Made by a program: the position numbers and the translations under genes
In this document: in pieces, positions 1 through 64,000 of the stretch
Layout: every line of letters starts with the position of its first letter
How positions within the stretch are numbered: the stretch's first letter is position 1
Notes under the pieces: model-generated
Database searches by the model: none
What the model was told of the DNA's origin: nothing
The model's input: only the letters and a program-made list of their open reading frames with translations
Assembly (NCBI RefSeq): GCF_900102365.1
Contig: NZ_FOIN01000001.1
Coordinates: 102,064-166,063 of the forward strand
Reading direction: 5' to 3'
Origin: Thomasclavelia cocleata
GTDB taxonomy: Bacteria > Bacillota_I > Bacilli_A > Erysipelotrichales > Coprobacillaceae
Length of the DNA: 64,000 bases

Positions 1-207
1 ATTATAATGATTATAAAACCCTTGATTATCTTGAAATAATGTCAGCTCTCTTCGTCTACTTCCACAACCTAGTGTTCCATCGTCATTTAACCAAATTGAA
101 GCATTAGTTCCATCAATTTTAGGTTGGATAAATACCTTTCCATTTAAAATACCCTCGGTTTCAGAAGTTCCGAGTCTTGCAATATGTTGATACTTTTTAA
201 ACTCCAT
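1..207 (-). CDS. RNA ligase family protein, N-terminal part (cut by window edge)
   Basis: Sixty-nine codons are visible from an ATG at 207, reading off the left edge. The segment contains the nucleotidyltransferase motif I, KIDGTNA, with the adenylated lysine at about residue 30, followed by a GCGSRRREL stretch as in phage RNA ligases of the Rnl2/RNA_ligase type. Such enzymes activate with ATP and reseal nicked RNA, often countering host tRNA cleavage or capping mRNA-like substrates. The C-terminal motifs are outside the window. A DNA ligase is less likely because motif I is followed directly by the short Rnl2-like spacing. It is the last gene seen of the minus-strand operon. Confidence 0.75.
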   Translation of the reverse strand, partial: MEFKKYQHIARLGTSETEGILNGKVFIQPKIDGTNASIWLNDDGTLGCGSRRRELTLFQDNQGFYNHYN

Positions 208-223
208 TTACTATTCCTTCTCC

Positions 224-472
224 TTATCTTAATACCAAACTAAATTGTTCTTTTTTAGATGCTCCAGGCGTAATCCAAATAGGCTGATGGTTATCATCTT
301 CTATTCTAATATCGTGAGTACTGTTCTTAAGCCTTAAAATTTTATAAATCTTACCTACTGTCAAACTTGGTCTATTTGTTTTCACACATTTCATATATTG
401 ATATTTTTTTCTTTTTTTGTTTCTCTTGTTAACATCATTTAACTCATTCTCATTCATATTAATATTTTCCAT
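224..472 (-). CDS. Small basic phage protein, unknown function
   Basis: 82 aa, with a lysine/arginine/asparagine-rich N-terminus (about residues 1-28) followed by a compact segment of the pattern KCVKTNRPSLTVGKIYKIL. This resembles the small SH3-like or beta-barrel domains common in early regions of Bacillota phages. It ends 16 bp before the RNA ligase start and is probably cotranscribed. I do not recognise a specific function. Confidence 0.7.
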   Translation of the reverse strand: MENINMNENELNDVNKRNKKRKKYQYMKCVKTNRPSLTVGKIYKILRLKNSTHDIRIEDDNHQPIWITPGASKKEQFSLVLR

Positions 473-634
473 TTTTCTACCTCATTCTTTCTATTTATTT
501 CTATTCATCAATTTTCTTTTTTTTACATATTTTTCCCATTTATACAATTTACAAACTGTATATTTGTTTATTTCCTAAACATCAAGATACAATAAAACCA
601 TTCTGATATCTTTAACATATACCAGTACTTGCAC

Positions 635-1465
635 TTATTCTTCTACGACACCAATAATTTCAACTTTCTCACATCTGATTTTACCATCTGTTTGATAAGG
701 TACGCACACACCCATTAGCCATTCGTTTCTAATAAGAACTTTATATATTGTTCGACCTGAAGTTGTTATGTCTCCTTTAACCCAATCTAAAGTTGCTACA
801 TTTATACCGCACCCACAGCCACTTGTTCTATTGAAATTGACATTTTCTTCTATTACTTCTCCTATTTCAATTTTCCAATTAGGATTTGGTTTATAGCATA
901 GACCAAATGTTTTATAGGCAATATATCCCTCATCAGTTTTTTCGAAATATTTATTCATAATTTCGATTGCTGATGGTAAGCCTTTTGCATTACTTAAATT
1001 TGCATATCTTAAATTTGCACCACTTAATTTTGCACCACTTAAATTTGCATCAGTTAAATTTGCACCACTTAAATTTGCATCAGTTAAATTTGCATATCTT
1101 AAATTTGCATATCTTAAATTTGCATATCTTAAATTTGCACCACTTAATTTTGCACCACTTAAATTTGCATCAGTTAAATTTGCACCACTTAAATTTGCAT
1201 CAGTTAAATTTGCATATCTTAAATTTGCATATCTTAAATTTGCATATCTTAAATTTGCACCACTTAATTTTGCATCAGTTAAATTTGCACCTCTTAAATC
1301 TGCATTACTTAAATTTGCATTAATTAAATTTGCGTCAATTAAATCAGTATAACTCAAATCAGCTTTTACACTTTCTTTTTCCCCTTTTAACCACTTTTTA
1401 TGAAGTTCTAATATTTTATCTAAATCTTCTCTTGTAATTTTTCTTAATTCACTGTTATCTAACAT
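635..1465 (-). CDS. Pentapeptide-repeat protein with conserved C-terminal domain
   Basis: 276 aa. Residues about 1-35 form a helical N-terminus (ITREDLDKILELHKKWLKG). Residues about 38-165 are pentapeptide repeats of the A(D/N)LxxAN type, expected to fold as a right-handed quadrilateral beta-helix that can mimic DNA. The last about 100 residues carry a Cys/Gly cluster (SGCGCGINVATLDWV) and resemble the uncharacterised C-terminal domain often fused to phage pentapeptide proteins (DUF5758-like, from memory). Eight coils are encoded by an exact 120-bp tandem duplication. A shorter paralogue lies at 4622-4876. Gyrase-inhibitor or anti-defence roles are known for some pentapeptide proteins but nothing here proves either. 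Confidence 0.9.
   Translation of the reverse strand: MLDNSELRKITREDLDKILELHKKWLKGEKESVKADLSYTDLIDANLINANLSNADLRGANLTDAKLSGANLRYANLRYANLRYANLTDANLSGANLTDANLSGAKLSGANLRYANLRYANLRYANLTDANLSGANLTDANLSGAKLSGANLRYANLSNAKGLPSAIEIMNKYFEKTDEGYIAYKTFGLCYKPNPNWKIEIGEVIEENVNFNRTSGCGCGINVATLDWVKGDITTSGRTIYKVLIRNEWLMGVCVPYQTDGKIRCEKVEIIGVVEE
1001..1274. repeat. Perfect 120-bp tandem duplication in pentapeptide gene
   Basis: Bases 1021-1140 and 1141-1260 are identical, and the flanks extend the match to about 2.3 copies. Each unit encodes eight pentapeptides (40 aa), so the reading frame is kept. Complete identity implies very recent expansion or gene-conversion-like slippage. Confidence 0.97.
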
Positions 1466-1640
1466 AATTTATCCTTCCTTTTCGTTAAAATCTCTCTTTT
1501 AATCAAACAATATTTGTTCTAAAACTTTAGCATAAACTGTAATTAATGCGTCGCTAAATTCATCAAATTCTTCTAAACTTTCACTTTCAATTTCTAAATT
1601 ATATTTTTCAATTTCTTTATGCAAATCATCTTCAAAGTTA

Positions 1641-2225
1641 TTATTTTTTTTTAACAAGTTCTAAATATTCTTTATCGTCTCGCTCAACATAATATATGTA
1701 ATTGCTACTTAGCTCCAAACATTTTATTAACATTTGCAAATAAATACTCAGTTGTTTGATATTAACTTTGTTCATGTTCATCTTATAATTTGCAATATAA
1801 TCAAGTTTGTTGTAATAATGATTTAATTTTTCTATGTTATGATTAGGCAAAGTATCCTCAATATAATATCCAAAATTTCCACTATCATTTTGATAATGAA
1901 TTAGGTAAACTTTGTTTTCATTATCAAGATCAGTCTTTTCAAAACTTATAATTATTACTTTTTTCATCATATAATTTACATCATTGTCTACCAAGTTCAA
2001 TAATTCATTCACATAATCACTTTCTATATCACTAATTTCTTTATAATAATGTGTATAACTATTACCATTAATACAAGTGTGTTTGTACAAAATCCATTTA
2101 CCAACATCATTTATATGCAAATTACTTGTCTCACTGCAATTGATTGAATCAAATATAAATTTGTTTACCTCGTTTTTTAATTCTAATTTCCTATAATAGT
2201 TTAATTCGTTGTTTGTATTTTTCAT
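1641..2225 (-). CDS. Hypothetical protein, possibly truncated by A9 run
   Basis: 194 aa, acidic and tyrosine-rich, no recognised domain. Its start overlaps the stop of the upstream frameshifted gene (TAATG), indicating coupling. The frame ends in a run of nine A (1644-1652) immediately followed by TAA. A one-base shift in this run would continue the protein for about 47 more residues (starting NNFEDDLHKEIEKYN) to a stop at 1499-1501. The downstream segment has no good start of its own. It is either a sequencing or biological indel, or a slippery site that makes two products. Confidence 0.7.
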   Translation of the reverse strand: MKNTNNELNYYRKLELKNEVNKFIFDSINCSETSNLHINDVGKWILYKHTCINGNSYTHYYKEISDIESDYVNELLNLVDNDVNYMMKKVIIISFEKTDLDNENKVYLIHYQNDSGNFGYYIEDTLPNHNIEKLNHYYNKLDYIANYKMNMNKVNIKQLSIYLQMLIKCLELSSNYIYYVERDDKEYLELVKKK

Positions 2226-2463
2226 TATTCTATACCTTTTATTTCACATTCCTCAATTTTCCATTCTATAAAACCATTGCAATATTCAGTTTTAAACCAA
2301 TCATTGTCGTTAATTTCAGCGTTACTAATTTGCCTAAACTGATTTTTTTTCAATCATATATAAATTTGATTGCACAATGTTTATGTGCATATACTCCTAA
2401 AATACTTGATTCACGTATGCAATTACTATCTTCATATGTTTCTACAACGATGTATGCTTTCAT
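2225..2463 (-). pseudogene. Small phage gene with a -1 frameshift
   Basis: From ATG 2463 the frame reads MKAYIVVETYEDSNCIRESS and stops at a TGA about 37 codons later. The minus-one frame then continues with a plausible protein sequence (about 42 residues, containing NDNDWFKTEYCNGF) to a TAA that overlaps the next start codon. Restoring one base near the GATTGA-A8 stretch (around 2350) gives a continuous 79-aa protein of total length consistent with a single gene. The intact coupling to the next gene suggests the ancestral gene was 2225-2463. No function recognised. Confidence 0.6.
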
Positions 2464-2481
2464 TTTTTGTATTTCCTTTCT

Positions 2482-2922
2482 CTAAATTATCTCTATTTTT
2501 TCTCTTGTAGAACTAAATTTTTTATTTTGATTTATTACGATACTATCTAACAATTCGATTTCCATTAAATCAGCAACCTGCTTCATTGTTTTATATATTT
2601 TAATATCATCTTTTGATAATAATAAATTGCCACTAGGATGATTGTGAGCTAAAACAAATTTGCTTGCATTAGATAAAATAATGCGTTTTACAATTTCTCT
2701 TGGACAGGCAATTGTTTGATCAATTGCCCCTCTAGAAACTTCAAAATAATTTATAATTGTATTATCTATATTGAGATTAATTAAAATTAAAACTTCTTCA
2801 GGTTCACATGCCAAAGAAGTATTTGTTACTAAAAAATTTCTAATATCACTTGGGTTCTTGATTTTTTCATTGTACTTAAATTCTTTTTCTTTAACTAAAT
2901 AAAGTCTTCCTTTATAACACAT
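2482..2922 (-). CDS. radC: RadC-like JAB/JAMM-domain protein
   Basis: 146 aa, nearly all of it the RadC/JAB domain. The zinc-binding JAMM signature is clear: HNHPSGNLLLSKDD (His-x-His...Ser...Asp) at about residues 93-106, preceded by the conserved RGAIDQTIACPREI segment. Cellular RadC is about 220 aa with an N-terminal helix-hairpin-helix part. Phage and mobile-element versions such as this keep only the metalloprotease-like core. The role is uncertain; anti-restriction or DNA-repair functions have been proposed for the family. It sits in the minus-strand accessory operon. Confidence 0.9.
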   Translation of the reverse strand: MCYKGRLYLVKEKEFKYNEKIKNPSDIRNFLVTNTSLACEPEEVLILINLNIDNTIINYFEVSRGAIDQTIACPREIVKRIILSNASKFVLAHNHPSGNLLLSKDDIKIYKTMKQVADLMEIELLDSIVINQNKKFSSTREKIEII

Positions 2923-2964
2923 TTTCTTACCTCTACTTTCTTTCTAAAATATAAAATTTATTTA

Positions 2965-3306
2965 TTATTCTTGGTAATCAACATCCATACCCAAATAGTA
3001 CATGTCTTCTTTACCATTCCAAAAATGGTTTGATAAATCTTCTAAGGTTTTAACCCCCATTTTTAACGCTTTAAAATCTGCTAAAACATCTTCATTAGTA
3101 TAATTACAATAAGGATTCATTGATATTGCTAGCAAAAATTTATTATTTCGTTTAATAATTTTATATTTACTTGTTCTTTTGGCAATAGGGTATGCATGAA
3201 TTTGTAACCCATAAAAATTAGGAAAGTTTTTGGTATTATGCTCGCTCCAATCTGTTAATAAAATTTTTGTACCATCTTTCATGGTAGTTTTTTCTATAAT
3301 TTTCAT
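2965..3306 (-). CDS. Conserved phage protein of unknown function
   Basis: 113 aa. Recognisable pattern of a family common in Bacillota phages: LLTDWSEHN near the N-terminus, YGLQIHAYPIAK in the middle and LEDLSNHFWNGKEDMYYLG at the C-terminus. Mixed beta/alpha, no membrane segment. It ends 42 bp upstream of radC and starts 3 bp after the upstream gene's stop, so it belongs to the same operon. Function unknown. Confidence 0.75.
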   Translation of the reverse strand: MKIIEKTTMKDGTKILLTDWSEHNTKNFPNFYGLQIHAYPIAKRTSKYKIIKRNNKFLLAISMNPYCNYTNEDVLADFKALKMGVKTLEDLSNHFWNGKEDMYYLGMDVDYQE

Positions 3307-3309
3307 TTT

Positions 3310-3987
3310 TTATCTTTCTTTCTTTAAAAAAACAGCATCATTCTGATTAGTTGGGTTAGTCAATGGCATCAATAGTGCAAAATTGCCAGTTAAAGTATCT
3401 GTCAAATATAAAATTTTATATGTATCATATTCAATTTTTAATTCATTCGCCCCTAAAATTTCAAATATCTCTTTGATAAAATTTAAGTTATAAAAATTTG
3501 AACCATCAAAGGTACAACGAATTATTTTTTCATATTCTTTACTTTTATTTAGCTTAACAGCTGTGGTAACATCTTTGTATACTAGTTCTGCAATATTTTT
3601 TCTGTCATTGCTAATTATCCTTGATATCTCAGGATAATTTAATTTTTTAATATTTTCATCTTCTGCATTTTTTAAAAATGGTAAACTATTGTCATTTTTG
3701 TATAAGCAAAACAATTTAATACGATCTGAAAAACATACATAATCATGATTGTTAATGTTTTGGATGTCAGCATATCCAAGAATAGGACGATCTCCTTTTC
3801 TTAATTTGTTCAAAAACGACAATCGTTTTTTTAATGCTTTTTTTTCTGATGGGTTAGACACTTTACTAAGCATAATCTTTTCTTCTTGTTTAGCTATCAA
3901 CCAATTTACATCATTTGTATCTAAGCAACTTTCTTCTAATGTTGCTTTTATTTTTTTTAATTTTAATAATATTGTTGTTTCTTCCAT
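3310..3987 (-). CDS. Hypothetical protein (225 aa)
   Basis: 225 aa, basic helical N-terminal half (about residues 1-75, heptad-like) and a mixed alpha/beta C-terminal half ending in a lysine-rich tail. No catalytic motif seen. Spacing to the neighbouring minus-strand genes is short, so it is an operon member. I do not recognise a family. Confidence 0.75.
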   Translation of the reverse strand: MEETTILLKLKKIKATLEESCLDTNDVNWLIAKQEEKIMLSKVSNPSEKKALKKRLSFLNKLRKGDRPILGYADIQNINNHDYVCFSDRIKLFCLYKNDNSLPFLKNAEDENIKKLNYPEISRIISNDRKNIAELVYKDVTTAVKLNKSKEYEKIIRCTFDGSNFYNLNFIKEIFEILGANELKIEYDTYKILYLTDTLTGNFALLMPLTNPTNQNDAVFLKKER

Positions 3988-4009
3988 TTTATAACCTTCC
4001 TTTTTTTTA

Positions 4010-4216
4010 TTATTTAAATATAAAACTAAAAACGCTTTTTATATAAATTTTTCCAACAATGATAAATATAATTAAATTAAATATTTTAAATAATATCTGG
4101 TATTTAACAATTGTTTTTTCTATTTTCCAATCAACTAAGCAACAAACTAATGTTATTGTTAAAGTTGGAATTAATAAAACAATTACAAACATTTGTAAAT
4201 ATGTTAAATTACTCAT
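4010..4216 (-). CDS. Small membrane protein
   Basis: 68 aa from ATG 4216, chosen because a GAGGGGG ribosome binding site lies just upstream. A longer start at 4246 would lack one. Two hydrophobic segments at about residues 7-28 and 45-65 predict a two-pass membrane protein. The first codons overlap the end of the upstream gene. Function unknown; membrane proteins in early phage operons are sometimes superinfection-exclusion factors, but that is only a guess here. Confidence 0.6.
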   Translation of the reverse strand: MSNLTYLQMFVIVLLIPTLTITLVCCLVDWKIEKTIVKYQILFKIFNLIIFIIVGKIYIKSVFSFIFK

Positions 4217-4490
4217 TAAAAACCCCCTCTTTTTCAACAAGCACACAACACGCTAGTGCCCGATTTTCGCTATTATTTAATAAATAATGTTCAACTAAGT
4301 ACATTTCTTGTGTACGTTCGTTTACTAAAAATTCTAATTCACTTTCTAATTCATTGTTGCTAATGGTGTGATACTCAAAAGCATACAAATCTATTTTTTG
4401 TGTATATGTGTTATAATAATAAAATTCTGTATTACACATAAATTCTTTAATTAGATATAGATTTACTGCTTTGTTTTTATTTCTTTTCAT
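4209..4490 (-). CDS. Hypothetical protein (93 aa)
   Basis: 93 aa, tyrosine-rich (TEFYYYNTYTQ near residue 22), acidic middle, no recognised domain. The C-terminal codons overlap the start of the small membrane protein by 8 bp, which suggests translational coupling. Confidence 0.6.
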   Translation of the reverse strand: MKRNKNKAVNLYLIKEFMCNTEFYYYNTYTQKIDLYAFEYHTISNNELESELEFLVNERTQEMYLVEHYLLNNSENRALACCVLVEKEGVFNE

Positions 4491-4621
4491 TCACAATTAA
4501 CCAGATGTAAAATCACCTAGTTCCCCCTTTTTTTTATACTTTTAAATTAAAGCTCACAAACGTTTTTTATATCCTAGTATCTATCAAAAAAAATCCATAG
4601 GTTTAGTGTATTTTGTAGCGC

Positions 4622-4876
4622 CTAATTTGCTGGCAAAATACGTAAGCCTTTTGCACAGCTTAAATCTGTATATCTTAAATCTGTATTAAATAATTTTGCA
4701 CAATTTAAAATTGCATATCTTAATTTTGTGTTAGTTAAATTTGTACCACTTAAATCTTTGTTGGTTAAATCATAACAATTTAAATCTGCTCTAACTCCAC
4801 CCTCTTCATCATTTAACCATTTTTCATAAAGCTTTAAGATTTTATTTAATTCTTTTTGTGTTATTTGCTTTTTCAT
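4622..4876 (-). CDS. Short pentapeptide-repeat protein, truncated paralogue
   Basis: 84 aa. The N-terminus (ELNKILKLYEKWLNDEEGGVRADL) matches the N-terminus of the large pentapeptide protein at 635-1465, and about nine imperfect pentapeptides follow. It ends at LSCAKGLRILPAN, the point where the larger protein goes on into its C-terminal domain (LSNAKGLPSAIEI). The gene is therefore a paralogue lacking the C-terminal domain, possibly a decayed copy, though the reading frame is clean and has its own ribosome binding site. Confidence 0.8.
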   Translation of the reverse strand: MKKQITQKELNKILKLYEKWLNDEEGGVRADLNCYDLTNKDLSGTNLTNTKLRYAILNCAKLFNTDLRYTDLSCAKGLRILPAN

Positions 4877-4912
4877 TTTCTTTTTCTCCTTGTGTTTTTT
4901 TTGTTACCAATT

Positions 4913-5101
4913 TTAATACTTACAATAAACATCAAATGTTTGACTATCACTTGTTTTAACGTCAAACCATGTAAAACCTATATTTTTTCCAGAACTTCCA
5001 AGGATGTTAAACTCTAATACTTCCTCATGTTCTTCTACTTCTTCAATTTCACTTTCTGTTAAAATTTCTTTTTCTAACAGAAATTTTAATCTTTTGTTCA
5101 T
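4913..5101 (-). CDS. Hypothetical acidic protein (62 aa)
   Basis: 62 aa with a glutamate-rich stretch (ESEIEEVEEHEEVLEF) followed by a short beta-rich tail. AAGGGAGG lies upstream of ATG 5101. No function recognised; small acidic early proteins can be DNA mimics, but there is no specific support. Confidence 0.6.
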   Translation of the reverse strand: MNKRLKFLLEKEILTESEIEEVEEHEEVLEFNILGSSGKNIGFTWFDVKTSDSQTFDVYCKY

Positions 5102-5115
5102 GTTAAAACCTCCCT

Positions 5116-5160
5116 TTAATAAAGTAAATCGTCAACTAAACGAGCAACTCTTTTTTTCAT
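5116..5160 (-). CDS. Possible 14-codon microORF
   Basis: ATG 5160 opens MKKRVARLVDDLLY and stops just before the ribosome binding site of the next gene, with GAGGAC upstream. The regular amphipathic sequence and tight spacing make it a candidate small peptide or leader, but coding cannot be shown from so short a frame. Confidence 0.25.
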   Translation of the reverse strand: MKKRVARLVDDLLY

Positions 5161-5192
5161 GTCCTCATAAGTACATATCTATATTAAACTTC

Positions 5193-5660
5193 CTATTTCT
5201 CTCCCAAAAGTTCGTAAACTTTGTTGTTTATTTTGGGAATTATAATTTTATTTATTCTTTTGTATTCCTCATCATTTTTTAAAATATCTTGACAAGGATT
5301 TTCAGAAATATGCGCTCCACCAAGATGCAGCATATCGCTATATTCTCTAAATATGTACAAAGATTTCATTAACTCTAACAGTTGCCAAATCTCATTGTTA
5401 GTTAAAGTGATTTTAGAAAAATATTCAATAAACGAATCATGTATATTTTCTTTTAAAAATAAACGATCAAAATGAGTGTGTTCTTTTATGTCAGAATAAT
5501 TTTTATTAAATTTTTCAACATAACCTAAACCCCAGTACCAACCACAATCAAATGAGGCTTCTTCTAACCACACCTTGTTATCATCTAAATCTTTACCCAA
5601 TAAATAATATTTTTTCTTAAATTTATTAATTACTTGTTTGTTGATTATTTGCTTTTTCAT
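5193..5660 (-). CDS. Conserved phage protein of unknown function (155 aa)
   Basis: 155 aa. Characteristic central pattern FDCGWYWGLGYVEKFN and HTHFDRLF, which I associate with a family of uncharacterised phage and prophage proteins of Bacillota, followed by a helical C-terminus (NEIWQLLELMKSLYIFREY). No known catalytic residues. It lies between the lipoprotein gene and the pentapeptide paralogue on the same strand. Confidence 0.75.
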   Translation of the reverse strand: MKKQIINKQVINKFKKKYYLLGKDLDDNKVWLEEASFDCGWYWGLGYVEKFNKNYSDIKEHTHFDRLFLKENIHDSFIEYFSKITLTNNEIWQLLELMKSLYIFREYSDMLHLGGAHISENPCQDILKNDEEYKRINKIIIPKINNKVYELLGEK

Positions 5661-5675
5661 TTTCTTTTTTTCCTC

Positions 5676-5933
5676 CTATTTAACAAAAATGCAAATTGTG
5701 TTTTTTACATCATCACAAATAGCAATTTCTACAACTTTTTTATTTAGTAAAGCTGGTTTTAAATCTTCTGCTTTACCTCTGTAAATAATTTTTAAATCTT
5801 TTTTTACAATTACATTTTCTGTTACAAGTTTAGACACATTGTCTAATGTAACATTGTTAGTTTTATTAGAATTAATATTAAAATTACAACCTAATATAGT
5901 TATAATTATTAAAATTATTGTTATTTTTTTCAT
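5676..5933 (-). CDS. Small lipoprotein
   Basis: 85 aa from ATG 5933 (GAGGGT ribosome binding site upstream; an in-frame GTG at 5945 lacks one). N-terminus MKKITIILIIITILGC is a lipoprotein signal with lipobox ILGC, so the mature protein should begin with lipidated Cys16 on the outer face of the cell membrane. The rest is short and beta-rich. It has its own promoter carrying the same operator motif as the origin promoter at 10385, so it may be repressor-controlled and expressed in lysogens. Phage lipoproteins of this size often cause superinfection exclusion (inference). Confidence 0.75.
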   Translation of the reverse strand: MKKITIILIIITILGCNFNINSNKTNNVTLDNVSKLVTENVIVKKDLKIIYRGKAEDLKPALLNKKVVEIAICDDVKNTICIFVK

Positions 5934-5949
5934 TCTTACCCTCACAATT

Positions 5950-6009
5950 TACTTTGCTAGTTTACTCTATGTTAACATTAAACTTGAGTTGATGTCAACT
6001 AGCAAAGTA
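5950..6009 (-). promoter_or_regulatory. Operator-flanked promoter of lipoprotein gene
   Basis: Minus-strand -35 TTGACA (5998-5993), 17-bp spacer, -10-like TTAACA. A 16-bp inverted repeat with one mismatch (5950-5965 and 5994-6009, core CTTTGCTAGTT) frames it, and AGTTGA-TG-TCAACT overlaps the -35. The same motif lies at 10385-10407. Confidence 0.65.
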
Positions 6010-6020
6010 GAATTAATTAT

Positions 6021-6052
6021 TAAAAAAGAAGTTCTACTAAAAAACTTCTTTT
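6021..6052 (-). terminator. Intrinsic terminator after 6051-6275 gene
   Basis: Inverted repeat AAAAGAAGTT / AACTTCTTTT with a T6 run on the minus strand. It separates the upstream minus-strand genes from the independently promoted lipoprotein gene and could also work on the plus strand. Confidence 0.75.
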
Positions 6053-6275
6053 AAATATTCTTTTTAGCGTACTCGTTAAGAATTAAAAATAATTCTAAGT
6101 TTTCCTTACTTAAATTGTTGTTGTCATACCATTTTTCAACTTGCTTTAGCATAACATTATTGTTTTTATCAACAATGATAAGATCAAGTTCTATTTCATT
6201 AACAATTTTATCATTGTCAATAAATTGCAATGTAGCATTATAGCCATTTTTCCATATTGCTTTAATTTTTATCAC
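6051..6275 (-). CDS. Hypothetical protein (74 aa)
   Basis: 74 aa, begins MIKIKAIWKNGYNATLQFID, with a beta-rich first half and a helical second half (LSKENLELFLILNEYAKK). No recognised domain. Followed by an intrinsic terminator overlapping its stop. Confidence 0.6.
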   Translation of the reverse strand: MIKIKAIWKNGYNATLQFIDNDKIVNEIELDLIIVDKNNNVMLKQVEKWYDNNNLSKENLELFLILNEYAKKNI

Positions 6276-6290
6276 CTCTTATTTTTAATC

Positions 6291-6623
6291 TTACCATAAA
6301 TTTGAATTAATGTCTTTAACTTGTACCGCTACACTTTCTTGATTTAAAGTAGTTTTTAATATACTAACAACCCTTTTTAAGTTATCAATATATTTATTTT
6401 CTGCTTTTTCGTCAAACATGATTGTTTTTATAATCAAGGTTGTTTCTCTAATCTTAATTCCGTTTTCATGTTTATAGATGCCTCTACCCTCGTAGATAGT
6501 AGCTCCTTCAACATCATTGTTTAGTAATGTGTTTTCTACCATCTTATAAGCCTCTATGGTAGAAATTTTTTGATTTTTTGTGTCTTTGTCATTTAATCCA
6601 ACATATAACGTATATTCTTTCAT
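6291..6623 (-). CDS. Hypothetical protein (110 aa)
   Basis: 110 aa from ATG 6623 (AAAGGAG upstream; the longer in-frame start at 6656 lacks one). Begins MKEYTLYVGLNDKDTKNQKI. The pattern of a short beta strand, TIEAYKMVENTLL helix, then EGRGIYKHENG and RETTLIIKTI strands suggests a small alpha/beta fold resembling uncharacterised ferredoxin-like phage proteins. Function unknown. Confidence 0.7.
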   Translation of the reverse strand: MKEYTLYVGLNDKDTKNQKISTIEAYKMVENTLLNNDVEGATIYEGRGIYKHENGIKIRETTLIIKTIMFDEKAENKYIDNLKRVVSILKTTLNQESVAVQVKDINSNLW

Positions 6624-6653
6624 TTTCTTTTTCTCCTTTTTTATAATTTTTTG

Positions 6654-6683
6654 CAAGAAAAAAAAGAACTTTTTAAAGTTCTT
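6654..6683 (-). terminator. Intrinsic terminator overlapping 6673 stop
   Basis: AAGAACTTT / AAAGTTCTT stem (6664-6683) followed on the minus strand by a T run of about eight. The stop codon of the 70-aa gene lies in the hairpin. Confidence 0.7.
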
Positions 6684-6885
6684 CTAATAAACTAAATGCT
6701 ATATCATCTTCATTGACAAATATGTAAGCGTCTCTCATATCTGACATTTCATAAAATAAACTTCCTGGGTAATACTTTTTTATTGTATGTTCTACATTAT
6801 ATTCACAATCACAATTTTTAAACATGTCAATAAGTTCATCTTTTTCAAACTTATCGACTGCTTCGTCACTTATATAAGTTTTCAT
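6673..6885 (-). CDS. Hypothetical acidic protein (70 aa)
   Basis: 70 aa, rich in Asp and Glu, begins MKTYISDEAVDKFEKDELID. Predicted mostly helical; no recognised domain. It has its own ribosome binding site and an intrinsic terminator overlapping its end. Confidence 0.6.
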   Translation of the reverse strand: MKTYISDEAVDKFEKDELIDMFKNCDCEYNVEHTIKKYYPGSLFYEMSDMRDAYIFVNEDDIAFSLLEEL

Positions 6886-6909
6886 TGTTTTTCCTCCATT
6901 TTTAATTAT

Positions 6910-7365
6910 TTAATTTAATTCTTCAAACCAATAATGAAAGGCCAACGCCTCCCAATGACACCCAGCCACCCCCGTGTATCCATCATAAAAACATAGATTA
7001 CGCTCACCATCACAAATCTTGTACCCAAAATAATATGGGTTGTTTGGAAATTGTTTATCATATGTATCAATATTCCTAACTTCATAATATTTTGGTAATT
7101 CATTGTAAAAAGTGTTCGTGATAAATTCGTATATATCTATATAAGCACTCCATTCATCATATGACATATCTTCTTCACCAAATGCAAATGCACGAGGGCG
7201 ATCTAATGTCAATACGCCTTCTATATCATTGAGATTTATAGTTTCTTTTGTTACGATATCAAAAAACCACTTGTACCCAATATAGTTGAAGTATTTAGAA
7301 ATCAAATTTATATTTTTTTGATATTCTTTTAACTCTTCTCCTTTTAATTTGAAGATATTTTTCAT
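6910..7365 (-). CDS. Hypothetical protein (151 aa)
   Basis: 151 aa with many aromatic residues and a C-terminal GYTGVAGCHWEALAFHYWFEELN segment. No motif I can assign. A strong AAGGAGG site precedes ATG 7365. It is the first protein gene after the long non-coding stretch 7366-8083, so its mRNA may carry a very long structured leader. Confidence 0.7.
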   Translation of the reverse strand: MKNIFKLKGEELKEYQKNINLISKYFNYIGYKWFFDIVTKETINLNDIEGVLTLDRPRAFAFGEEDMSYDEWSAYIDIYEFITNTFYNELPKYYEVRNIDTYDKQFPNNPYYFGYKICDGERNLCFYDGYTGVAGCHWEALAFHYWFEELN

Positions 7366-7596
7366 TAATTCTTCCTCCTTAAATTAATTTTATTTTTAAT
7401 TAATAACGCCAATCAGTTAGCTTTTAATGTATGAAAAATACAACTTTTTGATGTATAGTTTAAACATTTATTGATAATTATATTGTATCTTTGTTTCTCT
7501 TAATTATCAACAAATTTTAAACATCAACCAAAGAAGAGCTTTTTTGATTGGCATTATGGTATTAAAAATAAAATGTTTATTTTTAATTTTTATGTT

Positions 7597-7624
7597 AAAA
7601 ACCAAGATTGAATTAACCTTGGTT
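7597..7624 (-). terminator. Terminator-like hairpin ending the structured region
   Basis: AACCAAG (7600-7606) pairs with CTTGGTT (7618-7624). On the minus strand it is followed by T5. This would give an RNA of about 430-450 nt from the promoter at 8059-8087. Confidence 0.5.
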
Positions 7625-7940
7625 GCAATGATTTAAATTTGATTAGTTAAGTAGGTACTTGTAAATAATAAATACAAGCGTATCTAATCACCCGATACTA
7701 TCAAGGATTTTCACCATCTCAAGCCAATCATTATTGCTATGTTATCACAACATTGCAACTACTGTTTAGGGTATTAGGAATCTAACGACTTTCTAACTCT
7801 CTAAATATATTGGTAGAGATTTGATATCAAGTATCTAATTGTCAATGAACTAATAAGAAATAATTACCCAATCTCCCAAAGTTCATTGACAATTATTGAT
7901 TAATAATATATAATCGTAATTGACCTTTAGGGGTCTGGTT

Positions 7941-7990
7941 GGTTAATCGTTTCAGTTTTTGCGGACTTTCAACGATTAACCCTTTTTTTT
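7941..7990 (+). terminator. Plus-strand terminator-like hairpin
   Basis: Perfect 11-bp stem GGTTAATCGTT / AACGATTAACC followed by T8 on the plus strand. I see no plus-strand gene upstream, so it may instead be a 5' domain of the minus-strand RNA. Confidence 0.5.
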
Positions 7991-8005
7991 TATTTCTTGT
8001 GATAT

Positions 8006-8087
8006 TTGTAAGTTTAGGATTGATTCGATCAATCTTATCTCTCCTACCTTACAACTTAATTATACACGAATTACTTGTATTTGTCAA
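8006..8087 (-). promoter_or_regulatory. Promoter B with hairpin leader
   Basis: Minus-strand TTGACA (8087-8082), 17-bp spacer, TATAAT (8064-8059). The RNA would begin AGTTGTAAGGTAGGAGAG. TTGTAAG (8054-8048) pairs with CTTACAA (8012-8006), enclosing the perfect hairpin GATTGAT-CGA-ATCAATC. Homologous to unit A at 8367-8469. Confidence 0.75.
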
Positions 8088-8305
8088 GTATTCCTTGTAT
8101 TTTTTTGAGGATTTCTTTTTTTTATAACTTCCTTAGATTTCAAATCATCCTCAATCAATTTTTTAATATAGCCTGCTTTATTGTCTAAATTATCAAGATA
8201 ATCAAGTATTTCTTTATCTTTATTTTTAGAAAATTTGATAGTGATAACTTTAGAATTTTTTTTATCACTTTTAGCATTGGCTTTTCTTTTAGCTTCACTC
8301 ACCAT
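8084..8305 (-). CDS. Ribbon-helix-helix-like small regulator
   Basis: 73 aa, very basic. After a Lys-rich N-terminus comes KVITIKFSKNKDKEILDYLDNLDNKAGYIKKLI, which has the strand-helix-helix pattern of the small plasmid-type ribbon-helix-helix family. Such proteins bind operators as dimers and often control copy number or partition. It has its own extended -10 (TGCTATAAT, minus strand, 8334-8326) and an AGGTGA site, and it lies downstream of leader unit A. It is one of only two genes here ending in TGA. Confidence 0.65.
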   Translation of the reverse strand: MVSEAKRKANAKSDKKNSKVITIKFSKNKDKEILDYLDNLDNKAGYIKKLIEDDLKSKEVIKKRNPQKNTRNT

Positions 8306-8366
8306 AATATCACCTCGCTATATTTATTATAGCACAATTCAACGCTATGGTTCATAAGGCTTTTAT

Positions 8367-8469
8367 TTGTAAGATATTGACATTTAGCTAAGTCAAGTTT
8401 TTGATCTTTTGACTTAACCTTTCCTTTACCTTACAACTATATTATACATGACAAACGCTAAAAAGTCAA
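8367..8469 (-). promoter_or_regulatory. Promoter A with hairpin leader
   Basis: Minus-strand TTGACT (8469-8464), 17-bp spacer, TATAAT (8446-8441). The RNA starts AGTTGTAAGGTAAAGG. TTGTAAG (8436-8430) pairs with CTTACAA (8373-8367) and encloses an 8-bp inverted repeat TTAAGTCA-type stem (8389-8396 / 8409-8416). Same layout as unit B. Confidence 0.75.
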
Positions 8470-8552
8470 TACTTTTTTATAAATTATTTAATTATTTTAA
8501 TGAATTATTATATATTAAATTAAATCAATTTATTAAAACGATCAAATATGGT

Positions 8553-8581
8553 TTGACAATTAAATAATACAAGTATATTAT
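8553..8581 (+). promoter_or_regulatory. Sigma-70 type promoter of 8604 gene
   Basis: TTGACA (8553-8558), 17-bp spacer, TATTAT (8576-8581), followed by AGGAGG and the ATG at 8604. Confidence 0.8.
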
Positions 8582-8603
8582 TAATTATAGGAGGTATTAT
8601 ATT

Positions 8604-9146
8604 ATGTCTAAAGAAATTATTTTTAAATATAACAACAATAACCAATTAAAAAAAACTATTAAAGAAATAGCTTTGTATAATGATATTAAAATGTCTAGTA
8701 TAGCTAACAACCTAAACATTAGCAATAGTCAATTAACAAATACTTTAAATAAAAAAAATATTAACTTTAATGATATTAAAAAGATATTAGACGTAGTTGG
8801 ATATGATTTAGTGTTAGAATTTAGACCTAAAGACAACTTTAGTATCAAAAATAAATTACCTGATACAATTAGTATAAATACGAATAACAATATGGAAATC
8901 AACACAGATATTGTTGACGATGATATATTGGCATTGCTAAATGATACAATCAAATATGGCTACAGTGGTATAAACGTTGTAGATAATTGGTTGGAAAATA
9001 ACGGTTACATTATAAATAGCAAGTTGTTTGATAGTGATGGTAAGATATTAGATAATGCTAGAGCGCTATTGGTTAAAGGTGTATCGTTTGGAAAAACCAA
9101 CGAACTAATTAAGAAGAAAGTCTTTATTAAAGATAAGAAGTTGTAG
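8604..9146 (+). CDS. HTH-containing putative regulator next to the origin
   Basis: 180 aa. Residues about 20-72 look like a Cro/XRE-type helix-turn-helix: MSSIANNLNISNSQLTNTLN, then FNDIKKILDVVGYDLVLEF. The rest is acidic and unassigned. It is divergent from the minus-strand operon, with a consensus promoter and AGGAGG site, and is the only gene between the early operon and the non-coding origin-like region. A copy-control or lysis/lysogeny role is plausible from position but not shown. Confidence 0.7.
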   Translation: MSKEIIFKYNNNNQLKKTIKEIALYNDIKMSSIANNLNISNSQLTNTLNKKNINFNDIKKILDVVGYDLVLEFRPKDNFSIKNKLPDTISINTNNNMEINTDIVDDDILALLNDTIKYGYSGINVVDNWLENNGYIINSKLFDSDGKILDNARALLVKGVSFGKTNELIKKKVFIKDKKL

Positions 9147-10380
9147 CCTATGCTAGTATAGTCCTTTTACATGCTATAAGCTATTTATTTAACGTATAAA
9201 GGCTAAAATGATATTATAGTAGGTAAGCTAAGGTATATAGGTAATGTGGCTTAGAATGGAAATATTTGATTTATAGAGTATGTGAGTAGAGATATGATAA
9301 TTGTAATAGTAGATATGCTAATGTAGTAATGTGGATATAGGATACACATAAAAACATAGAGTGATGTAAGCTACATATACAGAAAATATTATAGCAATGT
9401 ACCAATATAACATATTAATGTAATATATTAATGTAGTGCTCCAATATAGTATATTAGTACTATGCTATAGTAATATTACAGTTATAGTAGATAGAGTTAG
9501 TGGGTTAGTTAGATGAATCTGGTTAATTGACTTGATATGGTTGATTGATATGGTTGGTTGGATTGGATATGTAGTGTAATTGACATAACTGTATTAATGT
9601 AATAGTACAGTAGTACAGTTGATAGTGTCAACTAATATAGTCGGTATATAGATATAATTACTACTAAAAGTAGTTTTCGATACCGTTTCTAAGCTGATAC
9701 CAATTAACAACCCTATCATCAACCAGACCAACTCACCAACTCAATAAATTGTATTAAAATCAGTACAATACAATAAATAATACTGTACTACTATAAGTAG
9801 TATGGTATTTTATTTTAGATAACCCGGGGTATATCGAACTTTTCAAGCTATTTAAAACTGCTTAAAATCGCCTATCTACCCCATTTTTCTACCACACGAT
9901 CACCCCAAATTTCACCGACCGATTAAAATTTACTATCCAACAACCATAAAAATCACCCTATTTTAACTTTTTCAAAAAAATACAATTTTGCATCATATTT
10001 GTCCACAAACCTATCGGTAACTTATCGGTATAACTACCTTAAATACCCCTACTTTATTACCATAATCTTCGTATATTCTAACCATAACTATCCAACCATC
10101 TAATTAGCAATTTATTGTATTTTACAATTAATCATTAAATCACCTTTTCACTTTATCCCCTAAACATCCGTATTATCTCCGAAGAACAAAAAGTTGTATA
10201 TTTTGATTTAAAACCGACCTTTAAAATACCTATTTCTATCCTTATTAATATATTGACTTATTTGCGAAATTTTTCAGCATTATTAACAACATTAAAACCT
10301 AATTTACCGAATCGGTATATCCGAACCTGAAATAGTCAAATTTTAAATCCCAAAAAATCAAACTTGCAATTTTGATATAT
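9147..10380. other. Non-coding, strand-biased region with hairpin axis (candidate origin)
   Basis: No genes. The left part is G-rich and C-poor on the plus strand (9241-9300: 16 G, 1 C). The right part is the reverse (9901-9960: 2 G, 20 C). The change occurs at about 9640-9690, where CGGTAT (9642-9647) pairs with ATACCG (9680-9685) around the hairpin ACTACT-AAA-AGTAGT (9660-9674). Left and right arms share degenerate TGGTTGRT-like words in inverted orientation. Such a sharp switch fits an origin or terminus of replication. Confidence 0.6.
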
Positions 10381-10384
10381 TTTT

Positions 10385-10424
10385 TACTTTGCTAGTTGAC
10401 ATCAACTTATATTTAGTGTATAGT
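10385..10424 (+). promoter_or_regulatory. Operator-bearing promoter upstream of replication leader
   Basis: TTGACA (10396-10401), 17-bp spacer, TATAGT (10419-10424). The operator TACTTTGCTAGTT begins at 10385, and AGTTGA-CA-TCAACT overlaps the -35. A variant inverted half-site, ACTTAGCAAAGTAG, lies at 10486-10499. The first 23 bp match the lipoprotein promoter at 5950-6009. Confidence 0.75.
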
Positions 10425-10439
10425 GATTGTAGTAACGAT

Positions 10440-10679
10440 AGCTGGATTGTTTTTCAGTCCAGTTTAAATTCAAATATATAATGTTACTTAGCAAAGTAGA
10501 TATTAGCTTATTAAATCAATTTTAAGAAACGTTTTATTGATTTGTGACTATTTATACCTATTCAATTAAATGTTTCTTAGAATTAAAATATAAGCCATAT
10601 TTAGATATATGACTATTTTGGTGATGACATATATATTTGATATGAATAATTACTAAATCTAATCGAAAGGAGAAATATT
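10440..10679 (+). ncRNA. Structured untranslated leader
   Basis: Downstream of the promoter the RNA can form CTGGATTG/CAGTCCAG (10442-10462), AAATCAAT/ATTGATTT, TAAGAAAC (10523-10530) with GTTTCTTA (10572-10579) and ATATATG/CATATAT. The second and third overlap, so alternative folds are possible. No ORF is present. Confidence 0.45.
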
Positions 10680-10694
10680 ATGAATACAGGTTAA
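10680..10694 (+). CDS. Four-codon microORF (MNTG) behind a strong RBS
   Basis: AAAGGAG at 10666-10672 is well spaced from ATG 10680, yet the frame is only MNTG followed by TAA. It lies at the end of the structured leader, upstream of the GC-rich hairpins. It may be a leader peptide or ribosome-loading site, or the stump of a lost gene. Confidence 0.35.
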   Translation: MNTG

Positions 10695-10790
10695 TCTATT
10701 ACAATAATTCAATCTATCTTAATTTATGATATGGTTATCTACTGTCATCCTACTCAGTAATTAACAAGATAGCAGAAAATATAATACGTC

Positions 10791-11001
10791 CAATCCCGAA
10801 TCGAGTTTACGTCAGTAAACGACGATAAGGGTTGGCGAGCGCCGAGCACGTTAGTGCGAAGGTAAGACAAGTGAAGCGCAGCGAAACGATTCTCTTTCTG
10901 TTCTTTTTGAAAGGGTAAAAGCATTCTCTGTGCGCCCCCATATAACAATTTGTATCTATTTCATTTATTTTAAGAGGCAAGGGTACGCCAGTAACCGCCT
11001 C
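10791..11001 (+). other. GC-rich hairpin cluster upstream of the initiator gene
   Basis: Bases about 10791-10945 are far richer in G+C than the surroundings. They hold GTTTAC-GTCA-GTAAAC (10805-10820), GGC-GAGC-GCC (10834-10843) and GCAC-GTTA-GTGC (10846-10857), then a GCGCAGCGAAACG-type stretch. A further hairpin, GAGGC...GCCTC with loop GCCA, lies at 10974-11001. Compact four-base loops suggest a functional RNA or a single-strand initiation (primosome/lagging strand) site. Confidence 0.5.
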
Positions 11002-11069
11002 GAATATCTCATTTATATTGAAAGTAACAAAAAGATTATATTTGTATATTTAATTTGGCATTACATTTG

Positions 11070-11159
11070 AATAAAAAATATTTACTTTTTGCCAAGCGAG
11101 GTATAAAAAATATTAACCTTTTGTCTTAATTTAAGTATAAAAAATATTAACTTATTGTC
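11070..11159 (+). repeat. Three iterons next to the initiator gene
   Basis: Copies begin at 11070, 11101 and 11135: consensus GTATAAAAAATATTAAC followed by YTWTTGYC, the first copy being diverged. They are spaced 31-34 bp, about three helical turns, and end right at the ribosome binding site of the next gene. Initiator-binding iterons of plasmids have this arrangement. Confidence 0.75.
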
Positions 11160-11175
11160 AAAAAGGAGGAAATCA

Positions 11176-11955
11176 ATAATAAAAGATCAAACAAAAAAAG
11201 ATAATTTCATAATCATTCCCAAACATATTATTCAAGAAGGTGTCAAAAATAATATTTACTTAATGACTTACATTTATCTTATGTATAGAAAAAATGGCAA
11301 TGACGGTGTTGAATTTTCAAAAAAATCGTATTATTCGTTTATGGGAATAAAAAAGCCACAATTAAAAAAACAAGCTGATATTATTTTGGGTGATATATTA
11401 GAAAAATACAGCAATGCAATTATTAATATTGTTGATTTGAGTTTAAACGACTTAATTAACATTAAGCTCAATGTTGTAGATAGTAAAAAAAAATTTAAGG
11501 AATTGCATCCTGAAAAAAATGTATTTAAATTTGCTAAAATATATTTTGACGAAATAGATTTAATTATTGAGCAGGAAAAAAAATCTGAATTATCAGTATC
11601 AGCAAAAAAAATATTCCTATTCTTATCCTACCATCGCCTAAAGATGATTAAAAGAAATGGCGCCTTAGTAGAAACAGCTCCTGAAATTTCATATTTTCGT
11701 ATAAATGATTTATCAGAACAGATAAATATAAGTATGCGAACTATATCACGTATGCTTAAAATCTTAAGCGATATTAAAATTATCAAGACTAATCAAACAA
11801 AAACATTAAAAATCCCAGACACCACTTTTTTTATCAAGGGGTATATCATCGTGGCGGATTACCATTCTCGGGATATTAAATACTCAGCAGAAGAAAATCT
11901 CAAATATGGTGTTGAGTATGTAAATAACAAACTGAACGAAAGGAGGAAATTATAG
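11176..11955 (+). CDS. Replication initiator-like protein (ATA start)
   Basis: 259 aa if begun at ATA 11176 (or ATA 11179), which is correctly spaced after AAGGAGG. A TTG at 11155 would put the ribosome binding site inside the gene. The N-terminus has FIIIPKHIIQEGVKNNIYLMTYIYLMYRK. A winged-helix-like segment (ISYFRINDLSEQINISMRTISRMLKILSDI) lies in the C-terminal half. Iterons directly upstream support a role as replication initiator or replisome organiser of a phage-plasmid. No helicase or primase motif is present. The stop overlaps the next start by 1 bp. Confidence 0.65.
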   Translation: MIKDQTKKDNFIIIPKHIIQEGVKNNIYLMTYIYLMYRKNGNDGVEFSKKSYYSFMGIKKPQLKKQADIILGDILEKYSNAIINIVDLSLNDLINIKLNVVDSKKKFKELHPEKNVFKFAKIYFDEIDLIIEQEKKSELSVSAKKIFLFLSYHRLKMIKRNGALVETAPEISYFRINDLSEQINISMRTISRMLKILSDIKIIKTNQTKTLKIPDTTFFIKGYIIVADYHSRDIKYSAEENLKYGVEYVNNKLNERRKL

Positions 11956-12329
11956 TGCATAAAGATGATGAGTTATTTTTGGATGGATTAATAGAATCTG
12001 TAAATAACAAGTCAAGATATAAGGATTTATCCTATAAATCTGTTAATACCGCATGGAAATCGGACATATTTAAAGATGTTAAATTTTTAGCATTGGAAAA
12101 TCAGATCGCATTAAATCAGCAGTTTAGAAAAATCTATACAATATTTAACAATTTAAGCAAGATGTCTGTTAGCGATATTCAAAAAGAATATTGTAAAAAT
12201 AAGAGTTTCGCAAAATGTTATCCATTAGACGCAATCGAGGCTGATGCTAAATATAAAGAATTATTTAAACAAATTATAGATGCTTTAAAAGATAAAAATA
12301 AGGAAATTAAACCAAAGGAGGAAAATTAA
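11955..12329 (+). CDS. Hypothetical protein (124 aa)
   Basis: 124 aa from GTG 11955, coupled to the initiator stop (TAGTG) with AAGGAGG upstream. Lysine-rich and helical (ALNQQFRKIYTIFNNLSKM). Its last codons carry the ribosome binding site of the antirepressor gene. No recognised family; cotranscription with the initiator suggests a replication or regulation accessory role. Confidence 0.65.
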   Translation: MHKDDELFLDGLIESVNNKSRYKDLSYKSVNTAWKSDIFKDVKFLALENQIALNQQFRKIYTIFNNLSKMSVSDIQKEYCKNKSFAKCYPLDAIEADAKYKELFKQIIDALKDKNKEIKPKEEN

Positions 12330-12330
12330 A

Positions 12331-13170
12331 ATAGAATTACAAGTTTTTAAAAATAATGAATTTGGCGAAGTGAGAAGTTTATTAATTAATGGAGAACCTT
12401 ACTTTGTTGGAAAAGATGTATGTTTGGCATTTGGAGATACTAACCATAAAAGATCTTTATCAAAAATTGATGAGAATGATAAAGATACATATAGGGTTGA
12501 TACTTCTGGAGGCAAACAAAACATGGTTATTATTAACGAAAGTGGTTTGTATTCTTTATTATTTGCCATGCAACCTCAAAAAGCCAAGGGGGTGTCACAA
12601 AACGAACCCCTTATACAGCAGCGTATTGAAAAATTACGTGAATTTAAAAGATGGGTAACTCATGATGTTTTGCCTACTATTCGTAAAACTGGAGGCTATG
12701 CTAATAATGAAGAAATTTTTGTTGAGTCATATTTTCCTGAGATGGACGAAGCCTCAAAACAATTTATGGTCAATTCACTAGTTCAAATTAAAGAGAAAAA
12801 TAAACTCATACAAAAGCAAAAAGAAGAAATTGCTTATAAGGAAGAAGTTATTATCAATTTAGTTGACGATGTTTCGCTTGCTGAAAAACGTCAAGTTCTT
12901 AATCGTGTTGTTAGACATAATAAAGCTAATGCACAAAAACGATGGAATACTCTTTATCGTGAATTTGATAATAAATACCATATTAGAGTTTATAGCAGAA
13001 TGGAAGCATACAATAAACACAACAAACCTAAATGCAAGAATAGAGTCGACTATATTGATAAAGTAATGGGTAAATTGCCCGAGCTTTACGAAATCGCATG
13101 TAAACTCTATGAGAACGATGTTAAAGAACTGGTACAGGAAATGTATGAGCTTAACAATATTAAAAATTAA
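12331..13170 (+). CDS. Phage antirepressor, Bro-N plus ORF6C-like domains (ATA start)
   Basis: 279 aa from ATA 12331. Residues about 1-105 are a Bro-N domain: IELQVFKNNEFGEVRSLLI, then GEPYFVGKDVCLAFG, NESGLYSLLFAMQ, and FKRWVTHDVLPTIRKTGGY. A linker helix follows, and the last about 100 residues resemble ORF6C (RQVLNRVVRHNKANAQKRWN). The first GTG in frame (12370) would delete the conserved first strand of Bro-N, whereas ATA sits 9 nt after AGGAGG. Proteins of this type bind DNA or repressor and promote lytic growth. Confidence 0.85.
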   Translation: MELQVFKNNEFGEVRSLLINGEPYFVGKDVCLAFGDTNHKRSLSKIDENDKDTYRVDTSGGKQNMVIINESGLYSLLFAMQPQKAKGVSQNEPLIQQRIEKLREFKRWVTHDVLPTIRKTGGYANNEEIFVESYFPEMDEASKQFMVNSLVQIKEKNKLIQKQKEEIAYKEEVIINLVDDVSLAEKRQVLNRVVRHNKANAQKRWNTLYREFDNKYHIRVYSRMEAYNKHNKPKCKNRVDYIDKVMGKLPELYEIACKLYENDVKELVQEMYELNNIKN

Positions 13171-13188
13171 ACTAAAGGAGGATAAGGA

Positions 13189-14322
13189 ATAGCCGTTTAT
13201 TTAGATAACGCTGCTAAGAGTAAGCCTAAAAAAGAGGTCTTGGACGTTATCGTTAAATCATTACACGAAGACTGGTATAACCCCTCTTCTCTTTACCATC
13301 CTGCCCAGGAGGTAAAAAAGAAACTTGAAGATGCCAGGTCAGTGATTGCAAAAAGGGTTAATTGTAGTCCTGAAGAAATTATATTTACTTCAAGCGGTAG
13401 TGAAGCTAATAATTTAGCATTAAGATGCTATACAAACTCAGAAAATAAAGCTCATTTTATTTTAGCTGATCCTACTTCACATAAATCGGTTATCAAAAAC
13501 AATTATTATTGGTCACTTGAAGTTGATAGTAATGGGGTTATTAATTTAAAATCATTAGAAAGCAAGCTTGCGAATACACATAACATACAATCTTACAAAA
13601 TTGTATCAGTATGTGGAGCTAACAATGAAATTGGAACAATTCAGCCGATTAAAGAAATTTCAAAACTATGCCATAAACACGATATAATATTTCATGTTGA
13701 TGCAGTTCAACTGATTGCCGATAAGAAGATTGATGTTAAAGAGCTAGGAATAGATTTAATGAGTGTATCAGGTTCTAAAATCGGATGCCCTTCTGGAATT
13801 GGTTTTCTTTATGTTAAAAAAGGTATATCTGTAACCCCTTTAATACAAGGTGAACAGGAAAAAAGTATGCGTGGTGGCACAGAAAACATACCGTATATAC
13901 TTGGACTCTCAAAGGCAGTAGAATTGTTAAATTATTCAAAATCTAATCATTTAAAAAGTTTAAGAGATTATTTTATTAATAAACTCCTAATATTGCCTAA
14001 TACATATCTAATTGGAGCAAATGGTAATGACAGATTATCCAATAATATAAATATCTGTTTTCATGGCATCGAAGCAGAATCACTGTTATCGTATTTAAAT
14101 CTATATGAAATCTATGCATCTGGTGGTTCTGCCTGCAACAGTAAAAATTTAGAAGCAAGTCACGTTTTAAAAGCAATAAGACTGCCTGAAGACGACCTTC
14201 ATAGCTGTATCAGATTTTCGTTAAACGAAGATAGTACAGTTGATGAACTTGAAGAAGCTTTTGAAGTAATTCAAAGATTCGTAATAAGACAAAATTTTTA
14301 TAATGGTGGTGACGCTTCTTAG
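13189..14322 (+). CDS. Cysteine desulfurase (NifS/IscS family, ATA start)
   Basis: 377 aa. PLP-dependent fold type I enzyme that removes sulfur from cysteine. N-terminal AVYLDNAAKSKP, substrate/PLP region SSGSEANNLALR, lysine in VSGSKIGCPSGIG (usual His-Lys is Ser-Lys here), GGTENIPYILG, and the active-site loop YASGGSACNSK with the catalytic Cys all present. A TAA stop at 13183-13185 and the conserved YLDNAA force initiation at ATA 13189, 7 nt after AAAGGAGG. The stop overlaps the polymerase start (TAGTG). It could supply sulfur for tRNA or DNA modification, but no partner (dnd, thiI or tus-like genes) is visible here. Confidence 0.85.
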   Translation: MAVYLDNAAKSKPKKEVLDVIVKSLHEDWYNPSSLYHPAQEVKKKLEDARSVIAKRVNCSPEEIIFTSSGSEANNLALRCYTNSENKAHFILADPTSHKSVIKNNYYWSLEVDSNGVINLKSLESKLANTHNIQSYKIVSVCGANNEIGTIQPIKEISKLCHKHDIIFHVDAVQLIADKKIDVKELGIDLMSVSGSKIGCPSGIGFLYVKKGISVTPLIQGEQEKSMRGGTENIPYILGLSKAVELLNYSKSNHLKSLRDYFINKLLILPNTYLIGANGNDRLSNNINICFHGIEAESLLSYLNLYEIYASGGSACNSKNLEASHVLKAIRLPEDDLHSCIRFSLNEDSTVDELEEAFEVIQRFVIRQNFYNGGDAS

Positions 14323-16127
14323 TGCCATCTATAAAAGATGGGGTATATATCCTTGGTTTAGATGCGAAGGATATATATCTAGCAAATTACAATAATGGCT
14401 GCATAGGATATAACCCAAGAAACAGTGCAGGAAATTTAAACACAGTTAAGTTTTTAAATAAGCTTGATTATTCACTTGATTTAATCAAATTGGTTGATGT
14501 TTATAAAACAACATATCGAAATAACAAGCTAACTTTCGAGGAAAACAATAAATTATACTCTCAGAGAGTTATTAATGTAAGATTTAAATACTCAGTTAAA
14601 GAATATAATCGCTATTATGGGGATGTTTGGGTTAAATTTGGATATGATTTAAATAAGGTTATAAATAAAATAGATGATCATATTTATATTGAAAATGGTG
14701 AGATTATTGCTATAGATACCAAAAAAGGTGTCAAAAATCCCCTATCAAAAAAAGAATTAGGTCGCTGGTTTCATTATAATCCACAAAAAAACAAATATTC
14801 AGTCTATGATTACAAACTTCATACAATAAAAAATGTTAGACAGTTAAGAGATGAATTATACAGCAAAGGGTTTTACTGTGATGGGATTAAATTCACAAGA
14901 TTTAAGCGTTCATCTGGCTCAGCCAGAGTTGGAAAATGTTTGTTTATTGATGAACAATTGTACCCTAGAATGCATAAATGGGAATTGTGTAAACTTAAAG
15001 TTAATCAAGGAGATGAAGTTGATTTAGCAGCTCTAGAAGCCTATATAGCGCTTACTTTATCATCTATAATAGATACTATTGAAATAGATCCCAAGAGTAT
15101 TCTTGTAATAAACGACTATGAAAGTGAATTTGAAGAAGATGTTATTGAAACAAGGTTAGTTAATGGAGAACTTGTTACAAAGCCAAACAGAATCACATTA
15201 AAAAATAGCATTTGGGATGGACAGTCATTGATGGATGTCTCGCTGTTTGGTAAATATGAGAACAAAGGAATGTTACTGCTAAGAAACCAGTTCTTTAAAT
15301 CGTGCTGTTTTAACTGCAATATTCAAAAATGGTTCAAAGATAACGGAATAACATCATTAGACCAATTGAATGGCAAGACAATCGCTGATGATATTAGTCA
15401 GATCAAGCTAATTACTACGCCAAGCAGTATTAAATATTTAAAGTTTGGAACATTAAAAAAATGGTTAAGAGCCATCTCGCCTACTTTTGGTGTAGTTAAA
15501 CATGAAAAGAAAACTCATTATTTAAATGGCAAAGTTGTAAGGTGTCATTATCAATTGATAAATTCATTACAAATGACAAAAAAAGAAGTTGAAGAATTGG
15601 TTAAACCATCATTGGAGTATCTTGATTTGATAAAAAGTGATCCAGCGGTGTTAAGACAATATATTAGGTATTCTAACGATATCAATCTCGACAATGAACC
15701 ACTAATATATCAAAATGATATAACGTACAAGCTATTGGGATTAAATGATAAGTTTACTGAAACTGAAATGTACGCAATTTTAAAAAAACAAATTGTAGAT
15801 TCCTATAAAAATAATCTAAGAGAAGGTCATTTATTTGTTAACGGTAACTATTCGACTATATGTGGCAATCCGATTGAAATGTTACAACATTCAATTGGAA
15901 AATTTAACGGTGAATCTCAAATAGGTGTTGGTAAAATACACACAACTAGATTCAAATACAATAAAACAATTCTTGGATCAAGAAGCCCCCACATTTGCCA
16001 ATGTAATATTTGGCTACCTCTCAACTCTTCTAATAAAGAAATTGATAAATATATGAATACAACTGATGAAATAGTTTATGTAAACAGCATTAAAGAATCA
16101 ACACTTGATCGTCTGAGCGGTGCGGAT
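14322..16127 (+). CDS. Putative phage RNA polymerase (double-psi beta-barrel type), exon 1
   Basis: 602 codons from GTG 14322, stopping at a TAA only because of the intron. The spliced protein would be 932 aa. The last residues are GSRSPHICQCNIWLPLN, then IVYVNSIKESTLDRLSGAD. Joined to exon 2 they form LSGADFDSDTVMITDN, which resembles the DFDGD catalytic loop of two-barrel RNA polymerases (cellular beta-prime, YonO of SP-beta, QDE-1-like). I recall similar large unannotated proteins in Bacillota phages. If correct it polymerises RNA and may serve late transcription. The second Gly of DFDGD is Ser here. An alternative is a helicase/primase-like protein, but no Walker motif is seen. Confidence 0.6.
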
Positions 16128-16467
16128 TAACCATAATAAGTCCGCCTTGAGTAGTAATATTCAAGTAAAAAGATTTGTGAACCTAGAAATCTAGGGTGTT
16201 TACTATTAAAATAGTAAGCTAACGAAGAATTTCCATTCATTAAAATGTTTGGATAATATCGTGCCAAGCATAAAGAGAAATCTTTATGAAGGTGTAACGA
16301 CTAGTGGAAACAGCCTTAACTGGTTAGACCACGTACATTTAAGGTGAAATTCCTTATTTGGAAGCGCAAGTCAGCCCTAACGCATATTTCGAGGGCTAAT
16401 GAGATAGTCTACTCCCTACTTTCAATGAAAAGTAATTTAAAATATCTGGTAACAGAGGGTGTTATGG
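16128..16467 (+). ncRNA. Group I intron in the polymerase gene
   Basis: 340 nt without ORF. Exon GCGGAT (16122-16127) pairs with guide GTCCGC (16140-16145) with U-G at the splice site. P7 halves are GACTA (16299-16303, in AACGACTAG) and TAGTC (16405-16409, in GATAGTCTACTCC). The intron ends in G at 16467. Removal joins GCG GAT to TTT GAT TCA GAC and restores a continuous frame through the Asp motif. Confidence 0.85.
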
Positions 16468-17460
16468 TTTGATTCAGACACAGTAATGATTACTGATAAT
16501 CCGATATTAATCAAAGCTGGAAGAAAAAATTATTCAAATTTTAAAGTATCAATAAATAATGTTGAGGCAAAAAAAATCAAAAGATATTATACAGCGAAGC
16601 AAAAATCAGATCTTGATTATAAAACTTCTAAAAATCAAATCGGAGTAATAATTAATTTATCGCAAGAACTAAATTCAAAAGTTTGGAATAAACTGAACAA
16701 TGGTGGACTGATAAATGAAATTCAACAAATATATCATGATACATGTCAGTTAAATGTAATGTCAAATATAGAAATAGATGCAGCAAAAAAAGAATTTGAT
16801 GTTGCAATGAGCAAAGAAATTGAGTGTATTCGAAGCAGATACAAGGAGGAAACATGGGATAATAAAACGGTTAAACCGTATTTTTTTGGAGTAATAGTAA
16901 AAAACAAAAGCTTTTACAATTGTAAAAAAATAGGTAAAAAAATCAAATATAAAAAAATGGACACTTCAATGGACTATTTGGAATGTGCTATAAACAACTG
17001 GAAACCCATAAGAAAAGAATATGGGAAAACATACTGTCATTTTTATGAAATTATTGACAAGTCATCATATGACAATAGTAAGGTTAATAGGAAGCAAATA
17101 GCTAAAATTATGTCAGAAATTAGGAAATTCGATTCAACAACCAAATATTTATTTTCAAAAACAAATTTTGATCATAGTATAAAAACAGCTTATTATCTTA
17201 TACAAAGAGAAAAAGTAATAAGATTTATTGGTCAGCTAAAATTAAATAAAAGTACCATAATTTATATCTTAAAAAAATTTGACACCGATGAATATAGAAA
17301 ATATTATAAAACATTGTTTAAGGTTCTTTTTGGTTATCCCAATTTAAGTTTTTATGAAGCTATAAAAAAAAGCAAGCTTCCTATTGAAGATTTACATGAA
17401 AGCGAAGATGGTAAAATAAATATTTTAGGCTATATTTTTTCAAAAAAATGCAATTTTTAG
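16468..17460 (+). CDS. Putative phage RNA polymerase, exon 2
   Basis: 330 residues after splicing. Starts FDSDTVMITDNPILIKAG, completing the Asp-rich loop, then KRYYTAKQKSDLDYKTSKNQIGVIINLSQELN, a segment conserved with the exon 1 neighbourhood in the homologues I remember. The rest is lysine-rich. The upstream GTG at 16459 belongs to the intron and is not a start. Downstream comes the metallophosphoesterase gene on the same strand. Confidence 0.6.
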   Translation, partial: FDSDTVMITDNPILIKAGRKNYSNFKVSINNVEAKKIKRYYTAKQKSDLDYKTSKNQIGVIINLSQELNSKVWNKLNNGGLINEIQQIYHDTCQLNVMSNIEIDAAKKEFDVAMSKEIECIRSRYKEETWDNKTVKPYFFGVIVKNKSFYNCKKIGKKIKYKKMDTSMDYLECAINNWKPIRKEYGKTYCHFYEIIDKSSYDNSKVNRKQIAKIMSEIRKFDSTTKYLFSKTNFDHSIKTAYYLIQREKVIRFIGQLKLNKSTIIYILKKFDTDEYRKYYKTLFKVLFGYPNLSFYEAIKKSKLPIEDLHESEDGKINILGYIFSKKCNF

Positions 17461-17546
17461 AGATATTTTCACAAATCGCAAAAAAAATACGTGCTTAAAA
17501 CTCGGAATTTTACGAAAAAAACTTAACTTTCAAATTCTGAAGAGGT

Positions 17547-18848
17547 ATGGTAAGGAGTAAGAAACTCTATCCCAAAAGTGCTTTTTTACGCCCTTTTATG
17601 AATAAAAGGAGTAAAATTTTGAAAGAATCATTAAGAAAAAAGCCTGATGAGGGCAAATATCAATACATCTGGCGTATAGGTCAGTATGTTGATAGTGGGG
17701 TTTTACCTCACTGGAAACATATATCAGAAGATATTAATCGTGAATTGGGTGTTCCAGAAGATGAATTTCTTTCGGAATCTGCCTATCGCAAGATGTATCA
17801 AAGTGCAAAAAAATTTTATGATGAAGGAATTTTTAGTGACAGAGAAAATGAAAGCAGTATTAATGAATTAAATATTTTAAAAAGAGAACTGCAAAAAGAA
17901 AGAGTAAAGTTACAGACTGAAAAAAATGAATACAACAAATGGCTACGAGAAGAAGCTAGAGATGAATTGTTATTAGAAAAATTTATTGAATCTGTAAAAT
18001 CCTTAAAAACATCTTTTGTTCCAGATTATATTGAACCAAAACATAACAGCAAAGGTTATTTATTATGTTTTGGTGATGAGCATTTTGGTGCAGAATTTGA
18101 AATTAGAGGCTTATTCAATGAAATAATCAATTCCTATAGTCCAGAAATATTTGAAGATAGAATGATTGAATTATTTAACCAAACTTTGGAAATTATTAAA
18201 AAAGATAATATAGACACTCTTCATATTTTTTCTATGGGTGATTTTAGTGATGGAATTTTAAGAGTATCACAATTAATGAAACTTCGATATGGAATAGTTG
18301 ACAGTACTATTAAATACAATAATTTTATTTGCACATGGTTGGAAAAATTAACCAACTATGTAAGAGTTGAATTTCACACTGTAGTTCAAGCAAATCATAC
18401 TGAGCTAAGAATGTTATCTCAGCCTAAAGGAACCTTTGTTAATGACAATGTGTCAAAATTTTTATTAGAATTTATCAAAATTAGATTGGAAAATAACAAA
18501 AATTTTAAACTGCATACCAATCCAACAGGATACATCTATGCGACCATAGCAGGAAGCACTCTTTTTGGAATTCATGGAGAAGTTAAAAATATGGAAAAAG
18601 CTATGAAAGACTATTCTAAAATATATAATACTAATATTGATTATTTGATCGGAGGACATTTACATCACACAAAAGTGGAAGAAGTTGGTAAAAACAGTGA
18701 AGTAATTAATATACCTAGTATTATAGGGATTGATTCCTATTCTATGTCATTGCGAAAATCTTCTGATTCTGCTGCCAAACTAATAGTTTTTGAAGAAAAT
18801 AAAGGTAAAGTTTGCGAATATACTTTAAAACTTTCCTGTCAATCATAA
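17547..18848 (+). CDS. Calcineurin-like metallophosphoesterase
   Basis: 433 aa. The N-terminal 150 residues are helical (WRIGQYVDSGVLPHWKHISEDIN; coiled coil at about 110-145). Then the phosphoesterase core: GDEHFG (about 174), GDFSDG (about 231), ANHTE (about 281, in place of GNHD), FGIHGE and GGHLHH (about 371). These are the metal ligands of the Mre11/SbcD-like superfamily. Phages carry such proteins near replication genes, perhaps as nucleases or cyclic-nucleotide phosphodiesterases. The ATG at 17547 has only a weak, close ribosome binding site. Confidence 0.85.
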   Translation: MVRSKKLYPKSAFLRPFMNKRSKILKESLRKKPDEGKYQYIWRIGQYVDSGVLPHWKHISEDINRELGVPEDEFLSESAYRKMYQSAKKFYDEGIFSDRENESSINELNILKRELQKERVKLQTEKNEYNKWLREEARDELLLEKFIESVKSLKTSFVPDYIEPKHNSKGYLLCFGDEHFGAEFEIRGLFNEIINSYSPEIFEDRMIELFNQTLEIIKKDNIDTLHIFSMGDFSDGILRVSQLMKLRYGIVDSTIKYNNFICTWLEKLTNYVRVEFHTVVQANHTELRMLSQPKGTFVNDNVSKFLLEFIKIRLENNKNFKLHTNPTGYIYATIAGSTLFGIHGEVKNMEKAMKDYSKIYNTNIDYLIGGHLHHTKVEEVGKNSEVINIPSIIGIDSYSMSLRKSSDSAAKLIVFEENKGKVCEYTLKLSCQS

Positions 18849-18916
18849 AAAAGCACAAAAAAAATAATATCGGCAAAACGCCAGAAAAAAAAGAATAAAA
18901 GGAGAAAAAGTGAATA

Positions 18917-19195
18917 TTGAATAAAGAAATTTTAATTGCAAAAATTTGCAACAAAGTAGATGGATGCACAAAAGACGAGGTTAAAATTATTTTTGATGCT
19001 GTAATTGAAAGCATTAGAGAAACAATCGTTGAATTTGGTAAAATAAAAATTAGAGGATTTGGAGTTTTTGAAGTTAAAAACTATAAAGAGCGAATTGGAA
19101 CTCATCCAAAAACTAATCAAAAAATTGTCGTTCCTTCATTTAACACAATAAAATTTAAATGTAGCAATATATTTAAGTCAGAGGTAAATCAATAG
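18917..19195 (+). CDS. HU/IHF-like DNA-binding protein
   Basis: 92 aa, the full length of HU. Begins LNKEILIAKICNKV, with the conserved FGKIKIRGFGVFEVKNYKERIGTHPKTNQKI beta-arm region and PSFNTIKFK. It bends DNA as a dimer and may help the origin or recombination. TTG 18917 is the start by homology. An in-frame ATA at 18914 is better spaced from AAAAGGAG, so initiation at ATA as in three earlier genes cannot be excluded. The stop overlaps the next start (TAGTG). Confidence 0.88.
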   Translation: MNKEILIAKICNKVDGCTKDEVKIIFDAVIESIRETIVEFGKIKIRGFGVFEVKNYKERIGTHPKTNQKIVVPSFNTIKFKCSNIFKSEVNQ

Positions 19196-19587
19196 TGAAT
19201 GATGTCTATGATTTTAAAAGCGAAGAATTGACTCAAGAAATATTATTTGAGAACAAAGCGGACTTTCTTATATCGTTAAGTAAATTATGTGATAATTTAA
19301 GAAAATATGAGTTTGTTGCAATTTATACAACAAATGAATTTACAAAATGGTTATTGGAAACATATGATATTGAAGTTGATGAATTATATTCAGAAGATGA
19401 TTTTTGCATAGTAACAATAGCTTATGATGGAAATATCATTGTTGAACCAACAGTAAATGACAATATAATTACATTATCATCAGCAACATTAACGATATTT
19501 GATGCTACATGCCCTACTCGATTTTTAAAAGCCCTAGAAAACAACGAAGAAAATATATTAATTTATGATTTCGAGAAGGAGCTTTAA
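19195..19587 (+). CDS. Hypothetical acidic protein (130 aa)
   Basis: 130 aa from GTG 19195, coupled to HU. Strongly acidic (YDIEVDELYSEDDFCIVTIAYDGN). No recognised domain; the alternating strands suggest a beta-rich fold. It is the last gene before an intrinsic terminator that separates the middle from the packaging genes. Confidence 0.65.
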   Translation: MNDVYDFKSEELTQEILFENKADFLISLSKLCDNLRKYEFVAIYTTNEFTKWLLETYDIEVDELYSEDDFCIVTIAYDGNIIVEPTVNDNIITLSSATLTIFDATCPTRFLKALENNEENILIYDFEKEL

Positions 19588-19608
19588 GCAGTTATAAAAC
19601 TGCTTTTT
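19587..19608 (+). terminator. Intrinsic terminator before packaging genes
   Basis: AGCAGT-TATAAA-ACTGCT stem followed by T5, directly after the 130-aa gene stop and 4 bp before the next start codon. Confidence 0.85.
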
Positions 19609-19611
19609 ATT

Positions 19612-20595
19612 ATGCCTAAAAATAACAAAATTGTATCCAAAAAAGAATATAGATGTTGCAAATGTGGTAAAACAACTAAAAAAGCAGACGATTTTTCAAA
19701 GGTGCAAAATCCACTATACGAAGGGTTAGATGGACGTTTGCCTATCTGTAAAAGCTGTTTAAACAAATTATATATAAAATATCTTGAGTCATACAACGAT
19801 CACTACAAAGCAATTAAGCGCATTTGTCAGTTGTATGATTTTTATTACACAGAATCTATTGCTAATAATGTAAAAGATTGTGATCTAAAGACAATGGTTA
19901 CACGCTATTTGTCTAAAATGAATTTAAATCAGTTTTTTGATAAAACATATGATGATACTTTAAAGGACGAAGAAAAAGCACAAAAACTAAAAGAAGAATT
20001 GTCAAAAAAAAATATTGATAAAAAAAATGAAGATGTAAAAAAAAATAATTCAGCTAATGAGTTAACTGAAGATGATACAAATACTATAGCTGAAGTTGCA
20101 AACATATTTGGAGTTTTTAATTTAAATTTAGAAGACTCAAAAATTTTAAAATACTTATACAATGATTGGATGGTGAAAACTGGAGCATCATCAATCGTTC
20201 AAAGAGAAACAATAAAAAATATCTGTTGGGATATTTTTAATATAACTAAAGCTAGAGAAAAAGGAAATCCTACTAAAACATATGAAGAATCGTTAATAAA
20301 AAATATTGAATTTGGTGGCTGGAAACCAGACACTAAAAATGAAAGTCTATCAAAAGAGACTTTTGGAACATGGATAAAAAAATATGAAATGGATAAGCCA
20401 ATAGAGGAATATAAAGATAAAAGTTATTTAAAAGAGTTAGTTGAAGTTTATATGTTAGGTCACTTATCTAAATCTGTTGGAATCAAAAATGTATATGTAA
20501 AACAATATGATGAACATATGAAAAAATATACAGTTGAAAATTCAGTTGAAGAAAACAAGCTTAAAAAGAATATTCACGACAAATTGTTTGGATAG
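19612..20595 (+). CDS. Zinc-ribbon protein, putative terminase small subunit
   Basis: 327 aa. N-terminal CCKCGKTTKKADDF ... GRLPICKSCLNKLY forms a four-Cys zinc ribbon (about residues 16-50), followed by a helical domain and a charged low-complexity linker (about 120-150). It immediately precedes the large terminase gene, which is the usual place for the DNA-recognising small subunit, and related zinc-ribbon proteins occupy this slot in other Bacillota phages. The assignment rests mainly on position. Confidence 0.6.
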   Translation: MPKNNKIVSKKEYRCCKCGKTTKKADDFSKVQNPLYEGLDGRLPICKSCLNKLYIKYLESYNDHYKAIKRICQLYDFYYTESIANNVKDCDLKTMVTRYLSKMNLNQFFDKTYDDTLKDEEKAQKLKEELSKKNIDKKNEDVKKNNSANELTEDDTNTIAEVANIFGVFNLNLEDSKILKYLYNDWMVKTGASSIVQRETIKNICWDIFNITKAREKGNPTKTYEESLIKNIEFGGWKPDTKNESLSKETFGTWIKKYEMDKPIEEYKDKSYLKELVEVYMLGHLSKSVGIKNVYVKQYDEHMKKYTVENSVEENKLKKNIHDKLFG

Positions 20596-20604
20596 TGAAT
20601 AATT

Positions 20605-22386
20605 ATGATAGTTGACAAGTTTGAAATTAAAACAGATTTAGAGATTCAAATAGAAAAAGAAGAAAAGTTTCTTAAAGTTATAGGCGACTTAACCAGTTAT
20701 TTTAGAGAATACCCTCATTTATTTGCAAAATATTATTTAAACATTGAATTGAGACCTTTTCAAGAAATAGTTTTATATCAAATGTTTCATAACAATCATG
20801 TGAACCTCAATGCTTGTAGAGGGTTGGGTAAAAGCTGGTTAATTGCTGTGTATGCAGTAATTAAATGTATTCTATATCCAGGGTCAAAAGTGTGTGTTAC
20901 AAGCAGTAAGTTAAAGCAAGCAGTAGAAGTTTTAAAAAAAATTTCAAACGAACTTTGTCTCAAACAAGGTTTTGGTTCAGAATTGCTTAATGCAGAAATA
21001 AAAAAAATACTATTAAATGGAGAAGACCCTCAAATAATTTTTCATAATGGTTCTTTTATTTATGCTGTTGCTGCAAATAAAAACGCAAGATCAAAACGGT
21101 CAACAGATAATATATATGACGAATTTGTTCAAATGGATCCCACAATTATCAATGATGTTCTTGAACCGTTTTTAACCTCGAAAAGACAGCCTGGTTTTAT
21201 TAACAACGCTAAATATGCTAATGATGTAGAGGAAAATAGTGAATTTTATTTAAGTTCTGCATGGTATCAAAGTGAATGGAGCTTCGGGCGTGTTCAAGAC
21301 TATATTGAGAACATGTTATTGGGAGATAGTTATTTTAGTTGCTCTCTCCCCTATCAATTATCAATAGAAAGCGGTCTTTTGTCTCCAAGTAGAATAAAAG
21401 CGGTATATAAAAAAAGAAATTTTGATCCAATTAAATTTGCTATGGAGTATGAAGCTATATGGTTTGGATCAAGTGGCAGCGAGTTCTTCTCTTATGAAGA
21501 TATAAAACCAAGATGTATTTTAAATGATTCTTTGCCTATACCAGATAATGTTATGCTAAATAAATCGAAAGTTCCAGAGCCTAAATTTAATGAACGCAGA
21601 ATTTTATCATTAGATGTAGCGTTAATGGCTTCAAATGGAAATAAAAATAATGATGCTGCATGTATTATTATCAACGATGCAATAATGGATAATAGTTATA
21701 CATATAATGCAAATATTAGATTTGTAGAGACTTTTGAAGGATTAAGAACAGAAGAACTTGGTTCTATAGCAATGGAATACTACTACAAATACAAATGTAC
21801 AGATATTGTAGTTGATGCACGAGGCAATGGACAAGGTGTAATAGACCATATAACAAAAGAGCAACACGATAGACATACTGGAGAAATACTAATTCCTTTT
21901 AAAGCAGTAAATGATGTCGAGTGGGCAAACAGATGTAAATCTGATACATACACCAAGAGTTTATGGATAATTAACGGTTCTCCAAAGCTCAATGATGAAG
22001 CGAACAATTATGTTAGAAATGGATTTTTAAACAACAAACTTAGTCTGTTGATAAGTGAATATGACTGTTATAACTATTTAATTGAAACAGTTCCAGGATT
22101 TGAAAACAAAAATGATAAAATTCAATTAAATTATCAAAAACCATATATCGAGACTGCGTTAATGATCAATGAAATGATAAATCTTGAATGGGAATTAGTT
22201 GGCGTATATGTAAAAGTAGAAGAAAAATCAGGTATGCGAAAAGATAGGTATTCCAGTTTGGCATACAATATATGGGTAATGAAACAACTGGAATTTAGAT
22301 TAGAACCTGAACTTGAAGAAGATATAGAATTTGATGATTTGCCATTTAGACAGCCCAATTTGGGTATAAGTGAAGGGTATTGTTAA
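20605..22386 (+). CDS. terL: Terminase large subunit
   Basis: 593 aa. ATPase domain with Walker A-like NACRGLGKSWL (about residue 70), Walker B in NIYDEF (about 172), and a C-terminal RNase H-like nuclease with LSLDVAL (Asp, about 334) and VVDARGNGQG (about 405). It cuts concatemers and pumps DNA into proheads. Full length, no intron or intein seen. It lies between the putative small subunit and the portal. Confidence 0.93.
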   Translation: MIVDKFEIKTDLEIQIEKEEKFLKVIGDLTSYFREYPHLFAKYYLNIELRPFQEIVLYQMFHNNHVNLNACRGLGKSWLIAVYAVIKCILYPGSKVCVTSSKLKQAVEVLKKISNELCLKQGFGSELLNAEIKKILLNGEDPQIIFHNGSFIYAVAANKNARSKRSTDNIYDEFVQMDPTIINDVLEPFLTSKRQPGFINNAKYANDVEENSEFYLSSAWYQSEWSFGRVQDYIENMLLGDSYFSCSLPYQLSIESGLLSPSRIKAVYKKRNFDPIKFAMEYEAIWFGSSGSEFFSYEDIKPRCILNDSLPIPDNVMLNKSKVPEPKFNERRILSLDVALMASNGNKNNDAACIIINDAIMDNSYTYNANIRFVETFEGLRTEELGSIAMEYYYKYKCTDIVVDARGNGQGVIDHITKEQHDRHTGEILIPFKAVNDVEWANRCKSDTYTKSLWIINGSPKLNDEANNYVRNGFLNNKLSLLISEYDCYNYLIETVPGFENKNDKIQLNYQKPYIETALMINEMINLEWELVGVYVKVEEKSGMRKDRYSSLAYNIWVMKQLEFRLEPELEEDIEFDDLPFRQPNLGISEGYC

Positions 22387-22402
22387 TAAGAAAGGAGGAC
22401 AT

Positions 22403-23947
22403 GTGGAAACAAATAATGTAACTGCCGAATTTGACGAAAAAACTCAAAAAATGATAGACGATTATATTCAGACCAAATTTGATGAACGTGATCGGATTGA
22501 AGCGGACGAGGTTTTGTTTGAAAATGAAATAAAAAAACTTTATACGTCTAAAGTAATTTTAAACGAGATAGAAGCTGCTGGATATGAACATATTTTTTTC
22601 ACTAAGTTTAAGAAAAAAGATATTTTAATGTGGTTGGAAAATCCATCTAGATTTCAACATCAATTGAGAAGTGTATCAATGTTCCTCTACAATGTATCTA
22701 ATCATTATAAAAGGTTGATAAAATATTTTAGTAGTACTGCAATGTTTGCAATGGTTCTAAAACCTAGAGGTCTAGATACAGCTAAAGCAAATGTTATTAG
22801 GGTTCGCAGTGATTACAATAAAACAAGTAATATGTTAATCAACATGAATTTAAAACATGAGTTTTTAAAACTTATAGATGTAGTATTTAGAGAAGAGATA
22901 TTTTATGGATATGTATATGAAACCAAAGATTCTTTTTATATAAGAAAATTACCCGTTAGATATTGTCATGTTAGAGCAGTTGAAGATGGTACACGTGTAG
23001 TATCTTTTGACTTTTCATATTTTGACAGATATAAAAACAGGTTAAATATGTATGGTTCTTTTTTTAAAGATGGATATAAAAAATACCGCTCAAATAGAAA
23101 ATTGAAATGGCAGGATATTCCAAGCGGTGACGGTATTTGTATAAAATTTGATGAATCAATCGATTATAGTATCCCGCCATTTGCTGGCGTATTTAGTTGT
23201 TTATATGATTTGGAGGATTATAAAAACTTAAAAAAGAATAAAGAAAAATTAAATAATTATAAGTTGATTTCATTAAAAATTCCCGTTGATGACAACGGTA
23301 AGTTTAAAATACCAGAAAAAAAAGTTATTCAATACTATAAAATGATTGATGCAAGGCTTCCAGAAAATATCGGTATTGCATTAACCCCTATGGATTTAAT
23401 GGAACATACATTTGAGAGAGCTGGACAAGCCAATACAAATGCTGTGGCTGAAGCATTAGAACAATATTGGGGCGCATCAGGAGTTAGTTCTCTTTTATTT
23501 TCATCTGATAAATCTGGTACAACAGCATTAAAATCTAGTATTTTGGTTGATTCAGCTTTACTTTTCCCTATATACAGACAACTAGAACGTTGGTTAAATT
23601 ATAGATTGAAAAAAATGCCAACTGAATATAAGTTTAGGGTTCAAATATTAAATGTAACTGAGCTTACTTATGACAGTATACTTGAAAGATATATGAAAAC
23701 TGTTAATTTGGGAATTGGCATATCTGAGTTGATGGCATTACTAGGATACGAGTTTAATGATGTTGATAATATGCTTTATCTGGAACATGATGTATTGGAT
23801 TTACACAATAGACTAAAACCTTTACAGAGTTCTTATACTCAAAGTAGTAATAGTAATTCTAATAGTGAAGGTCGTCCAAAAAACAAAGATGGAGAACTTG
23901 AAATTGAAGGAGAAAACACTCGTGTTAAAAGAGACAGAAACGAATAG
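22403..23947 (+). CDS. Portal protein
   Basis: 514 aa from GTG 22403, chosen because AAAGGAGG precedes it; a start at 22370 lies inside terL and lacks one. Helical, with long segments typical of portals (RFQHQLRSVSMFLYNVSNHY; AEALEQYWGASGVSSLLFSSDKSGTTAL; SALLFPIYRQLERWLNYRL) and a low-complexity Ser/Asn tail. Position after terL and before protease/capsid supports the dodecameric portal role. Confidence 0.85.
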   Translation: METNNVTAEFDEKTQKMIDDYIQTKFDERDRIEADEVLFENEIKKLYTSKVILNEIEAAGYEHIFFTKFKKKDILMWLENPSRFQHQLRSVSMFLYNVSNHYKRLIKYFSSTAMFAMVLKPRGLDTAKANVIRVRSDYNKTSNMLINMNLKHEFLKLIDVVFREEIFYGYVYETKDSFYIRKLPVRYCHVRAVEDGTRVVSFDFSYFDRYKNRLNMYGSFFKDGYKKYRSNRKLKWQDIPSGDGICIKFDESIDYSIPPFAGVFSCLYDLEDYKNLKKNKEKLNNYKLISLKIPVDDNGKFKIPEKKVIQYYKMIDARLPENIGIALTPMDLMEHTFERAGQANTNAVAEALEQYWGASGVSSLLFSSDKSGTTALKSSILVDSALLFPIYRQLERWLNYRLKKMPTEYKFRVQILNVTELTYDSILERYMKTVNLGIGISELMALLGYEFNDVDNMLYLEHDVLDLHNRLKPLQSSYTQSSNSNSNSEGRPKNKDGELEIEGENTRVKRDRNE

Positions 23948-23960
23948 GATGATTTGAAAA

Positions 23961-24146
23961 ATGAGTAAAAAATTTTTATACAGTGATACCCCTCAAACTA
24001 TTGAATTATTAAAACAATCATATGAAGTTTTTCTTGAAAACGATAATGGTTGTTATTTTATTAACAACCCTGGTGAAGTTGAGTTTGATAATTCGTTAGT
24101 TTGCGACAATGTGATATACACAAATTCAATTTCATTGGAGTTGTAA
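23961..24146 (+). CDS. Small hypothetical protein (61 aa)
   Basis: 61 aa, begins MSKKFLYSDTPQTIELLKQS, acidic. It ends 2 bp before the protease/scaffold start. The conserved position between portal and protease suggests a small virion or chaperone protein, but I do not recognise it. Confidence 0.6.
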   Translation: MSKKFLYSDTPQTIELLKQSYEVFLENDNGCYFINNPGEVEFDNSLVCDNVIYTNSISLEL

Positions 24147-24148
24147 AA

Positions 24149-25555
24149 ATGAATAATAATGAAAATATGTTACTTGACGTAGAATTTGAAGTAGATAAGA
24201 GTTTTGATTCGAAAAAGTTTTTAAAATTAAAATTAAGGATAATGCATGACGGAAAAGCAGCTCATAAAATAAGTTTCTTACCAGACTCGTTAAAAGAAGC
24301 TGAAAACACCTTATATAACTCCCCTATTTTAGCTAATGTTATTTTTGACGATAAGAATCAACCTCAGTTTTCTTCTCATGATAAACATATCGAAAAGGAT
24401 TATGCGGGAAATGTAAGAATAATCTACGACGAAATTCCAATTGGAGTAATTACTGAAAGTAGTACTTATGAAATAAAAAAGGAATCTGGTCGAAATTATG
24501 TTTATGCTGAAGCATATATTTGGAAAAGGTATTCAAATTATGCTTTGGATATTATAAATAGAGATAAAAATATTAAACTGTCTGCTGAGATTCAGATATT
24601 GGATTTTTACATTGATAAAAAAACTAATTATAAAGTTGTAAAAAAATTTAAATACGATGGTATTACACTATTGGGAAATCACAGAAATCCAGGAATGAAA
24701 AACGCTCAAGCTACTATAGAATTTGACAATTCTAAAATTGACAAAAAAGAATATATGATTGCTATTATGAATGAATTAAAACAATGTCTTCATGATTTTG
24801 ATAATAAAAATAGCAAAGAAGGAGGAGACAAAATCTTGCAAGTAGAAAAAAATAAAACGGATGAAAATCAGGAAAATAAAATTACTGATACTATTACTGT
24901 TAAAGACAGTATAGAATTCGAACTAACAGCAAACGAAGTTCGTAAAGCCATATGTGATGCGGTAAGAGGTTTAAGTGTAAATTCTACTAGTTATATTTGG
25001 CTAAATGATTATGATAGTAAATATTTGTACTTAAACAAAGAACAAAAAATTAATGGTGTTTATACAACAAACCATTTAAGACGCAGTTATACTTTGAATG
25101 ATGGTAAAGTTACTATTGGTGATGATGAAATAGAAACAGTTAATAAGATTTTAACTATTGATGAATGGAACACATTGGAAACCGAGCGTAAAAAACAAGA
25201 TATTGAATTTGATGAATTAAAAGCATTTAAAGTAAACACTGTTAAAGCTCAACGTAAAGCTCAGTTGGATGTATTGTTTGATAAATTTGATAGTTCACTA
25301 AAAGACGTTAAAGAGTATGTTGAGTTAAAAAAAAATAATGTGGATTTTGATTTGAAAACAATTGAAGAAAAATGTTTTGCGTTATTTGGTAGAACTAAAT
25401 TAGAATCAAGTGTAAATTTTGATGAAAGCAATAATGGTAAAAACAGCGATGGTAACAAAATTGAAGTAGTTGTCACTGGTGCTGATGCCGAATTTGAAGA
25501 TGATTCTCAAAATGATTACTTGGGCGGATATTTGAATAAATATTACAATAAATAA
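24149..25555 (+). CDS. Putative prohead protease-scaffold fusion
   Basis: 468 aa from ATG 24149. First about 230 residues resemble a capsid maturation protease: LPDSLKEAENTLYNSPILANVI, a possible catalytic His in SSHDKH, a possible Ser in IKLSAEIQI, and the typical end of the domain ITLLGNHRNPGMKNAQ. The remainder is charged and partly coiled coil (residues about 350-430), as expected for a scaffold. It lies between portal and major capsid. Catalytic assignments are inferred. Confidence 0.65.
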   Translation: MNNNENMLLDVEFEVDKSFDSKKFLKLKLRIMHDGKAAHKISFLPDSLKEAENTLYNSPILANVIFDDKNQPQFSSHDKHIEKDYAGNVRIIYDEIPIGVITESSTYEIKKESGRNYVYAEAYIWKRYSNYALDIINRDKNIKLSAEIQILDFYIDKKTNYKVVKKFKYDGITLLGNHRNPGMKNAQATIEFDNSKIDKKEYMIAIMNELKQCLHDFDNKNSKEGGDKILQVEKNKTDENQENKITDTITVKDSIEFELTANEVRKAICDAVRGLSVNSTSYIWLNDYDSKYLYLNKEQKINGVYTTNHLRRSYTLNDGKVTIGDDEIETVNKILTIDEWNTLETERKKQDIEFDELKAFKVNTVKAQRKAQLDVLFDKFDSSLKDVKEYVELKKNNVDFDLKTIEEKCFALFGRTKLESSVNFDESNNGKNSDGNKIEVVVTGADAEFEDDSQNDYLGGYLNKYYNK

Positions 25556-25581
25556 CAATTAAATAAAACAATAATTTTAAT

Positions 25582-25609
25582 GAGCCATGCATACGTGTGG
25601 CTCTTTTTT
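25582..25609 (+). terminator. Intrinsic terminator before head genes
   Basis: GAGCCA (25582-25587) pairs with TGGCTC (25598-25603), followed by T6. Confidence 0.85.
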
Positions 25610-25637
25610 GATTTTAAAAAAAACAGGAGGAAAAATA

Positions 25638-26120
25638 ATGGCTGAAAAATATGCTGTTGTAGATAGACAGTTAGTAGCTGCCGAATGGGATGGCTCTAAA
25701 AGAATTGCAATTGAAATTGACGAAAATATGCAAAACGGATCTGTCGTATTAATTGATAATCGTGTTGAAGGTGAAATGAACTTATTTACTGTAAAAACAC
25801 CTGCTGCTAATACACCTATTGAAAAGATTGGTTTTGTAGCATCACCAGAAGTATGGGCAGATGAAAGAAAGCGTAACATGAGTGACTTTATTAATATTAA
25901 AGGCACAATTGGAAATGCAGATATTTTAGAAAAAGGAAATGTCGTTGCAATGACTAAAGAAGGATTTGACGGAGAACCTGTTGTAGGAAAATTCGTTGAA
26001 TTACAAGCCTCAAGAAAACTAAAAGTTGTTGACACACCAACAAGTGGTTCAACAGTTTTTGGAAAGATTATTGATCTATACAACGATAAGTATGGAATTG
26101 AATTTGGTAAGGAGGATTAA
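25638..26120 (+). CDS. Putative head decoration/fibre protein
   Basis: 160 aa from ATG 25638 (AGGAGG upstream). Beta-rich, with a KTPAANTPIEKIGFVASPEVW segment. It sits immediately upstream of the major capsid gene, 4 bp away, the usual place of capsid stabilising proteins. No motif proves this; a head fibre is another option. Confidence 0.6.
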   Translation: MAEKYAVVDRQLVAAEWDGSKRIAIEIDENMQNGSVVLIDNRVEGEMNLFTVKTPAANTPIEKIGFVASPEVWADERKRNMSDFINIKGTIGNADILEKGNVVAMTKEGFDGEPVVGKFVELQASRKLKVVDTPTSGSTVFGKIIDLYNDKYGIEFGKED

Positions 26121-26124
26121 TTAA

Positions 26125-27138
26125 GTGAATAACAGAGATAAAATTGTTGAATTAGCTACTGGTATGATTACTGGAACTTGCCCAGAAGAATTTTCAGATA
26201 CACGTACTAACTCAAAAGCATTAAGAGACATGTTTATTGAAGCAAATGGTGGATCAAACAAACTTTCTTATAAGAATTTTTATAAAGGTAGTGCCTGCTT
26301 TGATATTATCCAAGAGATTATCCCTATAATTGTTCATGAAGGATTTACTGGTAATGAATTTTGGACTAATTTAGTTGAATATAGAAATATTGCCTTGGGT
26401 GATGATTTAGAATTTATTACTGAAGACAAAACCGATTTCATTGTATCGGATTTATCATACGGCACAGCTGGAATTAGACGTCAAAGATTGGGTAAAAGTG
26501 AGTCATATACTATTCAAACACGTTTAAAAGGTATTAAAATTTATGATGAGTTCAAACGTTTCTTAGCAGGACGAGTTGATTTCGATAAGTTTGTTCAAAA
26601 AGTTGCAAAAGCAATGTTAGATAGATTGAATGAAGATATTTATAATGCGTTTGTTGGTGTTACTGCAAGTACGAGAGGTTTGTCTTCTAAATATGTAATT
26701 ACAGGAACAAACGACGAGGAAGAAGTATTAGAATTAGCTGAACACGTTTCTGCTGCCAATGATGGGGCAAAAGTTGTTATTTTAGGAACTAAGAAAGCAT
26801 TGAGAGGTTTGTCTTCTGCTAATCTTTCTGATCAAGCCAAAACAGATTTATACAACTTAGGTTATTATGGTAATTTCTTTGGACACGAATGTGTATTCAT
26901 GCCTCAAAGACATAAGGCTGGAACTGATGAATTTATGTTCGATGATAAGAAATTGTATATAATTCCAGTTGGAATGGATAAACCTATTAAAGTGGTAAAC
27001 ATGGGTGTAGGTTACATCTTTGATGAAACTGTAGGAAATCCAACTACCGGAGATTTTACTAATAATTATACATATGCTCAAGATTATGGAGTAGGTTTGG
27101 CATTTAATGCTAAAATGGGATTCTATACTCAAGCGTAA
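26125..27138 (+). CDS. Major capsid protein
   Basis: 337 aa from GTG 26125 with AAGGAGG upstream. HK97-type features: helical start, NEFWTNLVEYRNIALGDDLEF, SYGTAGIRRQRLGKSESYTIQTR, and KAMLDRLNEDIYNAF spine-helix-like segment, then a C-terminal VGVGYIFDETVGN ... FNAKMGFYTQA. Abundant order and position in the head module agree. A hairpin follows the stop. Confidence 0.85.
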   Translation: MNNRDKIVELATGMITGTCPEEFSDTRTNSKALRDMFIEANGGSNKLSYKNFYKGSACFDIIQEIIPIIVHEGFTGNEFWTNLVEYRNIALGDDLEFITEDKTDFIVSDLSYGTAGIRRQRLGKSESYTIQTRLKGIKIYDEFKRFLAGRVDFDKFVQKVAKAMLDRLNEDIYNAFVGVTASTRGLSSKYVITGTNDEEEVLELAEHVSAANDGAKVVILGTKKALRGLSSANLSDQAKTDLYNLGYYGNFFGHECVFMPQRHKAGTDEFMFDDKKLYIIPVGMDKPIKVVNMGVGYIFDETVGNPTTGDFTNNYTYAQDYGVGLAFNAKMGFYTQA

Positions 27139-27142
27139 TGAA

Positions 27143-27175
27143 ATATATCAGGGTTATTCATTAGCCCTGATATTA
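27143..27175 (+). terminator. Hairpin after major capsid gene
   Basis: ATATCAGGG pairs with CCCTGATAT, but no T run follows. It may be an attenuator or an mRNA-stabilising element. Confidence 0.5.
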
Positions 27176-27201
27176 TAAAATTGGAATAAAAGGAGATAAT
27201 A

Positions 27202-27834
27202 ATGACAAAAGAAACAAAAAATGACAATACATCTAAGTCTACAAAAAATAAAGAAAATAAAAAAACAAGTGAAAAAAAAACCGAAGTAATTCAGGAAAAT
27301 CAAACTGATGAGTTAAAAGAAAACAATACATCTAAAACGAATAAATCTAAGCCAAAACTTAAATTGATAGATGATATGGTTTTAAATGTAGAATCAACAA
27401 CTTTTGGAACTCTAATTTTTGCTAATAGTAAGAATGGTGACAAAGTTAAGTGGATGCATGAAGGCGATATTCAACAGATCTCAGTTGAGAGTGTTCGTTT
27501 TATGAAATCTAATCAAATTAGATTTTTTGAAAAAAATTGGGTTCGTTTAATCAGTATTGCTGATGATGGTTATGATAAATATACATCTAAGGATATTTAC
27601 GAAGCTTTAATGCTTCAAAAATATATTAAGAACAGCGAACTAGATATAGAAGACTTGATTTTAAATCATCCAGATAAAATCAATTATTATATTGAAAAAA
27701 TGGGTAACACTTTTAAAACATCAGTAACCGTTAAATGTAATGATATGATTGACTCTCAAAAGTTAGACAGTTTTTCACTAATTCGAAAACTTGAAGGAAT
27801 TTTAAACTGTGAATTAAGAAATTTAGAAAACTAG
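27202..27834 (+). CDS. Hypothetical head-module protein with Lys/Asn/Thr-rich N-terminus
   Basis: 210 aa. Residues 1-50 are low-complexity Lys/Asn/Glu/Thr (like C-terminal tails of SAP/L-rich virion proteins but N-terminal here). The remainder is ordered, with DKVKWMHEGDIQQISVESVRFM. It lies between capsid and the connector genes, so a head-completion or capsid-associated function is likely. Family not recognised. Confidence 0.65.
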   Translation: MTKETKNDNTSKSTKNKENKKTSEKKTEVIQENQTDELKENNTSKTNKSKPKLKLIDDMVLNVESTTFGTLIFANSKNGDKVKWMHEGDIQQISVESVRFMKSNQIRFFEKNWVRLISIADDGYDKYTSKDIYEALMLQKYIKNSELDIEDLILNHPDKINYYIEKMGNTFKTSVTVKCNDMIDSQKLDSFSLIRKLEGILNCELRNLEN

Positions 27835-27842
27835 GTGATTTA

Positions 27843-28286
27843 ATGACTGAGTTTTCGGAAATATACGAGAGGTTTTTAAAAAGAGTTGAAATATACTCTT
27901 TTTTAAATTTAAAAATCGAATTAAGAGAACGAATATTAAGATCATATTTGGATGATGCGCTAGCACGATTTGATGGCTATTGCAAAGAAGACTTATATGA
28001 TATTAATGAAGATAAAAAATGTTTTAATTATAAATTAAATAAAAAAGCCATCTATTTAATTGCTGAAAATATGGTTGTAGTATGGTTAAAAAGAGAAAGA
28101 GATAGAGAAGAAAATACAAAAAACTGTATGAGTGAAAAGGATTATTCTATTTTTAGTCCAGCAAATCTACTAAATACTTTAAATAATACATATAAGGACG
28201 CAAACAGTGAAGTATATGCTGATATGAATGAGTATTCGTTGTCAGAGTTCGATCCAATGGATTTGATTAAAGGAGAAAATAGATAA
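27843..28286 (+). CDS. Head-tail connector-like protein
   Basis: 147 aa, mostly helical (KIELRERILRSYLDDALARFDGY), resembling the size and position of adaptor proteins (gp6/gp15-like) that bind the portal. Start 9 bp after the previous stop; its end overlaps the next ATG. Assignment by position. Confidence 0.6.
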   Translation: MTEFSEIYERFLKRVEIYSFLNLKIELRERILRSYLDDALARFDGYCKEDLYDINEDKKCFNYKLNKKAIYLIAENMVVVWLKRERDREENTKNCMSEKDYSIFSPANLLNTLNNTYKDANSEVYADMNEYSLSEFDPMDLIKGENR

Positions 28287-28585
28287 TGAACAAACTCCAA
28301 ATAGAACATCTCATCTCAAAAATATATAAAATACTGCCATTAAAAGAGTCAGATAATGCTAGTTTGTATGAATATTTAGACAGCCTTGTTATTCAGCTTG
28401 AGGGTGCAAGAAAAACATGTACAGACTTTACAACTAATAATTTGTACAGTCGCAAATATATTGAAATCATTAATACTGTAAATTATTTAAAAGATAATAC
28501 ATTTACTACAAAACAGTGCAAACGTGAAGTGTTTAAATGTATTTCATTATTAAATAGCATTATGAACGAACTAAAAGATGATTGA
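28286..28585 (+). CDS. Hypothetical protein in connector cluster (99 aa)
   Basis: 99 aa helical protein (MNKLQIEHLISKIYKILPL). Overlaps the previous gene (TAATG) and the following gene by 8 bp, which indicates tight coupling. One of only two genes in the window ending in TGA. Function unknown. Confidence 0.6.
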   Translation: MNKLQIEHLISKIYKILPLKESDNASLYEYLDSLVIQLEGARKTCTDFTTNNLYSRKYIEIINTVNYLKDNTFTTKQCKREVFKCISLLNSIMNELKDD

Positions 28586-29558
28586 TTGGGATAGTTACGA
28601 TCAGCATCTTAAAGTTCAGGGTGCAAGCCTTAGAGAAAGCAGATTAAATAGAGCAAAATATCATATCAATAAATATGGAAAAGATAATCCATCTTACAAA
28701 AAAGTTAAAGTTAATGGCAAAAACATGATATTAGCAATCAACAGTGGAACAAAACCATATTATAAAAAATTTCATACAATGCCTGATGAAACAATATATC
28801 CAGGAGATATTGTTTACTGGAAAGATACAGTTTGGTTAGTAACAAATGCTGATTTTGATGATGAGCTTTATATAGATGGAAATTTACAGCAGTGCAATTT
28901 TAAATTGAGATGGCAAAACAAAAGCAGAGAAATCATTGAACGTGACATAGTAGCTACTGCATATAATAGCGGTGTCGAAGATAAGGCGCTTATTACTATT
29001 GGATATGATCAGTTAATGATTTATATCCCTTTTGACAAAGATACAATTGAGCTTGAAAGAGATCAAAGATTTTTTATTAGCAACAATCAAAAAAAACCTA
29101 CTCCTTATAAACTAACAAGTATTAACACTACTTCTAATGTTTACAATGGACATGGTTATTTACAGTTAATAGTATCAGAAGACGTTTATCATGAAGATGA
29201 TAATTTAATATTAGGAATTTGTGATTATAAAGCTCCCAACAGTTCTGATACACATGAAGATGATTTATATGCAAAAATTGTATATAAATCTTTAAAAATT
29301 AAATCTGGTTATGATAAAGGAACAACTTTTAGTGCTGAATTTTATAATCAGGATTTAAAACAAAACAATATCTCCCCTACCTGGTCAATTAATTCAACAT
29401 TTAATGAATTATTAACTATTAAAGAAGATGGGGATAAAATAACAATTTTAATTAATGATGATTCTTACATCGGTCAAAGAATTAGTCTAAGTTTAAAAGA
29501 TAAGGAAGGAAACTATCAAGATGACAACATTATACTTGAAGTTACAGGGTTATTTTAA
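28578..29558 (+). CDS. Putative head closure protein with Ig-like C-terminus
   Basis: 326 aa. The first 120 residues include PGDIVYWKDTVWLVTNADFDDELYIDG, a beta-barrel pattern seen in head-closure (gp16-like) proteins. The C-terminal about 100 residues, with INSTFNELLTIKEDGDKITI and YIGQRISLSLKD, look like an immunoglobulin-like BIG domain exposed on virions. Its stop overlaps the next start (TAATG). Confidence 0.6.
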   Translation: MIDWDSYDQHLKVQGASLRESRLNRAKYHINKYGKDNPSYKKVKVNGKNMILAINSGTKPYYKKFHTMPDETIYPGDIVYWKDTVWLVTNADFDDELYIDGNLQQCNFKLRWQNKSREIIERDIVATAYNSGVEDKALITIGYDQLMIYIPFDKDTIELERDQRFFISNNQKKPTPYKLTSINTTSNVYNGHGYLQLIVSEDVYHEDDNLILGICDYKAPNSSDTHEDDLYAKIVYKSLKIKSGYDKGTTFSAEFYNQDLKQNNISPTWSINSTFNELLTIKEDGDKITILINDDSYIGQRISLSLKDKEGNYQDDNIILEVTGLF

Positions 29559-30076
29559 TGGCAAACAGTAAAATAATTAGTGAATTAAAATCAAAGGTTA
29601 TTAAAGATGTTATAAACAATGACGAGATAGTTAAAGCAATTGATTGTCCAAGTATGGATAAAGAAAACTGGGAACCTATATATTTGATAAATTCTAAAGA
29701 GACAGTTGATATGGGATTTACGCCTGTTATATTTAGAGAACATCAAAATCAAAATATCATTACCGATGCAATAACTTTTATAACAATGGAAGTTAATATA
29801 CCTCAAACAGATAAATATGGTATATATGCATATCCAGTTTTGGAAATATGGATAGTTTCTCACAATAAGCATAATCGTATTGATAATATTTTGGGTGTTA
29901 AAGATAACAGGAATGATTATATATCAATCTTATTAGATGAAATGTTTAATGGTAAAAAAGCGGGATATGGGGATATCACACTAAAATCTAACACTGCTGG
30001 TGTATATGATGACAATTTTGTTTATAGACGGTTAGTCTTCGAAGGGATTGACATTAACGATTCATTATGCAAGTAA
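29558..30076 (+). CDS. Putative tail terminator/joining protein
   Basis: 172 aa, alpha/beta, with ITDAITFITMEVNIPQTDKYGIYAYPVLEIWIVSH. Position between head closure and tail tube genes, and the fold-like alternation, suggest a tail completion protein. Overlaps the next gene by 10 bp. Confidence 0.5.
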   Translation: MANSKIISELKSKVIKDVINNDEIVKAIDCPSMDKENWEPIYLINSKETVDMGFTPVIFREHQNQNIITDAITFITMEVNIPQTDKYGIYAYPVLEIWIVSHNKHNRIDNILGVKDNRNDYISILLDEMFNGKKAGYGDITLKSNTAGVYDDNFVYRRLVFEGIDINDSLCK

Positions 30077-30906
30077 TAACTGAAAACAGTCTTTACAGAG
30101 GTAAAGATATCAAACTTAACGATCATATAACAATTTATCACCCTACTGTTGGTGAAGTGTTTGATAATGAGACAAAGTACATGTCAACTGTGTTTACAAT
30201 ATGTGCAACACCAACAGATTTAGCATGGCAGTTAGAAGAATATTTCAATATTGATTTTGTCACCGCTGATGAATATGAAATTTTTGTTAAGTTTATCGCA
30301 CCTTCTCTTGATAATCAAAAAACAAAAATGTTATTTGGAGATAATATTGATTTTTCAAAAATGAGATTAGAAAAGCTTGGAGGAACTGATGAAATTGTTT
30401 TAAAACAGCATGTTATAAAACAAAAAGAAATTACAGATGTCAATCAGTTGCAAAAATTCAGGTTAAAAAGAACCTCGCCCTATCCAAAAATTCTTACTGA
30501 AGAATATGATATTGTTTTTGACCGATATATTTATACAAGAATTACAGATTTTTTGAGAAAACTGTTCAACATCAAAAAGAACGGAGATAAGCCTGGTAAC
30601 AAGGGAGCAAGAAAATATCTCATTGATCAGTCAAAAGAAAAATTTGAAAATTCTAAAACCAATACTAACGATAAATCATATTTACTTAATCTTATATCAA
30701 CAATGGTTAATTCTGAAGGATTTAAGCATGATGAAGTAACTGTGTTTGATATGAAATATTACCCTTTTATGGACAGCGTTAAAAGAATTAACAAAATATT
30801 TCATACTAAGGTATTATATCAAAGCGGCTACTCTGGATTTGGAATTGATTTGTCAAAATTAAAAAATAAAGAAACTGAATTAAACATGATGAGCGACTTA
30901 GATTAG
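30067..30906 (+). CDS. Hypothetical head/tail module protein (279 aa)
   Basis: 279 aa. Starts ITENSLYRGKDIKLNDHITIYHPTVG, contains TICATPTDLAWQLEEYFNIDF, and ends with a helical domain. Proteins with this pattern occur upstream of the major tail gene in several Bacillota phages, where their role is not described to my knowledge. A terminator hairpin overlaps the stop. Confidence 0.6.
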   Translation: MQVITENSLYRGKDIKLNDHITIYHPTVGEVFDNETKYMSTVFTICATPTDLAWQLEEYFNIDFVTADEYEIFVKFIAPSLDNQKTKMLFGDNIDFSKMRLEKLGGTDEIVLKQHVIKQKEITDVNQLQKFRLKRTSPYPKILTEEYDIVFDRYIYTRITDFLRKLFNIKKNGDKPGNKGARKYLIDQSKEKFENSKTNTNDKSYLLNLISTMVNSEGFKHDEVTVFDMKYYPFMDSVKRINKIFHTKVLYQSGYSGFGIDLSKLKNKETELNMMSDLD

Positions 30907-30917
30907 TCGTTTTTTTA
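30894..30917 (+). terminator. Intrinsic terminator overlapping 30906 stop
   Basis: CGACT (30894-30898) pairs with AGTCG (30905-30909), followed by a run of about eight T. Confidence 0.8.
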
Positions 30918-30940
30918 TTTATAAGAAAAAGGAGAAATAA

Positions 30941-31711
30941 ATGAATATTAGTGAATTAGTGTTAGAAAAAATTGATTCTCTTGTGTTAAATAACATTGAA
31001 GACGATTCGTTAGCTGTTCGTTTAACAAATGTTAAAGATGGAAACTTACAAACTTCATCAGAGGGACAAAGTGTAACTGATAATATCGGTTCTACAATTA
31101 TGACACTTTATAATGCAAAAACAGGTGTTTTAACAGGAACAAATGCGTTATTCAATGCGGATTTAGGCGCTGCTCAATTTGGAGATGAAAAGACAGTTGC
31201 TACCGAAGATGCTTTGATAGCAACACCTACATATGAAATTATTGATGCGGTTGATGGAAAATTAAACTTAGATAAAAAACCTGCTAGTGATTCTGTTAAA
31301 TATGTTTATAAATTAGTAAATAATGGAATTGCTGAAAAATTAACTTTGGGTACAGGACAAGCAGTTGATAAAACATTTACTGTTAATGAAAAAGAAATTA
31401 CCTTACCTAGTGGCTCAACAGGTTCTTATTTCGTTGAGTATGAATATGAATCAGCTACTGCAAACAAATTATCAAATAAGTCCGACAAATTCCCTGGGGT
31501 ATATAAAGCAAGAGTTTATGTTATAATGCGTGACGCTTGCAATAAGAACAAAATTTATACAGGTGTTATTGTTTCTAATAGAGCAGAAATTGATCCATCA
31601 ACAGTTGAAATTGGATTAAATGCTGAAGCAGGACATGCATTTACAATCAACTTTAATAAAGAGTATTGTTCTAAAAACACAGATTTATTCTCAATTATTA
31701 TTGATGAATAG
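30941..31711 (+). CDS. Major tail (tube) protein
   Basis: 256 aa, beta-rich. ISELVLEKIDSLVLNNIEDD start, then GSTIMTLYNAKTGVLTGTNALFNADLGAAQFG, as in tube proteins with a following Ig-like part (about residues 100-160). C-terminal KARVYVIMRDACNKNKIYTGVIVSNRAEI is typical of phage tube subunits. Upstream of chaperone-like and tape measure genes. Confidence 0.8.
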   Translation: MNISELVLEKIDSLVLNNIEDDSLAVRLTNVKDGNLQTSSEGQSVTDNIGSTIMTLYNAKTGVLTGTNALFNADLGAAQFGDEKTVATEDALIATPTYEIIDAVDGKLNLDKKPASDSVKYVYKLVNNGIAEKLTLGTGQAVDKTFTVNEKEITLPSGSTGSYFVEYEYESATANKLSNKSDKFPGVYKARVYVIMRDACNKNKIYTGVIVSNRAEIDPSTVEIGLNAEAGHAFTINFNKEYCSKNTDLFSIIIDE

Positions 31712-31712
31712 G

Positions 31713-31740
31713 AGTTAGAGAAGAATAATCTTCTCTAACT
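31713..31740 (+). terminator. 12-bp perfect hairpin after tail tube gene
   Basis: AGTTAGAGAAGA, loop ATAA, TCTTCTCTAACT. It is followed only by TTTATAA, so termination may be partial. This suits a drop in expression after an abundant protein. Confidence 0.7.
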
Positions 31741-31745
31741 TTATA

Positions 31746-32060
31746 ATGTCAAAACAAATAAATCATTGGTGTATAGTATGTGGGAAAGGTTATCATGCAT
31801 GTAATTCATGTGATGACGTTAAATCATTTACACCTTGGAAAACACTAACTGATACATCAAACCATTATTCAATTAGGCTAATTATTGATGATTATACTAA
31901 TGGAATTATTAATAAAAAGAAAGCAAAAAATATGCTAAATAAATGTGATTTAACAGGTTATAAAGATTTTCTTCCACATGTTAGTAAAATCATATCAGAT
32001 ATTTTAGCTTATGATGATTGTAAAAATAAAAAATTGAGAATAAAAAAAGATAACTTATAG
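31746..32060 (+). CDS. Small CxxC zinc-binding-like protein
   Basis: 104 aa. N-terminal HWCIVCGKGYHACNSCDDVKSFTPW gives two CxxC pairs plus His. The C-terminal part is helical (IINKKKAKNMLNKCDL) and ends in Lys/Asn. Such small proteins are common beside tail genes of Bacillota phages. Function unknown. Confidence 0.65.
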   Translation: MSKQINHWCIVCGKGYHACNSCDDVKSFTPWKTLTDTSNHYSIRLIIDDYTNGIINKKKAKNMLNKCDLTGYKDFLPHVSKIISDILAYDDCKNKKLRIKKDNL

Positions 32061-32131
32061 TTGTCTTAAATAAACAAGTATCTATATAGGAGAAATTTAA
32101 GTTCTCCTGTTTTATTTAAGACAACTATTTT
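32059..32131 (+). terminator. Long imperfect hairpin with nested stem
   Basis: A perfect 16-bp inverted repeat (32059-32074 / 32111-32126) encloses a second stem AGGAGAA/TTCTCCT (32088-32094 / 32102-32108), followed by ATTTTT. It sequesters an AGGAGAA that resembles a ribosome binding site. Terminator or RNA switch. Confidence 0.6.
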
Positions 32132-32187
32132 TAGAATATAAGGATAATTTAGAAAAAAAATAAATTAATTGCTATAGAGGTTAAAAC

Positions 32188-32649
32188 TTGAAGTTAAAAT
32201 TAATCATTGACAATAACGTATTAGATAAATATAACAAATATTATTTCAAAAAACATCCAAGAGCACGCAAAGTCCCTATTGAAAAGCCTATCCACCCTTC
32301 TATTAATGTTTGGATGATTTTAATGCGCCCTGCTATGAATCTACTTAAACAGAAATGGAAAGATTTTATTATCTGGTATATTAATGATTTAGGTTATCAG
32401 GATTTTAAAATTGGTAATTGTATCATCGAATATACATACTTTATGCCAACTAAAAGACGTGCAGATAATGACAATATGACACCAAAATTCATCAACGATG
32501 GATTAGTAGAATCTGGTTTTTTAGTTGATGATGATTATAAGCATCTAAAAAAAATAATTTTGGCGTGTGATTATGATAAAAATAATCCACGAACAGAAAT
32601 AGTTGTCTATATAAATGGACAAATAAATATTGAAGAAGTTATAGAATAA
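32188..32649 (+). CDS. rusA: RusA-like Holliday junction resolvase
   Basis: 153 aa from TTG 32188 (AGAGG upstream). The signature TKRRADNDNMTPKFINDGLVESGFLVDDDYK, followed by NPRTEIVVYI, matches RusA: catalytic acidic residues in RADND, DGL and DDD. It resolves branched DNA before packaging. The placement inside the tail module, after a hairpin, is unusual; RusA genes normally sit with replication genes. Confidence 0.85.
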   Translation: MKLKLIIDNNVLDKYNKYYFKKHPRARKVPIEKPIHPSINVWMILMRPAMNLLKQKWKDFIIWYINDLGYQDFKIGNCIIEYTYFMPTKRRADNDNMTPKFINDGLVESGFLVDDDYKHLKKIILACDYDKNNPRTEIVVYINGQINIEEVIE

Positions 32650-32662
32650 AAGGAGAATAGAA

Positions 32663-33280
32663 ATGAAAGAAAATAAAGAGTTTAATAAAATTATTTATGG
32701 AGTAAAAAAACAATCATTGTCACTTCAAGAATTTTTAGATTTTAGAAATTGGGTTTGCAGTAGATTAATTGATTTAGATGAACTAACTATTGCTTATGAT
32801 CTTCAAGATATCATGATGCAGTTTGCTTTTGCAAAATTTTATTTAGATGTTGAGCTGCCAAATATTGATGACAATGATAATTTTCTAGAAGATTATGAAT
32901 TAGTATGTGGTATTAATACTTGTGATTATCGTTGTCTAATTAATGATGTTCAATATAGTACATTACAATTGTCAATTGATAGATATTTAGATCAGACGCA
33001 AGCTGAATTTTATGAGTCAAAACGATATGATGCAAATGATTTTATGAGAAATATTGAAAAATCTATCACTGGATTCATTGATGGTATGAATAATAATTTC
33101 AATAATTTAGATGTTGAAAAGGTATTAAACAGTTTAGATAAATTTCAGGATTTAACAAACAATAAGATTAGCTTAGATACGTTTATTGAGCACGCTAAGC
33201 AGGTTATGGATAACGATAAATTGTCAAAAGATGAATTAATCGAGTCAATTACAGTTACCAACAAAAAAGAGATTAATTAA
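32663..33280 (+). CDS. Putative tail assembly chaperone
   Basis: 205 aa, acidic and helical (KFNKIIYG-like start, LSLQEFLDFRNWVCSRLIDLDEL). It lies between tube and tape measure genes as tail chaperones do, but no -1 slippery fusion to the next gene is obvious; the next gene starts independently 2 bp after the stop. Assigned on position only. Confidence 0.45.
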   Translation: MKENKEFNKIIYGVKKQSLSLQEFLDFRNWVCSRLIDLDELTIAYDLQDIMMQFAFAKFYLDVELPNIDDNDNFLEDYELVCGINTCDYRCLINDVQYSTLQLSIDRYLDQTQAEFYESKRYDANDFMRNIEKSITGFIDGMNNNFNNLDVEKVLNSLDKFQDLTNNKISLDTFIEHAKQVMDNDKLSKDELIESITVTNKKEIN

Positions 33281-33281
33281 T

Positions 33282-33719
33282 ATGATAATTAAAAACATGA
33301 CTGATTTAAACAAAGCATTAAAACAAATTGCAGAGCAAACACTCCTTGAAGCTCAAGAAGAAGTTCACAGATGTATTGAAAACTTTGTGAAGCAGTATTA
33401 TTCAGAATACTCCCCTACTGTTTATCAGAGAACTTATCAGTTTATGGAAAGTATAACAAAAACTTCTATTAAGACCAGAGGTTCAACTGTTGTATGTGAA
33501 GTATATATAGATACCAATCTTGATTACAAAAGTGCCACTGGACAAGAGGTAATTGAGATGATCAATAGTGGATATCACGCCATGAAAAAGATGGGTTCAG
33601 CTAGAGATATACCAGGTACTAAAGTCTGGGATGACAGTGTTGAATTTATTGAAAAATATAATATCTTTATTGATACTTTTAAGCAAACCCTAATTAAACA
33701 AGGCTTAGATGTCATATAG
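33282..33719 (+). CDS. HK97 gp10-like putative tail/head-tail component
   Basis: 145 aa. N-terminal helix (MTDLNKALKQIAEQTLLEAQEEVHRCIENFV) followed by YSPTVYQRTYQFMESITKT and a beta-rich middle, the pattern of gp10-like minor tail proteins. Ends before a strong terminator. Confidence 0.55.
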   Translation: MIIKNMTDLNKALKQIAEQTLLEAQEEVHRCIENFVKQYYSEYSPTVYQRTYQFMESITKTSIKTRGSTVVCEVYIDTNLDYKSATGQEVIEMINSGYHAMKKMGSARDIPGTKVWDDSVEFIEKYNIFIDTFKQTLIKQGLDVI

Positions 33720-33760
33720 ATATAACAGTCATATAAAAACAAGATTTCATTTAATTTTAC

Positions 33761-33783
33761 AGAGAGGCACCCCTCTCTTTTTT
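33761..33783 (+). terminator. Intrinsic terminator before recombinase gene
   Basis: AGAGAGG-CACC-CCTCTCT stem followed by T6. Confidence 0.85.
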
Positions 33784-33807
33784 ACTATTTTATAAAGGAG
33801 TGATGAA

Positions 33808-34773
33808 ATGGCCATAGGTAAAAAAAGGTCAAGGCGGGTAAAACTGCATGATAAGGAAAAATTAAAAATGATCAATCCTGAAACACTTAAGTGCTGGAAA
33901 AAATACCAGCAGTACATGAATGTAAAGGAATTGTCAGAAAAAACGATTTATAATTACAACAGCGATTTAACACAATGGTTTATCTTTATTTTAGACAAAC
34001 AGTTTAATCAGTCTGTTTTGGATTTAGGTGAAGATGATATTTTAGAGTTTGTAACATTTGCTAAAAGTCAGGGAAACAATACAGAAAGAATTAAACGAAG
34101 ATTGTCAAGTATTTCGTCATTTTATAAGTTTTTAAAACGTAAGAAAATATTAAATTCAGACAGTCCTACTGAATATATTGAAAGACCAAAAAGAGGTTTG
34201 CCTGTTGTAACACAAACATATTTGTCAAAAGAACAAATTGAATTGATGAGAAAAAAACTTGATGAACTTGGAGATTTACAACTAAAAACTTATGCTGAGT
34301 TATCACTAAGTACTATGGCTAGAGTTAATGCCATTGCTCATCTTAGATGGGAACAGATTGATTTAGAAAATCGTGTTTGTAACGATGTGTTAGAAAAAGA
34401 ACAAAAGTATGTGACTTTATTTTTTTCTGAAAAAGTAAAAAAATTATTAGTACAGTTAAAAGAATATAGAACACATTATGATATTGATGATTTTGGATGG
34501 TTGTGGCGAACTCCATACACCAATCAATACGACTGCGTTTCCAATGGGACGTTAGCAGGTTGGTGTTCAAAAATTGGACAAATGATTGGTATTTCAACTC
34601 TTCACCCACACGACTTTCGCCATTCAGGTAGCAATCAACTTTCTATATCTGGAATGCCTTTAGAAGATATTTCCACACTTCTCAATCACATTTCGACTGA
34701 AGTTACTAAAAAACATTATTTATTGCCCAACAATAAGAAAATATCAGCTTTAAAAGATAAATTTGAGGTATAA
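33808..34773 (+). CDS. Tyrosine recombinase (XerC/D-like integrase)
   Basis: 321 aa. N-terminal SAM-like core-binding domain (about 25-115: LSEKTIYNYNSDLTQWF, IKRRLSSISSFYKFLKR). Catalytic domain with Arg in STMARVNAIAHLRW, HPHDFRHSGSN (His-x-x-Arg), LNHISTEVTKKHY (His and nucleophile Tyr). All key residues are present. It lies just before the tape measure gene rather than next to a repressor or attP. It could integrate the phage, resolve multimers of a plasmid-like prophage, or be a morphogenesis-linked recombinase. I see no obvious attachment site beside it. Confidence 0.88.
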   Translation: MAIGKKRSRRVKLHDKEKLKMINPETLKCWKKYQQYMNVKELSEKTIYNYNSDLTQWFIFILDKQFNQSVLDLGEDDILEFVTFAKSQGNNTERIKRRLSSISSFYKFLKRKKILNSDSPTEYIERPKRGLPVVTQTYLSKEQIELMRKKLDELGDLQLKTYAELSLSTMARVNAIAHLRWEQIDLENRVCNDVLEKEQKYVTLFFSEKVKKLLVQLKEYRTHYDIDDFGWLWRTPYTNQYDCVSNGTLAGWCSKIGQMIGISTLHPHDFRHSGSNQLSISGMPLEDISTLLNHISTEVTKKHYLLPNNKKISALKDKFEV

Positions 34774-34776
34774 CAA

Positions 34777-36060
34777 ATGACAAACTTTAAAGTACAGTTA
34801 GGCGTTAAATTAGATAAAAATGCTGGTAAAGCACTGAATAACCAGTTAAACAATCAAAAGATTATTGCAAATATTAGTAAGTTTAATATAACTAAATCTG
34901 CAATTAGTGACATTAAAAAACAATTAAACTCATCAAAATTCAGTATCAATATAGATGCTAGTGGTGTTAATAAGCAGATCAACAGTGTTGTATCTAATAT
35001 TAATAAAATGAATAAACTTGCAATAGGCTTAAATAACCTTGGTAAGTTAAACATTGATGACAGTGGACTTCAACAAAGACTTGCTTCAATAACTAAACAA
35101 TTTGAAGCTATTAAAAGAATGTCTGATTTAGGAGCACAATCAATTGCGTTAAGTAAGCTTGATGGTAATTTTAAAATATTATCAAGTGACATCAGTACAT
35201 ATAATAAGGAACTCGCAAATGGTAAAAGCATAAATTTCTTAGCAGACCAGGCCAAAGCAGTTAATAACGTTAAAAAATATATAAACGAAAATACTAAAGC
35301 TGCAAAAGAATATGGTACTGCATTAGAAGAATCTCGAAACAAAATGCAAAATGCAACAAATGTCAAAGAATTGACAACTGCAAGAAAACAATTCGCAGCT
35401 TTGACAGCAGAAATCCAAGCCTCTGGAAACAGTGGTAGAAGTTTTAGTGATGAACTTAAAAACTCTATGAGTAAGTTTGGTCAGTGGATTAGCGCTGGAA
35501 CTATTGTAATGCAAGTTGTTAGAAGTGCTAAAGACTTATTTAAAAATGTAGTTGCAATAGATTCAGCAATGACAAATCTATATAAGGTGACTGATGAAAC
35601 TGATAGAAAATACAATCAGTTTTTAACTAACGCTAGTTCAAAAGCGGTTGAATTAGGTAGAAGTCTAAGTTCTCTTATTGAGATGACTGCCACATGGGCA
35701 AAATTAGGATTTAGTTTAGATGACAGTGCAAAACTTTCTGAAGTTTCGGCTATATATGCAAATGTTGGAGAAGTAGATGATGAGACAGCAGTTAAAGATA
35801 TCGTAACTGCATTAAAAAGTTTTAATATCGAAGCAAAAAATGCAATTACTGTTGTTGATAAACTTAACAAACTTGGAAACGAATTTGCAACAGATTCAGC
35901 TTCTTTAGGTGATGGATTAAAAAATTCAGCTAGTGCATTAGCTTTTGCTGGAAATGATATTAACCAAACATTGGCTATGATTACTGGGGGTTCAGAAATA
36001 ACTCAAAATGCTTCTGAGCAATCTAATGCAATAAAAGTATTAAGCATGCGTTTGCGAGGT
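34777..36060 (+). CDS. Tail tape measure protein, exon 1
   Basis: 428 codons from ATG 34777, 3 bp after the recombinase. Begins MTNFKVQLGVKLDKNAGKAL. Contains the TP901-type tape measure core: GQWISAGTIVMQVVRSAKDLFKNVVAIDSAMTNLYKVT-like region and SEVSAIYANVGEVDD. Exon 1 ends at AIKVLSMRLRG. Joined to exons 2-4 it gives a protein of about 2170 aa, which would specify a tail of roughly 300 nm by the usual length rule (inference). Confidence 0.88.
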
Positions 36061-37711
36061 AAATTTTCATGCCTCCATATAGAGAAATCTATATGCTATG
36101 TTTCGTAAAAAACATAGATAACAACTATATCGGTTAAAAAACAATGGGATGCTAAAGACCGAGGAAAGATTTGTAATATCAATAAAATATAACTATTTAA
36201 TTTTTCCATAACAAAGTAAAAAAGAAGGAATATGAAATATACATTTGAAAAAATACAAGAAGCTTTAAAACTTCATAATTATAAATTGGTTAATAAAAAC
36301 ATGAATATTTCATCTATAATCACTAAATCAAAATTATTGTGCACTGACAATGATGGGTATTATGTTTATGTTATCTTAGATAAATTGATACATAGAAAAT
36401 CAAAATTTAGAAGATTTTCAAATTCAAACAAATATACTATCGACAATATCAACTTTTATTTAAAGTCAAAAATAGGTAACAATTTTACTTGTTTATCTGA
36501 AAAATATATTAACAATCAAACAGAGTTGCTATTTAGATGCAATAGATGTGGAGAAGTTGTAAAAAAGAAATGGATTAATGTTTATAGAAAAGGAATAAAT
36601 AGAACCCCTATATTATGTCCTAATTGTGATGGTAGAATAGAATCGCTACATGCATCAATATTAAAACAAGTTTTTATGTACAACTACCCTGATACTATTT
36701 GTGAAGATAATTCTTGTCGAAATCCAATTACAAATAAAATAATGCCAACTGATATTGTTAATCATAGACTAAAAATTGCAATAGAAGTACAGAGTGAATA
36801 TCACGATAATGAATATAGTAAAAAAAAAGATTTAATAAAAAAAGAATTTTGGATTGCTAGGAATTTTAAATTTTATGCATTAGATATAAGAGATTACACA
36901 GTATTAGAAATGTGTAGAATATTTTTTAATATTAGTGAATTGCCAAGTTATATAAATTATGATTATAGTAATAAATTAAATATTAAAAACATTCAAAATA
37001 TGCTAAATAAAGGTAAAAACATTCCAGAGATAGCAAATATTTTAAATATAGATAAACACAGAATTTATGATGCTATATATTCAAAAAAATTAATATATCC
37101 TAATAATTATCAACGTCCTGATTGTTCCCCAGTTGTGCAGACAGATTTAAGTGGAAACATTATTAACAAGTATAAAAGTATTTCAGAAGCACAATTAAAG
37201 TCGGGAGTTAAAGCATCTAATATCGCTTCTTGTTTACGTAAGAAAAGAAATTATTCTTCTGGATATTACTGGTATTATTTACATGATTATGATAAATATA
37301 AGTTTAGAACCAATAGATTTGAAAAATTTAGGCAACCAATAGATATGTTTGATAAAAATAATAAATATATAAAATCATTTAATGCAATTATAGAAGCATC
37401 AAAAGAATTGAATACAAACAATTACAGTATTTGGAGAGTTGCTGAGGGAATTAGAAAAAGTTTATTAGGTTACAAGTTTAAATATAAGAAATAACGATAT
37501 TACAAAAATCCGTAGAGACTGCAGGATGTTTGTGGCAACATAAACATTGAAGTTGTTCCACTCTCTAATAGATATTAGAAATGGTAATATACAGTCCGAT
37601 CTCACGCTATAATCCCAAATAAAAAAAATGAAACGTGAGAGTTAGCCAGAAATGACTAACCGCTATAAAGTTTATAGTCAGTAGCCAGTCATGGTGAAAG
37701 TAACAGAAATG
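36061..37711 (+). ncRNA. Group I intron 1 of tape measure gene, with homing endonuclease
   Basis: 1651 nt. Exon GAGGT (36056-36060) pairs with guide GCCTC (36071-36075), U-G at the splice site. P7 is GACTG (37517-37521) with CAGTC (37592-37596), both 3' of the ORF. The intron ends in G at 37711. Splicing joins RLRG to MKGDLEKLGEEYE, the normal tape measure sequence. Confidence 0.85.
36232..37494 (+). CDS. Intron-encoded homing endonuclease with NUMOD-type repeats
   Basis: 420 aa from ATG 36232. Zinc-binding CNRCGE ... CPNCDG (about 103-140), then a nuclease region ESLHASILKQVF, MPTDIVNHRLKIAIEVQSEYH with Asp and Glu-x-Gln of the PD-(D/E)xK/Vsr-like class. A helix-turn-helix-like segment (IPEIANILNIDKHRIYDAIYS) follows. 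Two NUMOD1-like modules come last (VVQTDLSGNIINKYKSISEA and PIDMFDKNNKYIKSFNAI). It should cut intron-less tape measure alleles and so spread the intron. Confidence 0.85.
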   Translation: MKYTFEKIQEALKLHNYKLVNKNMNISSIITKSKLLCTDNDGYYVYVILDKLIHRKSKFRRFSNSNKYTIDNINFYLKSKIGNNFTCLSEKYINNQTELLFRCNRCGEVVKKKWINVYRKGINRTPILCPNCDGRIESLHASILKQVFMYNYPDTICEDNSCRNPITNKIMPTDIVNHRLKIAIEVQSEYHDNEYSKKKDLIKKEFWIARNFKFYALDIRDYTVLEMCRIFFNISELPSYINYDYSNKLNIKNIQNMLNKGKNIPEIANILNIDKHRIYDAIYSKKLIYPNNYQRPDCSPVVQTDLSGNIINKYKSISEAQLKSGVKASNIASCLRKKRNYSSGYYWYYLHDYDKYKFRTNRFEKFRQPIDMFDKNNKYIKSFNAIIEASKELNTNNYSIWRVAEGIRKSLLGYKFKYKK

Positions 37712-37930
37712 ATGAAGGGTGATCTAGAAAAACTAGGCGAAGAATATGAAAATGTTGAATCGATAAGTAAAATTCAAACCCAAATACTTAATCTAACTAA
37801 GGGAAATGTTAATATTTTTGATGATAGCAGAAATTTTAAAAGTACCTATGAGATTATTGAAAAAATAGCAAAAGTTTGGGATCATATATCACAAACTGAT
37901 CAAGCTGATCTTCTTGAAATTATAGCAGGC
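37712..37930 (+). CDS. Tail tape measure protein, exon 2
   Basis: 73 codons: MKGDLEKLGEEYENV ... NIFDDSRNFKSTYEIIEKIAKVWDHISQTDQADLLEIIAG. This is the most conserved block of TP901-type tape measures, now isolated between two introns. In phase with exons 1 and 3. Confidence 0.85.
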
Positions 37931-38431
37931 AAATGTTTGCCTGATTGTGTAGTAATACATAATATGAATACACTTAATTGCAGGTAATCCCTTAGAGCCT
38001 TACACTACAATAGTTAGGAAACTAAACTATGATAGTTTTACAACGTAAGGATTGGGCGTTCGTGCAGCGAAGTACCCTAACGTATTCCATAGAACATATG
38101 GTGCTTTAGACGAGGGTAAACGTTCAACGACTAGATTCATGTCGAGACTTAGACTTGAGAATAAAGGTGGAAATCCTGAATATCTAAGTCAACAATCGTA
38201 GGGCGCAATTGTAAATGGCGTGGGTGAAACTCCCTTAAATCGAAAAAGGTACCCCTTTATTTTTAAAAAGGGTGAAGAAATAGTCTACTCTCACACGAAA
38301 GTGTGAGTGTTGTTAGTTAATAAAAATCTTAGCGATTAGGATTCCTTATTATAAATTTAACGAAATAGAAAAAATATTAAAAAACAAATTAACAACATGA
38401 AATATTTTACGAGTATTTCAAAACATAAACG
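37931..38431 (+). ncRNA. Group I intron 2 of tape measure gene
   Basis: 501 nt without ORF. P7: GACTA (38129-38133, in CGTTCAACGACTAG) with TAGTC (38281-38285). A P9-like hairpin, CTCACAC-GAAA-GTGTGAG, follows. The guide GCCTG (37939-37943) pairs with exon CAGGC, so the splice-site pair is C-G, not U-G. The exact boundary is ambiguous by 3 nt because AAA is repeated at both ends. Splicing gives IIAG-KQRANQVAALIQS. Confidence 0.8.
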
Positions 38432-38767
38432 AAACAAAGAGCGAACCAGGTTGCTGCGTTAATTCAATCAGCACAATCAGGACAAATGCAAAAAGCACTT
38501 CAGGCTTCTATCAACTCCGAAGGCTCAGCATTAAAGGAACAGGAACGTTGGTTAGATTCAATTGAGGCTAAAGCTCAGCAATTAGAAGCGTCATGGGAAT
38601 CTTTATCAACTACAATGTTAGATAGCAGTGCTATCAAAGTCAGTATAGATTTATTAACAGACCTACTTCAGGTAATTAAGAATCTTGCTGAACTTATAGG
38701 TAGTGCTGGCACTATAGGAGCAATAAGTGGAGGACTTCTAGGTGCAAAAGGTCTGGGTTGGGTAAAT
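38432..38767 (+). CDS. Tail tape measure protein, exon 3
   Basis: 112 codons: KQRANQVAALIQSAQSGQMQ ... LEASWESLSTTMLDSSAIKV ... IGAISGGLLGAKGLGWVN. Another conserved tape measure block. A stop lies upstream in frame within the intron, fixing the exon start to 38432 or a few bases around it. Confidence 0.85.
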
Positions 38768-39325
38768 GTATGTTTATACATATACAGTTGCCGACATAAT
38801 CTATGCCCAGATAAAGCTTAAACGTGAGTTTAACGAGCTAATAACAATAATCGTATTATTAGCAAGAAGCTTTTGGCAAAAGAGGTTAATTTGGGTAATG
38901 GTTAAGATTCCATTATCGTATGTAATAAACACATACTAAGTCGGGAAAACACTATATATTGAAAACCTAAATAGATATATAGTATAATCCGCAGCGATAT
39001 CTCATATATAACAGTGTATATGAGAACGTTCAGAGAGTATAAACCTCAATGGATATGAGAACGATATCTCCCCTATTCATTAATGTGTACTCCAGACTGG
39101 TCTTAGAATTAGGTTAGATTGTCTAAGATAAAAATCTAAACAAAATTAATTATTTTTACTATAATATTACATCAATTTAAAATTATGTGAAATTATGTTA
39201 TTTTCATACAGATGATTTAAATCATTTTAAAATACATATATAATTAATATGTTATAGAAGAAAATGTCCATATTAGTGAGCATATAAGAACAATATTGTC
39301 GCTTAACAATTGGAAGGGGAGTAAA

Positions 39326-39568
39326 ATGAGAAAGACAAAAATAGCAGTTGAAAATTTAGCTGAATTGACTATTCGGCAAATTAATAATTTGGATTTTGAA
39401 GATGAAAAGTTGTTTATTGAAAAAAAAAATAAAAAGCCTCTAGCTTTTTCAACAAAAATAAGTAATAGAAGTTTTGGGAGAGGAAATCCACTTTTAGCAA
39501 GACGAAAAATAACATCAATAGAATCAATTGATAAAAGACTGGATGAATTAATTAAAAAATGTCAATAA
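39326..39568 (+). CDS. Intron-borne hypothetical protein (80 aa)
   Basis: 80 aa from ATG 39326 (GGAAGGGGAG upstream; the in-frame TTG at 39296 lacks a site). Basic, MRKTKIAVENLAELTIRQIN ... SNRSFGRGNPLLARRKITS. No HNH, GIY-YIG or LAGLIDADG motif. It overlaps the next gene by 10 bp, so the two are likely an operon. Function unknown. Confidence 0.55.
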   Translation: MRKTKIAVENLAELTIRQINNLDFEDEKLFIEKKNKKPLAFSTKISNRSFGRGNPLLARRKITSIESIDKRLDELIKKCQ

Positions 39569-40284
39569 AAGAAAAAGAATCATTGTTGTCTATATCTCAA
39601 AACTCAAATGAAACCTTAGAAGAAAATGATGAAAATATGATTAAAACTGATTGTAAGTTACTTTGTAGTAAAATTTCTGAGCTAAATGGTATTTTTGAAG
39701 TCTATGTAAATAAAATAAATCCAATGATATTTACGTATGAAATTTTGGCTGATAATTATCCTATAGAGATATTGAATGAAATACGTTCTATTTTTACACA
39801 TTTAAGCAGATGTACATTTGATACTGATGAAAAAAATGTAAATAATAACTTAACTAAAGCATATAGCCATGCAAAAAGAGCAATTTTAGATTGTTATAAA
39901 TATAACAGTTTGGCATATGCTGATAAATACTATGAATTCATGGATCAATATAAAAATGTTGATTTATCTTTAATTGATAATGGCGAATTTTTAATAAAAA
40001 TTACTAACAAACTTTGTTTAGCGAACTCTTTGATGATTCAAGCAAAGAGATCAGAAGCTGAAAACAAATCATTGGATGAACAATATACTAAGTATGAAAA
40101 TGCATATTTTGAGTATTCAGAAATATATAAAATTCTTGAAAATACACAAATAAAAGCTGAAAATCTTAAGCAAAAAGCAATTATAAAAAGCAATAAAGAA
40201 AACAGAAAAATTCTTATTAATAATATAATAGGGATTATAGGAGTCATAGCTACTATTATAAGTATAGCAACCGTTTTTATATAA
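39559..40284 (+). CDS. Intron-borne C-terminally anchored membrane protein
   Basis: 241 aa. Helical cytosolic part (residues 1-215; ENMIKTDCKLLCSKISELN, AKRAILDCYKYNSLAYADKYYEFMDQ) and one C-terminal transmembrane helix (ILINNIIGIIGVIATIISIA). A tail-anchored helical protein coupled to a small basic partner recalls two-component membrane effectors of phage defence or exclusion modules, but this is only an architectural resemblance. Confidence 0.65.
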   Translation: MSIKEKESLLSISQNSNETLEENDENMIKTDCKLLCSKISELNGIFEVYVNKINPMIFTYEILADNYPIEILNEIRSIFTHLSRCTFDTDEKNVNNNLTKAYSHAKRAILDCYKYNSLAYADKYYEFMDQYKNVDLSLIDNGEFLIKITNKLCLANSLMIQAKRSEAENKSLDEQYTKYENAYFEYSEIYKILENTQIKAENLKQKAIIKSNKENRKILINNIIGIIGVIATIISIATVFI

Positions 40285-40299
40285 TTGAAATTTAAATCT

Positions 40300-40325
40300 A
40301 GACAGACAAGTTTCTGTCTTTTATT
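40300..40325 (+). terminator. Intrinsic terminator after intron-borne operon
   Basis: AGACAGA/TCTGTCT stem (40300-40306 / 40313-40319), followed by TTTATTTTT. Confidence 0.75.
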
Positions 40326-40445
40326 TTTGTTAAAATGTTACGATTGTAAACGGATTGTAAGAAGAGTGTATTAGTTACATTTGCTTTTAAATTTAACAGA
40401 GCAATAAAAAGCTAGCAGTTAGTATTGCTTCTCTTATCTAGTTGC

Positions 40446-40533
40446 TTGACACCCATGTGTTTATAAGTTATAATATACTTGTTAAATTGGAATAACTATT
40501 TTACTCGATCAAAGTTACAGGTGGTTATTTTTT
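40446..40533 (+). ncRNA. Small-RNA unit 1: promoter plus terminator
   Basis: TTGACA (40446-40451), 17 bp, TATAAT (40469-40474). AATAACT/GGTTATT hairpin (40491-40529) with T6. The transcript would be only about 50 nt and non-coding. The -10 context GTTATAATATA and the AATAAC-type terminator recur in unit 2 and at 63190-63296. Confidence 0.65.
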
Positions 40534-40592
40534 GTTTGATTATCCTTATCAATAATGACAAAAAAAACAATTTAACAATCAAACTTATTAAG

Positions 40593-40648
40593 GTAAAACA
40601 ACTTTATTTATCTCACGCACTCCAAAACGTATGAGGGAGTTGTTTTAC
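40593..40648 (+). other. Hairpin between the two small-RNA units
   Basis: GTAAAACAACT (40593-40603) pairs perfectly with AGTTGTTTTAC (40638-40648). The loop contains CTCCAAAACGTATGAGG, closely similar to the loop of the minus-strand terminator near 63200 (CCAAAACATATGAGG). Related bidirectional terminators occur in Fst-type type I toxin-antitoxin loci, but I find no convincing toxin peptide. Confidence 0.5.
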
Positions 40649-40703
40649 TTTGGGCAAAAATAAATTAAATATAGTAATCTCAGTACTATTTTTCTTTAAT
40701 TGC

Positions 40704-40840
40704 TTGATATTTAAATATCCATAAGTTATAATATATTTGCCTATGATGGCAAGAAGAAATTTGATAACTTGTTAATCAAATTTGTTAATGTAGAATAACT
40801 ACCTCAGCGTTGTCCAAAACAGAAGTGGTAGTTATTTTTT
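40704..40840 (+). ncRNA. Small-RNA unit 2: promoter, internal hairpins and terminator
   Basis: TTGATA (40704-40709), 17 bp, TATAAT (40727-40732). The about 100-nt RNA contains GCC-TATGAT-GGC, AAATTTGAT/ATCAAATTT and the terminator AATAACTACC/GGTAGTTATT (40794-40836) with T6. No ORF. Confidence 0.65.
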
Positions 40841-40857
40841 ATTTTAGCAAAAAAGCT

Positions 40858-40890
40858 AAAAAATCTAGTAACAATAATACTAGATTTTTT
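40858..40890. terminator. Bidirectional terminator
   Basis: AAAAAATCTAGT (40858-40869) pairs with ACTAGATTTTTT (40879-40890). It serves the minus-strand zinc-ribbon gene and may block plus-strand read-through. Confidence 0.75.
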
Positions 40891-40904
40891 TAGTTGCTTC
40901 TCCC

Positions 40905-41492
40905 CTACCATTTATATTTGCATCTTTTACACATATATTGTTTTCCAATAGAGCTACTTGCCAACCCTAAAGTTAGTACCCCTGCCATTCTACTTGTTGC
41001 AGTAACACGTTTTGTATTAGTTGAACCACAGTTAGGACATTTGACAACAAACTTCTCTTGTGTTGGGTTAGGTTCAGGTTTTAGCTTTTGATGACCATAT
41101 TTTTTGCTAGTTTCTCGTTTAAACTCTTGCCATAACTTATCATCTTCTTCTGTATAATCAAATGTTCTTGCCCTACGATATAAAGATTTAAACTTTTCAT
41201 TAAGTTCTTTACTAAAATCAGGGTTGTTTACACAATATTTTTCAAAAGCTTTATTTCTAGCAATTTCTGCTTTTTCAAGATTTGTGGTAAAAAAATAAAA
41301 CTCAGTGTTTATGATATCAGTGTCGCAAACCTCACATTTTCCCTCACTATGCCAGGTCGTAGACCCACATTTGGGACATATTTCTATAAATATTCTTTTT
41401 TGCAAACATTCTTGAATATCGATCCCACAATTTGGACAGATTTTTGCTTTATCTGATACGTTATGATTACATTCTGGGCACTCTATTAGCAT
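40905..41492 (-). CDS. Multi-zinc-ribbon protein, antisense inside intron 3
   Basis: 195 aa from ATG 41492 (TTGGAGGAA upstream; the in-frame start at 41507 lacks one). CxxC pairs: IECPECNHN, KICPNCGID, EICPKCGST, GKCEVCDTD, VKCPNCGST and MCKRCKYKW, making about three zinc ribbons with a helical linker (about 75-135). The C-terminal ATSRMAGVLTLGLASSSIGKQYMCKRC is a widespread zinc-ribbon tail of Bacillota proteins. It lies opposite to the tape measure transcript and is followed by a terminator. A standalone cargo gene, not a splicing factor as far as can be seen. Confidence 0.75.
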   Translation of the reverse strand: MLIECPECNHNVSDKAKICPNCGIDIQECLQKRIFIEICPKCGSTTWHSEGKCEVCDTDIINTEFYFFTTNLEKAEIARNKAFEKYCVNNPDFSKELNEKFKSLYRRARTFDYTEEDDKLWQEFKRETSKKYGHQKLKPEPNPTQEKFVVKCPNCGSTNTKRVTATSRMAGVLTLGLASSSIGKQYMCKRCKYKW

Positions 41493-41571
41493 TATTATTT
41501 CCTCCAATACATTTATATTGTAACATATTTTGAAAATAATTAAAATTAAAAACAGTTAGATAGATTCATTG

Positions 41572-44500
41572 TTTTCAGAAATATTACAATACAAAAGAGA
41601 TGCTAGTGATAGTGAATTAAAACTAAATAAAGTACAGAAAATATTTAATTATTTTAATGATAGCGAAAGTAAATCAATTACCGAATTAGCTAAACAATTT
41701 GAAAACTTAGACGATAAAATAATAGGATACCTTAGAACTGTTAAAAGTGGTAAAACTGATATAGAAGATTTTAAAAATTACCAAATGTCATGGGGACAAG
41801 CAATTAAGGAAAATACAATTGGAATAAATGGATTTATTCCTAAATTAGCTTCTTTTGGAAAAACCATTCTATCTATAGGTGGAAATATGGTTGCAATGAT
41901 GGCTATAGCTAAAAGTTTTGAGCTTGCTTTTAAAATAGTCGATTCATTAGTTGTTACTCAAGCAGAACTAGATAAAGCAGTTTCTGATGCAGTAAATAGC
42001 ATTTCTGATTCAGAAAGCAAAATTGAAGATTTAAAGAATCAATTAGATGATGTATCAGTGAAGATAGATGAGCTTAATTCTAAAGAACATCTTTCATTTA
42101 CTGAAACAAGCGAATTAGAAAGATTAAAAGAAACTAGAAAAGAATTAGAGACACTGTTATCGCTAGAGGATAACCTATTAGATAATAAGCAAAGAGAATT
42201 AGCATTAGCTCAAGCAGATGCATATGGTAAATATCACACATATTCTCATGATAGAAATAATGATAATGGTACAACTGTTTTAGATGACTACAAACAAACA
42301 CGTGAATCATACAAGTTTAATAATGTAGACTCAGGATATCTTTTTGATGATGAAAGCACTGATATTTCTACACTCTTAGTAGGTTATGAGCAGTTGGGTG
42401 CAGAGTTATCAAAACTAAAAGAAGGTACAGAAGCATGGGCTAACAAATATAGCGACATGGTTTCTGTTAGTTCTAGATTAAAAGAATTATTGGCTGAACA
42501 ATATACAGTTATTGACAGCATAAGACCAATATATAATGAAATTGCAGAAAAGCAAAAATCAAACCAACCCCTATCTTCTGATGAAAAAGATATTTTATAT
42601 GTTTATGAAGACGCTCAGGCATATGCTGATTTAATATTACAAATAACTGATCCTAATACATATAATCAGATTAAATTTGATGAGATATTCGATATTGAAG
42701 GAATCGAATTAACTAAAGAAAAGTTAATTGAATTGTTAAAAGCTGGAGAGTTAGTTGACTTAGGCAACTACCCTATTTTAGCCAAGGCAATAAAAGACAT
42801 TGATTTCGCTTCAACTGAAGGAAAAACCAATCTTGAGATATTTAATCAGGAGTTAAAATCATTAATAACTTCAGAAAATGAAATTGATTTTAGTTTTGAC
42901 ATAGCTGATGGTATGTCTGAAACAGTTGAAATACTTGATGATATGGCTGATCGTTTAACTCAATTAGCTGATCTAAAAGATGCATTAAATGGTGGATGGA
43001 CTCTTGGCATTGAAGAAGCAAGAGAATTTGCCAATGTATTCCCTGAAATATTTAACAATGCGGTTATTACTAGAGATGGTTTAATTAAATTAGATGAAGA
43101 TATAGCCAATAATTTTATCACTGCAAAAGAAGCTGAGATAAAAGCCGACGGAACAGCAAGAGAACAGGTTTTATTAAATGCAAAATCTGAACTAGAAGGT
43201 AAGAAAGCTGAAGCTGAAGCAAAACTTGAATTAGCTAATGCAGTTGCTAATGGTGAATTAAAGATGTCTAGAGAGCAGATTGAATTAATGGCTCAAGGAA
43301 GACAACAGTTAATTGACTATTTGATTGAGTGTGGTGCTACTCAAGTTGAAGCAGAACAGGCAGCTAACGCAGCAATGCAGGGAGACATGATTCTTTACAA
43401 CAAACTGGTTGGACAAGTTGCTGATGAAACATCAAACAATTTAGCTAACGCCCTAGCTGATGCTGCTACTAATTCTAAAACCAATATGGATGGTATGATT
43501 GTAAATGCCAACGCTGCCAATAAAGCTTTTGCTGCCCTTGCAAAACAAATAAAGGCTGCTTCAAGCGGGGAAGTTACTGGCGAATATAATGGTAAGGCAA
43601 GTGCTGGTGGAAGTAAAACAAAAACCACTAAATCTACTCTTAGTGTTGTGTCAACTCCTTTTAATGCTATAAAAGGTATAATATCTTCTTCATTCAACAT
43701 GCCTGATTATATTGATAAGATTGAATTAGATTTAAGTGAGTACAATCAGGCTATTAGTAAGATTGATGCACAGCTTGCACTAATCAGCAGTGGTAAAAAT
43801 ACCCCATTAAGCAAATACAGTTCAGGTAAATACGCTCCTGAAAAACAAAAAAAGAACAAAGAAAACAAGTCGTTTTCAAAAACTTTTGATTGGCTGTCTA
43901 TTGCTTTAGATAACATATCGGATAAGATTAAAAAACTGGGAAATACAGCTTCAAACGTTTATAAAACATGGTCGCAAAGAAATACCGCATTAAGCAGTGA
44001 ATTAACTAATCTTGTTGACCAACTCGAATTGCAACAGAGTGCTTATGCTACATATATAAACAAAGCTGAGTCTTTAGGTTTAAGCGACCATTATAAAAAC
44101 TTGGTTCAAAATGGCGCACTAAGTATTGAAACTATTACAGATGAAGCTCTTGCTTCAAAAATCGAGGAATATCAGAATTGGTACAACAGCGCAAGAGAGG
44201 TTTTATCATCTATTCAGGAAACTGAAAAAGCTATAAGTGATATTTATTCTGAAACATTTGACAATGTATCAAAAGAATATGATGACAAGATTGATTTTAT
44301 TGAATCATTTATCAGTCAGGTTGAGAAATCATCAAATTTAGCTGAGTCAAAAGGTTTATTAGCTTCTGCATCATATTATAAAATAATGCTTCAGTATCAG
44401 GAAGAAAACCTGGCAAATCTTGAAGCAGAGCAAAAAGCACTGACAGAAACTTTGCAAAAAGCACTGGACGACCAAAGTATTGTTCAATATAGCGAAAGCT

Positions 44501-46245
44501 GGTTTAAAATGCAAGGTAAAATTGAAGATGTAAACGAACTGATTGTTGATGTTAATCAGTCTATTGTTGATTTTCAGAATACTATTAGAGATATTGAATG
44601 GAGCAATTTTGATTACCTTCAGGATACAATATCTCAAATAACAACTGAAGCAGATTTCCTAATCAGTTTAATGGAAAACAATAAAATGTTTGATGACGAA
44701 GGAAATCAGACAGAGTACAATAAAGCTATTCAGGCACTTCATGGTGTTAATTATAATACCTATATGTCTCAAGCAGATGAATATGCTAAATCTATCAGCG
44801 AACTCGACAAACAGTATAAAGATGACAGTTTAAACAAAGATTATCTTGAAAGAAGACAGGAACTTGTTGAGTTACAACAAGATATGATATCAAATGCTCA
44901 AAATGAAAAAGAAGCAATCAAAGACCTTGTACGTGATGGATATGAAACTCAGTTGGATTCCATAAAAGAATTGATTGAATTAAACAGTGAATTAAGAAAT
45001 AGTACTAAAGATTTATATGAATATCAAAAAGCTATAGCTGAAAAAACAAAAACTATATCACAAATTCAAAAACAACTTGGTTCTTACGCAACTGACAATT
45101 CTGAAGAAGCTAAGAAAACTGTTCAAGAATTGAAAGTTGAATTGCAAAAGGCTCAGGACGACCTTGAAGAAACTGAATATGATAAATATATAAGCGACCA
45201 AGAAGCTTTGTTGGATAAGTTCGTTGACGACTATGAGTTGTGGATGAATGAGCGCCTAGACAGTTTTGACGAAACATTCTCAGAAATAATAGACAAAATA
45301 AACGAAAACAGTACTGAGGTAGCCGAAACCATCAAAAACAGTGCTAATGAAGTTGGTTATAATTTAAGTGACTCGTTTAACACTATCTTTAATGCCAAAG
45401 ATGGTGAAATCGCTAATATTATTAATAATTATGACAGTAATTTCAGCTCAAGAATGACTACTCTTCAAAGTGCTATAGATGCAATTAAGAGCGGAATTGA
45501 CTACATGGCATCTCAATCCAAAGCAGAAGCAGACAGAATTGAAGCAGAGCAAAAAGCTAAAGAAGAAGTCATTAAACAGCAACAGGCTCAACAAAATCAG
45601 AATCAAAATCAGAATTCAAGTTCAAATGGATCTGGTGCTGGTGGTTCTGGAGGCAGCAGTGGTGGCGGAGATAAAAGTATCTTCGTTCACAAGAAAGATA
45701 CCTATCCAAAGGGAAAATTGGATAGATACCAAAGCCTCGTGGATGCCCTCAAATATTTTGACTTTGATTCTTCATTTAATATGCGTAAAATTTATTACGA
45801 CAAATTAGGTGGTTCTGGTACATATGTTGGAAATTCTCGACAAAACAGTTGGATGTTGTCCAATTTTCGTAATATTATGGGGTATTCTACTGGAGGAATT
45901 GTCGGAAGTTTAAAAACTATTGCTCGCAGTAATGGTGATGATTCTATTACCATCAACACTCTTCAAAAAGGTGAAGGAATTATTCCGCTAAACATGATGC
46001 CTAAATTTGATAAATTTGTAGCCTCATTACCGTCATTAAACAATTTGGTTAACAATCAAATAGGAAACGGTACACCAACATATAATTTCAATGGCATGGA
46101 AATAGTTTTGCCAAATGTTACAAATTACGAGGAATTTAAGTCAGCTCTAATTACTGATACTAAGTTTAATAATGCGATATTAACTAAGGTTAACACCACA
46201 CTAACAGGTGGTAACAGTTTATCAAACAGAAGATTTATGAGGTAA
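41572..46245 (+). CDS. Tail tape measure protein, exon 4
   Basis: 1557 residues after splicing (begins FSEILQYKRDASDSE). Long helical/coiled-coil regions (for example 42000-42200, 43130-43300 and 44800-45250), one hydrophobic helix early (GGNMVAMMAIAKSFELAFKIV), then a Gln/Asn and Gly/Ser-rich linker (SGAGGSGGSSGGGD). The tape measure C-terminal motif GGIVGSLKTIARSNGDDSI ... LQKGEGIIPLNM ends it. No lysozyme or peptidase domain recognised. The TTG at 41569 lies across the splice site and is not a start. Confidence 0.88.
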   Translation, partial: FSEILQYKRDASDSELKLNKVQKIFNYFNDSESKSITELAKQFENLDDKIIGYLRTVKSGKTDIEDFKNYQMSWGQAIKENTIGINGFIPKLASFGKTILSIGGNMVAMMAIAKSFELAFKIVDSLVVTQAELDKAVSDAVNSISDSESKIEDLKNQLDDVSVKIDELNSKEHLSFTETSELERLKETRKELETLLSLEDNLLDNKQRELALAQADAYGKYHTYSHDRNNDNGTTVLDDYKQTRESYKFNNVDSGYLFDDESTDISTLLVGYEQLGAELSKLKEGTEAWANKYSDMVSVSSRLKELLAEQYTVIDSIRPIYNEIAEKQKSNQPLSSDEKDILYVYEDAQAYADLILQITDPNTYNQIKFDEIFDIEGIELTKEKLIELLKAGELVDLGNYPILAKAIKDIDFASTEGKTNLEIFNQELKSLITSENEIDFSFDIADGMSETVEILDDMADRLTQLADLKDALNGGWTLGIEEAREFANVFPEIFNNAVITRDGLIKLDEDIANNFITAKEAEIKADGTAREQVLLNAKSELEGKKAEAEAKLELANAVANGELKMSREQIELMAQGRQQLIDYLIECGATQVEAEQAANAAMQGDMILYNKLVGQVADETSNNLANALADAATNSKTNMDGMIVNANAANKAFAALAKQIKAASSGEVTGEYNGKASAGGSKTKTTKSTLSVVSTPFNAIKGIISSSFNMPDYIDKIELDLSEYNQAISKIDAQLALISSGKNTPLSKYSSGKYAPEKQKKNKENKSFSKTFDWLSIALDNISDKIKKLGNTASNVYKTWSQRNTALSSELTNLVDQLELQQSAYATYINKAESLGLSDHYKNLVQNGALSIETITDEALASKIEEYQNWYNSAREVLSSIQETEKAISDIYSETFDNVSKEYDDKIDFIESFISQVEKSSNLAESKGLLASASYYKIMLQYQEENLANLEAEQKALTETLQKALDDQSIVQYSESWFKMQGKIEDVNELIVDVNQSIVDFQNTIRDIEWSNFDYLQDTISQITTEADFLISLMENNKMFDDEGNQTEYNKAIQALHGVNYNTYMSQADEYAKSISELDKQYKDDSLNKDYLERRQELVELQQDMISNAQNEKEAIKDLVRDGYETQLDSIKELIELNSELRNSTKDLYEYQKAIAEKTKTISQIQKQLGSYATDNSEEAKKTVQELKVELQKAQDDLEETEYDKYISDQEALLDKFVDDYELWMNERLDSFDETFSEIIDKINENSTEVAETIKNSANEVGYNLSDSFNTIFNAKDGEIANIINNYDSNFSSRMTTLQSAIDAIKSGIDYMASQSKAEADRIEAEQKAKEEVIKQQQAQQNQNQNQNSSSNGSGAGGSGGSSGGGDKSIFVHKKDTYPKGKLDRYQSLVDALKYFDFDSSFNMRKIYYDKLGGSGTYVGNSRQNSWMLSNFRNIMGYSTGGIVGSLKTIARSNGDDSITINTLQKGEGIIPLNMMPKFDKFVASLPSLNNLVNNQIGNGTPTYNFNGMEIVLPNVTNYEEFKSALITDTKFNNAILTKVNTTLTGGNSLSNRRFMR

Positions 46246-46302
46246 GTGCAATTAATTAACATGTAATCGTAAAAAATAAAAAATGGCTTATGGGTGCTGG
46301 CA

Positions 46303-46333
46303 AAGAGGAGTCTGTAGATTCCTCTTCTTTTTT
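46303..46333 (+). terminator. Intrinsic terminator after tape measure
   Basis: AAGAGGA (46303-46309) pairs with TCCTCTT (46320-46326), then C and T6. Confidence 0.85.
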
Positions 46334-46359
46334 ATTTTACAGAATAAAAGGAAATAATA

Positions 46360-46695
46360 ATGAAACAAAATAAAATAGAGACTTTAAACAAGGAAAACCA
46401 AAAACTTAAACTTCAGCTTAAACGAGCTAATGAAGAGATAGAATTGTTGAAAAATGCATTAGTAATAAAAGAGAATTTTATTTCAAAACAAAAACTAAAA
46501 TTTTATGAACTGATGACAGTTTGTGAAAAGAGAAACAAAGAGTTGCATGATGCTGTAAAAGCATCACGTAGTGCTAAAATTAATTATGAAAATGGTTTAA
46601 AGATAATTAAGGACCTTGATAAAAATAAAATGAAGAAAAACAAATCAAAATCTAAACAACACGTATTTTTACGCCGAAAAAAAGATTTATTTTAA
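46360..46695 (+). CDS. Small basic coiled-coil protein
   Basis: 111 aa, almost entirely a coiled coil (KIETLNKENQKLKLQLKRANEEIELLKNAL in heptads, residues about 4-60) with a Lys-rich tail (KNKMKKNKSKSKQHVFLRRKK). Possibly nucleic-acid binding or a tail assembly accessory; not recognised. Confidence 0.65.
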   Translation: MKQNKIETLNKENQKLKLQLKRANEEIELLKNALVIKENFISKQKLKFYELMTVCEKRNKELHDAVKASRSAKINYENGLKIIKDLDKNKMKKNKSKSKQHVFLRRKKDLF

Positions 46696-46707
46696 ATCTA
46701 AACCTAC

Positions 46708-46736
46708 TTGTATTTTAGTTGTTTTATTGTTATAAT
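46708..46736 (+). promoter_or_regulatory. Sigma-70 type promoter in tail region
   Basis: TTGTAT (46708-46713), 17-bp spacer, TATAAT (46731-46736), upstream of the small membrane protein gene. Confidence 0.65.
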
Positions 46737-46799
46737 TAAATCAGGTAAAGAAAAGCGAACAGAACTTGTAAAAGATCAGAACAGAAAGGAATTTCGCCT

Positions 46800-47075
46800 A
46801 TGCAATTAAAGGGAAAGAGAGACAAAGCACGACTTATTGTGAAGATTGTTACATGGATGGTTGTTTGTTTAAAAAAAATCGAGTATTTCTTCAATATTGT
46901 CGAGAAATGGATTAATAAACACGAAATACTTGTAAAGTTATTTTTACCAAATTTATTAAGTTACTTATTAGAGTTTGTTATCATTCGATTTGTTCTAGTG
47001 ATTATTTTAATATTAGGTATTGTCAATATTTTTAAACATAAAATAATCGAAACTATTTTAAAACATTTAAAATAA
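46800..47075 (+). CDS. Small membrane protein within tail module
   Basis: 91 aa, basic. Amphipathic N-terminus (KARLIVKIVTWMVVCLKKIEYF) and a strong C-terminal transmembrane helix (FVIIRFVLVIILILGIVNIF, about residues 58-78). It has its own promoter. Unlike its neighbours it is unlikely to be a virion protein; toxin, exclusion or host-takeover roles are possible. Confidence 0.6.
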   Translation: MQLKGKRDKARLIVKIVTWMVVCLKKIEYFFNIVEKWINKHEILVKLFLPNLLSYLLEFVIIRFVLVIILILGIVNIFKHKIIETILKHLK

Positions 47076-47146
47076 TCTTAGCAATCTTTGTCTCTCGCCC
47101 CTCTAGGAGGGGGTTTAGACTGTCTACTGTTCAAGAAAGGAGAAAA

Positions 47147-47251
47147 ATGAAAACTATTAGAAAATTATATAGCTTAATAATATTTGAAATTGAAAATGAA
47201 ACTGGAGAGCGAAAAAAGAATACATCAAAAAGTTTAGATAATATTAATTAA
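47147..47251 (+). CDS. Short hypothetical ORF (34 aa)
   Basis: 34 codons, MKTIRKLYSLIIFEIENETG, with AAAGGAG well spaced before ATG 47147. A GCCCCTC/GAGGGGG hairpin lies just upstream (about 47087-47113). Coding is plausible from the start region but not certain. Confidence 0.4.
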   Translation: MKTIRKLYSLIIFEIENETGERKKNTSKSLDNIN

Positions 47252-47334
47252 ATATAATTTTTAATATCTGAACAAAGTGCTTTTTAAAATACCTGAAATT
47301 TAATTATTTTTAATCTATTTCTCTAGGAGGGCTT

Positions 47335-47640
47335 ATGGAAGATTCTGAGAATAAAAACGAACTAAATATTTATAAGATATTAAGAAATTGTTATGGTTAC
47401 ACTGTTAATGATGTTGCTGAAAGACTAGATGTTACACAACAACATGTAAATGCTATAGAACGTGGTGCTAAACAACCATCAGACAGTCTAATAAAAAAAA
47501 TGTGCGACCTCTATAAAATAGATGAAGCAACACTTTGTTATTTTCTTAATACTACTAATAAAAGAAGATATAATTATCAACAATTAATGTTGAAAATATT
47601 AATGAAAATTTGTCGCAACAAAGATCATGCAACAATATAA
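47335..47640 (+). CDS. XRE-family helix-turn-helix regulator
   Basis: 101 aa. HTH_3 domain at residues about 10-68: IYKILRNCYGYTVNDVAERLDVTQQHVNAIERGAKQPSDSLIKKMCDLYKIDEATL. AGGAGGG upstream of ATG 47335. A Cro/CI-like regulator between tape measure and Dit genes is unusual; with the membrane protein and microORF before it, it may form a small lysogenic-conversion cassette (moron) inserted in the tail module. Confidence 0.85.
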   Translation: MEDSENKNELNIYKILRNCYGYTVNDVAERLDVTQQHVNAIERGAKQPSDSLIKKMCDLYKIDEATLCYFLNTTNKRRYNYQQLMLKILMKICRNKDHATI

Positions 47641-47743
47641 TACAACAAACAATTTCACTTATAATTCAGATTTAAATTAAATCTTTTTATATTTATGTTT
47701 CAATAATATTTATTATTATTTTTACGTTGTTTATTAGACTTTT

Positions 47744-47820
47744 AAAACGCTTTTTTGTGCAGTACTTTCTCAAAAACATTCTAGTTTTAAAGAGAATACT
47801 GCATTATAAGCGTTTTTTTT
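47744..47820 (+). terminator. Long hairpin terminator before Dit gene
   Basis: Outer stem AAAACGCTT/AAGCGTTTT (47744-47752 / 47808-47816) with inner GCAGTA/TACTGC and CTC/GAG pairs, ending in T8. It closes the regulator cassette. Confidence 0.8.
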
Positions 47821-47853
47821 ATATTGTCATAATTAAAGTAAAGGAGGAAAATA

Positions 47854-48672
47854 GTGAAAATAAAAGACTTTAAATATAAAGATAAATTGCTTAGTGAGTT
47901 TGATCTTATTATGTGTGACCCAAACAACAATAGTGGAAATAACACAGTTGAAGGAGTAAAATTTGTTTTTAATACAATAAAAATGCCAAATAGTGAAAAA
48001 TATAATAAAACATACGTTTCACATGAGTCTCCCCTGTCTGCTATTTTTGGGATATGCAAGCGTCCATGTGATAATAATAAGAATTATTTTGACCAGTATG
48101 AACTTGAAGATATCATAAACTGGTTGTCTGGCAATGATTATGAAGAATTTCAACCATGTGACGAAGAGTTTGATGACATAGTGTTTTATGGTTCATTTGT
48201 AAAAATTGATTTTGTGAGACATGGTGAACATATTTATAAGTTAATTGTTGCTTTTGAAACTAATTCTTCCTTTGGTTATGGAGTTGAAAGAAATATTAAT
48301 TTTGAGATACTTTCAGAAAATAGTACATATGATATAATTAATGACAGTGATGAAACTGGTCACCTTTCCCCTTCTCTTGTTGAAATTCAATTAAAAAAAA
48401 GAGGCGATCTTTTAATAAAAAATCTACTTAACGATGAGCTTGATTTATGTATAAAAAACTGTGAAGCTGATGAAATTATTACATTTGATAACGAACATAA
48501 AATATTGTTGTCCAGTGAGAATAAACATAATCTTTATGATGATTTCAATTACTGTTTTTTAAAACTGTATAAAACAAAGAGTGATTTTGTTAATACGCTT
48601 TCTTTTTCATTACCGTGTAAAGTTAATATAAAATATCGCCCATTAAGAAAGGTTCCAATATTATGTCAATAA
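47854..48672 (+). CDS. Distal tail protein (Dit-like)
   Basis: 272 aa from GTG 47854 (AAGGAGG upstream). N-terminal half follows the Dit pattern: FDLIMCDPNN, VSHESPLSAIFGICK, LEDIINWLSGND, VFYGSFVKIDFVRHGEHIYKLIVAFETNS. It forms the hub joining tail tube to baseplate. Overlaps the Tal gene by 10 bp, which is typical for Dit-Tal pairs. Confidence 0.8.
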   Translation: MKIKDFKYKDKLLSEFDLIMCDPNNNSGNNTVEGVKFVFNTIKMPNSEKYNKTYVSHESPLSAIFGICKRPCDNNKNYFDQYELEDIINWLSGNDYEEFQPCDEEFDDIVFYGSFVKIDFVRHGEHIYKLIVAFETNSSFGYGVERNINFEILSENSTYDIINDSDETGHLSPSLVEIQLKKRGDLLIKNLLNDELDLCIKNCEADEIITFDNEHKILLSSENKHNLYDDFNYCFLKLYKTKSDFVNTLSFSLPCKVNIKYRPLRKVPILCQ

Positions 48673-51600
48673 ACAAACTTTTTCATAAAGATGGTTCTGT
48701 AAAAGAATTGACATTTGTTTTAGCTGATAGAAGCTTGCATAAAATGTCAATTTTAAATAATATTAGTGACATTACAATAAACCAAAACTACAATTCGGCA
48801 AATGAAATTAGTTTTACTATCAGAAAAGAAGTCAATAACAACAAGGCTAATGGATGGGATGAGTTAAAAGATTTGAGGATTGTATATGTTCCAGAAATAG
48901 ATGAATATTATCAGGCGAAAATATCATGTACTGACACTGTTGAAACAATTAAAAATATCACTCTTACTTCTCTATGTGAAGCTGAATTATCTCAAATTAT
49001 GTTATATAACATAGAGATAAACACAGAAACAGATATTTTAAGAGAAGAATATAAGATACCTACAACATTTTATAAACCTAACGATATAACAAATTCGCTA
49101 CTTCATCGTATTTTAGAAAAGGCACCACATTATCAAGTAGGATATGTTGATGTTTCTCTTTGGAATATTCAAAGAACTTTTTCTGTTGACGGAACAAGTA
49201 TTTATGATTTTCTAGTTGGTGATTTAGCAAATGAAATAAAATGTTTGTTTCTTTTTGATACTACTACAAGAACAATTAATGTATATGACACCTTATCATA
49301 CTGTTATGATTGTGAAATACGTGAAGAATTTACAGATATATGTCCTAGTTGTGGTTCTAACAATATAAAAAAAGGTTATGGTGAAGATACTGGTATATTT
49401 ATATCTACAGAAAATTTAGCACAAGAAGTATCAATTGAAACAAATTCCGATAATTTAAAAAACTGTTTTAGATTAAAAGCTGGAGATGAATTAATGACTG
49501 CTACAATTAAGGGAGTTAATCCTAATGGCAGTGATTATATATTTAATTTTTCAAATGATACAAAAAATGATATGCCAATTGATTTAATAAATAAATTAAA
49601 TGAATATGATAGAGATTATGATGACTGTATAAAGAATTTTAAACCAAATATAGGTACAGATACACAAATAGTAAACAATTATAATAGTTTGGTAGATAAA
49701 TATAATGATGAAAAATATTCCAGTTACAAATACAATGACGATGGAGAAAAAGAGTTATTAAGAAATTCTTATATTAAATTTGATGACAATATAATTGGAT
49801 ATAACAAGTTGATTAACGTGTATTATGACTTGATAGATTTTAAATTATATTTAGAATCAAATTTAATGCCATTAATATTAGATGAGGAACACACATCTAA
49901 AACTGAAATTTCCAAATTAAACGAGTCTAATTTAAGTCCACTTGGATTAGTTAAAGTTAGCGATTCTACTTCATCAAATACTGTTGAAAGCACTATTAAA
50001 AATTATGCTAAAGTATTAATATATAGTAATTTTAATGTTACTGTAAATACATTATCATGGGACTATTATGGAACTGATGACGAAGAATACCATTATGGTA
50101 TTTGGAGTGGAACTATCACTATTACTAATTATGGCGATAAAGAAGATGTGGCAACTACTGATTTAATTAGAGTAAAAATATACGATAATTATGAAGCTTT
50201 CATAAGTCAAAAAATAGAAAAAAATCTTAAAAAAAACGATGAAGATTATGGAAGTATATTTGATATTTTCTCTATCAAGTATACTGAGTCAGATACAGAT
50301 TTTATTAGCGCCCTCTCCTACTATTCTCTAAACAGACTTACGTCATTTTGCGATGCTTATCAGTCTGCGTTAAATATTTTAATAGAAATTGATCAGGCTT
50401 CAGAGGGAGCTGATTTGTATAAGACTTTTTATTTACCATATTACAACAGATTGAATTCGTTAAAAGAGGAAATTGAGGTAAGAAATAGTGAAATAAAATA
50501 TATTGATGATATTACATTACTAGTAGAAGAAATTAAAGCTAATGTTCAAGAATCTTTAGATTTAAAAAACTATTTAGGCGTTGAGTTATGGAAAGTATTC
50601 AACGCTTACAGAAGAGAAGATGTATACGAAAATAGCAATTACATCTCTGATGGATTATCTAATTCCAAATTGATTTCTAAGGCTGATGAATTTTTAAAAA
50701 CTGCAAAAAAAGAACTATATAAAGCATCAAATCTTCAATATACCGTCTCAGCAACATTAAGCAATTTTATGACAATGAAAGAATTTACCCCTTTTAAAAA
50801 AAAATTTGTTTTAGGGAATTGGATTAGGCTTGAAATAAATAGTCGCATATTTAAATTAAGATTTGTCAATTGGAGTTTAGATTATTCAAATATATTAAAT
50901 ATAGGGATATCTTTCTCTACGCTCGAAAAAAATGAAACCTATATGTCAGATATTAAGAGTATTTTGGACTCTGCTAAATCAATGTCAACTAATTATGATT
51001 ATATTGCCAATCAAGCTGAGCAAAATGATAAGACTAATAAAATTGTTGCTAATTGGATTGAAAATGGATTTAATGCAACCGCCCAAAAAATAACTGACTC
51101 TAATGATAATAATATAGTTATTGATCGAAATGGGCTGCTATGTAGAAATGTTGACGATATAACTGGAAAATATGAAGATACTCAGTTACGTTTAGTAAAC
51201 TCTACACTTGCAATAACTAACGACAATTGGAAAACTGTTAAAGCTGCAATTGGAAAATTCACATCAAAAGATCCGATAACTGGAGAAATAAAAGAACAAT
51301 TTGGAGTATTGGCAGAAAATGTTGTTGGACAATTTATTATTGGAGAAAATTTAAGATTGTACAGTTCAGATAGCGATGCTGTAATGTCGTTTGACAACAA
51401 TGGACTAATTTTAAATGTACTAAATAATAACAATCAGTTTAAAAATATATTTCAGGTACAAAAAGACGGTACCCCAATGTTGTATATTGATAGAGATGGA
51501 AACCTGGTGGCTAATGAGTTAAAAGCGATAAATGGTGAATTTACAGGTACAATATATGGTTCTACGATTAATATTAATGATAATTTTACAGTAGACAAAG

Positions 51601-52691
51601 ATGGCACTTTAACAGCAAAAAAAGCTTTTATAGTTGGAGAAATAGAATCGGGATCATCTATTAATATTAACAATAATTTTAAAGTAGCACCTGATGGAAC
51701 AGTTGAAATAAAAAAAGGTTCGATTAATATCGGCGATAAATTTATAGTAGATGATAGTGGAAAAATTGTTACATTAGAGGGTGGTTCAATTAATACACAT
51801 TATTTATCAAGCGATAATGTGTATAGTGAAAGTTCTTGTAGTGAGAATATCTCCTGCAATGTATTGAAATTTCCTTACAATAGTGAAAATTTTGTTGGAA
51901 ATATGTATTCAGGAAATAACTTTTTAACATTGTGCAATTCAAAAAATAATTATTTGGCAATAAGCTACTTTCTTACCGAGGGAGAAAACAATTCAACTTC
52001 TTATAGGTATATGAAATTTGACAAACAAAACGGTATATCTCCTATTATGTTTGAAGAAGATTCATATTTTAGTTGTCCAATTTATTTAAAAAATAAATCT
52101 GAAATATATGATTCACCTGATCCGAAATTAGCTATACGTGCTTCTAATGATATTTGGATTGCGTCAAATAAAAGCGGTTCTGGACAAATGGAAATCAGAA
52201 GTGATGGTGTTCATTGTTGGAACCTTTATGTACATGGCACAAAAAACAGAATAGTTAATACTGACAATTATGGTAGTGTTGCATTAAATGCAATTGAATC
52301 ACCGTCATGTTTTTTTGAAGATGTGGGAAGTGGCATCTTGAATGAGAATGGAGAATGTATAATTGCATTCGACTCAAGGTTTATTGAAACAATTAACACT
52401 GCATGTAAATATTATGTTAACTTAACAAAATGTGGTATTGGAGATGTTTATGTTAAAGAAAAAACTTTAAACTATTTTATAGTTTCAGGAACTCCGCATT
52501 TAGAATTTGATTGGTCTGTCAAAGTTAAACAAAAAGGATATGAGTCTGATAGAATGGTTGTTAATTCAAAAATGTCTGGAGATATTTCATCTAAAATGCA
52601 AAATGAAAAAGATATCAATACAATTGAAAATAATAGTATTGATTTATACTGGTATGAAAATTATTTAAACAATTTGATACAAGGAGGATAA
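48663..52691 (+). CDS. Tail-associated protein (Tal/prophage endopeptidase tail)
   Basis: 1342 aa. N-terminal gp27-like hub (SINKLFHKDGSVKELTFVLAD ... VDGTSIYDFLVGDLANEIKCLFLFD), an inserted zinc ribbon CYDC/CPSCGS (about residues 219-238), helical middle, and IVIDRNGLLCRNVDDITG ... LRLVNSTLAITNDNWKTVKAAIG typical of prophage tail proteins. Then come repeated beta segments (GTIYGSTININDNFTVDKDGT; IGDKFIVDDSGK) and a C-terminal intramolecular-chaperone-like stretch. No catalytic peptidase motif identified. Confidence 0.82.
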   Translation: MSINKLFHKDGSVKELTFVLADRSLHKMSILNNISDITINQNYNSANEISFTIRKEVNNNKANGWDELKDLRIVYVPEIDEYYQAKISCTDTVETIKNITLTSLCEAELSQIMLYNIEINTETDILREEYKIPTTFYKPNDITNSLLHRILEKAPHYQVGYVDVSLWNIQRTFSVDGTSIYDFLVGDLANEIKCLFLFDTTTRTINVYDTLSYCYDCEIREEFTDICPSCGSNNIKKGYGEDTGIFISTENLAQEVSIETNSDNLKNCFRLKAGDELMTATIKGVNPNGSDYIFNFSNDTKNDMPIDLINKLNEYDRDYDDCIKNFKPNIGTDTQIVNNYNSLVDKYNDEKYSSYKYNDDGEKELLRNSYIKFDDNIIGYNKLINVYYDLIDFKLYLESNLMPLILDEEHTSKTEISKLNESNLSPLGLVKVSDSTSSNTVESTIKNYAKVLIYSNFNVTVNTLSWDYYGTDDEEYHYGIWSGTITITNYGDKEDVATTDLIRVKIYDNYEAFISQKIEKNLKKNDEDYGSIFDIFSIKYTESDTDFISALSYYSLNRLTSFCDAYQSALNILIEIDQASEGADLYKTFYLPYYNRLNSLKEEIEVRNSEIKYIDDITLLVEEIKANVQESLDLKNYLGVELWKVFNAYRREDVYENSNYISDGLSNSKLISKADEFLKTAKKELYKASNLQYTVSATLSNFMTMKEFTPFKKKFVLGNWIRLEINSRIFKLRFVNWSLDYSNILNIGISFSTLEKNETYMSDIKSILDSAKSMSTNYDYIANQAEQNDKTNKIVANWIENGFNATAQKITDSNDNNIVIDRNGLLCRNVDDITGKYEDTQLRLVNSTLAITNDNWKTVKAAIGKFTSKDPITGEIKEQFGVLAENVVGQFIIGENLRLYSSDSDAVMSFDNNGLILNVLNNNNQFKNIFQVQKDGTPMLYIDRDGNLVANELKAINGEFTGTIYGSTININDNFTVDKDGTLTAKKAFIVGEIESGSSININNNFKVAPDGTVEIKKGSINIGDKFIVDDSGKIVTLEGGSINTHYLSSDNVYSESSCSENISCNVLKFPYNSENFVGNMYSGNNFLTLCNSKNNYLAISYFLTEGENNSTSYRYMKFDKQNGISPIMFEEDSYFSCPIYLKNKSEIYDSPDPKLAIRASNDIWIASNKSGSGQMEIRSDGVHCWNLYVHGTKNRIVNTDNYGSVALNAIESPSCFFEDVGSGILNENGECIIAFDSRFIETINTACKYYVNLTKCGIGDVYVKEKTLNYFIVSGTPHLEFDWSVKVKQKGYESDRMVVNSKMSGDISSKMQNEKDINTIENNSIDLYWYENYLNNLIQGG

Positions 52692-52693
52692 CA

Positions 52694-52891
52694 ATGACAA
52701 AAAAAGTTATAACTTCATTTACCTCACTTACTACTGCTGAAGGTAAAAACCTTACTTTCACTTATTCAGAAATAAATGAAGATGGACAAAAGATTAAAGA
52801 AAACGAACGCCATACTATTATAGTTATGGATGAAGAAATTGAAAAAAAGATTGAAGACATTCAATCTTTTTTAATGACAAAAATAAAATAG
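52694..52891 (+). CDS. Small hypothetical baseplate-cluster protein (65 aa)
   Basis: 65 aa starting 2 bp after the Tal stop, with AGGAGG inside the Tal end. MTKKVITSFTSLTTAEGKNL, then a short helix EEIEKKIEDIQSFL. Small proteins in this slot are common in Bacillota siphophages; role unknown. Confidence 0.6.
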   Translation: MTKKVITSFTSLTTAEGKNLTFTYSEINEDGQKIKENERHTIIVMDEEIEKKIEDIQSFLMTKIK

Positions 52892-52905
52892 GATGGTAAC
52901 AAACA

Positions 52906-54708
52906 TTGAAAATTGTTCAACATGGAAATAATTTATTTGCAGATTTCAAAAATATTCCATCCCAATATAGTGGTAATATTGAAATAGAGTTTGAAAAAGA
53001 CCCTTCTTTTGATGATTTATATATTATTACTCCAGTAGTTGGATATATAAACAACGGACAAGCAATAGCTCATCCAAGAGGACTGAATAATAATATTTTC
53101 ACAATTCCACCAAATGCATTTGAAAGCAATGGTTATATCAACATTGCTTTTTCTTTATACAAGGAAAACAAAGTAGTAAATACAAATCAATTAAGTTTTA
53201 GAGTTAATAAATCAACTGGTGGAAATATTCTACCAGAAGATGATTTATTATGGCAAGAAGCAGTAACTTCTATTGTTGAAGAATATATAGACAAATATCT
53301 CAGAGATGATTTAAATGAATTAATTGAGCAAGCAAAACAGCATCAGGAAATTGTAACAGAACAAAAGAATAAAGTTGATGAACTTTTAAGATTGGTAGAA
53401 GAACAAACTGAGACATTATTGCAATTAGAACACGAAGTTTCTCAAAATGAAGCAGTTAGACAAAACGCTGAATCTAATAGAAATTCTAATGAAAACACTA
53501 GAAATTCTAATGAAAGTACAAGAGAACAAAACGAGGATACCCGTGAATCTAATGAGGAAGAAAGAGTTTCTGGTGAAAATACTAGAAATTCTAATGAAAA
53601 CACTAGAAAAGCTAACGAAACAAAAAGAATAAGCAATGAGAATACTAGAAAAACCAATGAAAACGAACGAATAAATAGCGAAAACGAACGTAAAGCTGCT
53701 ACTACTACTGCAATAAATAACTGCAATAGTATACACTCAACTTTAACTACCAAATTGAACAATGGTGAGTTCACTCCAAATTTTACTATTGGTACTGTTA
53801 GTCAAGGAAGTGCTGCTGTTTTTTTAGTTGGAGATAAAAATAATCCAGTACTTAATTTTGTATTACCAACAGCTTTTGGTTTGGAAGACTATTATGATAA
53901 AACTGAAATCAACGGTCTTTTAAATAACAAACTCAATATAAATGGAGGTACATTAACTGGTGAGCTTCGGTTAAATAGCGGTTTGCATTTTAATAACGGA
54001 AATGTTTATTTAAAAAATAACAGCACTCAATTTTATTGGATTAGCTCAAGTGGTACTACATATAGGCTGTTTAACAATTTAAGTAATAAATTTAATCTTG
54101 GAAACAATTCTAACCAGATGTGTTTGTATTCAAGTGGTATACCAAAATGTAAAATAGGAAATAACTCGAATGAATATGATATTATGACTTCAATGGGAGG
54201 AATTTTAAGTGATGGAGCAAAAATAAAAGGAAAAATTTCTAATTTGGAATATGAGTTAATTGGTGCTGAATCATTTCAGGAAAATAATACAACACAGAAC
54301 TATCCTTTTGTTGTAATTGGCGATGGTTCTATTAAAGTAGGAATTAAAAGCAGTTCCGTCCCCTACTGGATTAGTTCAAATAATGGTCTAAGAAGATTAG
54401 CTTTAGAAGATGAAGTTCCTAATATTTCAACTGTAGAATTCAATTTTGATGTTAATTATGATTATGCATCGTTCTCAAAACCGTTACCTATCGGATTTGA
54501 TGTAACCAATACAATCATATTGTCTATAAGTGTTCATGATATTTCTATGGGAAGAACCAGATTAATCTCACAAGAAGAAGCACGCATCTATATAGAGAGT
54601 AATGATGAGCTCAATCTTGATTGGATTGACACAACAGTAAAGTCATCATTTAAGGTTACTGTTGTATTAATGAACACTGGAGCGCCACCTATTCCTGTTA
54701 CAGTGTAA
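52906..54708 (+). CDS. BppU-like baseplate protein with NE-repeat coiled coil
   Basis: 600 aa from TTG 52906. N-terminal BppU domain (residues 1-105: VQHGNNLFADFKNIPSQYSGNIEIEFEKDPSF). Coiled coil (about 110-260) follows with repeated ENTRNSNE-type heptad/undecad units built from NEx2R. The C-terminal beta-rich head has NGLLNNKLNINGGTLTGELRLN and a late ISVHDISMGRTRLISQ domain. It should form trimeric upper-baseplate/receptor-binding structures. Confidence 0.8.
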   Translation: MKIVQHGNNLFADFKNIPSQYSGNIEIEFEKDPSFDDLYIITPVVGYINNGQAIAHPRGLNNNIFTIPPNAFESNGYINIAFSLYKENKVVNTNQLSFRVNKSTGGNILPEDDLLWQEAVTSIVEEYIDKYLRDDLNELIEQAKQHQEIVTEQKNKVDELLRLVEEQTETLLQLEHEVSQNEAVRQNAESNRNSNENTRNSNESTREQNEDTRESNEEERVSGENTRNSNENTRKANETKRISNENTRKTNENERINSENERKAATTTAINNCNSIHSTLTTKLNNGEFTPNFTIGTVSQGSAAVFLVGDKNNPVLNFVLPTAFGLEDYYDKTEINGLLNNKLNINGGTLTGELRLNSGLHFNNGNVYLKNNSTQFYWISSSGTTYRLFNNLSNKFNLGNNSNQMCLYSSGIPKCKIGNNSNEYDIMTSMGGILSDGAKIKGKISNLEYELIGAESFQENNTTQNYPFVVIGDGSIKVGIKSSSVPYWISSNNGLRRLALEDEVPNISTVEFNFDVNYDYASFSKPLPIGFDVTNTIILSISVHDISMGRTRLISQEEARIYIESNDELNLDWIDTTVKSSFKVTVVLMNTGAPPIPVTV

Positions 54709-54734
54709 ATAAAACAGTAAGAAAGGAGCAACTG

Positions 54735-55469
54735 ATGGATAATTTTTATGTTGATAAAATTCTAACTTTTGGTGAACAAACTAAAATATATGAGTACAAG
54801 GTTGGAAACCAGCATGATATTAATTCTAATGTAATAAGATTTACAAACCAGGACTTATTTGTACCTGGTTTTTATTATTATGTAATTATTAGAAGCGAAC
54901 ATGACGAAAAGGTTAAGCATATCTTAATTGAAAATAATGAGTTTAAAATACCATCTTTTATGACTAGATATCCAGGCAAATACTTATGTCAAGTTGCTTT
55001 TAGAAATAAAAAAATTAAGCCTGGTGAATCAATTAATGAAAACAGCTTTATCAAAGTATCTAACAAGTTTTATCTAAAAACAATGCGTTCTATTTTTGAT
55101 GAAGACGATGAGGTAGAGGGATTAGATCCAAATATAAAGTTTTTATATGATGAATTATTAGATTTAAAAGATGATCTGATTAACAAAATAGAAAGCGGAT
55201 GGTTTAATGGCTTCTCCCCTACTATATCAATCTATGAGGATACAGAAGATTCTTTTAGACTGATTATAAAAAATAAGGACAGTGAAATAATTACTCCAAA
55301 TCTAAAAATAAATGAAAATCCAACTATAGATTTTGCTACATTTAAAGAAATAGATGATATATGCAATGATGTGTTTAATTCAAATAAAAACTGCAATTGT
55401 ATTATTGATTTTATTAATAATCAAGAGGTAGATAAATTATGTGACGAAGTATTTACCCAAAAGAAATAA
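54735..55469 (+). CDS. BppU-like baseplate protein
   Basis: 244 aa. Beta-rich N-terminal domain similar in layout to the neighbouring BppU (KILTFGEQTKIYEYKVGNQHDIN, PGFYYYVIIRSEHDEKVKHILI). The C-terminus carries two copies of the acidic motif FATFKEIDDICNDVF and NQEVDKLCDEVF, which also ends two downstream tail proteins. Followed by a terminator. Confidence 0.7.
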   Translation: MDNFYVDKILTFGEQTKIYEYKVGNQHDINSNVIRFTNQDLFVPGFYYYVIIRSEHDEKVKHILIENNEFKIPSFMTRYPGKYLCQVAFRNKKIKPGESINENSFIKVSNKFYLKTMRSIFDEDDEVEGLDPNIKFLYDELLDLKDDLINKIESGWFNGFSPTISIYEDTEDSFRLIIKNKDSEIITPNLKINENPTIDFATFKEIDDICNDVFNSNKNCNCIIDFINNQEVDKLCDEVFTQKK

Positions 55470-55497
55470 TTCATCATATCTGGTATATGTAATGATT

Positions 55498-55530
55498 AAA
55501 GTCAATTATCTTAACAATAATTGACTTTTT
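55498..55530 (+). terminator. Intrinsic terminator in baseplate cluster
   Basis: AAAGTCAATTAT pairs with ATAATTGACTTT across a 7-nt loop; T5 follows. Confidence 0.85.
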
Positions 55531-55575
55531 CTAACAAGAATAAAATTACGATTTTAAATAAAAGGAGGAAGTAAA

Positions 55576-56283
55576 ATGGTAAAAACAAAATTAAGTGCTA
55601 AAGCACTAAACGCTTTAATTGACGAACAAACAGCGGAAAAAGTTGTAGGGACTAACGGACTAAAGCATGCATTAGAATATATTAATGCAAATTTCGTTAC
55701 TCAGGATGAGTTTAATTACAAACCCATAGCTATTAATTCATTCACAAATAACAAAAACACTCAGGAAATGGGTACAACAATCACAGATGTTGTCTTAAAC
55801 TGGACATTAAACAAAAAGGCTAAAACATTAACTTTAGATGGTACAAATGTTTCTGCAACTGACACTTCTAAGACCTTGACAGGTCAAAATATTACAACAA
55901 ATAAAACATTTACATTAAGAGCAGTAGATGAAAAAGATGCAAGCACAACTAAAACTACTGCCATCACTTTTTTAAACGGTGTGTATTGGGGCGCCAAAGC
56001 AGTGCCTAGTACATACGATAGTACATTTGTATTAACATTAACAAAAGGATTGCAAGCCAATAAAAACAAAACATTTACAGCTACTGCTGGAGAAAATGAA
56101 TATCTATTCTATGCTGTGCCAGCTCGTTATGGTGCTGTCAATTTCAATGTTGGTGGATTCGATGGAGGATTTACTAAAGTTGCCACTATTGAATTTACAA
56201 ATGCGTCTGGATATACAGAGAACTATGATATTTACAAGTCCGACAACGCAAATTTGGGTACACAGACTGTAACTTGTAAATAA
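55576..56283 (+). CDS. Putative tail fibre/baseplate protein (235 aa)
   Basis: 235 aa. N-terminal attachment segment (KLSAKALNALIDEQTAEKVVGTNGLKHALEYINANFVTQDEF), then a Thr-rich Ig-like repeat (LTLDGTNVSATDTSKTLTGQNITTNKTFTL), and a conserved C-terminal domain with YWGAKAVPSTYDSTFVLTL and FTNASGYTENYDIYKSDNANLGTQTVTCK. It resembles structural proteins beside BppU in Bacillota phages. Confidence 0.7.
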   Translation: MVKTKLSAKALNALIDEQTAEKVVGTNGLKHALEYINANFVTQDEFNYKPIAINSFTNNKNTQEMGTTITDVVLNWTLNKKAKTLTLDGTNVSATDTSKTLTGQNITTNKTFTLRAVDEKDASTTKTTAITFLNGVYWGAKAVPSTYDSTFVLTLTKGLQANKNKTFTATAGENEYLFYAVPARYGAVNFNVGGFDGGFTKVATIEFTNASGYTENYDIYKSDNANLGTQTVTCK

Positions 56284-56294
56284 GGAGGTTTGAC

Positions 56295-58976
56295 GTGGCA
56301 AATATTATAGGATCATTATCCTTTGTTTCCAGCAAACAAAGGATAATAGTAAAATTAAAAGGAGTTAATTCAGTTTCTGTCAAATTTGGAACAGAAACTG
56401 AAAATTATAATTTAAGTAAAAATGAAATTGTTGTTGAACATGATTTCGGAAATACTGATTCTCATTATATTGTTATAAATAATGCTCAAAATATTACTGA
56501 AATAGATATTTCGAACAATGGAATTAACAATATTAATTTATATTTATGTACCTTATTAAAGAAATTTGTAGCGTACAATAACAATATTAACAAATTAGAA
56601 TTTACTAACTCTAACGCTTTGCAATATGTACATATTCAAAACAATCCAATGTGTACAAATGAAAGTGCTATGACAAATATGATCAATTCCCTTCCAGATA
56701 GGAATAACAAGGCGTTTGGTTCCATTATTATGTATGATTTTGTACCTCCTAGAGAGTTCGAAAATATGACAATGGATCAACTATATGAAAGAGATGTGCG
56801 CAAAAAATTAGAAAAAACATCTATTCCTAAAGACTGGTACTTTGGAAGTGCAATTATTTACAATGAAGAAGAATATGCAAAATGTATGAACATAAAAGAA
56901 TCTCATGTTACTGATGTTTGGGAATCTGCTGAATATGGTGAGGGGTTAGTAGTTAGTTCTAAAGAAAATGGCTATGCACTAAATCATCCAGAAATTGAAA
57001 GTAACAGAATACTTGAGCATAAACAATTTAATACTGCAACCAATCCTACTTCTTTAATTGACAAAACAAACGCTTCTATTGCTCAAGGCGATTTTCAATC
57101 TCATGGTACTAAAACTTTATCTGTTATTGGAGCTTCAAATAAAATATATGGAGTATTGCCTAGATGTAAGTTTAAATTATTAGACTCAATGAACAATGAT
57201 AGTTATAAGACTGATGCTTACTTTAATTTGATTCGTGATTTTTATGATGATACTATAGATATAATATATCTAGCTCAATCATTCACCAATTTAGAACTTG
57301 CCACTAAAATTGCTGCATCATTATCAAATAATAAAAAGAGACTTGTAATTTCCAGTGTTGGGAATGATGGTGATGGTGCGTTAAACACTGATGATCATAC
57401 TTTAACCGAATATCCAGGTTCTCATTTGATTGAGGATGGCGGGTTTATGCATTATGTTGCTGGACTAGGGAACAACAATACCATATATCAAATATCAACC
57501 TGGTGCCAAGGTGTTGATTTAGCAGAAAGGGCATTTGGTTACGCTCCAGAATTTTCAAACAGTACAAAAAATTTTATATATCGATATTTTAATGGAACAT
57601 CTTATTCTGTTCCTCTAGTGGCAGGATATGCAGGAATTATACAAGTGTTACTTACTAAAAAACATGGTAAAAAGCCAACTAAAGATGAAGTGATAGACGA
57701 GATAGTTAGAAGATGTAATCCTTTAAAACAATATCATAGATATAAAATCGGGAATGGTAGAATTGATTTTTCTACATATAATACTATGGAAAGTTTTGAT
57801 ATTCTTGCAGAATCAATCCAGGCGGAGGAATCTGTTACTATGGATTTATATTCAAAATATAAACTCAAATATAAACTTCTACCAGATAATATTTATAATA
57901 ATAATATTACTATAGAATCCACAGATAACAATATAGTTCAAATAAGTGAAGATAACACATTATTTGCATTGAGTGTAGGCTCATGTGAAGTGGTAGTATT
58001 TTCCAATGATGGATCAATAAAAAAAAATATACCTATTACAGTTAATAGCATAACTGAGGCTAAAATTGAAGAAGAAAACACAAGTATGGTTGGTAAATTT
58101 GAAAGAGAAAATTTTACACCTAATGGTGAATGGATAAACTCTATTGAAGGAAGTAATATAAAATTAAATACCGTTGACATTGATAATAATTTGAATATTA
58201 CAAGTGTTAATGGATATTTAGAAATACCTCATATCCAAACAGATTTTACAGTATCGTTTTATGTTGGAAACATTATTGACCTTAAATATAATGGAAGAAT
58301 TTTTTCTCTTTATAATTATAATGAAGATGAATTTTTCACATTAGATTTTATGGCAACAGTAAAAGATAATAATCTTATGCTTGTAGGGTTATTAGAGAGG
58401 GATATAAATGGCAAGAGTGATTATACAAAACAGTATTACAATCAGTTTCCTAATATCAAAAACGCATTTAATCAAAACAATATAACTTGTGTTTTTAATA
58501 AAGGGGTACAACAAATAATTATTTATTTAGATGGAAATAAAATTCTTGAAGAATATTTAACAGATAGAATGCCAAACAATTTAAAAATATGTATAGGAAA
58601 TTCAAAAATGCATAATAAAGCAGTAGTAGGAGCCAATTTTTCAGAAGTGAGAGTATTCAGCAAAGCGTTATCAAACGACGAGGTTCTTGATAATGTAGCA
58701 AGACAATTAAAAATTAACAACAATATTACAGAAATAGAAGGAGATGAAGGCAAAGTGGAATACAAAGGAAGTGTAACTCTAATTTCAGGATTGAGACAAG
58801 CAAATAATGGAAAATTTCCATTAGTCGATGCTACTGCAGTTCAGTATAAGAATGAAGAAAATGAAGACGGAACATTTAAATCTGTCGAACAAAAAATTGA
58901 TGAGATAGCTGGAGATAACAGCAAGTTCGCAACAAGCGAAGATGTAGATAATATAATCTCAGATTTATTTGGATAA
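56295..58976 (+). CDS. Tail protein with LRR-like, subtilisin-fold, BIG and LamG-like domains
   Basis: 893 aa from GTG 56295. Leucine-rich-repeat-like start (ITEIDISNNGINNINLYLC, about 68-120). Peptidase S8 fold: EGLVVSSKENGYALNHPEIE (about 216-235, the usual Asp is Glu or Ser), SHGTKTLSVIGA (catalytic His, about 271), SSVGNDGDG (oxyanion Asn, about 354) and NGTSYSVPLVAGYAG (catalytic Ser, about 437). Then come a BIG2-like domain (about 505-590), a LamG-like beta sandwich (about 640-800) and the C-terminal motif FATSEDVDNIISDLFG. Likely a tail spike that cuts or binds host surface proteins. Confidence 0.75.
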   Translation: MANIIGSLSFVSSKQRIIVKLKGVNSVSVKFGTETENYNLSKNEIVVEHDFGNTDSHYIVINNAQNITEIDISNNGINNINLYLCTLLKKFVAYNNNINKLEFTNSNALQYVHIQNNPMCTNESAMTNMINSLPDRNNKAFGSIIMYDFVPPREFENMTMDQLYERDVRKKLEKTSIPKDWYFGSAIIYNEEEYAKCMNIKESHVTDVWESAEYGEGLVVSSKENGYALNHPEIESNRILEHKQFNTATNPTSLIDKTNASIAQGDFQSHGTKTLSVIGASNKIYGVLPRCKFKLLDSMNNDSYKTDAYFNLIRDFYDDTIDIIYLAQSFTNLELATKIAASLSNNKKRLVISSVGNDGDGALNTDDHTLTEYPGSHLIEDGGFMHYVAGLGNNNTIYQISTWCQGVDLAERAFGYAPEFSNSTKNFIYRYFNGTSYSVPLVAGYAGIIQVLLTKKHGKKPTKDEVIDEIVRRCNPLKQYHRYKIGNGRIDFSTYNTMESFDILAESIQAEESVTMDLYSKYKLKYKLLPDNIYNNNITIESTDNNIVQISEDNTLFALSVGSCEVVVFSNDGSIKKNIPITVNSITEAKIEEENTSMVGKFERENFTPNGEWINSIEGSNIKLNTVDIDNNLNITSVNGYLEIPHIQTDFTVSFYVGNIIDLKYNGRIFSLYNYNEDEFFTLDFMATVKDNNLMLVGLLERDINGKSDYTKQYYNQFPNIKNAFNQNNITCVFNKGVQQIIIYLDGNKILEEYLTDRMPNNLKICIGNSKMHNKAVVGANFSEVRVFSKALSNDEVLDNVARQLKINNNITEIEGDEGKVEYKGSVTLISGLRQANNGKFPLVDATAVQYKNEENEDGTFKSVEQKIDEIAGDNSKFATSEDVDNIISDLFG

Positions 58977-58990
58977 GGAGGAATGATCAG

Positions 58991-59836
58991 ATGAATAAAA
59001 TACATATAACATTAGATTTGCTAAGAAAATTTGCAACTGGTTTCAAAAGACAAATTGATGTTTTATTGAATAACAAAGTTGACAAAGTAGACGGAAAACA
59101 ACTGTCTACTGAAGACTATACAACAGCAGAAAAGAATAAATTAAAAAGTTTAAGCAATTATACATTGCCAAAAGCTAGTTCAACTATCCTTGGTGGGGTT
59201 AAAGTTGGAGCTGGTTTAACAATTGACACTGATGGTAATTTAAGCGCTACAGGTGGCGGAGAAGCAGATAGCGTAAATTGGGAGAATGTTGTTGGAAAAC
59301 CTGATAAATTAAGTCAGTTTACAAATGATAGTGATTTCCAAACCGCTGAAAATGTTGATTCTAAACTTGTCGATTATGCAAAGAAAACAGATATAGCTAG
59401 TGTTTATAAATACAAAGGAAGCAAAGCTAATTATGCAGCCTTGCCTACTTCTGGAAATATTGTAGGTGATGTGTGGAACATTGAAGCAGCTGATAGTACT
59501 AACAATATTAAAGCTGGAGACAATGTTGGTTGGACTGGTACTGAATGGGATAATTTAGGTGGTAATGTAGATTTAAGCTCTTATGCCTTAAAAAGCGAAT
59601 TGCCAACCAAAACTTCTCTATTGACTAATGATTCTGGATTCCAGACATCTGCTCAAGTTGAAACTATTGTTAATGGTAAAGTGACAAGCAAAGTAGATAA
59701 AGAAGATGGTAAAGGGTTATCTACAAATGATTTCACTAATGAGTATAAAGACAAGTTAGATAATTTAGAAAACATTACTATTGATTTTGCTACAACAAGT
59801 GATATTGATAATATAATTAATGAAGTGTTTGCATAA
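58991..59836 (+). CDS. Tail fibre protein
   Basis: 281 aa. Repeats typical of phage fibres: LLNNKVDKVDGKQLSTEDYTTAEKNKLKSL, GGVKVGAGLTIDTDGNLS, VVGKPDKLSQFTNDSDFQT, YKYKGSKANYAALPTSGNIVGDVWNIE, then SKVDKEDGKGLSTNDFTNEYKDKLDNL. It ends with the shared motif FATTSDIDNIINEVF. GGAGG upstream; its stop is adjacent to the next ATG. Confidence 0.85.
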   Translation: MNKIHITLDLLRKFATGFKRQIDVLLNNKVDKVDGKQLSTEDYTTAEKNKLKSLSNYTLPKASSTILGGVKVGAGLTIDTDGNLSATGGGEADSVNWENVVGKPDKLSQFTNDSDFQTAENVDSKLVDYAKKTDIASVYKYKGSKANYAALPTSGNIVGDVWNIEAADSTNNIKAGDNVGWTGTEWDNLGGNVDLSSYALKSELPTKTSLLTNDSGFQTSAQVETIVNGKVTSKVDKEDGKGLSTNDFTNEYKDKLDNLENITIDFATTSDIDNIINEVFA

Positions 59837-60324
59837 TGCCAAATTTTATAAAAAAATTATTTTCAAGAGAGACAGTTTCAAATAAGTGTGTTGGAACTGT
59901 CTCTTTAAGCTATTTATTAATTCGATTAAAATCACTATTTGTAGCTAAAAATGAGTTGATTGATAAAATTTATCCAATAGGCATAGTAATAGGATTAAAG
60001 GATAGTGTTGATCCAAGCATTGTATTGGGTGGTGACTGGTGGGATATTACATCTAAATACGTAAACATCCCTACTGGTATTAAAAAATGGCAAAGAATTG
60101 TTGTTGTAACCAGTAACAAAACAAGTTTACAGAAAACGTACAATCAATATAAAAATCTAGAATCAGATAAATATATTGAGAGTTCATGGCTGCCTTTTGC
60201 AGTTGCGTTAGAAAAAGCACATGAAATATTGGAATATCCAGGGGCAACACAAAAAGAAGTTGATGAAGCTGATACAGCGTTGACAATGGCTTATATAGGG
60301 CTTAGATTAAAACCCACAAATTAA
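59836..60324 (+). CDS. Tail protein with C-terminal FIVAR-like domain
   Basis: 162 aa. N-terminal part has a fibre-tip pattern (KIYPIGIVIGLKDSVDPSIVLGGDWWDI). The C-terminal 70 residues look like a FIVAR helical bundle (SWLPFAVALEKAHEILEYPGATQKEVDEADTALTMAYIGL), a domain that binds cell-surface polymers in Gram-positive adhesins. Start overlaps the fibre stop. Confidence 0.7.
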   Translation: MPNFIKKLFSRETVSNKCVGTVSLSYLLIRLKSLFVAKNELIDKIYPIGIVIGLKDSVDPSIVLGGDWWDITSKYVNIPTGIKKWQRIVVVTSNKTSLQKTYNQYKNLESDKYIESSWLPFAVALEKAHEILEYPGATQKEVDEADTALTMAYIGLRLKPTN

Positions 60325-60347
60325 AAAAATATACAGGAGAAATATTT

Positions 60348-60584
60348 ATGGATAATATTAAAAAATTACAAGAATTTGTTAAGAGCAATGAGAGTTTGAA
60401 AAAAGAAAATTACAAAGAAGAAACATGGAATATATTTGAAAAACAGCTAAATGAAGCTAATAAGTTCTTGAAAGATGTTGATTGTGAAGCATCTAGAAAA
60501 TACACAGAATTAGTAAAAGTATTTGTTAATTTAAGATTAAAACCAAATAAAGATCTATTGGCAAATTTAATTAATAAAAAATAG
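60348..60584 (+). CDS. Single FIVAR-like domain protein
   Basis: 78 aa with the same helical pattern as the C-terminus of the preceding protein: SNESLKKENYKEETWNIFEKQLNEANKFL ... YTELVKVFVNLRLKP. Both end in LRLKP. It has its own AGGAG site. Probably duplicated from its neighbour; may be a free adhesin subunit. Confidence 0.65.
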   Translation: MDNIKKLQEFVKSNESLKKENYKEETWNIFEKQLNEANKFLKDVDCEASRKYTELVKVFVNLRLKPNKDLLANLINKK

Positions 60585-60660
60585 AGCAAACATATTTTGT
60601 TCTATTGAAATAGTTTATGGATAGAAATATCCATTTTTTAATTTTATAAAGGAGATTATT

Positions 60661-61041
60661 ATGAATTTAGAAATTATTTATAGTATTTTAACAACAATCG
60701 CTACCTTAATAACAGGAGGTTTAGCTATTTACTTAGAAACTTCTAAAAAAGCACAAGAAAAGGCTAAAGAAATACAAGAAGTTATCGCCGAACTAACTGC
60801 AAAAACAGTAATTTATATCAAGGAAGCAGAGGAAAATTACAAAGATACAACTAAAATGGGTGGTAAAAAATTTAACGAAGTTGTAGACAAATTATATGCT
60901 TTAGTCCCTACTGCTATTAAAACTATTATCACAAAATCAATGATTGAAGAAATTGTACAAAGTACATTTGAAGAAATTGAAGAATATGTTCAACTTCAAT
61001 TGGATAATGCAATTGATTTTGACAAAATTGAAAATAAATAA
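60661..61041 (+). CDS. LLH-type holin
   Basis: 126 aa. One N-terminal transmembrane helix (IIYSILTTIATLITGGLAIYL, residues about 4-25) and a long helical cytosolic part with KMGGKKFNEVVDKLYALVP, the pattern of the LLH holin family. It should form membrane lesions that release or activate the amidase encoded next. GGAG upstream; a terminator follows. Confidence 0.85.
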   Translation: MNLEIIYSILTTIATLITGGLAIYLETSKKAQEKAKEIQEVIAELTAKTVIYIKEAEENYKDTTKMGGKKFNEVVDKLYALVPTAIKTIITKSMIEEIVQSTFEEIEEYVQLQLDNAIDFDKIENK

Positions 61042-61053
61042 ATTTGAAAAACT

Positions 61054-61075
61054 AAGAGGGCACTCCCCTCTTTTT
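61054..61075 (+). terminator. Intrinsic terminator between holin and amidase
   Basis: AAGAGGG (61054-61060) pairs with CCCTCTT (61066-61072), ending in T5. Confidence 0.8.
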
Positions 61076-61100
61076 AACTTTTAATACAGGAGGCAACAAA

Positions 61101-62192
61101 ATGAAAATTAATATTCATGCTGGTCATGCACCATACAATATGATTGGAAGTGGTGCTGTTGGTATTTTAAACGAAAGTGTTATTGACAGACAAATCAAAG
61201 ATGAAGTTATTTCTAAGCTAAGAGTATTGGGACATGTAGTTTATGACTGTACATGTGAGTTTGGCGGATCGGCCAAAACGATTTTGAAAGATATTTGTTC
61301 AAAAGCTAATACTAATGAAGTAGATTTAGATGTTTCAATTCATTTAAATTGTTATGATGGCAATGCTAAAGGCACAGAAGTATTGATTTACAAGTTAGGT
61401 AATAAAGCCGAACAATATGCTAATGCTATCGTAAACGAAATTGCGTCATTGGGATATGTTAATCGTGGTGTAAAAGCACGTAAAGATTTATATTATTTAA
61501 AAAATGCAACAAATTCAGCTTTGCTTATTGAAGCATTCTTTTGTGATAATCAAGAAGATGTTAACAGATTTAATTTAGATGAAATAGCTAATGCAATTGT
61601 TAAAGGAATTACTGGTGAAATACCAAACACAACAATACCTAAAGACGAGTTATCCCCTACTCCTTCTCAAACTTCTAAGAATTATTTATCTAAAGGCGAT
61701 AATAACAACGATGTAAAAGATATGCAAACAAAACTAATTGCATGTGGATATACATGTGGCAAATCGGGAGCTGATGGCAACTTTGGAGAAAATACTTTAT
61801 CAGCAGTTAAATTATTTCAAAAGGATAATGGTTTAACAGTTGATGGTTTGGCTGGTCAAAAAACTATTTCCAAATTAAACTCTGTATATGCTAATAGAAA
61901 TAATTCTAATGATTGGGTAGCTAGATTACAAGCTGAATGCAATACACAAGGGTTTAGTAAACAAAAAGTAGATGGTATTCCAGGTAAAAATACTTTAAAT
62001 GGATGTCCAATATTAAAAAAGGGAACTAGAGGTAATCTAACTAAATTACTTCAGGAAAAACTTGGTATTAAAGCAGATGGTATTTTTGGAGATAATACTA
62101 AAAATGCAGTAATCAACTACCAAAAAAAACATAGTCTAACTCCTGATGGTATAGTTGGAACCAATACATGGAAAAAGTTATTAAATTTGTAA
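61101..62192 (+). CDS. Endolysin: N-acetylmuramoyl-L-alanine amidase with two PG-binding domains
   Basis: 363 aa. Amidase_3 domain at 1-175 with zinc ligands HAGHA (His6 or His9), Glu in NESVID (about 25), SIHLNCYDG (His, about 81) and catalytic Glu in LIEAFFCDN (about 141). Thr/Pro linker, then two PG_binding_1 modules (LSKGDNNNDVKDMQTKL ... DGLAGQKTISKL, about 195-258; and LTKLLQEKLGIKADGIFGDNT ... DGIVGTNTWKKL, about 312-361). It cleaves the glycan-stem peptide bond at lysis. AGGAGG upstream. Confidence 0.92.
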   Translation: MKINIHAGHAPYNMIGSGAVGILNESVIDRQIKDEVISKLRVLGHVVYDCTCEFGGSAKTILKDICSKANTNEVDLDVSIHLNCYDGNAKGTEVLIYKLGNKAEQYANAIVNEIASLGYVNRGVKARKDLYYLKNATNSALLIEAFFCDNQEDVNRFNLDEIANAIVKGITGEIPNTTIPKDELSPTPSQTSKNYLSKGDNNNDVKDMQTKLIACGYTCGKSGADGNFGENTLSAVKLFQKDNGLTVDGLAGQKTISKLNSVYANRNNSNDWVARLQAECNTQGFSKQKVDGIPGKNTLNGCPILKKGTRGNLTKLLQEKLGIKADGIFGDNTKNAVINYQKKHSLTPDGIVGTNTWKKLLNL

Positions 62193-62193
62193 T

Positions 62194-62403
62194 ATGAGAT
62201 ATTTTACTAAAAATAAGATTATAGGAATGCTGATTATTTTAGTGGCATTCCTATTAATTTTATTATCTGATATATTGACTAGAAATAGAAATTTGGAAGC
62301 CAAGATTAAAATCCAAGAGGACATTATAGAGATTAAGAATAATAAAATTAATGAATTAGAAACTGTCAAACAGAATATGGACGAGCAGTTTGGGATTTAT
62401 TAA
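62194..62403 (+). CDS. Small membrane protein in lysis cassette
   Basis: 69 aa. N-terminal transmembrane helix (IIGMLIILVAFLLILLSDIL, residues about 9-28) followed by a coiled coil (LEAKIKIQEDIIEIKNNKINELE).  It begins 1 bp after the endolysin stop. Possible second holin, holin modulator or spanin-like protein; not assigned. Confidence 0.65.
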   Translation: MRYFTKNKIIGMLIILVAFLLILLSDILTRNRNLEAKIKIQEDIIEIKNNKINELETVKQNMDEQFGIY

Positions 62404-62427
62404 CCAAGTATGTTAAAGGAGAATTAT

Positions 62428-62613
62428 ATGAAAGTAAAAATAGTTCGTGGAGCAAAAGATATTGACCATGATGCCTTAGAAAAGATAGGAGATTACGATG
62501 ATGAATTTGAACTAATTGTAGAAGGCAAAGAATTTTCAAGAGTTAGCAATAGGAAAAGTGAATATTGGTTTAAGAATCAATTTCTTATCAAGCAAGATAA
62601 TGTAAAAGATTAA
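62428..62613 (+). CDS. Hypothetical protein in lysis region (61 aa)
   Basis: 61 aa from ATG 62428, preceded by AAAGGAG; an upstream in-frame ATG at 62410 would place that site inside the gene. Acidic and beta-rich (MKVKIVRGAKDIDHDALEKI, EFELIVEGKEFSRVSNRKSEYWF). Function unknown. Confidence 0.6.
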   Translation: MKVKIVRGAKDIDHDALEKIGDYDDEFELIVEGKEFSRVSNRKSEYWFKNQFLIKQDNVKD

Positions 62614-62653
62614 ACCATTATACAATTTGTAGTGAAAGGAATTATTTGAATAA

Positions 62654-63028
62654 ATGTTAAATTTTATTGAAGAAAACTTGCCAAGTATAATCGGATTTTT
62701 AGGAGCTTTTGGTATAGTTGTTGAGGTATCTCCGATAAAATTGTATCCATTAAGATGGATTGGCAATTTAATCAACGCAGATATAAGAGAAAGATTGGAA
62801 TATCATATAAAAGAATCAGATAAAAAAGAGATGAAGAATCTTCGCCACCAAATATTAACTGCCGCTGACGAATTAGAAAATGGAGCAGTGTTCTCTAAAG
62901 AAAAATACGAGCATCTAATTGATGCAAATAAAGATTATCACAGTTTAATTGATAAATATGATTTTGATAATGGGTATTTGGATGCAAGGTTTGAATACAT
63001 AATGAAAAAATTTAAAGAACAGTACTAA
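62654..63028 (+). CDS. Membrane-anchored phage protein of lysis region
   Basis: 124 aa. N-terminal hydrophobic segment (LPSIIGFLGAFGIVVEVSPIKLYPLRWIGNLIN), with the SPIK-x-PxxWIG pattern I recognise from a family of uncharacterised proteins near holins in many Bacillota phages. A helical C-terminus follows (KKEMKNLRHQILTAADELENG, DFDNGYLDARFEYI). Possibly a holin partner. It is the last gene before the major terminator. Confidence 0.75.
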   Translation: MLNFIEENLPSIIGFLGAFGIVVEVSPIKLYPLRWIGNLINADIRERLEYHIKESDKKEMKNLRHQILTAADELENGAVFSKEKYEHLIDANKDYHSLIDKYDFDNGYLDARFEYIMKKFKEQY

Positions 63029-63030
63029 AA

Positions 63031-63109
63031 AAAAATAGGGCTGGGATACATTGGTAGATTATTACTTATTTAAAAGTAAATCTAATTAGTATATCCCAGC
63101 CCTATTTTT
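63031..63109 (+). terminator. Very strong terminator of the late operon
   Basis: Perfect 18-bp stem AAAAATAGGGCTGGGATA (63031-63048) with its complement at 63092-63109, a nested TTACTT/AAGTAA stem in the loop, and T7. It closes the structural-lysis operon. Confidence 0.95.
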
Positions 63110-63189
63110 TTGCATTTTAATAAAATTAAATAAAAAAACACTTTGTATATTATACATTTTGTGTTAAACAAGAGATAATATAATCAAAT

Positions 63190-63296
63190 AAAAAAATAAC
63201 TACCTCATATGTTTTGGAAGCTACGGGATAGTTATTTCTCTTAGTAAATCCAAGGTATAACCATTTATTGGCTGTTCCCTTAGCACCTATATTATA
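63190..63296 (-). ncRNA. Minus-strand small-RNA unit 3
   Basis: Minus-strand -10 TATAAT (63296-63291) and, about 100 nt on, the hairpin AATAACTA/TAGTTATT (63237-63195) with T7. The terminator and its CCAAAACATATGAGG loop match elements inside tape measure intron 3. A 52-codon frame crosses it but has no ribosome binding site. The -35 region is weak. Confidence 0.5.
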
Positions 63297-63524
63297 ACCC
63301 ACGAACACTTTTAAACTAGCTAATTGAAAAATTTATGATTCAAACATTTTGACATTTAAATCTAATACTATCATAAGATTTTCAAGATTAGCTCTATCCA
63401 AATATTATTTTTTCAAAACCACAAAACTAATTTTTAAACATGCATTTTATTACACTGTATCTTTTTGTTGAAAATGTTCAATTAACAAGCGTTATATATG
63501 ATATTTGCGTAAAACTTTTTTGGG

Positions 63525-63675
63525 TTGTAAAGACATTTTTAATATATTATAAACAATCATTTTTTTCATCTTCTATTATCCGCCTATAAAATACTTTATC
63601 TTTTTAATTTTTTATGATAATATTCTTATACATAGTCGAGTCCTCTCTAAATATCATCTACGACTATGTTTTTTT
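63525..63675 (+). ncRNA. Candidate small RNA with terminator
   Basis: Promoter TTGTAA (63525-63530), 17 bp, TATAAA (63548-63553). Terminator CATAGTCG/CGACTATG (63631-63638 / 63661-63668) with T7. About 115 nt, AT-rich, no ORF. Confidence 0.45.
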
Positions 63676-63699
63676 ATTTATATTTAATTCATATTTTTA

Positions 63700-63728
63700 T
63701 TTACATAACTATATTTATTTGCTATAAT
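63700..63728 (+). promoter_or_regulatory. Promoter of the CRISPR-like unit
   Basis: TTTACA (63700-63705), exactly 17 bp, TATAAT (63723-63728). The predicted start (about 63735) falls at the first base of repeat 1. Confidence 0.75.
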
Positions 63729-63736
63729 ATTAATAG

Positions 63737-63884
63737 TTAATAGCAACACGAGGTGTATTGAAATTTAGATATAATTTTATATCTTTATTTTAATAATTTA
63801 ATATCAACACATGGTGTATTGAAATTTTATTATTACCTCGATCGATAGCTATAACTTTAATATCAACACAAGGTGTATTGAAAA
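63737..63884 (+). CRISPR. Three-repeat CRISPR-like mini-array
   Basis: 28-nt repeats at 63737-63764, 63798-63825 and 63857-63884: TTAATATCAACAC-NN-GGTGT followed by ATTGAAAT. Differences are almost confined to the loop (GA, AT, AA); repeat 1 has one more change and repeat 3 ends AAAA. ACAC/GTGT form the hairpin stem. The ATTGAAA end and overall form resemble type I-B repeats of Bacillota and Fusobacteria. Two spacers of 33 and 31 nt. No cas genes in the window. Confidence 0.6.
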
Positions 63885-63910
63885 AGAACTTTAAATTAAG
63901 TTCTTTTTCT
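63880..63910 (+). terminator. Terminator fused to third CRISPR-like repeat
   Basis: GAAAAAGAACTT (63880-63891) pairs with AAGTTCTTTTTC (63898-63909). The left arm includes the GAAA end of repeat 3. Confidence 0.85.
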
Positions 63911-63936
63911 TTATGTATATTAAAGGAGAGTTTATC

Positions 63937-64000
63937 ATGCAAAAAAAATGCATAGTTTGTGGAAAGATTTTTAATTCCAAAAATGGTGTTATTACTTGCT
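63937..64000 (+). CDS. Zinc-ribbon protein, N-terminal part (cut by window edge)
   Basis: From ATG 63937 (AAAGGAG upstream) the frame reads MQKKCIVCGKIFNSKNGVIT and then Cys, so it has a CxxC pair with a further Cys, as in zinc ribbons and the start of HNH-type proteins. Only 21 codons are visible. It follows the CRISPR-like unit on the same strand. Confidence 0.6.
   Translation, partial: MQKKCIVCGKIFNSKNGVITC

Follow-up and report, generated by a model that had tools for sequence, protein, structure and literature searches.

According to PMC4081077, two-winged-helix plasmid Rep proteins bind iterons as well as one strand of the melted DUE. The iteron plasmid origins with RepE (mini-F), TrfA (RK2) and pi (R6K) place an initiator fold beside noncoding direct repeats, and the locus described here has a comparable layout with a predicted initiator. 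In contrast to the iteron plasmids, it lies in phages of ~96–136 kb and has a G-rich/C-rich switch of more than 1 kb and a two-box site. GC-skewed noncoding DNA is also found at the lytic origins EBV oriLyt and T4 oriF, which involve R-loops or G-rich transcripts. Our locus shares this feature, but in our case the two arms run toward each other at the site, and inward promoters were hardly ever found.

To our knowledge, little is known of where large temperate Firmicutes phages start replication. In the literature searched, an origin of this kind was not found described for SPbeta-like and related large temperate Firmicutes phages, the portal and PolIII-alpha of which are homologous to ours. 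The Thomasclavelia phages TR-TP1 and TR-TP2 have divergent arms and a phrog_8308 gene, as here. TR-TP2 shows a noncoding gap of 2.46 kb, in which a very G-rich block is oriented as here, but its two-box score is not top-ranked; TR-TP1 lacks the switch, unlike this prophage. The gap of TR-TP2 (L072:44440-46900, record 95639-98099) contains 61 C/5 G in 150 bp, and TR-TP1 is without such a gap.

The central gap and its strand switch

The window, i.e. the whole analysed stretch of 64,000 nucleotides (C48:102064-166063), covers part of a prophage of ~96 kb, which extends from about C48:70,490, where a tyrosine integrase adjoins host lepA, to an estimated right end at about 166 kb. A record of 96,042 bp in IMG/VR is the same prophage, and a second record of 129,706 bp is 99.9% alike. 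In the IMG/VR twin 2574179769_000003, ~34 kb of additional sequence are present near window position ~440 with a flanking duplication of ~0.7 kb, which is either an insertion or an assembly join (window ~440-1110; L044, L023, L098, L099).

Left of the gap nearly all genes point leftward, including those for PolIII alpha, a DnaB-like helicase, a RecD-like helicase and a class III ribonucleotide reductase. The genes to its right, which include terminase, portal and endolysin, point rightward apart from a few. The position of the gap in this divergent phage is central, with the replication genes leading away to the left and the late genes to the right. On its left it is bordered by a plus-strand gene for a 180-aa protein of the Cro/C1-type HTH kind (8604–9146; weak HTH_26 and phrog_1468 matches). 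An earlier note on this DNA had reported 1.2 kb without genes, and the gene-free stretch is even longer: 9147–11154 (~2 kb) is free of ORFs of at least 70 aa and holds only a 64-aa ORF at 10754–10948. When the gap, the HTH ORF and the 266-aa ORF on the right were compared with phages, plasmids and genome collections at the DNA and protein level, only identical or near-identical IMG/VR twins matched, and a terminase search of genome-collection contigs found no relative.

The gap consists of a G-rich, C-poor noncoding arm (9147–9690, plus strand) and a C-rich, G-poor noncoding arm (9691–10380, plus strand), as defined by base counts and a skew scan of the contig. Four 60-nt counts of the earlier note proved exact on recount: the plus strand contains 16 G/1 C in 9241–9300, 16 G/2 C in 9541–9600, 2 G/20 C in 9901–9960 and 3 G/15 C in 10021–10080. 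Altogether 104 G/38 C in 9147–9660 stand against 54 G/157 C in 9661–10380 on the plus strand (Fisher 5e-19). The 239,444-bp contig was scanned for plus-to-minus changes of skew with equal half-windows throughout. The change at the switch was 0.98, the top value of the contig, and the runner-up (0.62) sits at convergent genes. The switch itself held rank 7 of 23,805 scan positions, the top peak belonging to the same locus. Ordinary compositional noise, for which it might be said that the contig has a single such locus, has to account for the top peak of the whole scan and for the return of the switch at the same gene-order position in relatives, by which it is in the main already refuted. Decayed or recoded genes left no coding signal and no long frame in the gap, even with TAG read as Q. 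We regard noise or gene decay as an exceedingly improbable origin of the switch.

The turn had been placed at about 9640, on a hairpin. This hairpin exists (CGGTAT at 9642, ATACCG at 9680, inner ACTACT-AAA-AGTAGT; 9642–9685), but the local maximum of the cumulative skew is at 9682 and not at 9640. The single-strand DNA fold of 9620–9710 is ordinary compared with shuffles (z −0.44), the small hairpin not being unusually stable. What relatives keep is a two-box site, weak here (9825–9900) and located ~140 bp to the right of the hairpin, and not the CGGTAT hairpin.

The polarity of the arms had also been used as an argument for an origin. This argument does not hold, because G-rich on the left and C-rich on the right is the polarity of a terminus: the local turn at the site is from plus to minus, not from minus to plus as expected of an origin. 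Across the whole phage the plus strand is C-rich left of the centre and G-rich right of it, as at an ordinary origin; within the gap, the skew has the opposite sign on either side. In 9/9 phage records of 96–136 kb the site was located 1.3–3.5 kb from the minimum of the circular detrended cumulative GC skew and 37–59 kb from the maximum. Our own record was among these nine, its site having been placed manually at 9824. In all nine records the flanking skew was negative to the left of the site and positive to its right, with diverging genes, and the 600 bp next to it were positive on the left in 8/9 and negative on the right in 9/9. As the genome-wide skew follows gene orientation, the minimum may mark only the divergence. 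With regard to the cumulative skew of the whole element, which the earlier note had expected to turn in the gap, a minimum is indeed found nearby, but the turn lies ~1 kb to the left (window ~8540-8766).

Recurrence in relatives and the two-box site

The first relatives were found by the portal protein, and the gene that their neighbourhoods share is phrog_8308. It may be RNA polymerase-like, as suggested by a DFDGD motif in TR-TP1 gp3. An alignment search of IMG/VR with phrog_8308 yielded 128 loci, 80 of which were kept. Upstream sequence of at least 1500 bp was available and scanned for 65 of these 80, giving 54 clusters besides the window, and the 15 loci with short upstream sequence were dropped. 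A plus-to-minus switch of at least 0.55 was present upstream in 30 of the 54 dereplicated clusters, 1.7–9.5 kb before phrog_8308; in 24 it was below 0.55. The 52 clusters with enough downstream sequence were split by phrog_8308 identity to the phage record G067. At 60–100% identity the switch occurred upstream in 9/10 and downstream in 0/10 clusters, at 52–60% in 16/22 and 0/22, and at 40–52% in 4/20 and 2/20. For the range of 52–100% this means 25/32 upstream versus 0/32 downstream. The central gap of G067 (111 kb) shows 88 G/6 C followed by 8 G/82 C, a change of 1.19, and the same switch with a change of 0.85 is present in the central gap of G068 (126 kb). It is absent from TR-TP1, pCD1602_4 and G066. 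Homology of our arms to the G-rich block of TR-TP2 was not significant (6/100 shuffles reached the score), nor was homology to a leftward G-rich stretch of TR-TP1/2. The locus represents a central site that is polar and strand-asymmetric and that recurs across a broad group of phages, beside a RepE-fold protein family.

A common plus-strand word was read at the switches and converted into an iterated weight matrix starting from five typed seeds, which was searched within about 900–1000 bp of each switch. The resulting Box A (GGGGGnnnnTTTACATTTT) scored above 14 in 27 of the 30 strong-switch loci, the exceptions being L115, L120 and L150; TR-TP2 scores 18. When whole loci were scanned, the best match was at the switch in 26/27 (tie in L102). 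It was the sole match of at least 14 in 21/27 loci, always on the phrog_8308 strand. Among the 24 clusters that lack a strong switch, 17 gave no Box A match. A second element, Box B (~TATCTGTTCCATCCACAC), follows about 47–49 nt after Box A in a nearly gapless alignment of 28 sites (the 27 Box A loci and L143). These sites are at most 100 bp from the switch in 19/28 and at most 300 bp in 27/28 cases. The two-box score ranked the site first in its own locus in 28/28 leave-out tests, with the site and near copies removed from training, a result that is not fully independent since the sites were pre-picked by Box A. Among 12 whole records, Box A with 0–1 mismatch occurred exactly once in six (G070, G072, G073, G074, G079, G080); with 3 mismatches allowed, matches were at background level.

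In the window, a divergent Box A (CGGGGTATATCGAACTTTT; 9825–9843) and a divergent Box B (CCTATCTACCCCAT...CCACACGA; 9870–9900) were assigned on the plus strand. A two-box profile built from relatives only ranks 9825 (+) first in the 95.8-kb prophage on both strands, with 6.3 bits followed by 5.8 for the next position. The score is weak compared to 21–58 bits for the six training members tabulated, and Box A alone scores poorly (−0.2). A search of the window with the 28-site profile by nhmmer gave a match at 9840–9884, rank 2 in 64 kb, at E 4.4, and the fixed-spacing two-box score was devised after this result. By chance alone, the top position would lie no more than 300 bp from the switch, on the strand in question, in about 0.3% of cases (600 of 191,600). 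Window 9825–9900 is taken as a divergent member of the two-box site family.

That most loci have just one such site, polar and on the late-gene strand, would also agree with a packaging start (cos/pac) or a site-specific resolution site, with Box A as the cut or recombination site. Our terminase is ~10 kb off, however, the integrase sits at the far end of the prophage, and the neighbouring gene has an initiator fold, which makes this explanation highly improbable.

The predicted RepE-like gene and the adjacent repeats

Directly to the right of the gap, a plus-strand gene (11155–11955) encodes a 266-aa protein assigned to a RepE-like initiator family with two predicted winged-helix domains, the fold being modelled on its G067 homologue. 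Over 173 aa the protein is 24% identical (E 1e-10) to a 282-aa ORF that adjoins the site in G067, and it is homologous to the first ORF right of the site in nine relatives (E 6e-9 to 3e-4). Including ours, homologous genes were found in only 10 loci; elsewhere the first ORF on the right belongs to other families.

Modelling of the G067 member with 10 aligned sequences resulted in a pLDDT of 87.7 and a pTM of 0.89, and the single-sequence model of our own 266-aa protein was poor (pLDDT 38). In a Foldseek search with the G067 model, ranks 1–29 were all replication initiator entries (RepE54, Rep-DUE ssDNA complexes, pi, RctB), the top matches having E values from 6e-4 and TM scores of 0.33–0.42 on the query. 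VIA-align gave a Z of 10.4 over 190 residues for RepE and of 9.2 for pi. The G067 model predicts two winged-helix domains in the RepE arrangement (RepE/pi fold) for this family. Pfam Rep_3 was not among the matches listed (25 families) for the 10 members, which hit only general HTH/winged-helix models. Unlike the iteron plasmids, the locus has no DnaA boxes (TTATNCACA) within ±700 bp of the window site, and a Rep_3 match was not found for the 266-aa protein itself.

Three iteron-like direct repeats of 25 nt, 32–34 nt apart and 84–100% identical to the reference copy, are located directly before the putative initiator gene (11069–11159, plus strand). Repeated 11-mers were enriched in 21/28 site regions (15 shuffles each). 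Within ±700 bp of the window site 12 repeats were counted, versus a shuffle maximum of 12, and A+T beside it is not raised (0.71 vs 0.71 for the prophage). In the Clostridioides phage pCD1602_4, 11-bp tandem repeats (AGACATCATTC) are found at L058:4476-4563 in a 2.5-kb central gap at the skew minimum.

Transcription and the candidate origin

Besides the hairpin at the turn, a second hairpin of 14 pairs with the same ACTACT/AGTAGT core is present at 9779–9809 and is terminator-like on the plus strand. Fold prediction showed 9481–9850 to be more stable than shuffles on both strands. Either a pair of convergent noncoding RNAs, whose G-rich transcripts would meet at the hairpins, or a single large RNA with structure would fit this better-than-shuffled folding of 9481–9820, the terminator-like hairpin and the convergent genes at the contig's next strongest plus-to-minus switch. 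The right arm, however, was no more structured than shuffles, and no Rfam family was found above threshold. RNAalifold predicted 0 base pairs in the 28-site alignment, which points to a DNA site rather than an RNA. A survey of promoter motifs scoring 11–12 of 12 around the 28 sites revealed 13 leftward and 5 rightward promoters at −1000 to −500 from the site, 4 rightward and 1 leftward at +500 to +1000, and few in between. This mostly outward orientation argues against two converging transcripts, and an RNA-based explanation is very unlikely. Prediction also indicated less structure on the right plus strand in 25/28 and on the left minus strand in 21/28 sites, with a mean strand difference of 0.7 kcal per 100 nt. 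As this is no larger than in control windows, the idea that the lagging-template strands are unstructured was dropped. For the suggestion of the earlier note that opposite strands stay single-stranded, the predicted difference between the strands is likewise small.

In the window, a sigma-A-like promoter (TTGACA-17-TATAGT; 10396–10424, plus strand) points outward to the right and is overlapped by an operator repeat (whole element 10386–10424). It is followed by the predicted structured leader of the rightward operon (10431–10680, plus strand), the stability of which was reached by 0/100 shuffles. The switch could be a hub of regulation where the early and late operons diverge, with operators and repressor or antirepressor sites but no replication role, its base composition being shaped by regulatory RNA or protein binding. 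Its place between the HTH gene and a promoter with an operator of which the prophage has two further copies would agree with this, as would the outward promoters on both flanks in relatives. Nevertheless, such a hub leaves more than 1 kb of extreme strand asymmetry without explanation, and likewise the two-box site at nearly fixed spacing across very divergent phages and the RepE-fold neighbour. We consider it unlikely.

With a switch that recurs in distant relatives and a neighbouring gene resembling plasmid initiators, the locus is probably where copying of the phage DNA starts. The candidate origin of the earlier note is retained here on the grounds of the nearby skew minimum, the divergence of the arms, the RepE-fold family and the recurrence, and not of the polarity that had been put forward for it. 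We believe it probable that a large temperate phage uses the gap 9147–11160 as its replication origin, served by an initiator with the RepE/pi fold. The best reading of sequence and models is a candidate RepE-like system with a new cis-architecture.

Such an origin would be used when the excised phage genome is copied. The putative initiator (gene 11155–11955) would bind the repeats of the gap and open the DNA near the switch, and replisomes would leave both ways along the co-oriented gene arms. Box A, ~47 nt and Box B would mark the switch, the boxes possibly being the site of DNA opening or helicase loading. The G-rich left and C-rich right arms lie between outward promoters and keep their polarity in distant relatives, and the strand asymmetry may be functional. 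One may speculate that loading takes place on the C-rich strand that leads outward on either side; the predicted structure differences (25/28 and 21/28) point in this direction but are no larger than in controls. More tentatively, and with some doubt, the locus might stand for an undescribed class of viral origin in which the strand asymmetry itself works: arms reversed relative to the genome would converge on a polar two-box site and, with a RepE-fold initiator, set the direction of helicase loading, and forks would leave along the divergent operons. If an origin is indeed located here, a two-box signature that is short enough to search for, at a switch of reversed skew and with a plasmid-type initiator next to it, would indicate the replication start of many uncultured gut phages at once, phage and plasmid replication would be linked, and local skew could oppose the genome-wide rule at a real origin, which would be a warning for skew-based assignments.

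Several further features of the prophage were observed. The leader of the rightward operon (about 10431–10700) has a z of −6 to −7 versus shuffles. At its end lies a reading frame of 4 codons that has a good ribosome site (near 10680–10695), perhaps an attenuator. The promoter/operator word ACTTTGCTAGTTGACATCAA occurs in three copies in the prophage (window 10386–10408, plus strand, and 5975–6025, minus strand; C48:87666-87708, minus strand) and again on two other contigs of the same genome (C37:10932 and 10378; C73:12428). It was not found in 42 other genomes of the family and looks like a shared operator of phages or mobile elements. An AAA_24/Sak4-like gene of the prophage (L006:17369-19561, minus strand) contains homing-endonuclease and Hint-like domains, an apparent intein. 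Early in the rightward operon, window 13240–14322 carries a gene for a cysteine desulfurase-like class-V aminotransferase. The phrog_8308 protein encoded next to it (window 14322–17460, plus strand) is seemingly split by a 328-bp gap of higher GC content (16131–16458) into an N part (14322–16130) and a continuation (16459–17460). Since the ORF after this gap starts with a D-x-D-like motif, an intron or another insertion in the RNA-polymerase-like gene is possible.

Follow-up and report, generated by a model that had tools for sequence, protein, structure and literature searches.

A prophage of Thomasclavelia cocleata carries a small RNA gene that, on balance, appears to mimic the type I-B crRNAs of its host and to act as an RNA anti-CRISPR, with one unit that copies a host guide and a second that serves as a decoy. 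Through it the virus probably switches off or redirects the CRISPR machinery of its host. The window, the whole stretch of 64,000 nucleotides that was analyzed, is part of a 239-kb chromosomal contig. The RNA gene lies within a prophage of about 98 kb, in agreement with the earlier note on this DNA, which had placed it on a phage.

Organization and setting of the RNA gene

The gene is a compact transcription unit that runs in the order promoter, repeat 1, spacer 1, repeat 2, spacer 2, repeat 3 and terminator. Its features and immediate neighbors are as follows.

63640-63675, + strand: terminator-like hairpin ACATAGTCG...CGACTATGT followed by seven T, found by direct reading of the sequence
63700-63728, + strand: promoter TTTACA-17-TATAAT with an extended -10 (TG before the second hexamer), 11/12 consensus
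63735-63764, + strand: repeat 1, AGTTAATAGCAACACGAGGTGTATTGAAAT, found by pattern search and alignment with the host repeat
63765-63795, + strand: spacer 1, AT-only hairpin AGATATA-ATTT-TATATCT, fold -4.2 kcal/mol, z -1.9 to -2.05
63796-63825, + strand: repeat 2, ATTTAATATCAACACATGGTGTATTGAAAT, found by pattern search and alignment with the host repeat
63826-63854, + strand: spacer 2, TTTATTATTACCTCGATCGATAGCTATAA, its guide common to the host ectopic mini-array C48:224849-224865(-)
63855-63884, + strand: repeat 3, CTTTAATATCAACACAAGGTGTATTGAAAA, merging into the terminator, found by pattern search, alignment and folding
63880-63909, + strand: intrinsic terminator, 12-bp stem then Ts, overlapping the 3' end of repeat 3, found by scan and folding
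63939-64000 in the window (L004:1001-1324), + strand: next prophage gene, double CxxC zinc ribbon with a weak match (1.7e-9) to phrog_1271 HNH endonuclease

The promoter described in the earlier note was borne out at 11 of 12 consensus positions, and no second promoter-like site above 9/12 occurs in the region. Its sequence is identical in two further isolates (L042, L044), which carry identical copies of the unit. All three repeats are present at spacings of 61 and 59, as had been reported; their length, given before as 28 nt, becomes 30 nt upon comparison with the host repeat. The terminator joined to repeat 3 is also real. Two terminators were found where 0.2 are expected in shuffles, repeat 3 together with its terminator folds with z -4.1, and the whole transcript folds with z -5.5. 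The hairpin at 63640-63675 has a loop that exceeds what the terminator scan allows and was read by eye; with its seven T it would insulate the RNA unit. The sequence CGAGGU in repeat 1 can pair with ACCUCG in spacer 2, which could mask the guide or be due to chance.

The prophage is bounded by a tyrosine-recombinase-like gene adjoining lepA (L007) and, on the right, by host genes from acpS on (L004), both identified by reading. IMG/VR lists one copy, from a different isolate, with a called length of 96 kb, and the region has no match in the GenBank phage collection. The RNA unit is located downstream of an endolysin gene (61101-62192) and ahead of a short gene set at the right end of the prophage. 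The zinc-ribbon gene, which encodes 108 amino acids from the ATG at 63939 or 116 from an upstream ATG, is outside the unit. At window positions 63029-63111, two 20-nt arms, AAAAAAATAGGGCTGGGATA ... TATCCCAGCCCTATTTTTTT, form a perfect inverted repeat around 43 nt, a candidate bidirectional terminator or small structured RNA.

Homology of the repeats with host type I-B arrays

The host has an intact type I-B operon, cas6b-8b-7b-5b-3b-4-1-2, in which Cas6b, Cas8b (2e-168), Cas7b, Cas5b, Cas3b and Cas1b were identified by family match and cas4 and cas2 by position. It also has a type III-A system (Cas10a, Csm3). Five CRISPR loci bear leaders, namely the array of the I-B operon and C24, C43, C52 and C62, which are arrays or short arrays with the same repeat. 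The host repeat is GTTTAATAACAACATAAGATGTATTGAAA(T/C) and the core of the prophage repeat is CAACACNNGGTGTATTGAAA(T/A). Two core differences between them are fixed, T to C and A to G, and both fall at the closing pair of the stem, where they are read as a compensatory change.

The 20-nt core pattern occurs three times in the 2.96-Mb genome, always in this unit, and its reversed control does not occur. With up to three mismatches it yields 46+9 matches, nearly all of them in true CRISPR arrays of the same genome, again with none for the control. Comparison with the CRISPR loci of the host, a check proposed in the earlier note, thus found similar repeats.

The ACAC/GTGT stem that had been described exists, though in a single repeat it is weak (-1.6 kcal/mol) and no better than in shuffles. 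A weak stem in a lone repeat is usual for type I-B. Because a single repeat folds weakly, the claim for the stem is carried by comparative evidence. Among 19 distinct repeats from the prophage, its host, and other phage or mobile arrays, 98.7% of stem cells are paired and 11 cells are changed on both sides (0/500 shuffles). The closing pair is C-G in 9/19 repeats and T-A in 9/19, with one mismatch. The statement that the repeats differ mainly in the loop holds among the three prophage repeats; against the host repeats, the compensatory T-A to C-G pair must be added. The prophage repeat is therefore homologous to that of I-B arrays in the same cell, with their 8-nt ATTGAAAN handle, and its stem is maintained by compensatory change. 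A crRNA-like unit for the host type I-B system is well supported by these same-genome repeats, by the intact operon and by the related phage mini-arrays described below.

A self-target in the prophage

The prophage contains a protospacer for a spacer of its own host.

936-970, + strand: protospacer within the prophage for spacer 8 of the host C24 array (L018_8), 33/35 nt, 5' flank TCA

The two mismatches are at positions 9 and 30, and the flank is the same as that of the Peptoniphilus target described below. An intact I-B operon together with a TCA-flanked self-target is expected if the CRISPR system of the cell is inhibited. Self-targeting appears to be tolerated in this host, and its CRISPR may be blocked. 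Alternatively, the mismatches could be escape mutations.

Spacer 2 and the ectopic guide of the host

At about 224.8 kb of C48 the host has an ectopic unit (L022) in which a diverged CRISPR leader is followed by one spacer between two degenerate repeats. The guide of this unit, TTTATCATTACCTCGATTG, and prophage spacer 2, TTTATTATTACCTCGATCG, are identical at 17/19 nt and differ only at nt 6 and 18. Among all other host spacers the best match to spacer 2 is 9/19, and 14/19 is the most that any other 19-mer of the window reaches. Type I guides are unpaired at every sixth nucleotide, as is established for Cascade. CreA tolerates changes at nt 6 and 12 and at no other position of nt 1-12 (PMC8501985).

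The sequence TTTATNATTACCTCGAT has exactly two occurrences in the genome, each directly behind ATTGAAAT. Since the alignment of spacer 2 with the ectopic guide begins exactly at the repeat end in both units, the relation is one of shared guide identity and not that of a spacer to its protospacer. It is unlikely that the host acquired its spacer from the phage array, given the exact register at the repeat end and the lack of a TCA before the phage spacer. The pattern of repeat plus guide is absent from 97 related genomes. Since a diverged CRISPR leader is still present, the ectopic host unit could be an ordinary array that has decayed instead of a regulator. Spacer 2 shares its guide with a host mini-array whose CreR-like regulatory role is putative.

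Target searches for the two spacers

The PAM used in the searches, TCA, was taken from the Peptoniphilus creR target and from the self-target in the prophage. A PAM from gut phage protospacers was dropped; the shared spacer pattern gave 0 matches in IMG/VR. The seed was defined as nt 1-5 and 7-11, and the target form of spacer 2 with its PAM is TCA-TTTATNATTACNTCGAT. The earlier note had proposed that both spacers be searched against phages and that the array might act against rival phages. The search, run on IMG/VR, returned 0 protospacers for either spacer, so a weapon against rival phages is unsupported.

Elsewhere in the prophage there is no target for either spacer with TCA or ACA plus seed. 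Neither spacer has a seed match with PAM at the host I-B cas6 promoter, nor has spacer 2 one at the III-A promoter. Because PAM plus seed at a host cas promoter, which is found in Peptoniphilus, is lacking in this host, the element is not filed as a proven CreR mimic. A seed match 400 nt upstream of cas6 (L017:6737) was rejected; it lies inside a degenerate gene, has no TCA, and the promoter is about 370 nt downstream.

Genome-wide, 93 seed-perfect sites for spacer 2 were checked for PAM, intergenic position and extended pairing. Fourteen of the 93 are in non-coding sequence or small ORFs (two are the guides themselves); these match at no more than 12/16 positions and none has TCA. The best candidate with PAM and seed is a TCA site within an agrB-like gene, named from reading its translation without a family search, where about 0.07 such matches are expected. 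A second, with ACA, is at the start of a 69-aa membrane ORF. Both were rejected as proof of a spacer 2 target, genome-wide matches being at chance frequency. In congeners no spacer 2 target rose above control level. Neither a toxin gene nor a promoter target was found beside the host ectopic unit, and an adjoining toxin gene with PAM and seed in its promoter, as in CreTA, was found beside neither unit.

A phage copy of a regulatory guide in Peptoniphilus

A mini-array (L043) was found on a phage-type contig of Peptoniphilus sp. BV3C26 (L048/L043, L078) that has amidase and holin-like genes by reading. This host has its own creR-like mini-array directly before the I-B cas6, with guide AGCAAATGATATTTAG. 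A TCA-flanked creR target, AGCAAATGATAATTATATGG, is located 112 nt on from the mini-array, between the cas6 promoter and start. In the phage unit, AGCAATTGATATTTAA is present three times in tandem. Within the 16-kb cas locus, only the creR guide and its target match this spacer at all 13 pairing positions of nt 1-15, and the differences are confined to nt 6 and 12. Therefore at least one phage copies the CRISPR brake of its host. Tandem identical spacers are not like immune memories. Peptoniphilus sp. BV3C26 is probably the cleanest example of the whole class.

Related mobile units and self-folding spacers

Other mobile units with a similar repeat are L039, L041, L043, L047, L113, L046 (one repeat) and plasmid CP026602. 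The last repeat is fused to the terminator in L041, L043, L047, L113 and the plasmid, and nearly so in L039. By direct reading, most units end in a repeat whose stem is kept and whose handle is lost to the terminator, as expected if this repeat supplies the last Cas6 cut only. L046, from Scybalomonas, is a single repeat plus terminator. L041 is directly behind a peptidoglycan-binding gene (by reading), and L113 has similar repeats and coding-looking spacers. Further candidates (L036, L037, L038, L040, L045, L049-L051, L223-L227) were rejected as chance matches inside genes.

Self-folding spacers (z<-1.5) make up 7/17 of those in mobile arrays vs 2/59 ordinary host spacers (p 0.0002, or p 0.003 with the three L043 copies counted once), in sets that are small and picked by repeat similarity and at a z threshold of -1.5 that was not preset. 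The plasmid, CP026602.1 (L232; 38.8 kb, Clostridiaceae bacterium 14S0207), has a degenerate array with strongly self-complementary spacers. Its repeats are AACACATGGTGT twice, CCGCATGGCGG, and AACACAACGTGT plus terminator.

Proposed mechanism and alternatives

In the favored explanation, a transcript of about 175 nt would start at repeat 1 and end at the terminator fused to repeat 3. Host Cas6b would cut after the repeat hairpins and leave the 8-nt handle ATTGAAAT, and the two resulting crRNA-like RNAs would load Cas5/7/8. Unit 2 would be a seed copy of the host ectopic (CreR/CreA-like) guide, and the loaded Cascade would be spent on or held at the regulatory site of that guide instead of attacking DNA. 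Unit 1, with its self-folding spacer and no target, would probably be a Racr-like decoy occupying Cas6 and Cascade. For this host we infer both the target of spacer 2 and the inhibition of immunity. An RNA-based anti-CRISPR was one of the readings offered in the earlier note; it is the one favored here, and it is sharpened by the copying of the ectopic guide seed in spacer 2 and of the creR guide in the Peptoniphilus phage.

Two spacers between repeats that the host system can read would also suit a viral mini-array in interviral conflict, whose crRNAs direct host I-B against competing phages or superinfecting relatives, and the coding-looking spacers between the similar repeats of L113 fit such a role. 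We consider it unlikely here, as neither spacer has an IMG/VR protospacer, spacer 1 folds into a hairpin, spacer 2 shares its guide with a unit on the host chromosome, and the repeats are degenerate, whereas host-identical repeats are reported for such arrays (PMC11656645). A pure Racr-like decoy, in which the repeats titrate Cas6 or Cas7 and the spacers are irrelevant, would account for the excess of hairpin spacers and for the single-repeat version in Scybalomonas. It leaves unexplained why 17/19 nt of a host guide are kept with changes at unpaired positions only, and why the creR guide is copied three times in Peptoniphilus, and it too seems unlikely.

The shared guide might instead repress a toxin or another host gene in the manner of a CreA antitoxin; the prophage would then either safeguard the cell while Cascade is occupied or adjust some function of the host. 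The host ectopic unit with its degenerate repeats does resemble creA (PMC8501985), and the agrB-like site (TCA) and the start of the 69-aa membrane ORF (ACA) are possible targets. These candidates, however, are as many as expected by chance, and no toxin gene or promoter target lies beside the host unit, which makes both the protective and the tuning version quite improbable. That the unit is a functionless relic of a decaying captured array, as its degenerate repeats and the lack of a target for spacer 1 might indicate, is very improbable; a strong promoter and a terminator are retained, the stem is kept by compensation, and the unit is identical in two other isolates.

Relation to known systems

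Shmakov and colleagues reportedly described CRISPR-derived regulatory mini-arrays, CreR, in 2023, the phage versions of which are said to be predicted to inhibit effector expression. The work (NAR 51:8150) is cited in PMC13326750. Like these mini-arrays, the prophage unit is phage-carried, has degenerate repeats around a guide with seed-only complementarity, and shares that guide with a host ectopic unit; its Peptoniphilus parallel has a clear match before cas6. Unlike them, it is made up of two units with three repeats in all, the spacer of one unit being a hairpin, and no cas-promoter target was found in this host.

Like Racr (PMC10651486), the unit is a repeat mimic that a prophage carries downstream of a promoter; it lacks cas genes, and its host has the matching subtype. 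Racr is a solitary repeat unit, however, and three repeats and two spacers are present here. The design of the Racr survey left out repeats clustered within 100 bp (PMC10651486), so multi-unit elements are not part of that catalogue. As in CreA of CreTA (PMC8501985, PMC9458426), pairing positions are conserved while nt 6 varies, and the repeats are degenerate; in contrast to CreA, no toxin partner was found and the location is a prophage. Virus-borne interviral mini-CRISPR arrays (Medvedeva et al. 2019), to the extent that they are described in PMC11656645 and PMC10651486, likewise have 1-2 spacers, no cas genes and host-type repeats. In those arrays the spacers match related viruses and the repeats are identical to host repeats, whereas here no viral protospacers were found in IMG/VR, the only collection searched, and the repeats are degenerate.

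An element of this kind is already predicted; what is newer is a copied guide altered at unpaired positions only, and self-folding spacers. We raise tentatively the possibility that, in Bacillota, short self-terminating arrays on temperate phages and plasmids unite self-folding decoy crRNAs with units for host regulatory guides, sometimes in tandem, and that these arrays jam the I-B effector and reinforce CRISPR autorepression. They would form a two-pronged class of RNA anti-CRISPRs excluded from the Racr survey by design. Within such a class the host-derived guides might, and this is equally tentative, be altered at non-pairing nucleotides only. If this is true, phages go beyond blocking CRISPR proteins and pull a host-built CRISPR brake by copying its regulatory guide, and RNA anti-CRISPR catalogues restricted to solitary repeats miss multi-unit elements. 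The corresponding search rule would be degenerate repeats, a terminator fused to the last repeat, and a guide whose only differences from a host ectopic guide fall on every sixth nucleotide.

Other features of the host CRISPR loci

In host array C52 (L020), spacers 13 and 14 are adjacent and identical, and spacers 2 and 5 differ as though drawn from homologous phages. In the genus, creR is absent beside cas6, and a conserved cre-like (CcpA) motif, TGTAAGCGCTTTTGC, is found there instead, immediately before the cas6 promoter (L017:7060-7120, also in congeners L080-L084). The version at this position in G010 (L085) is GAAAGCGCTTG. The motif suggests CcpA (carbon) control of the I-B operon in the genus.
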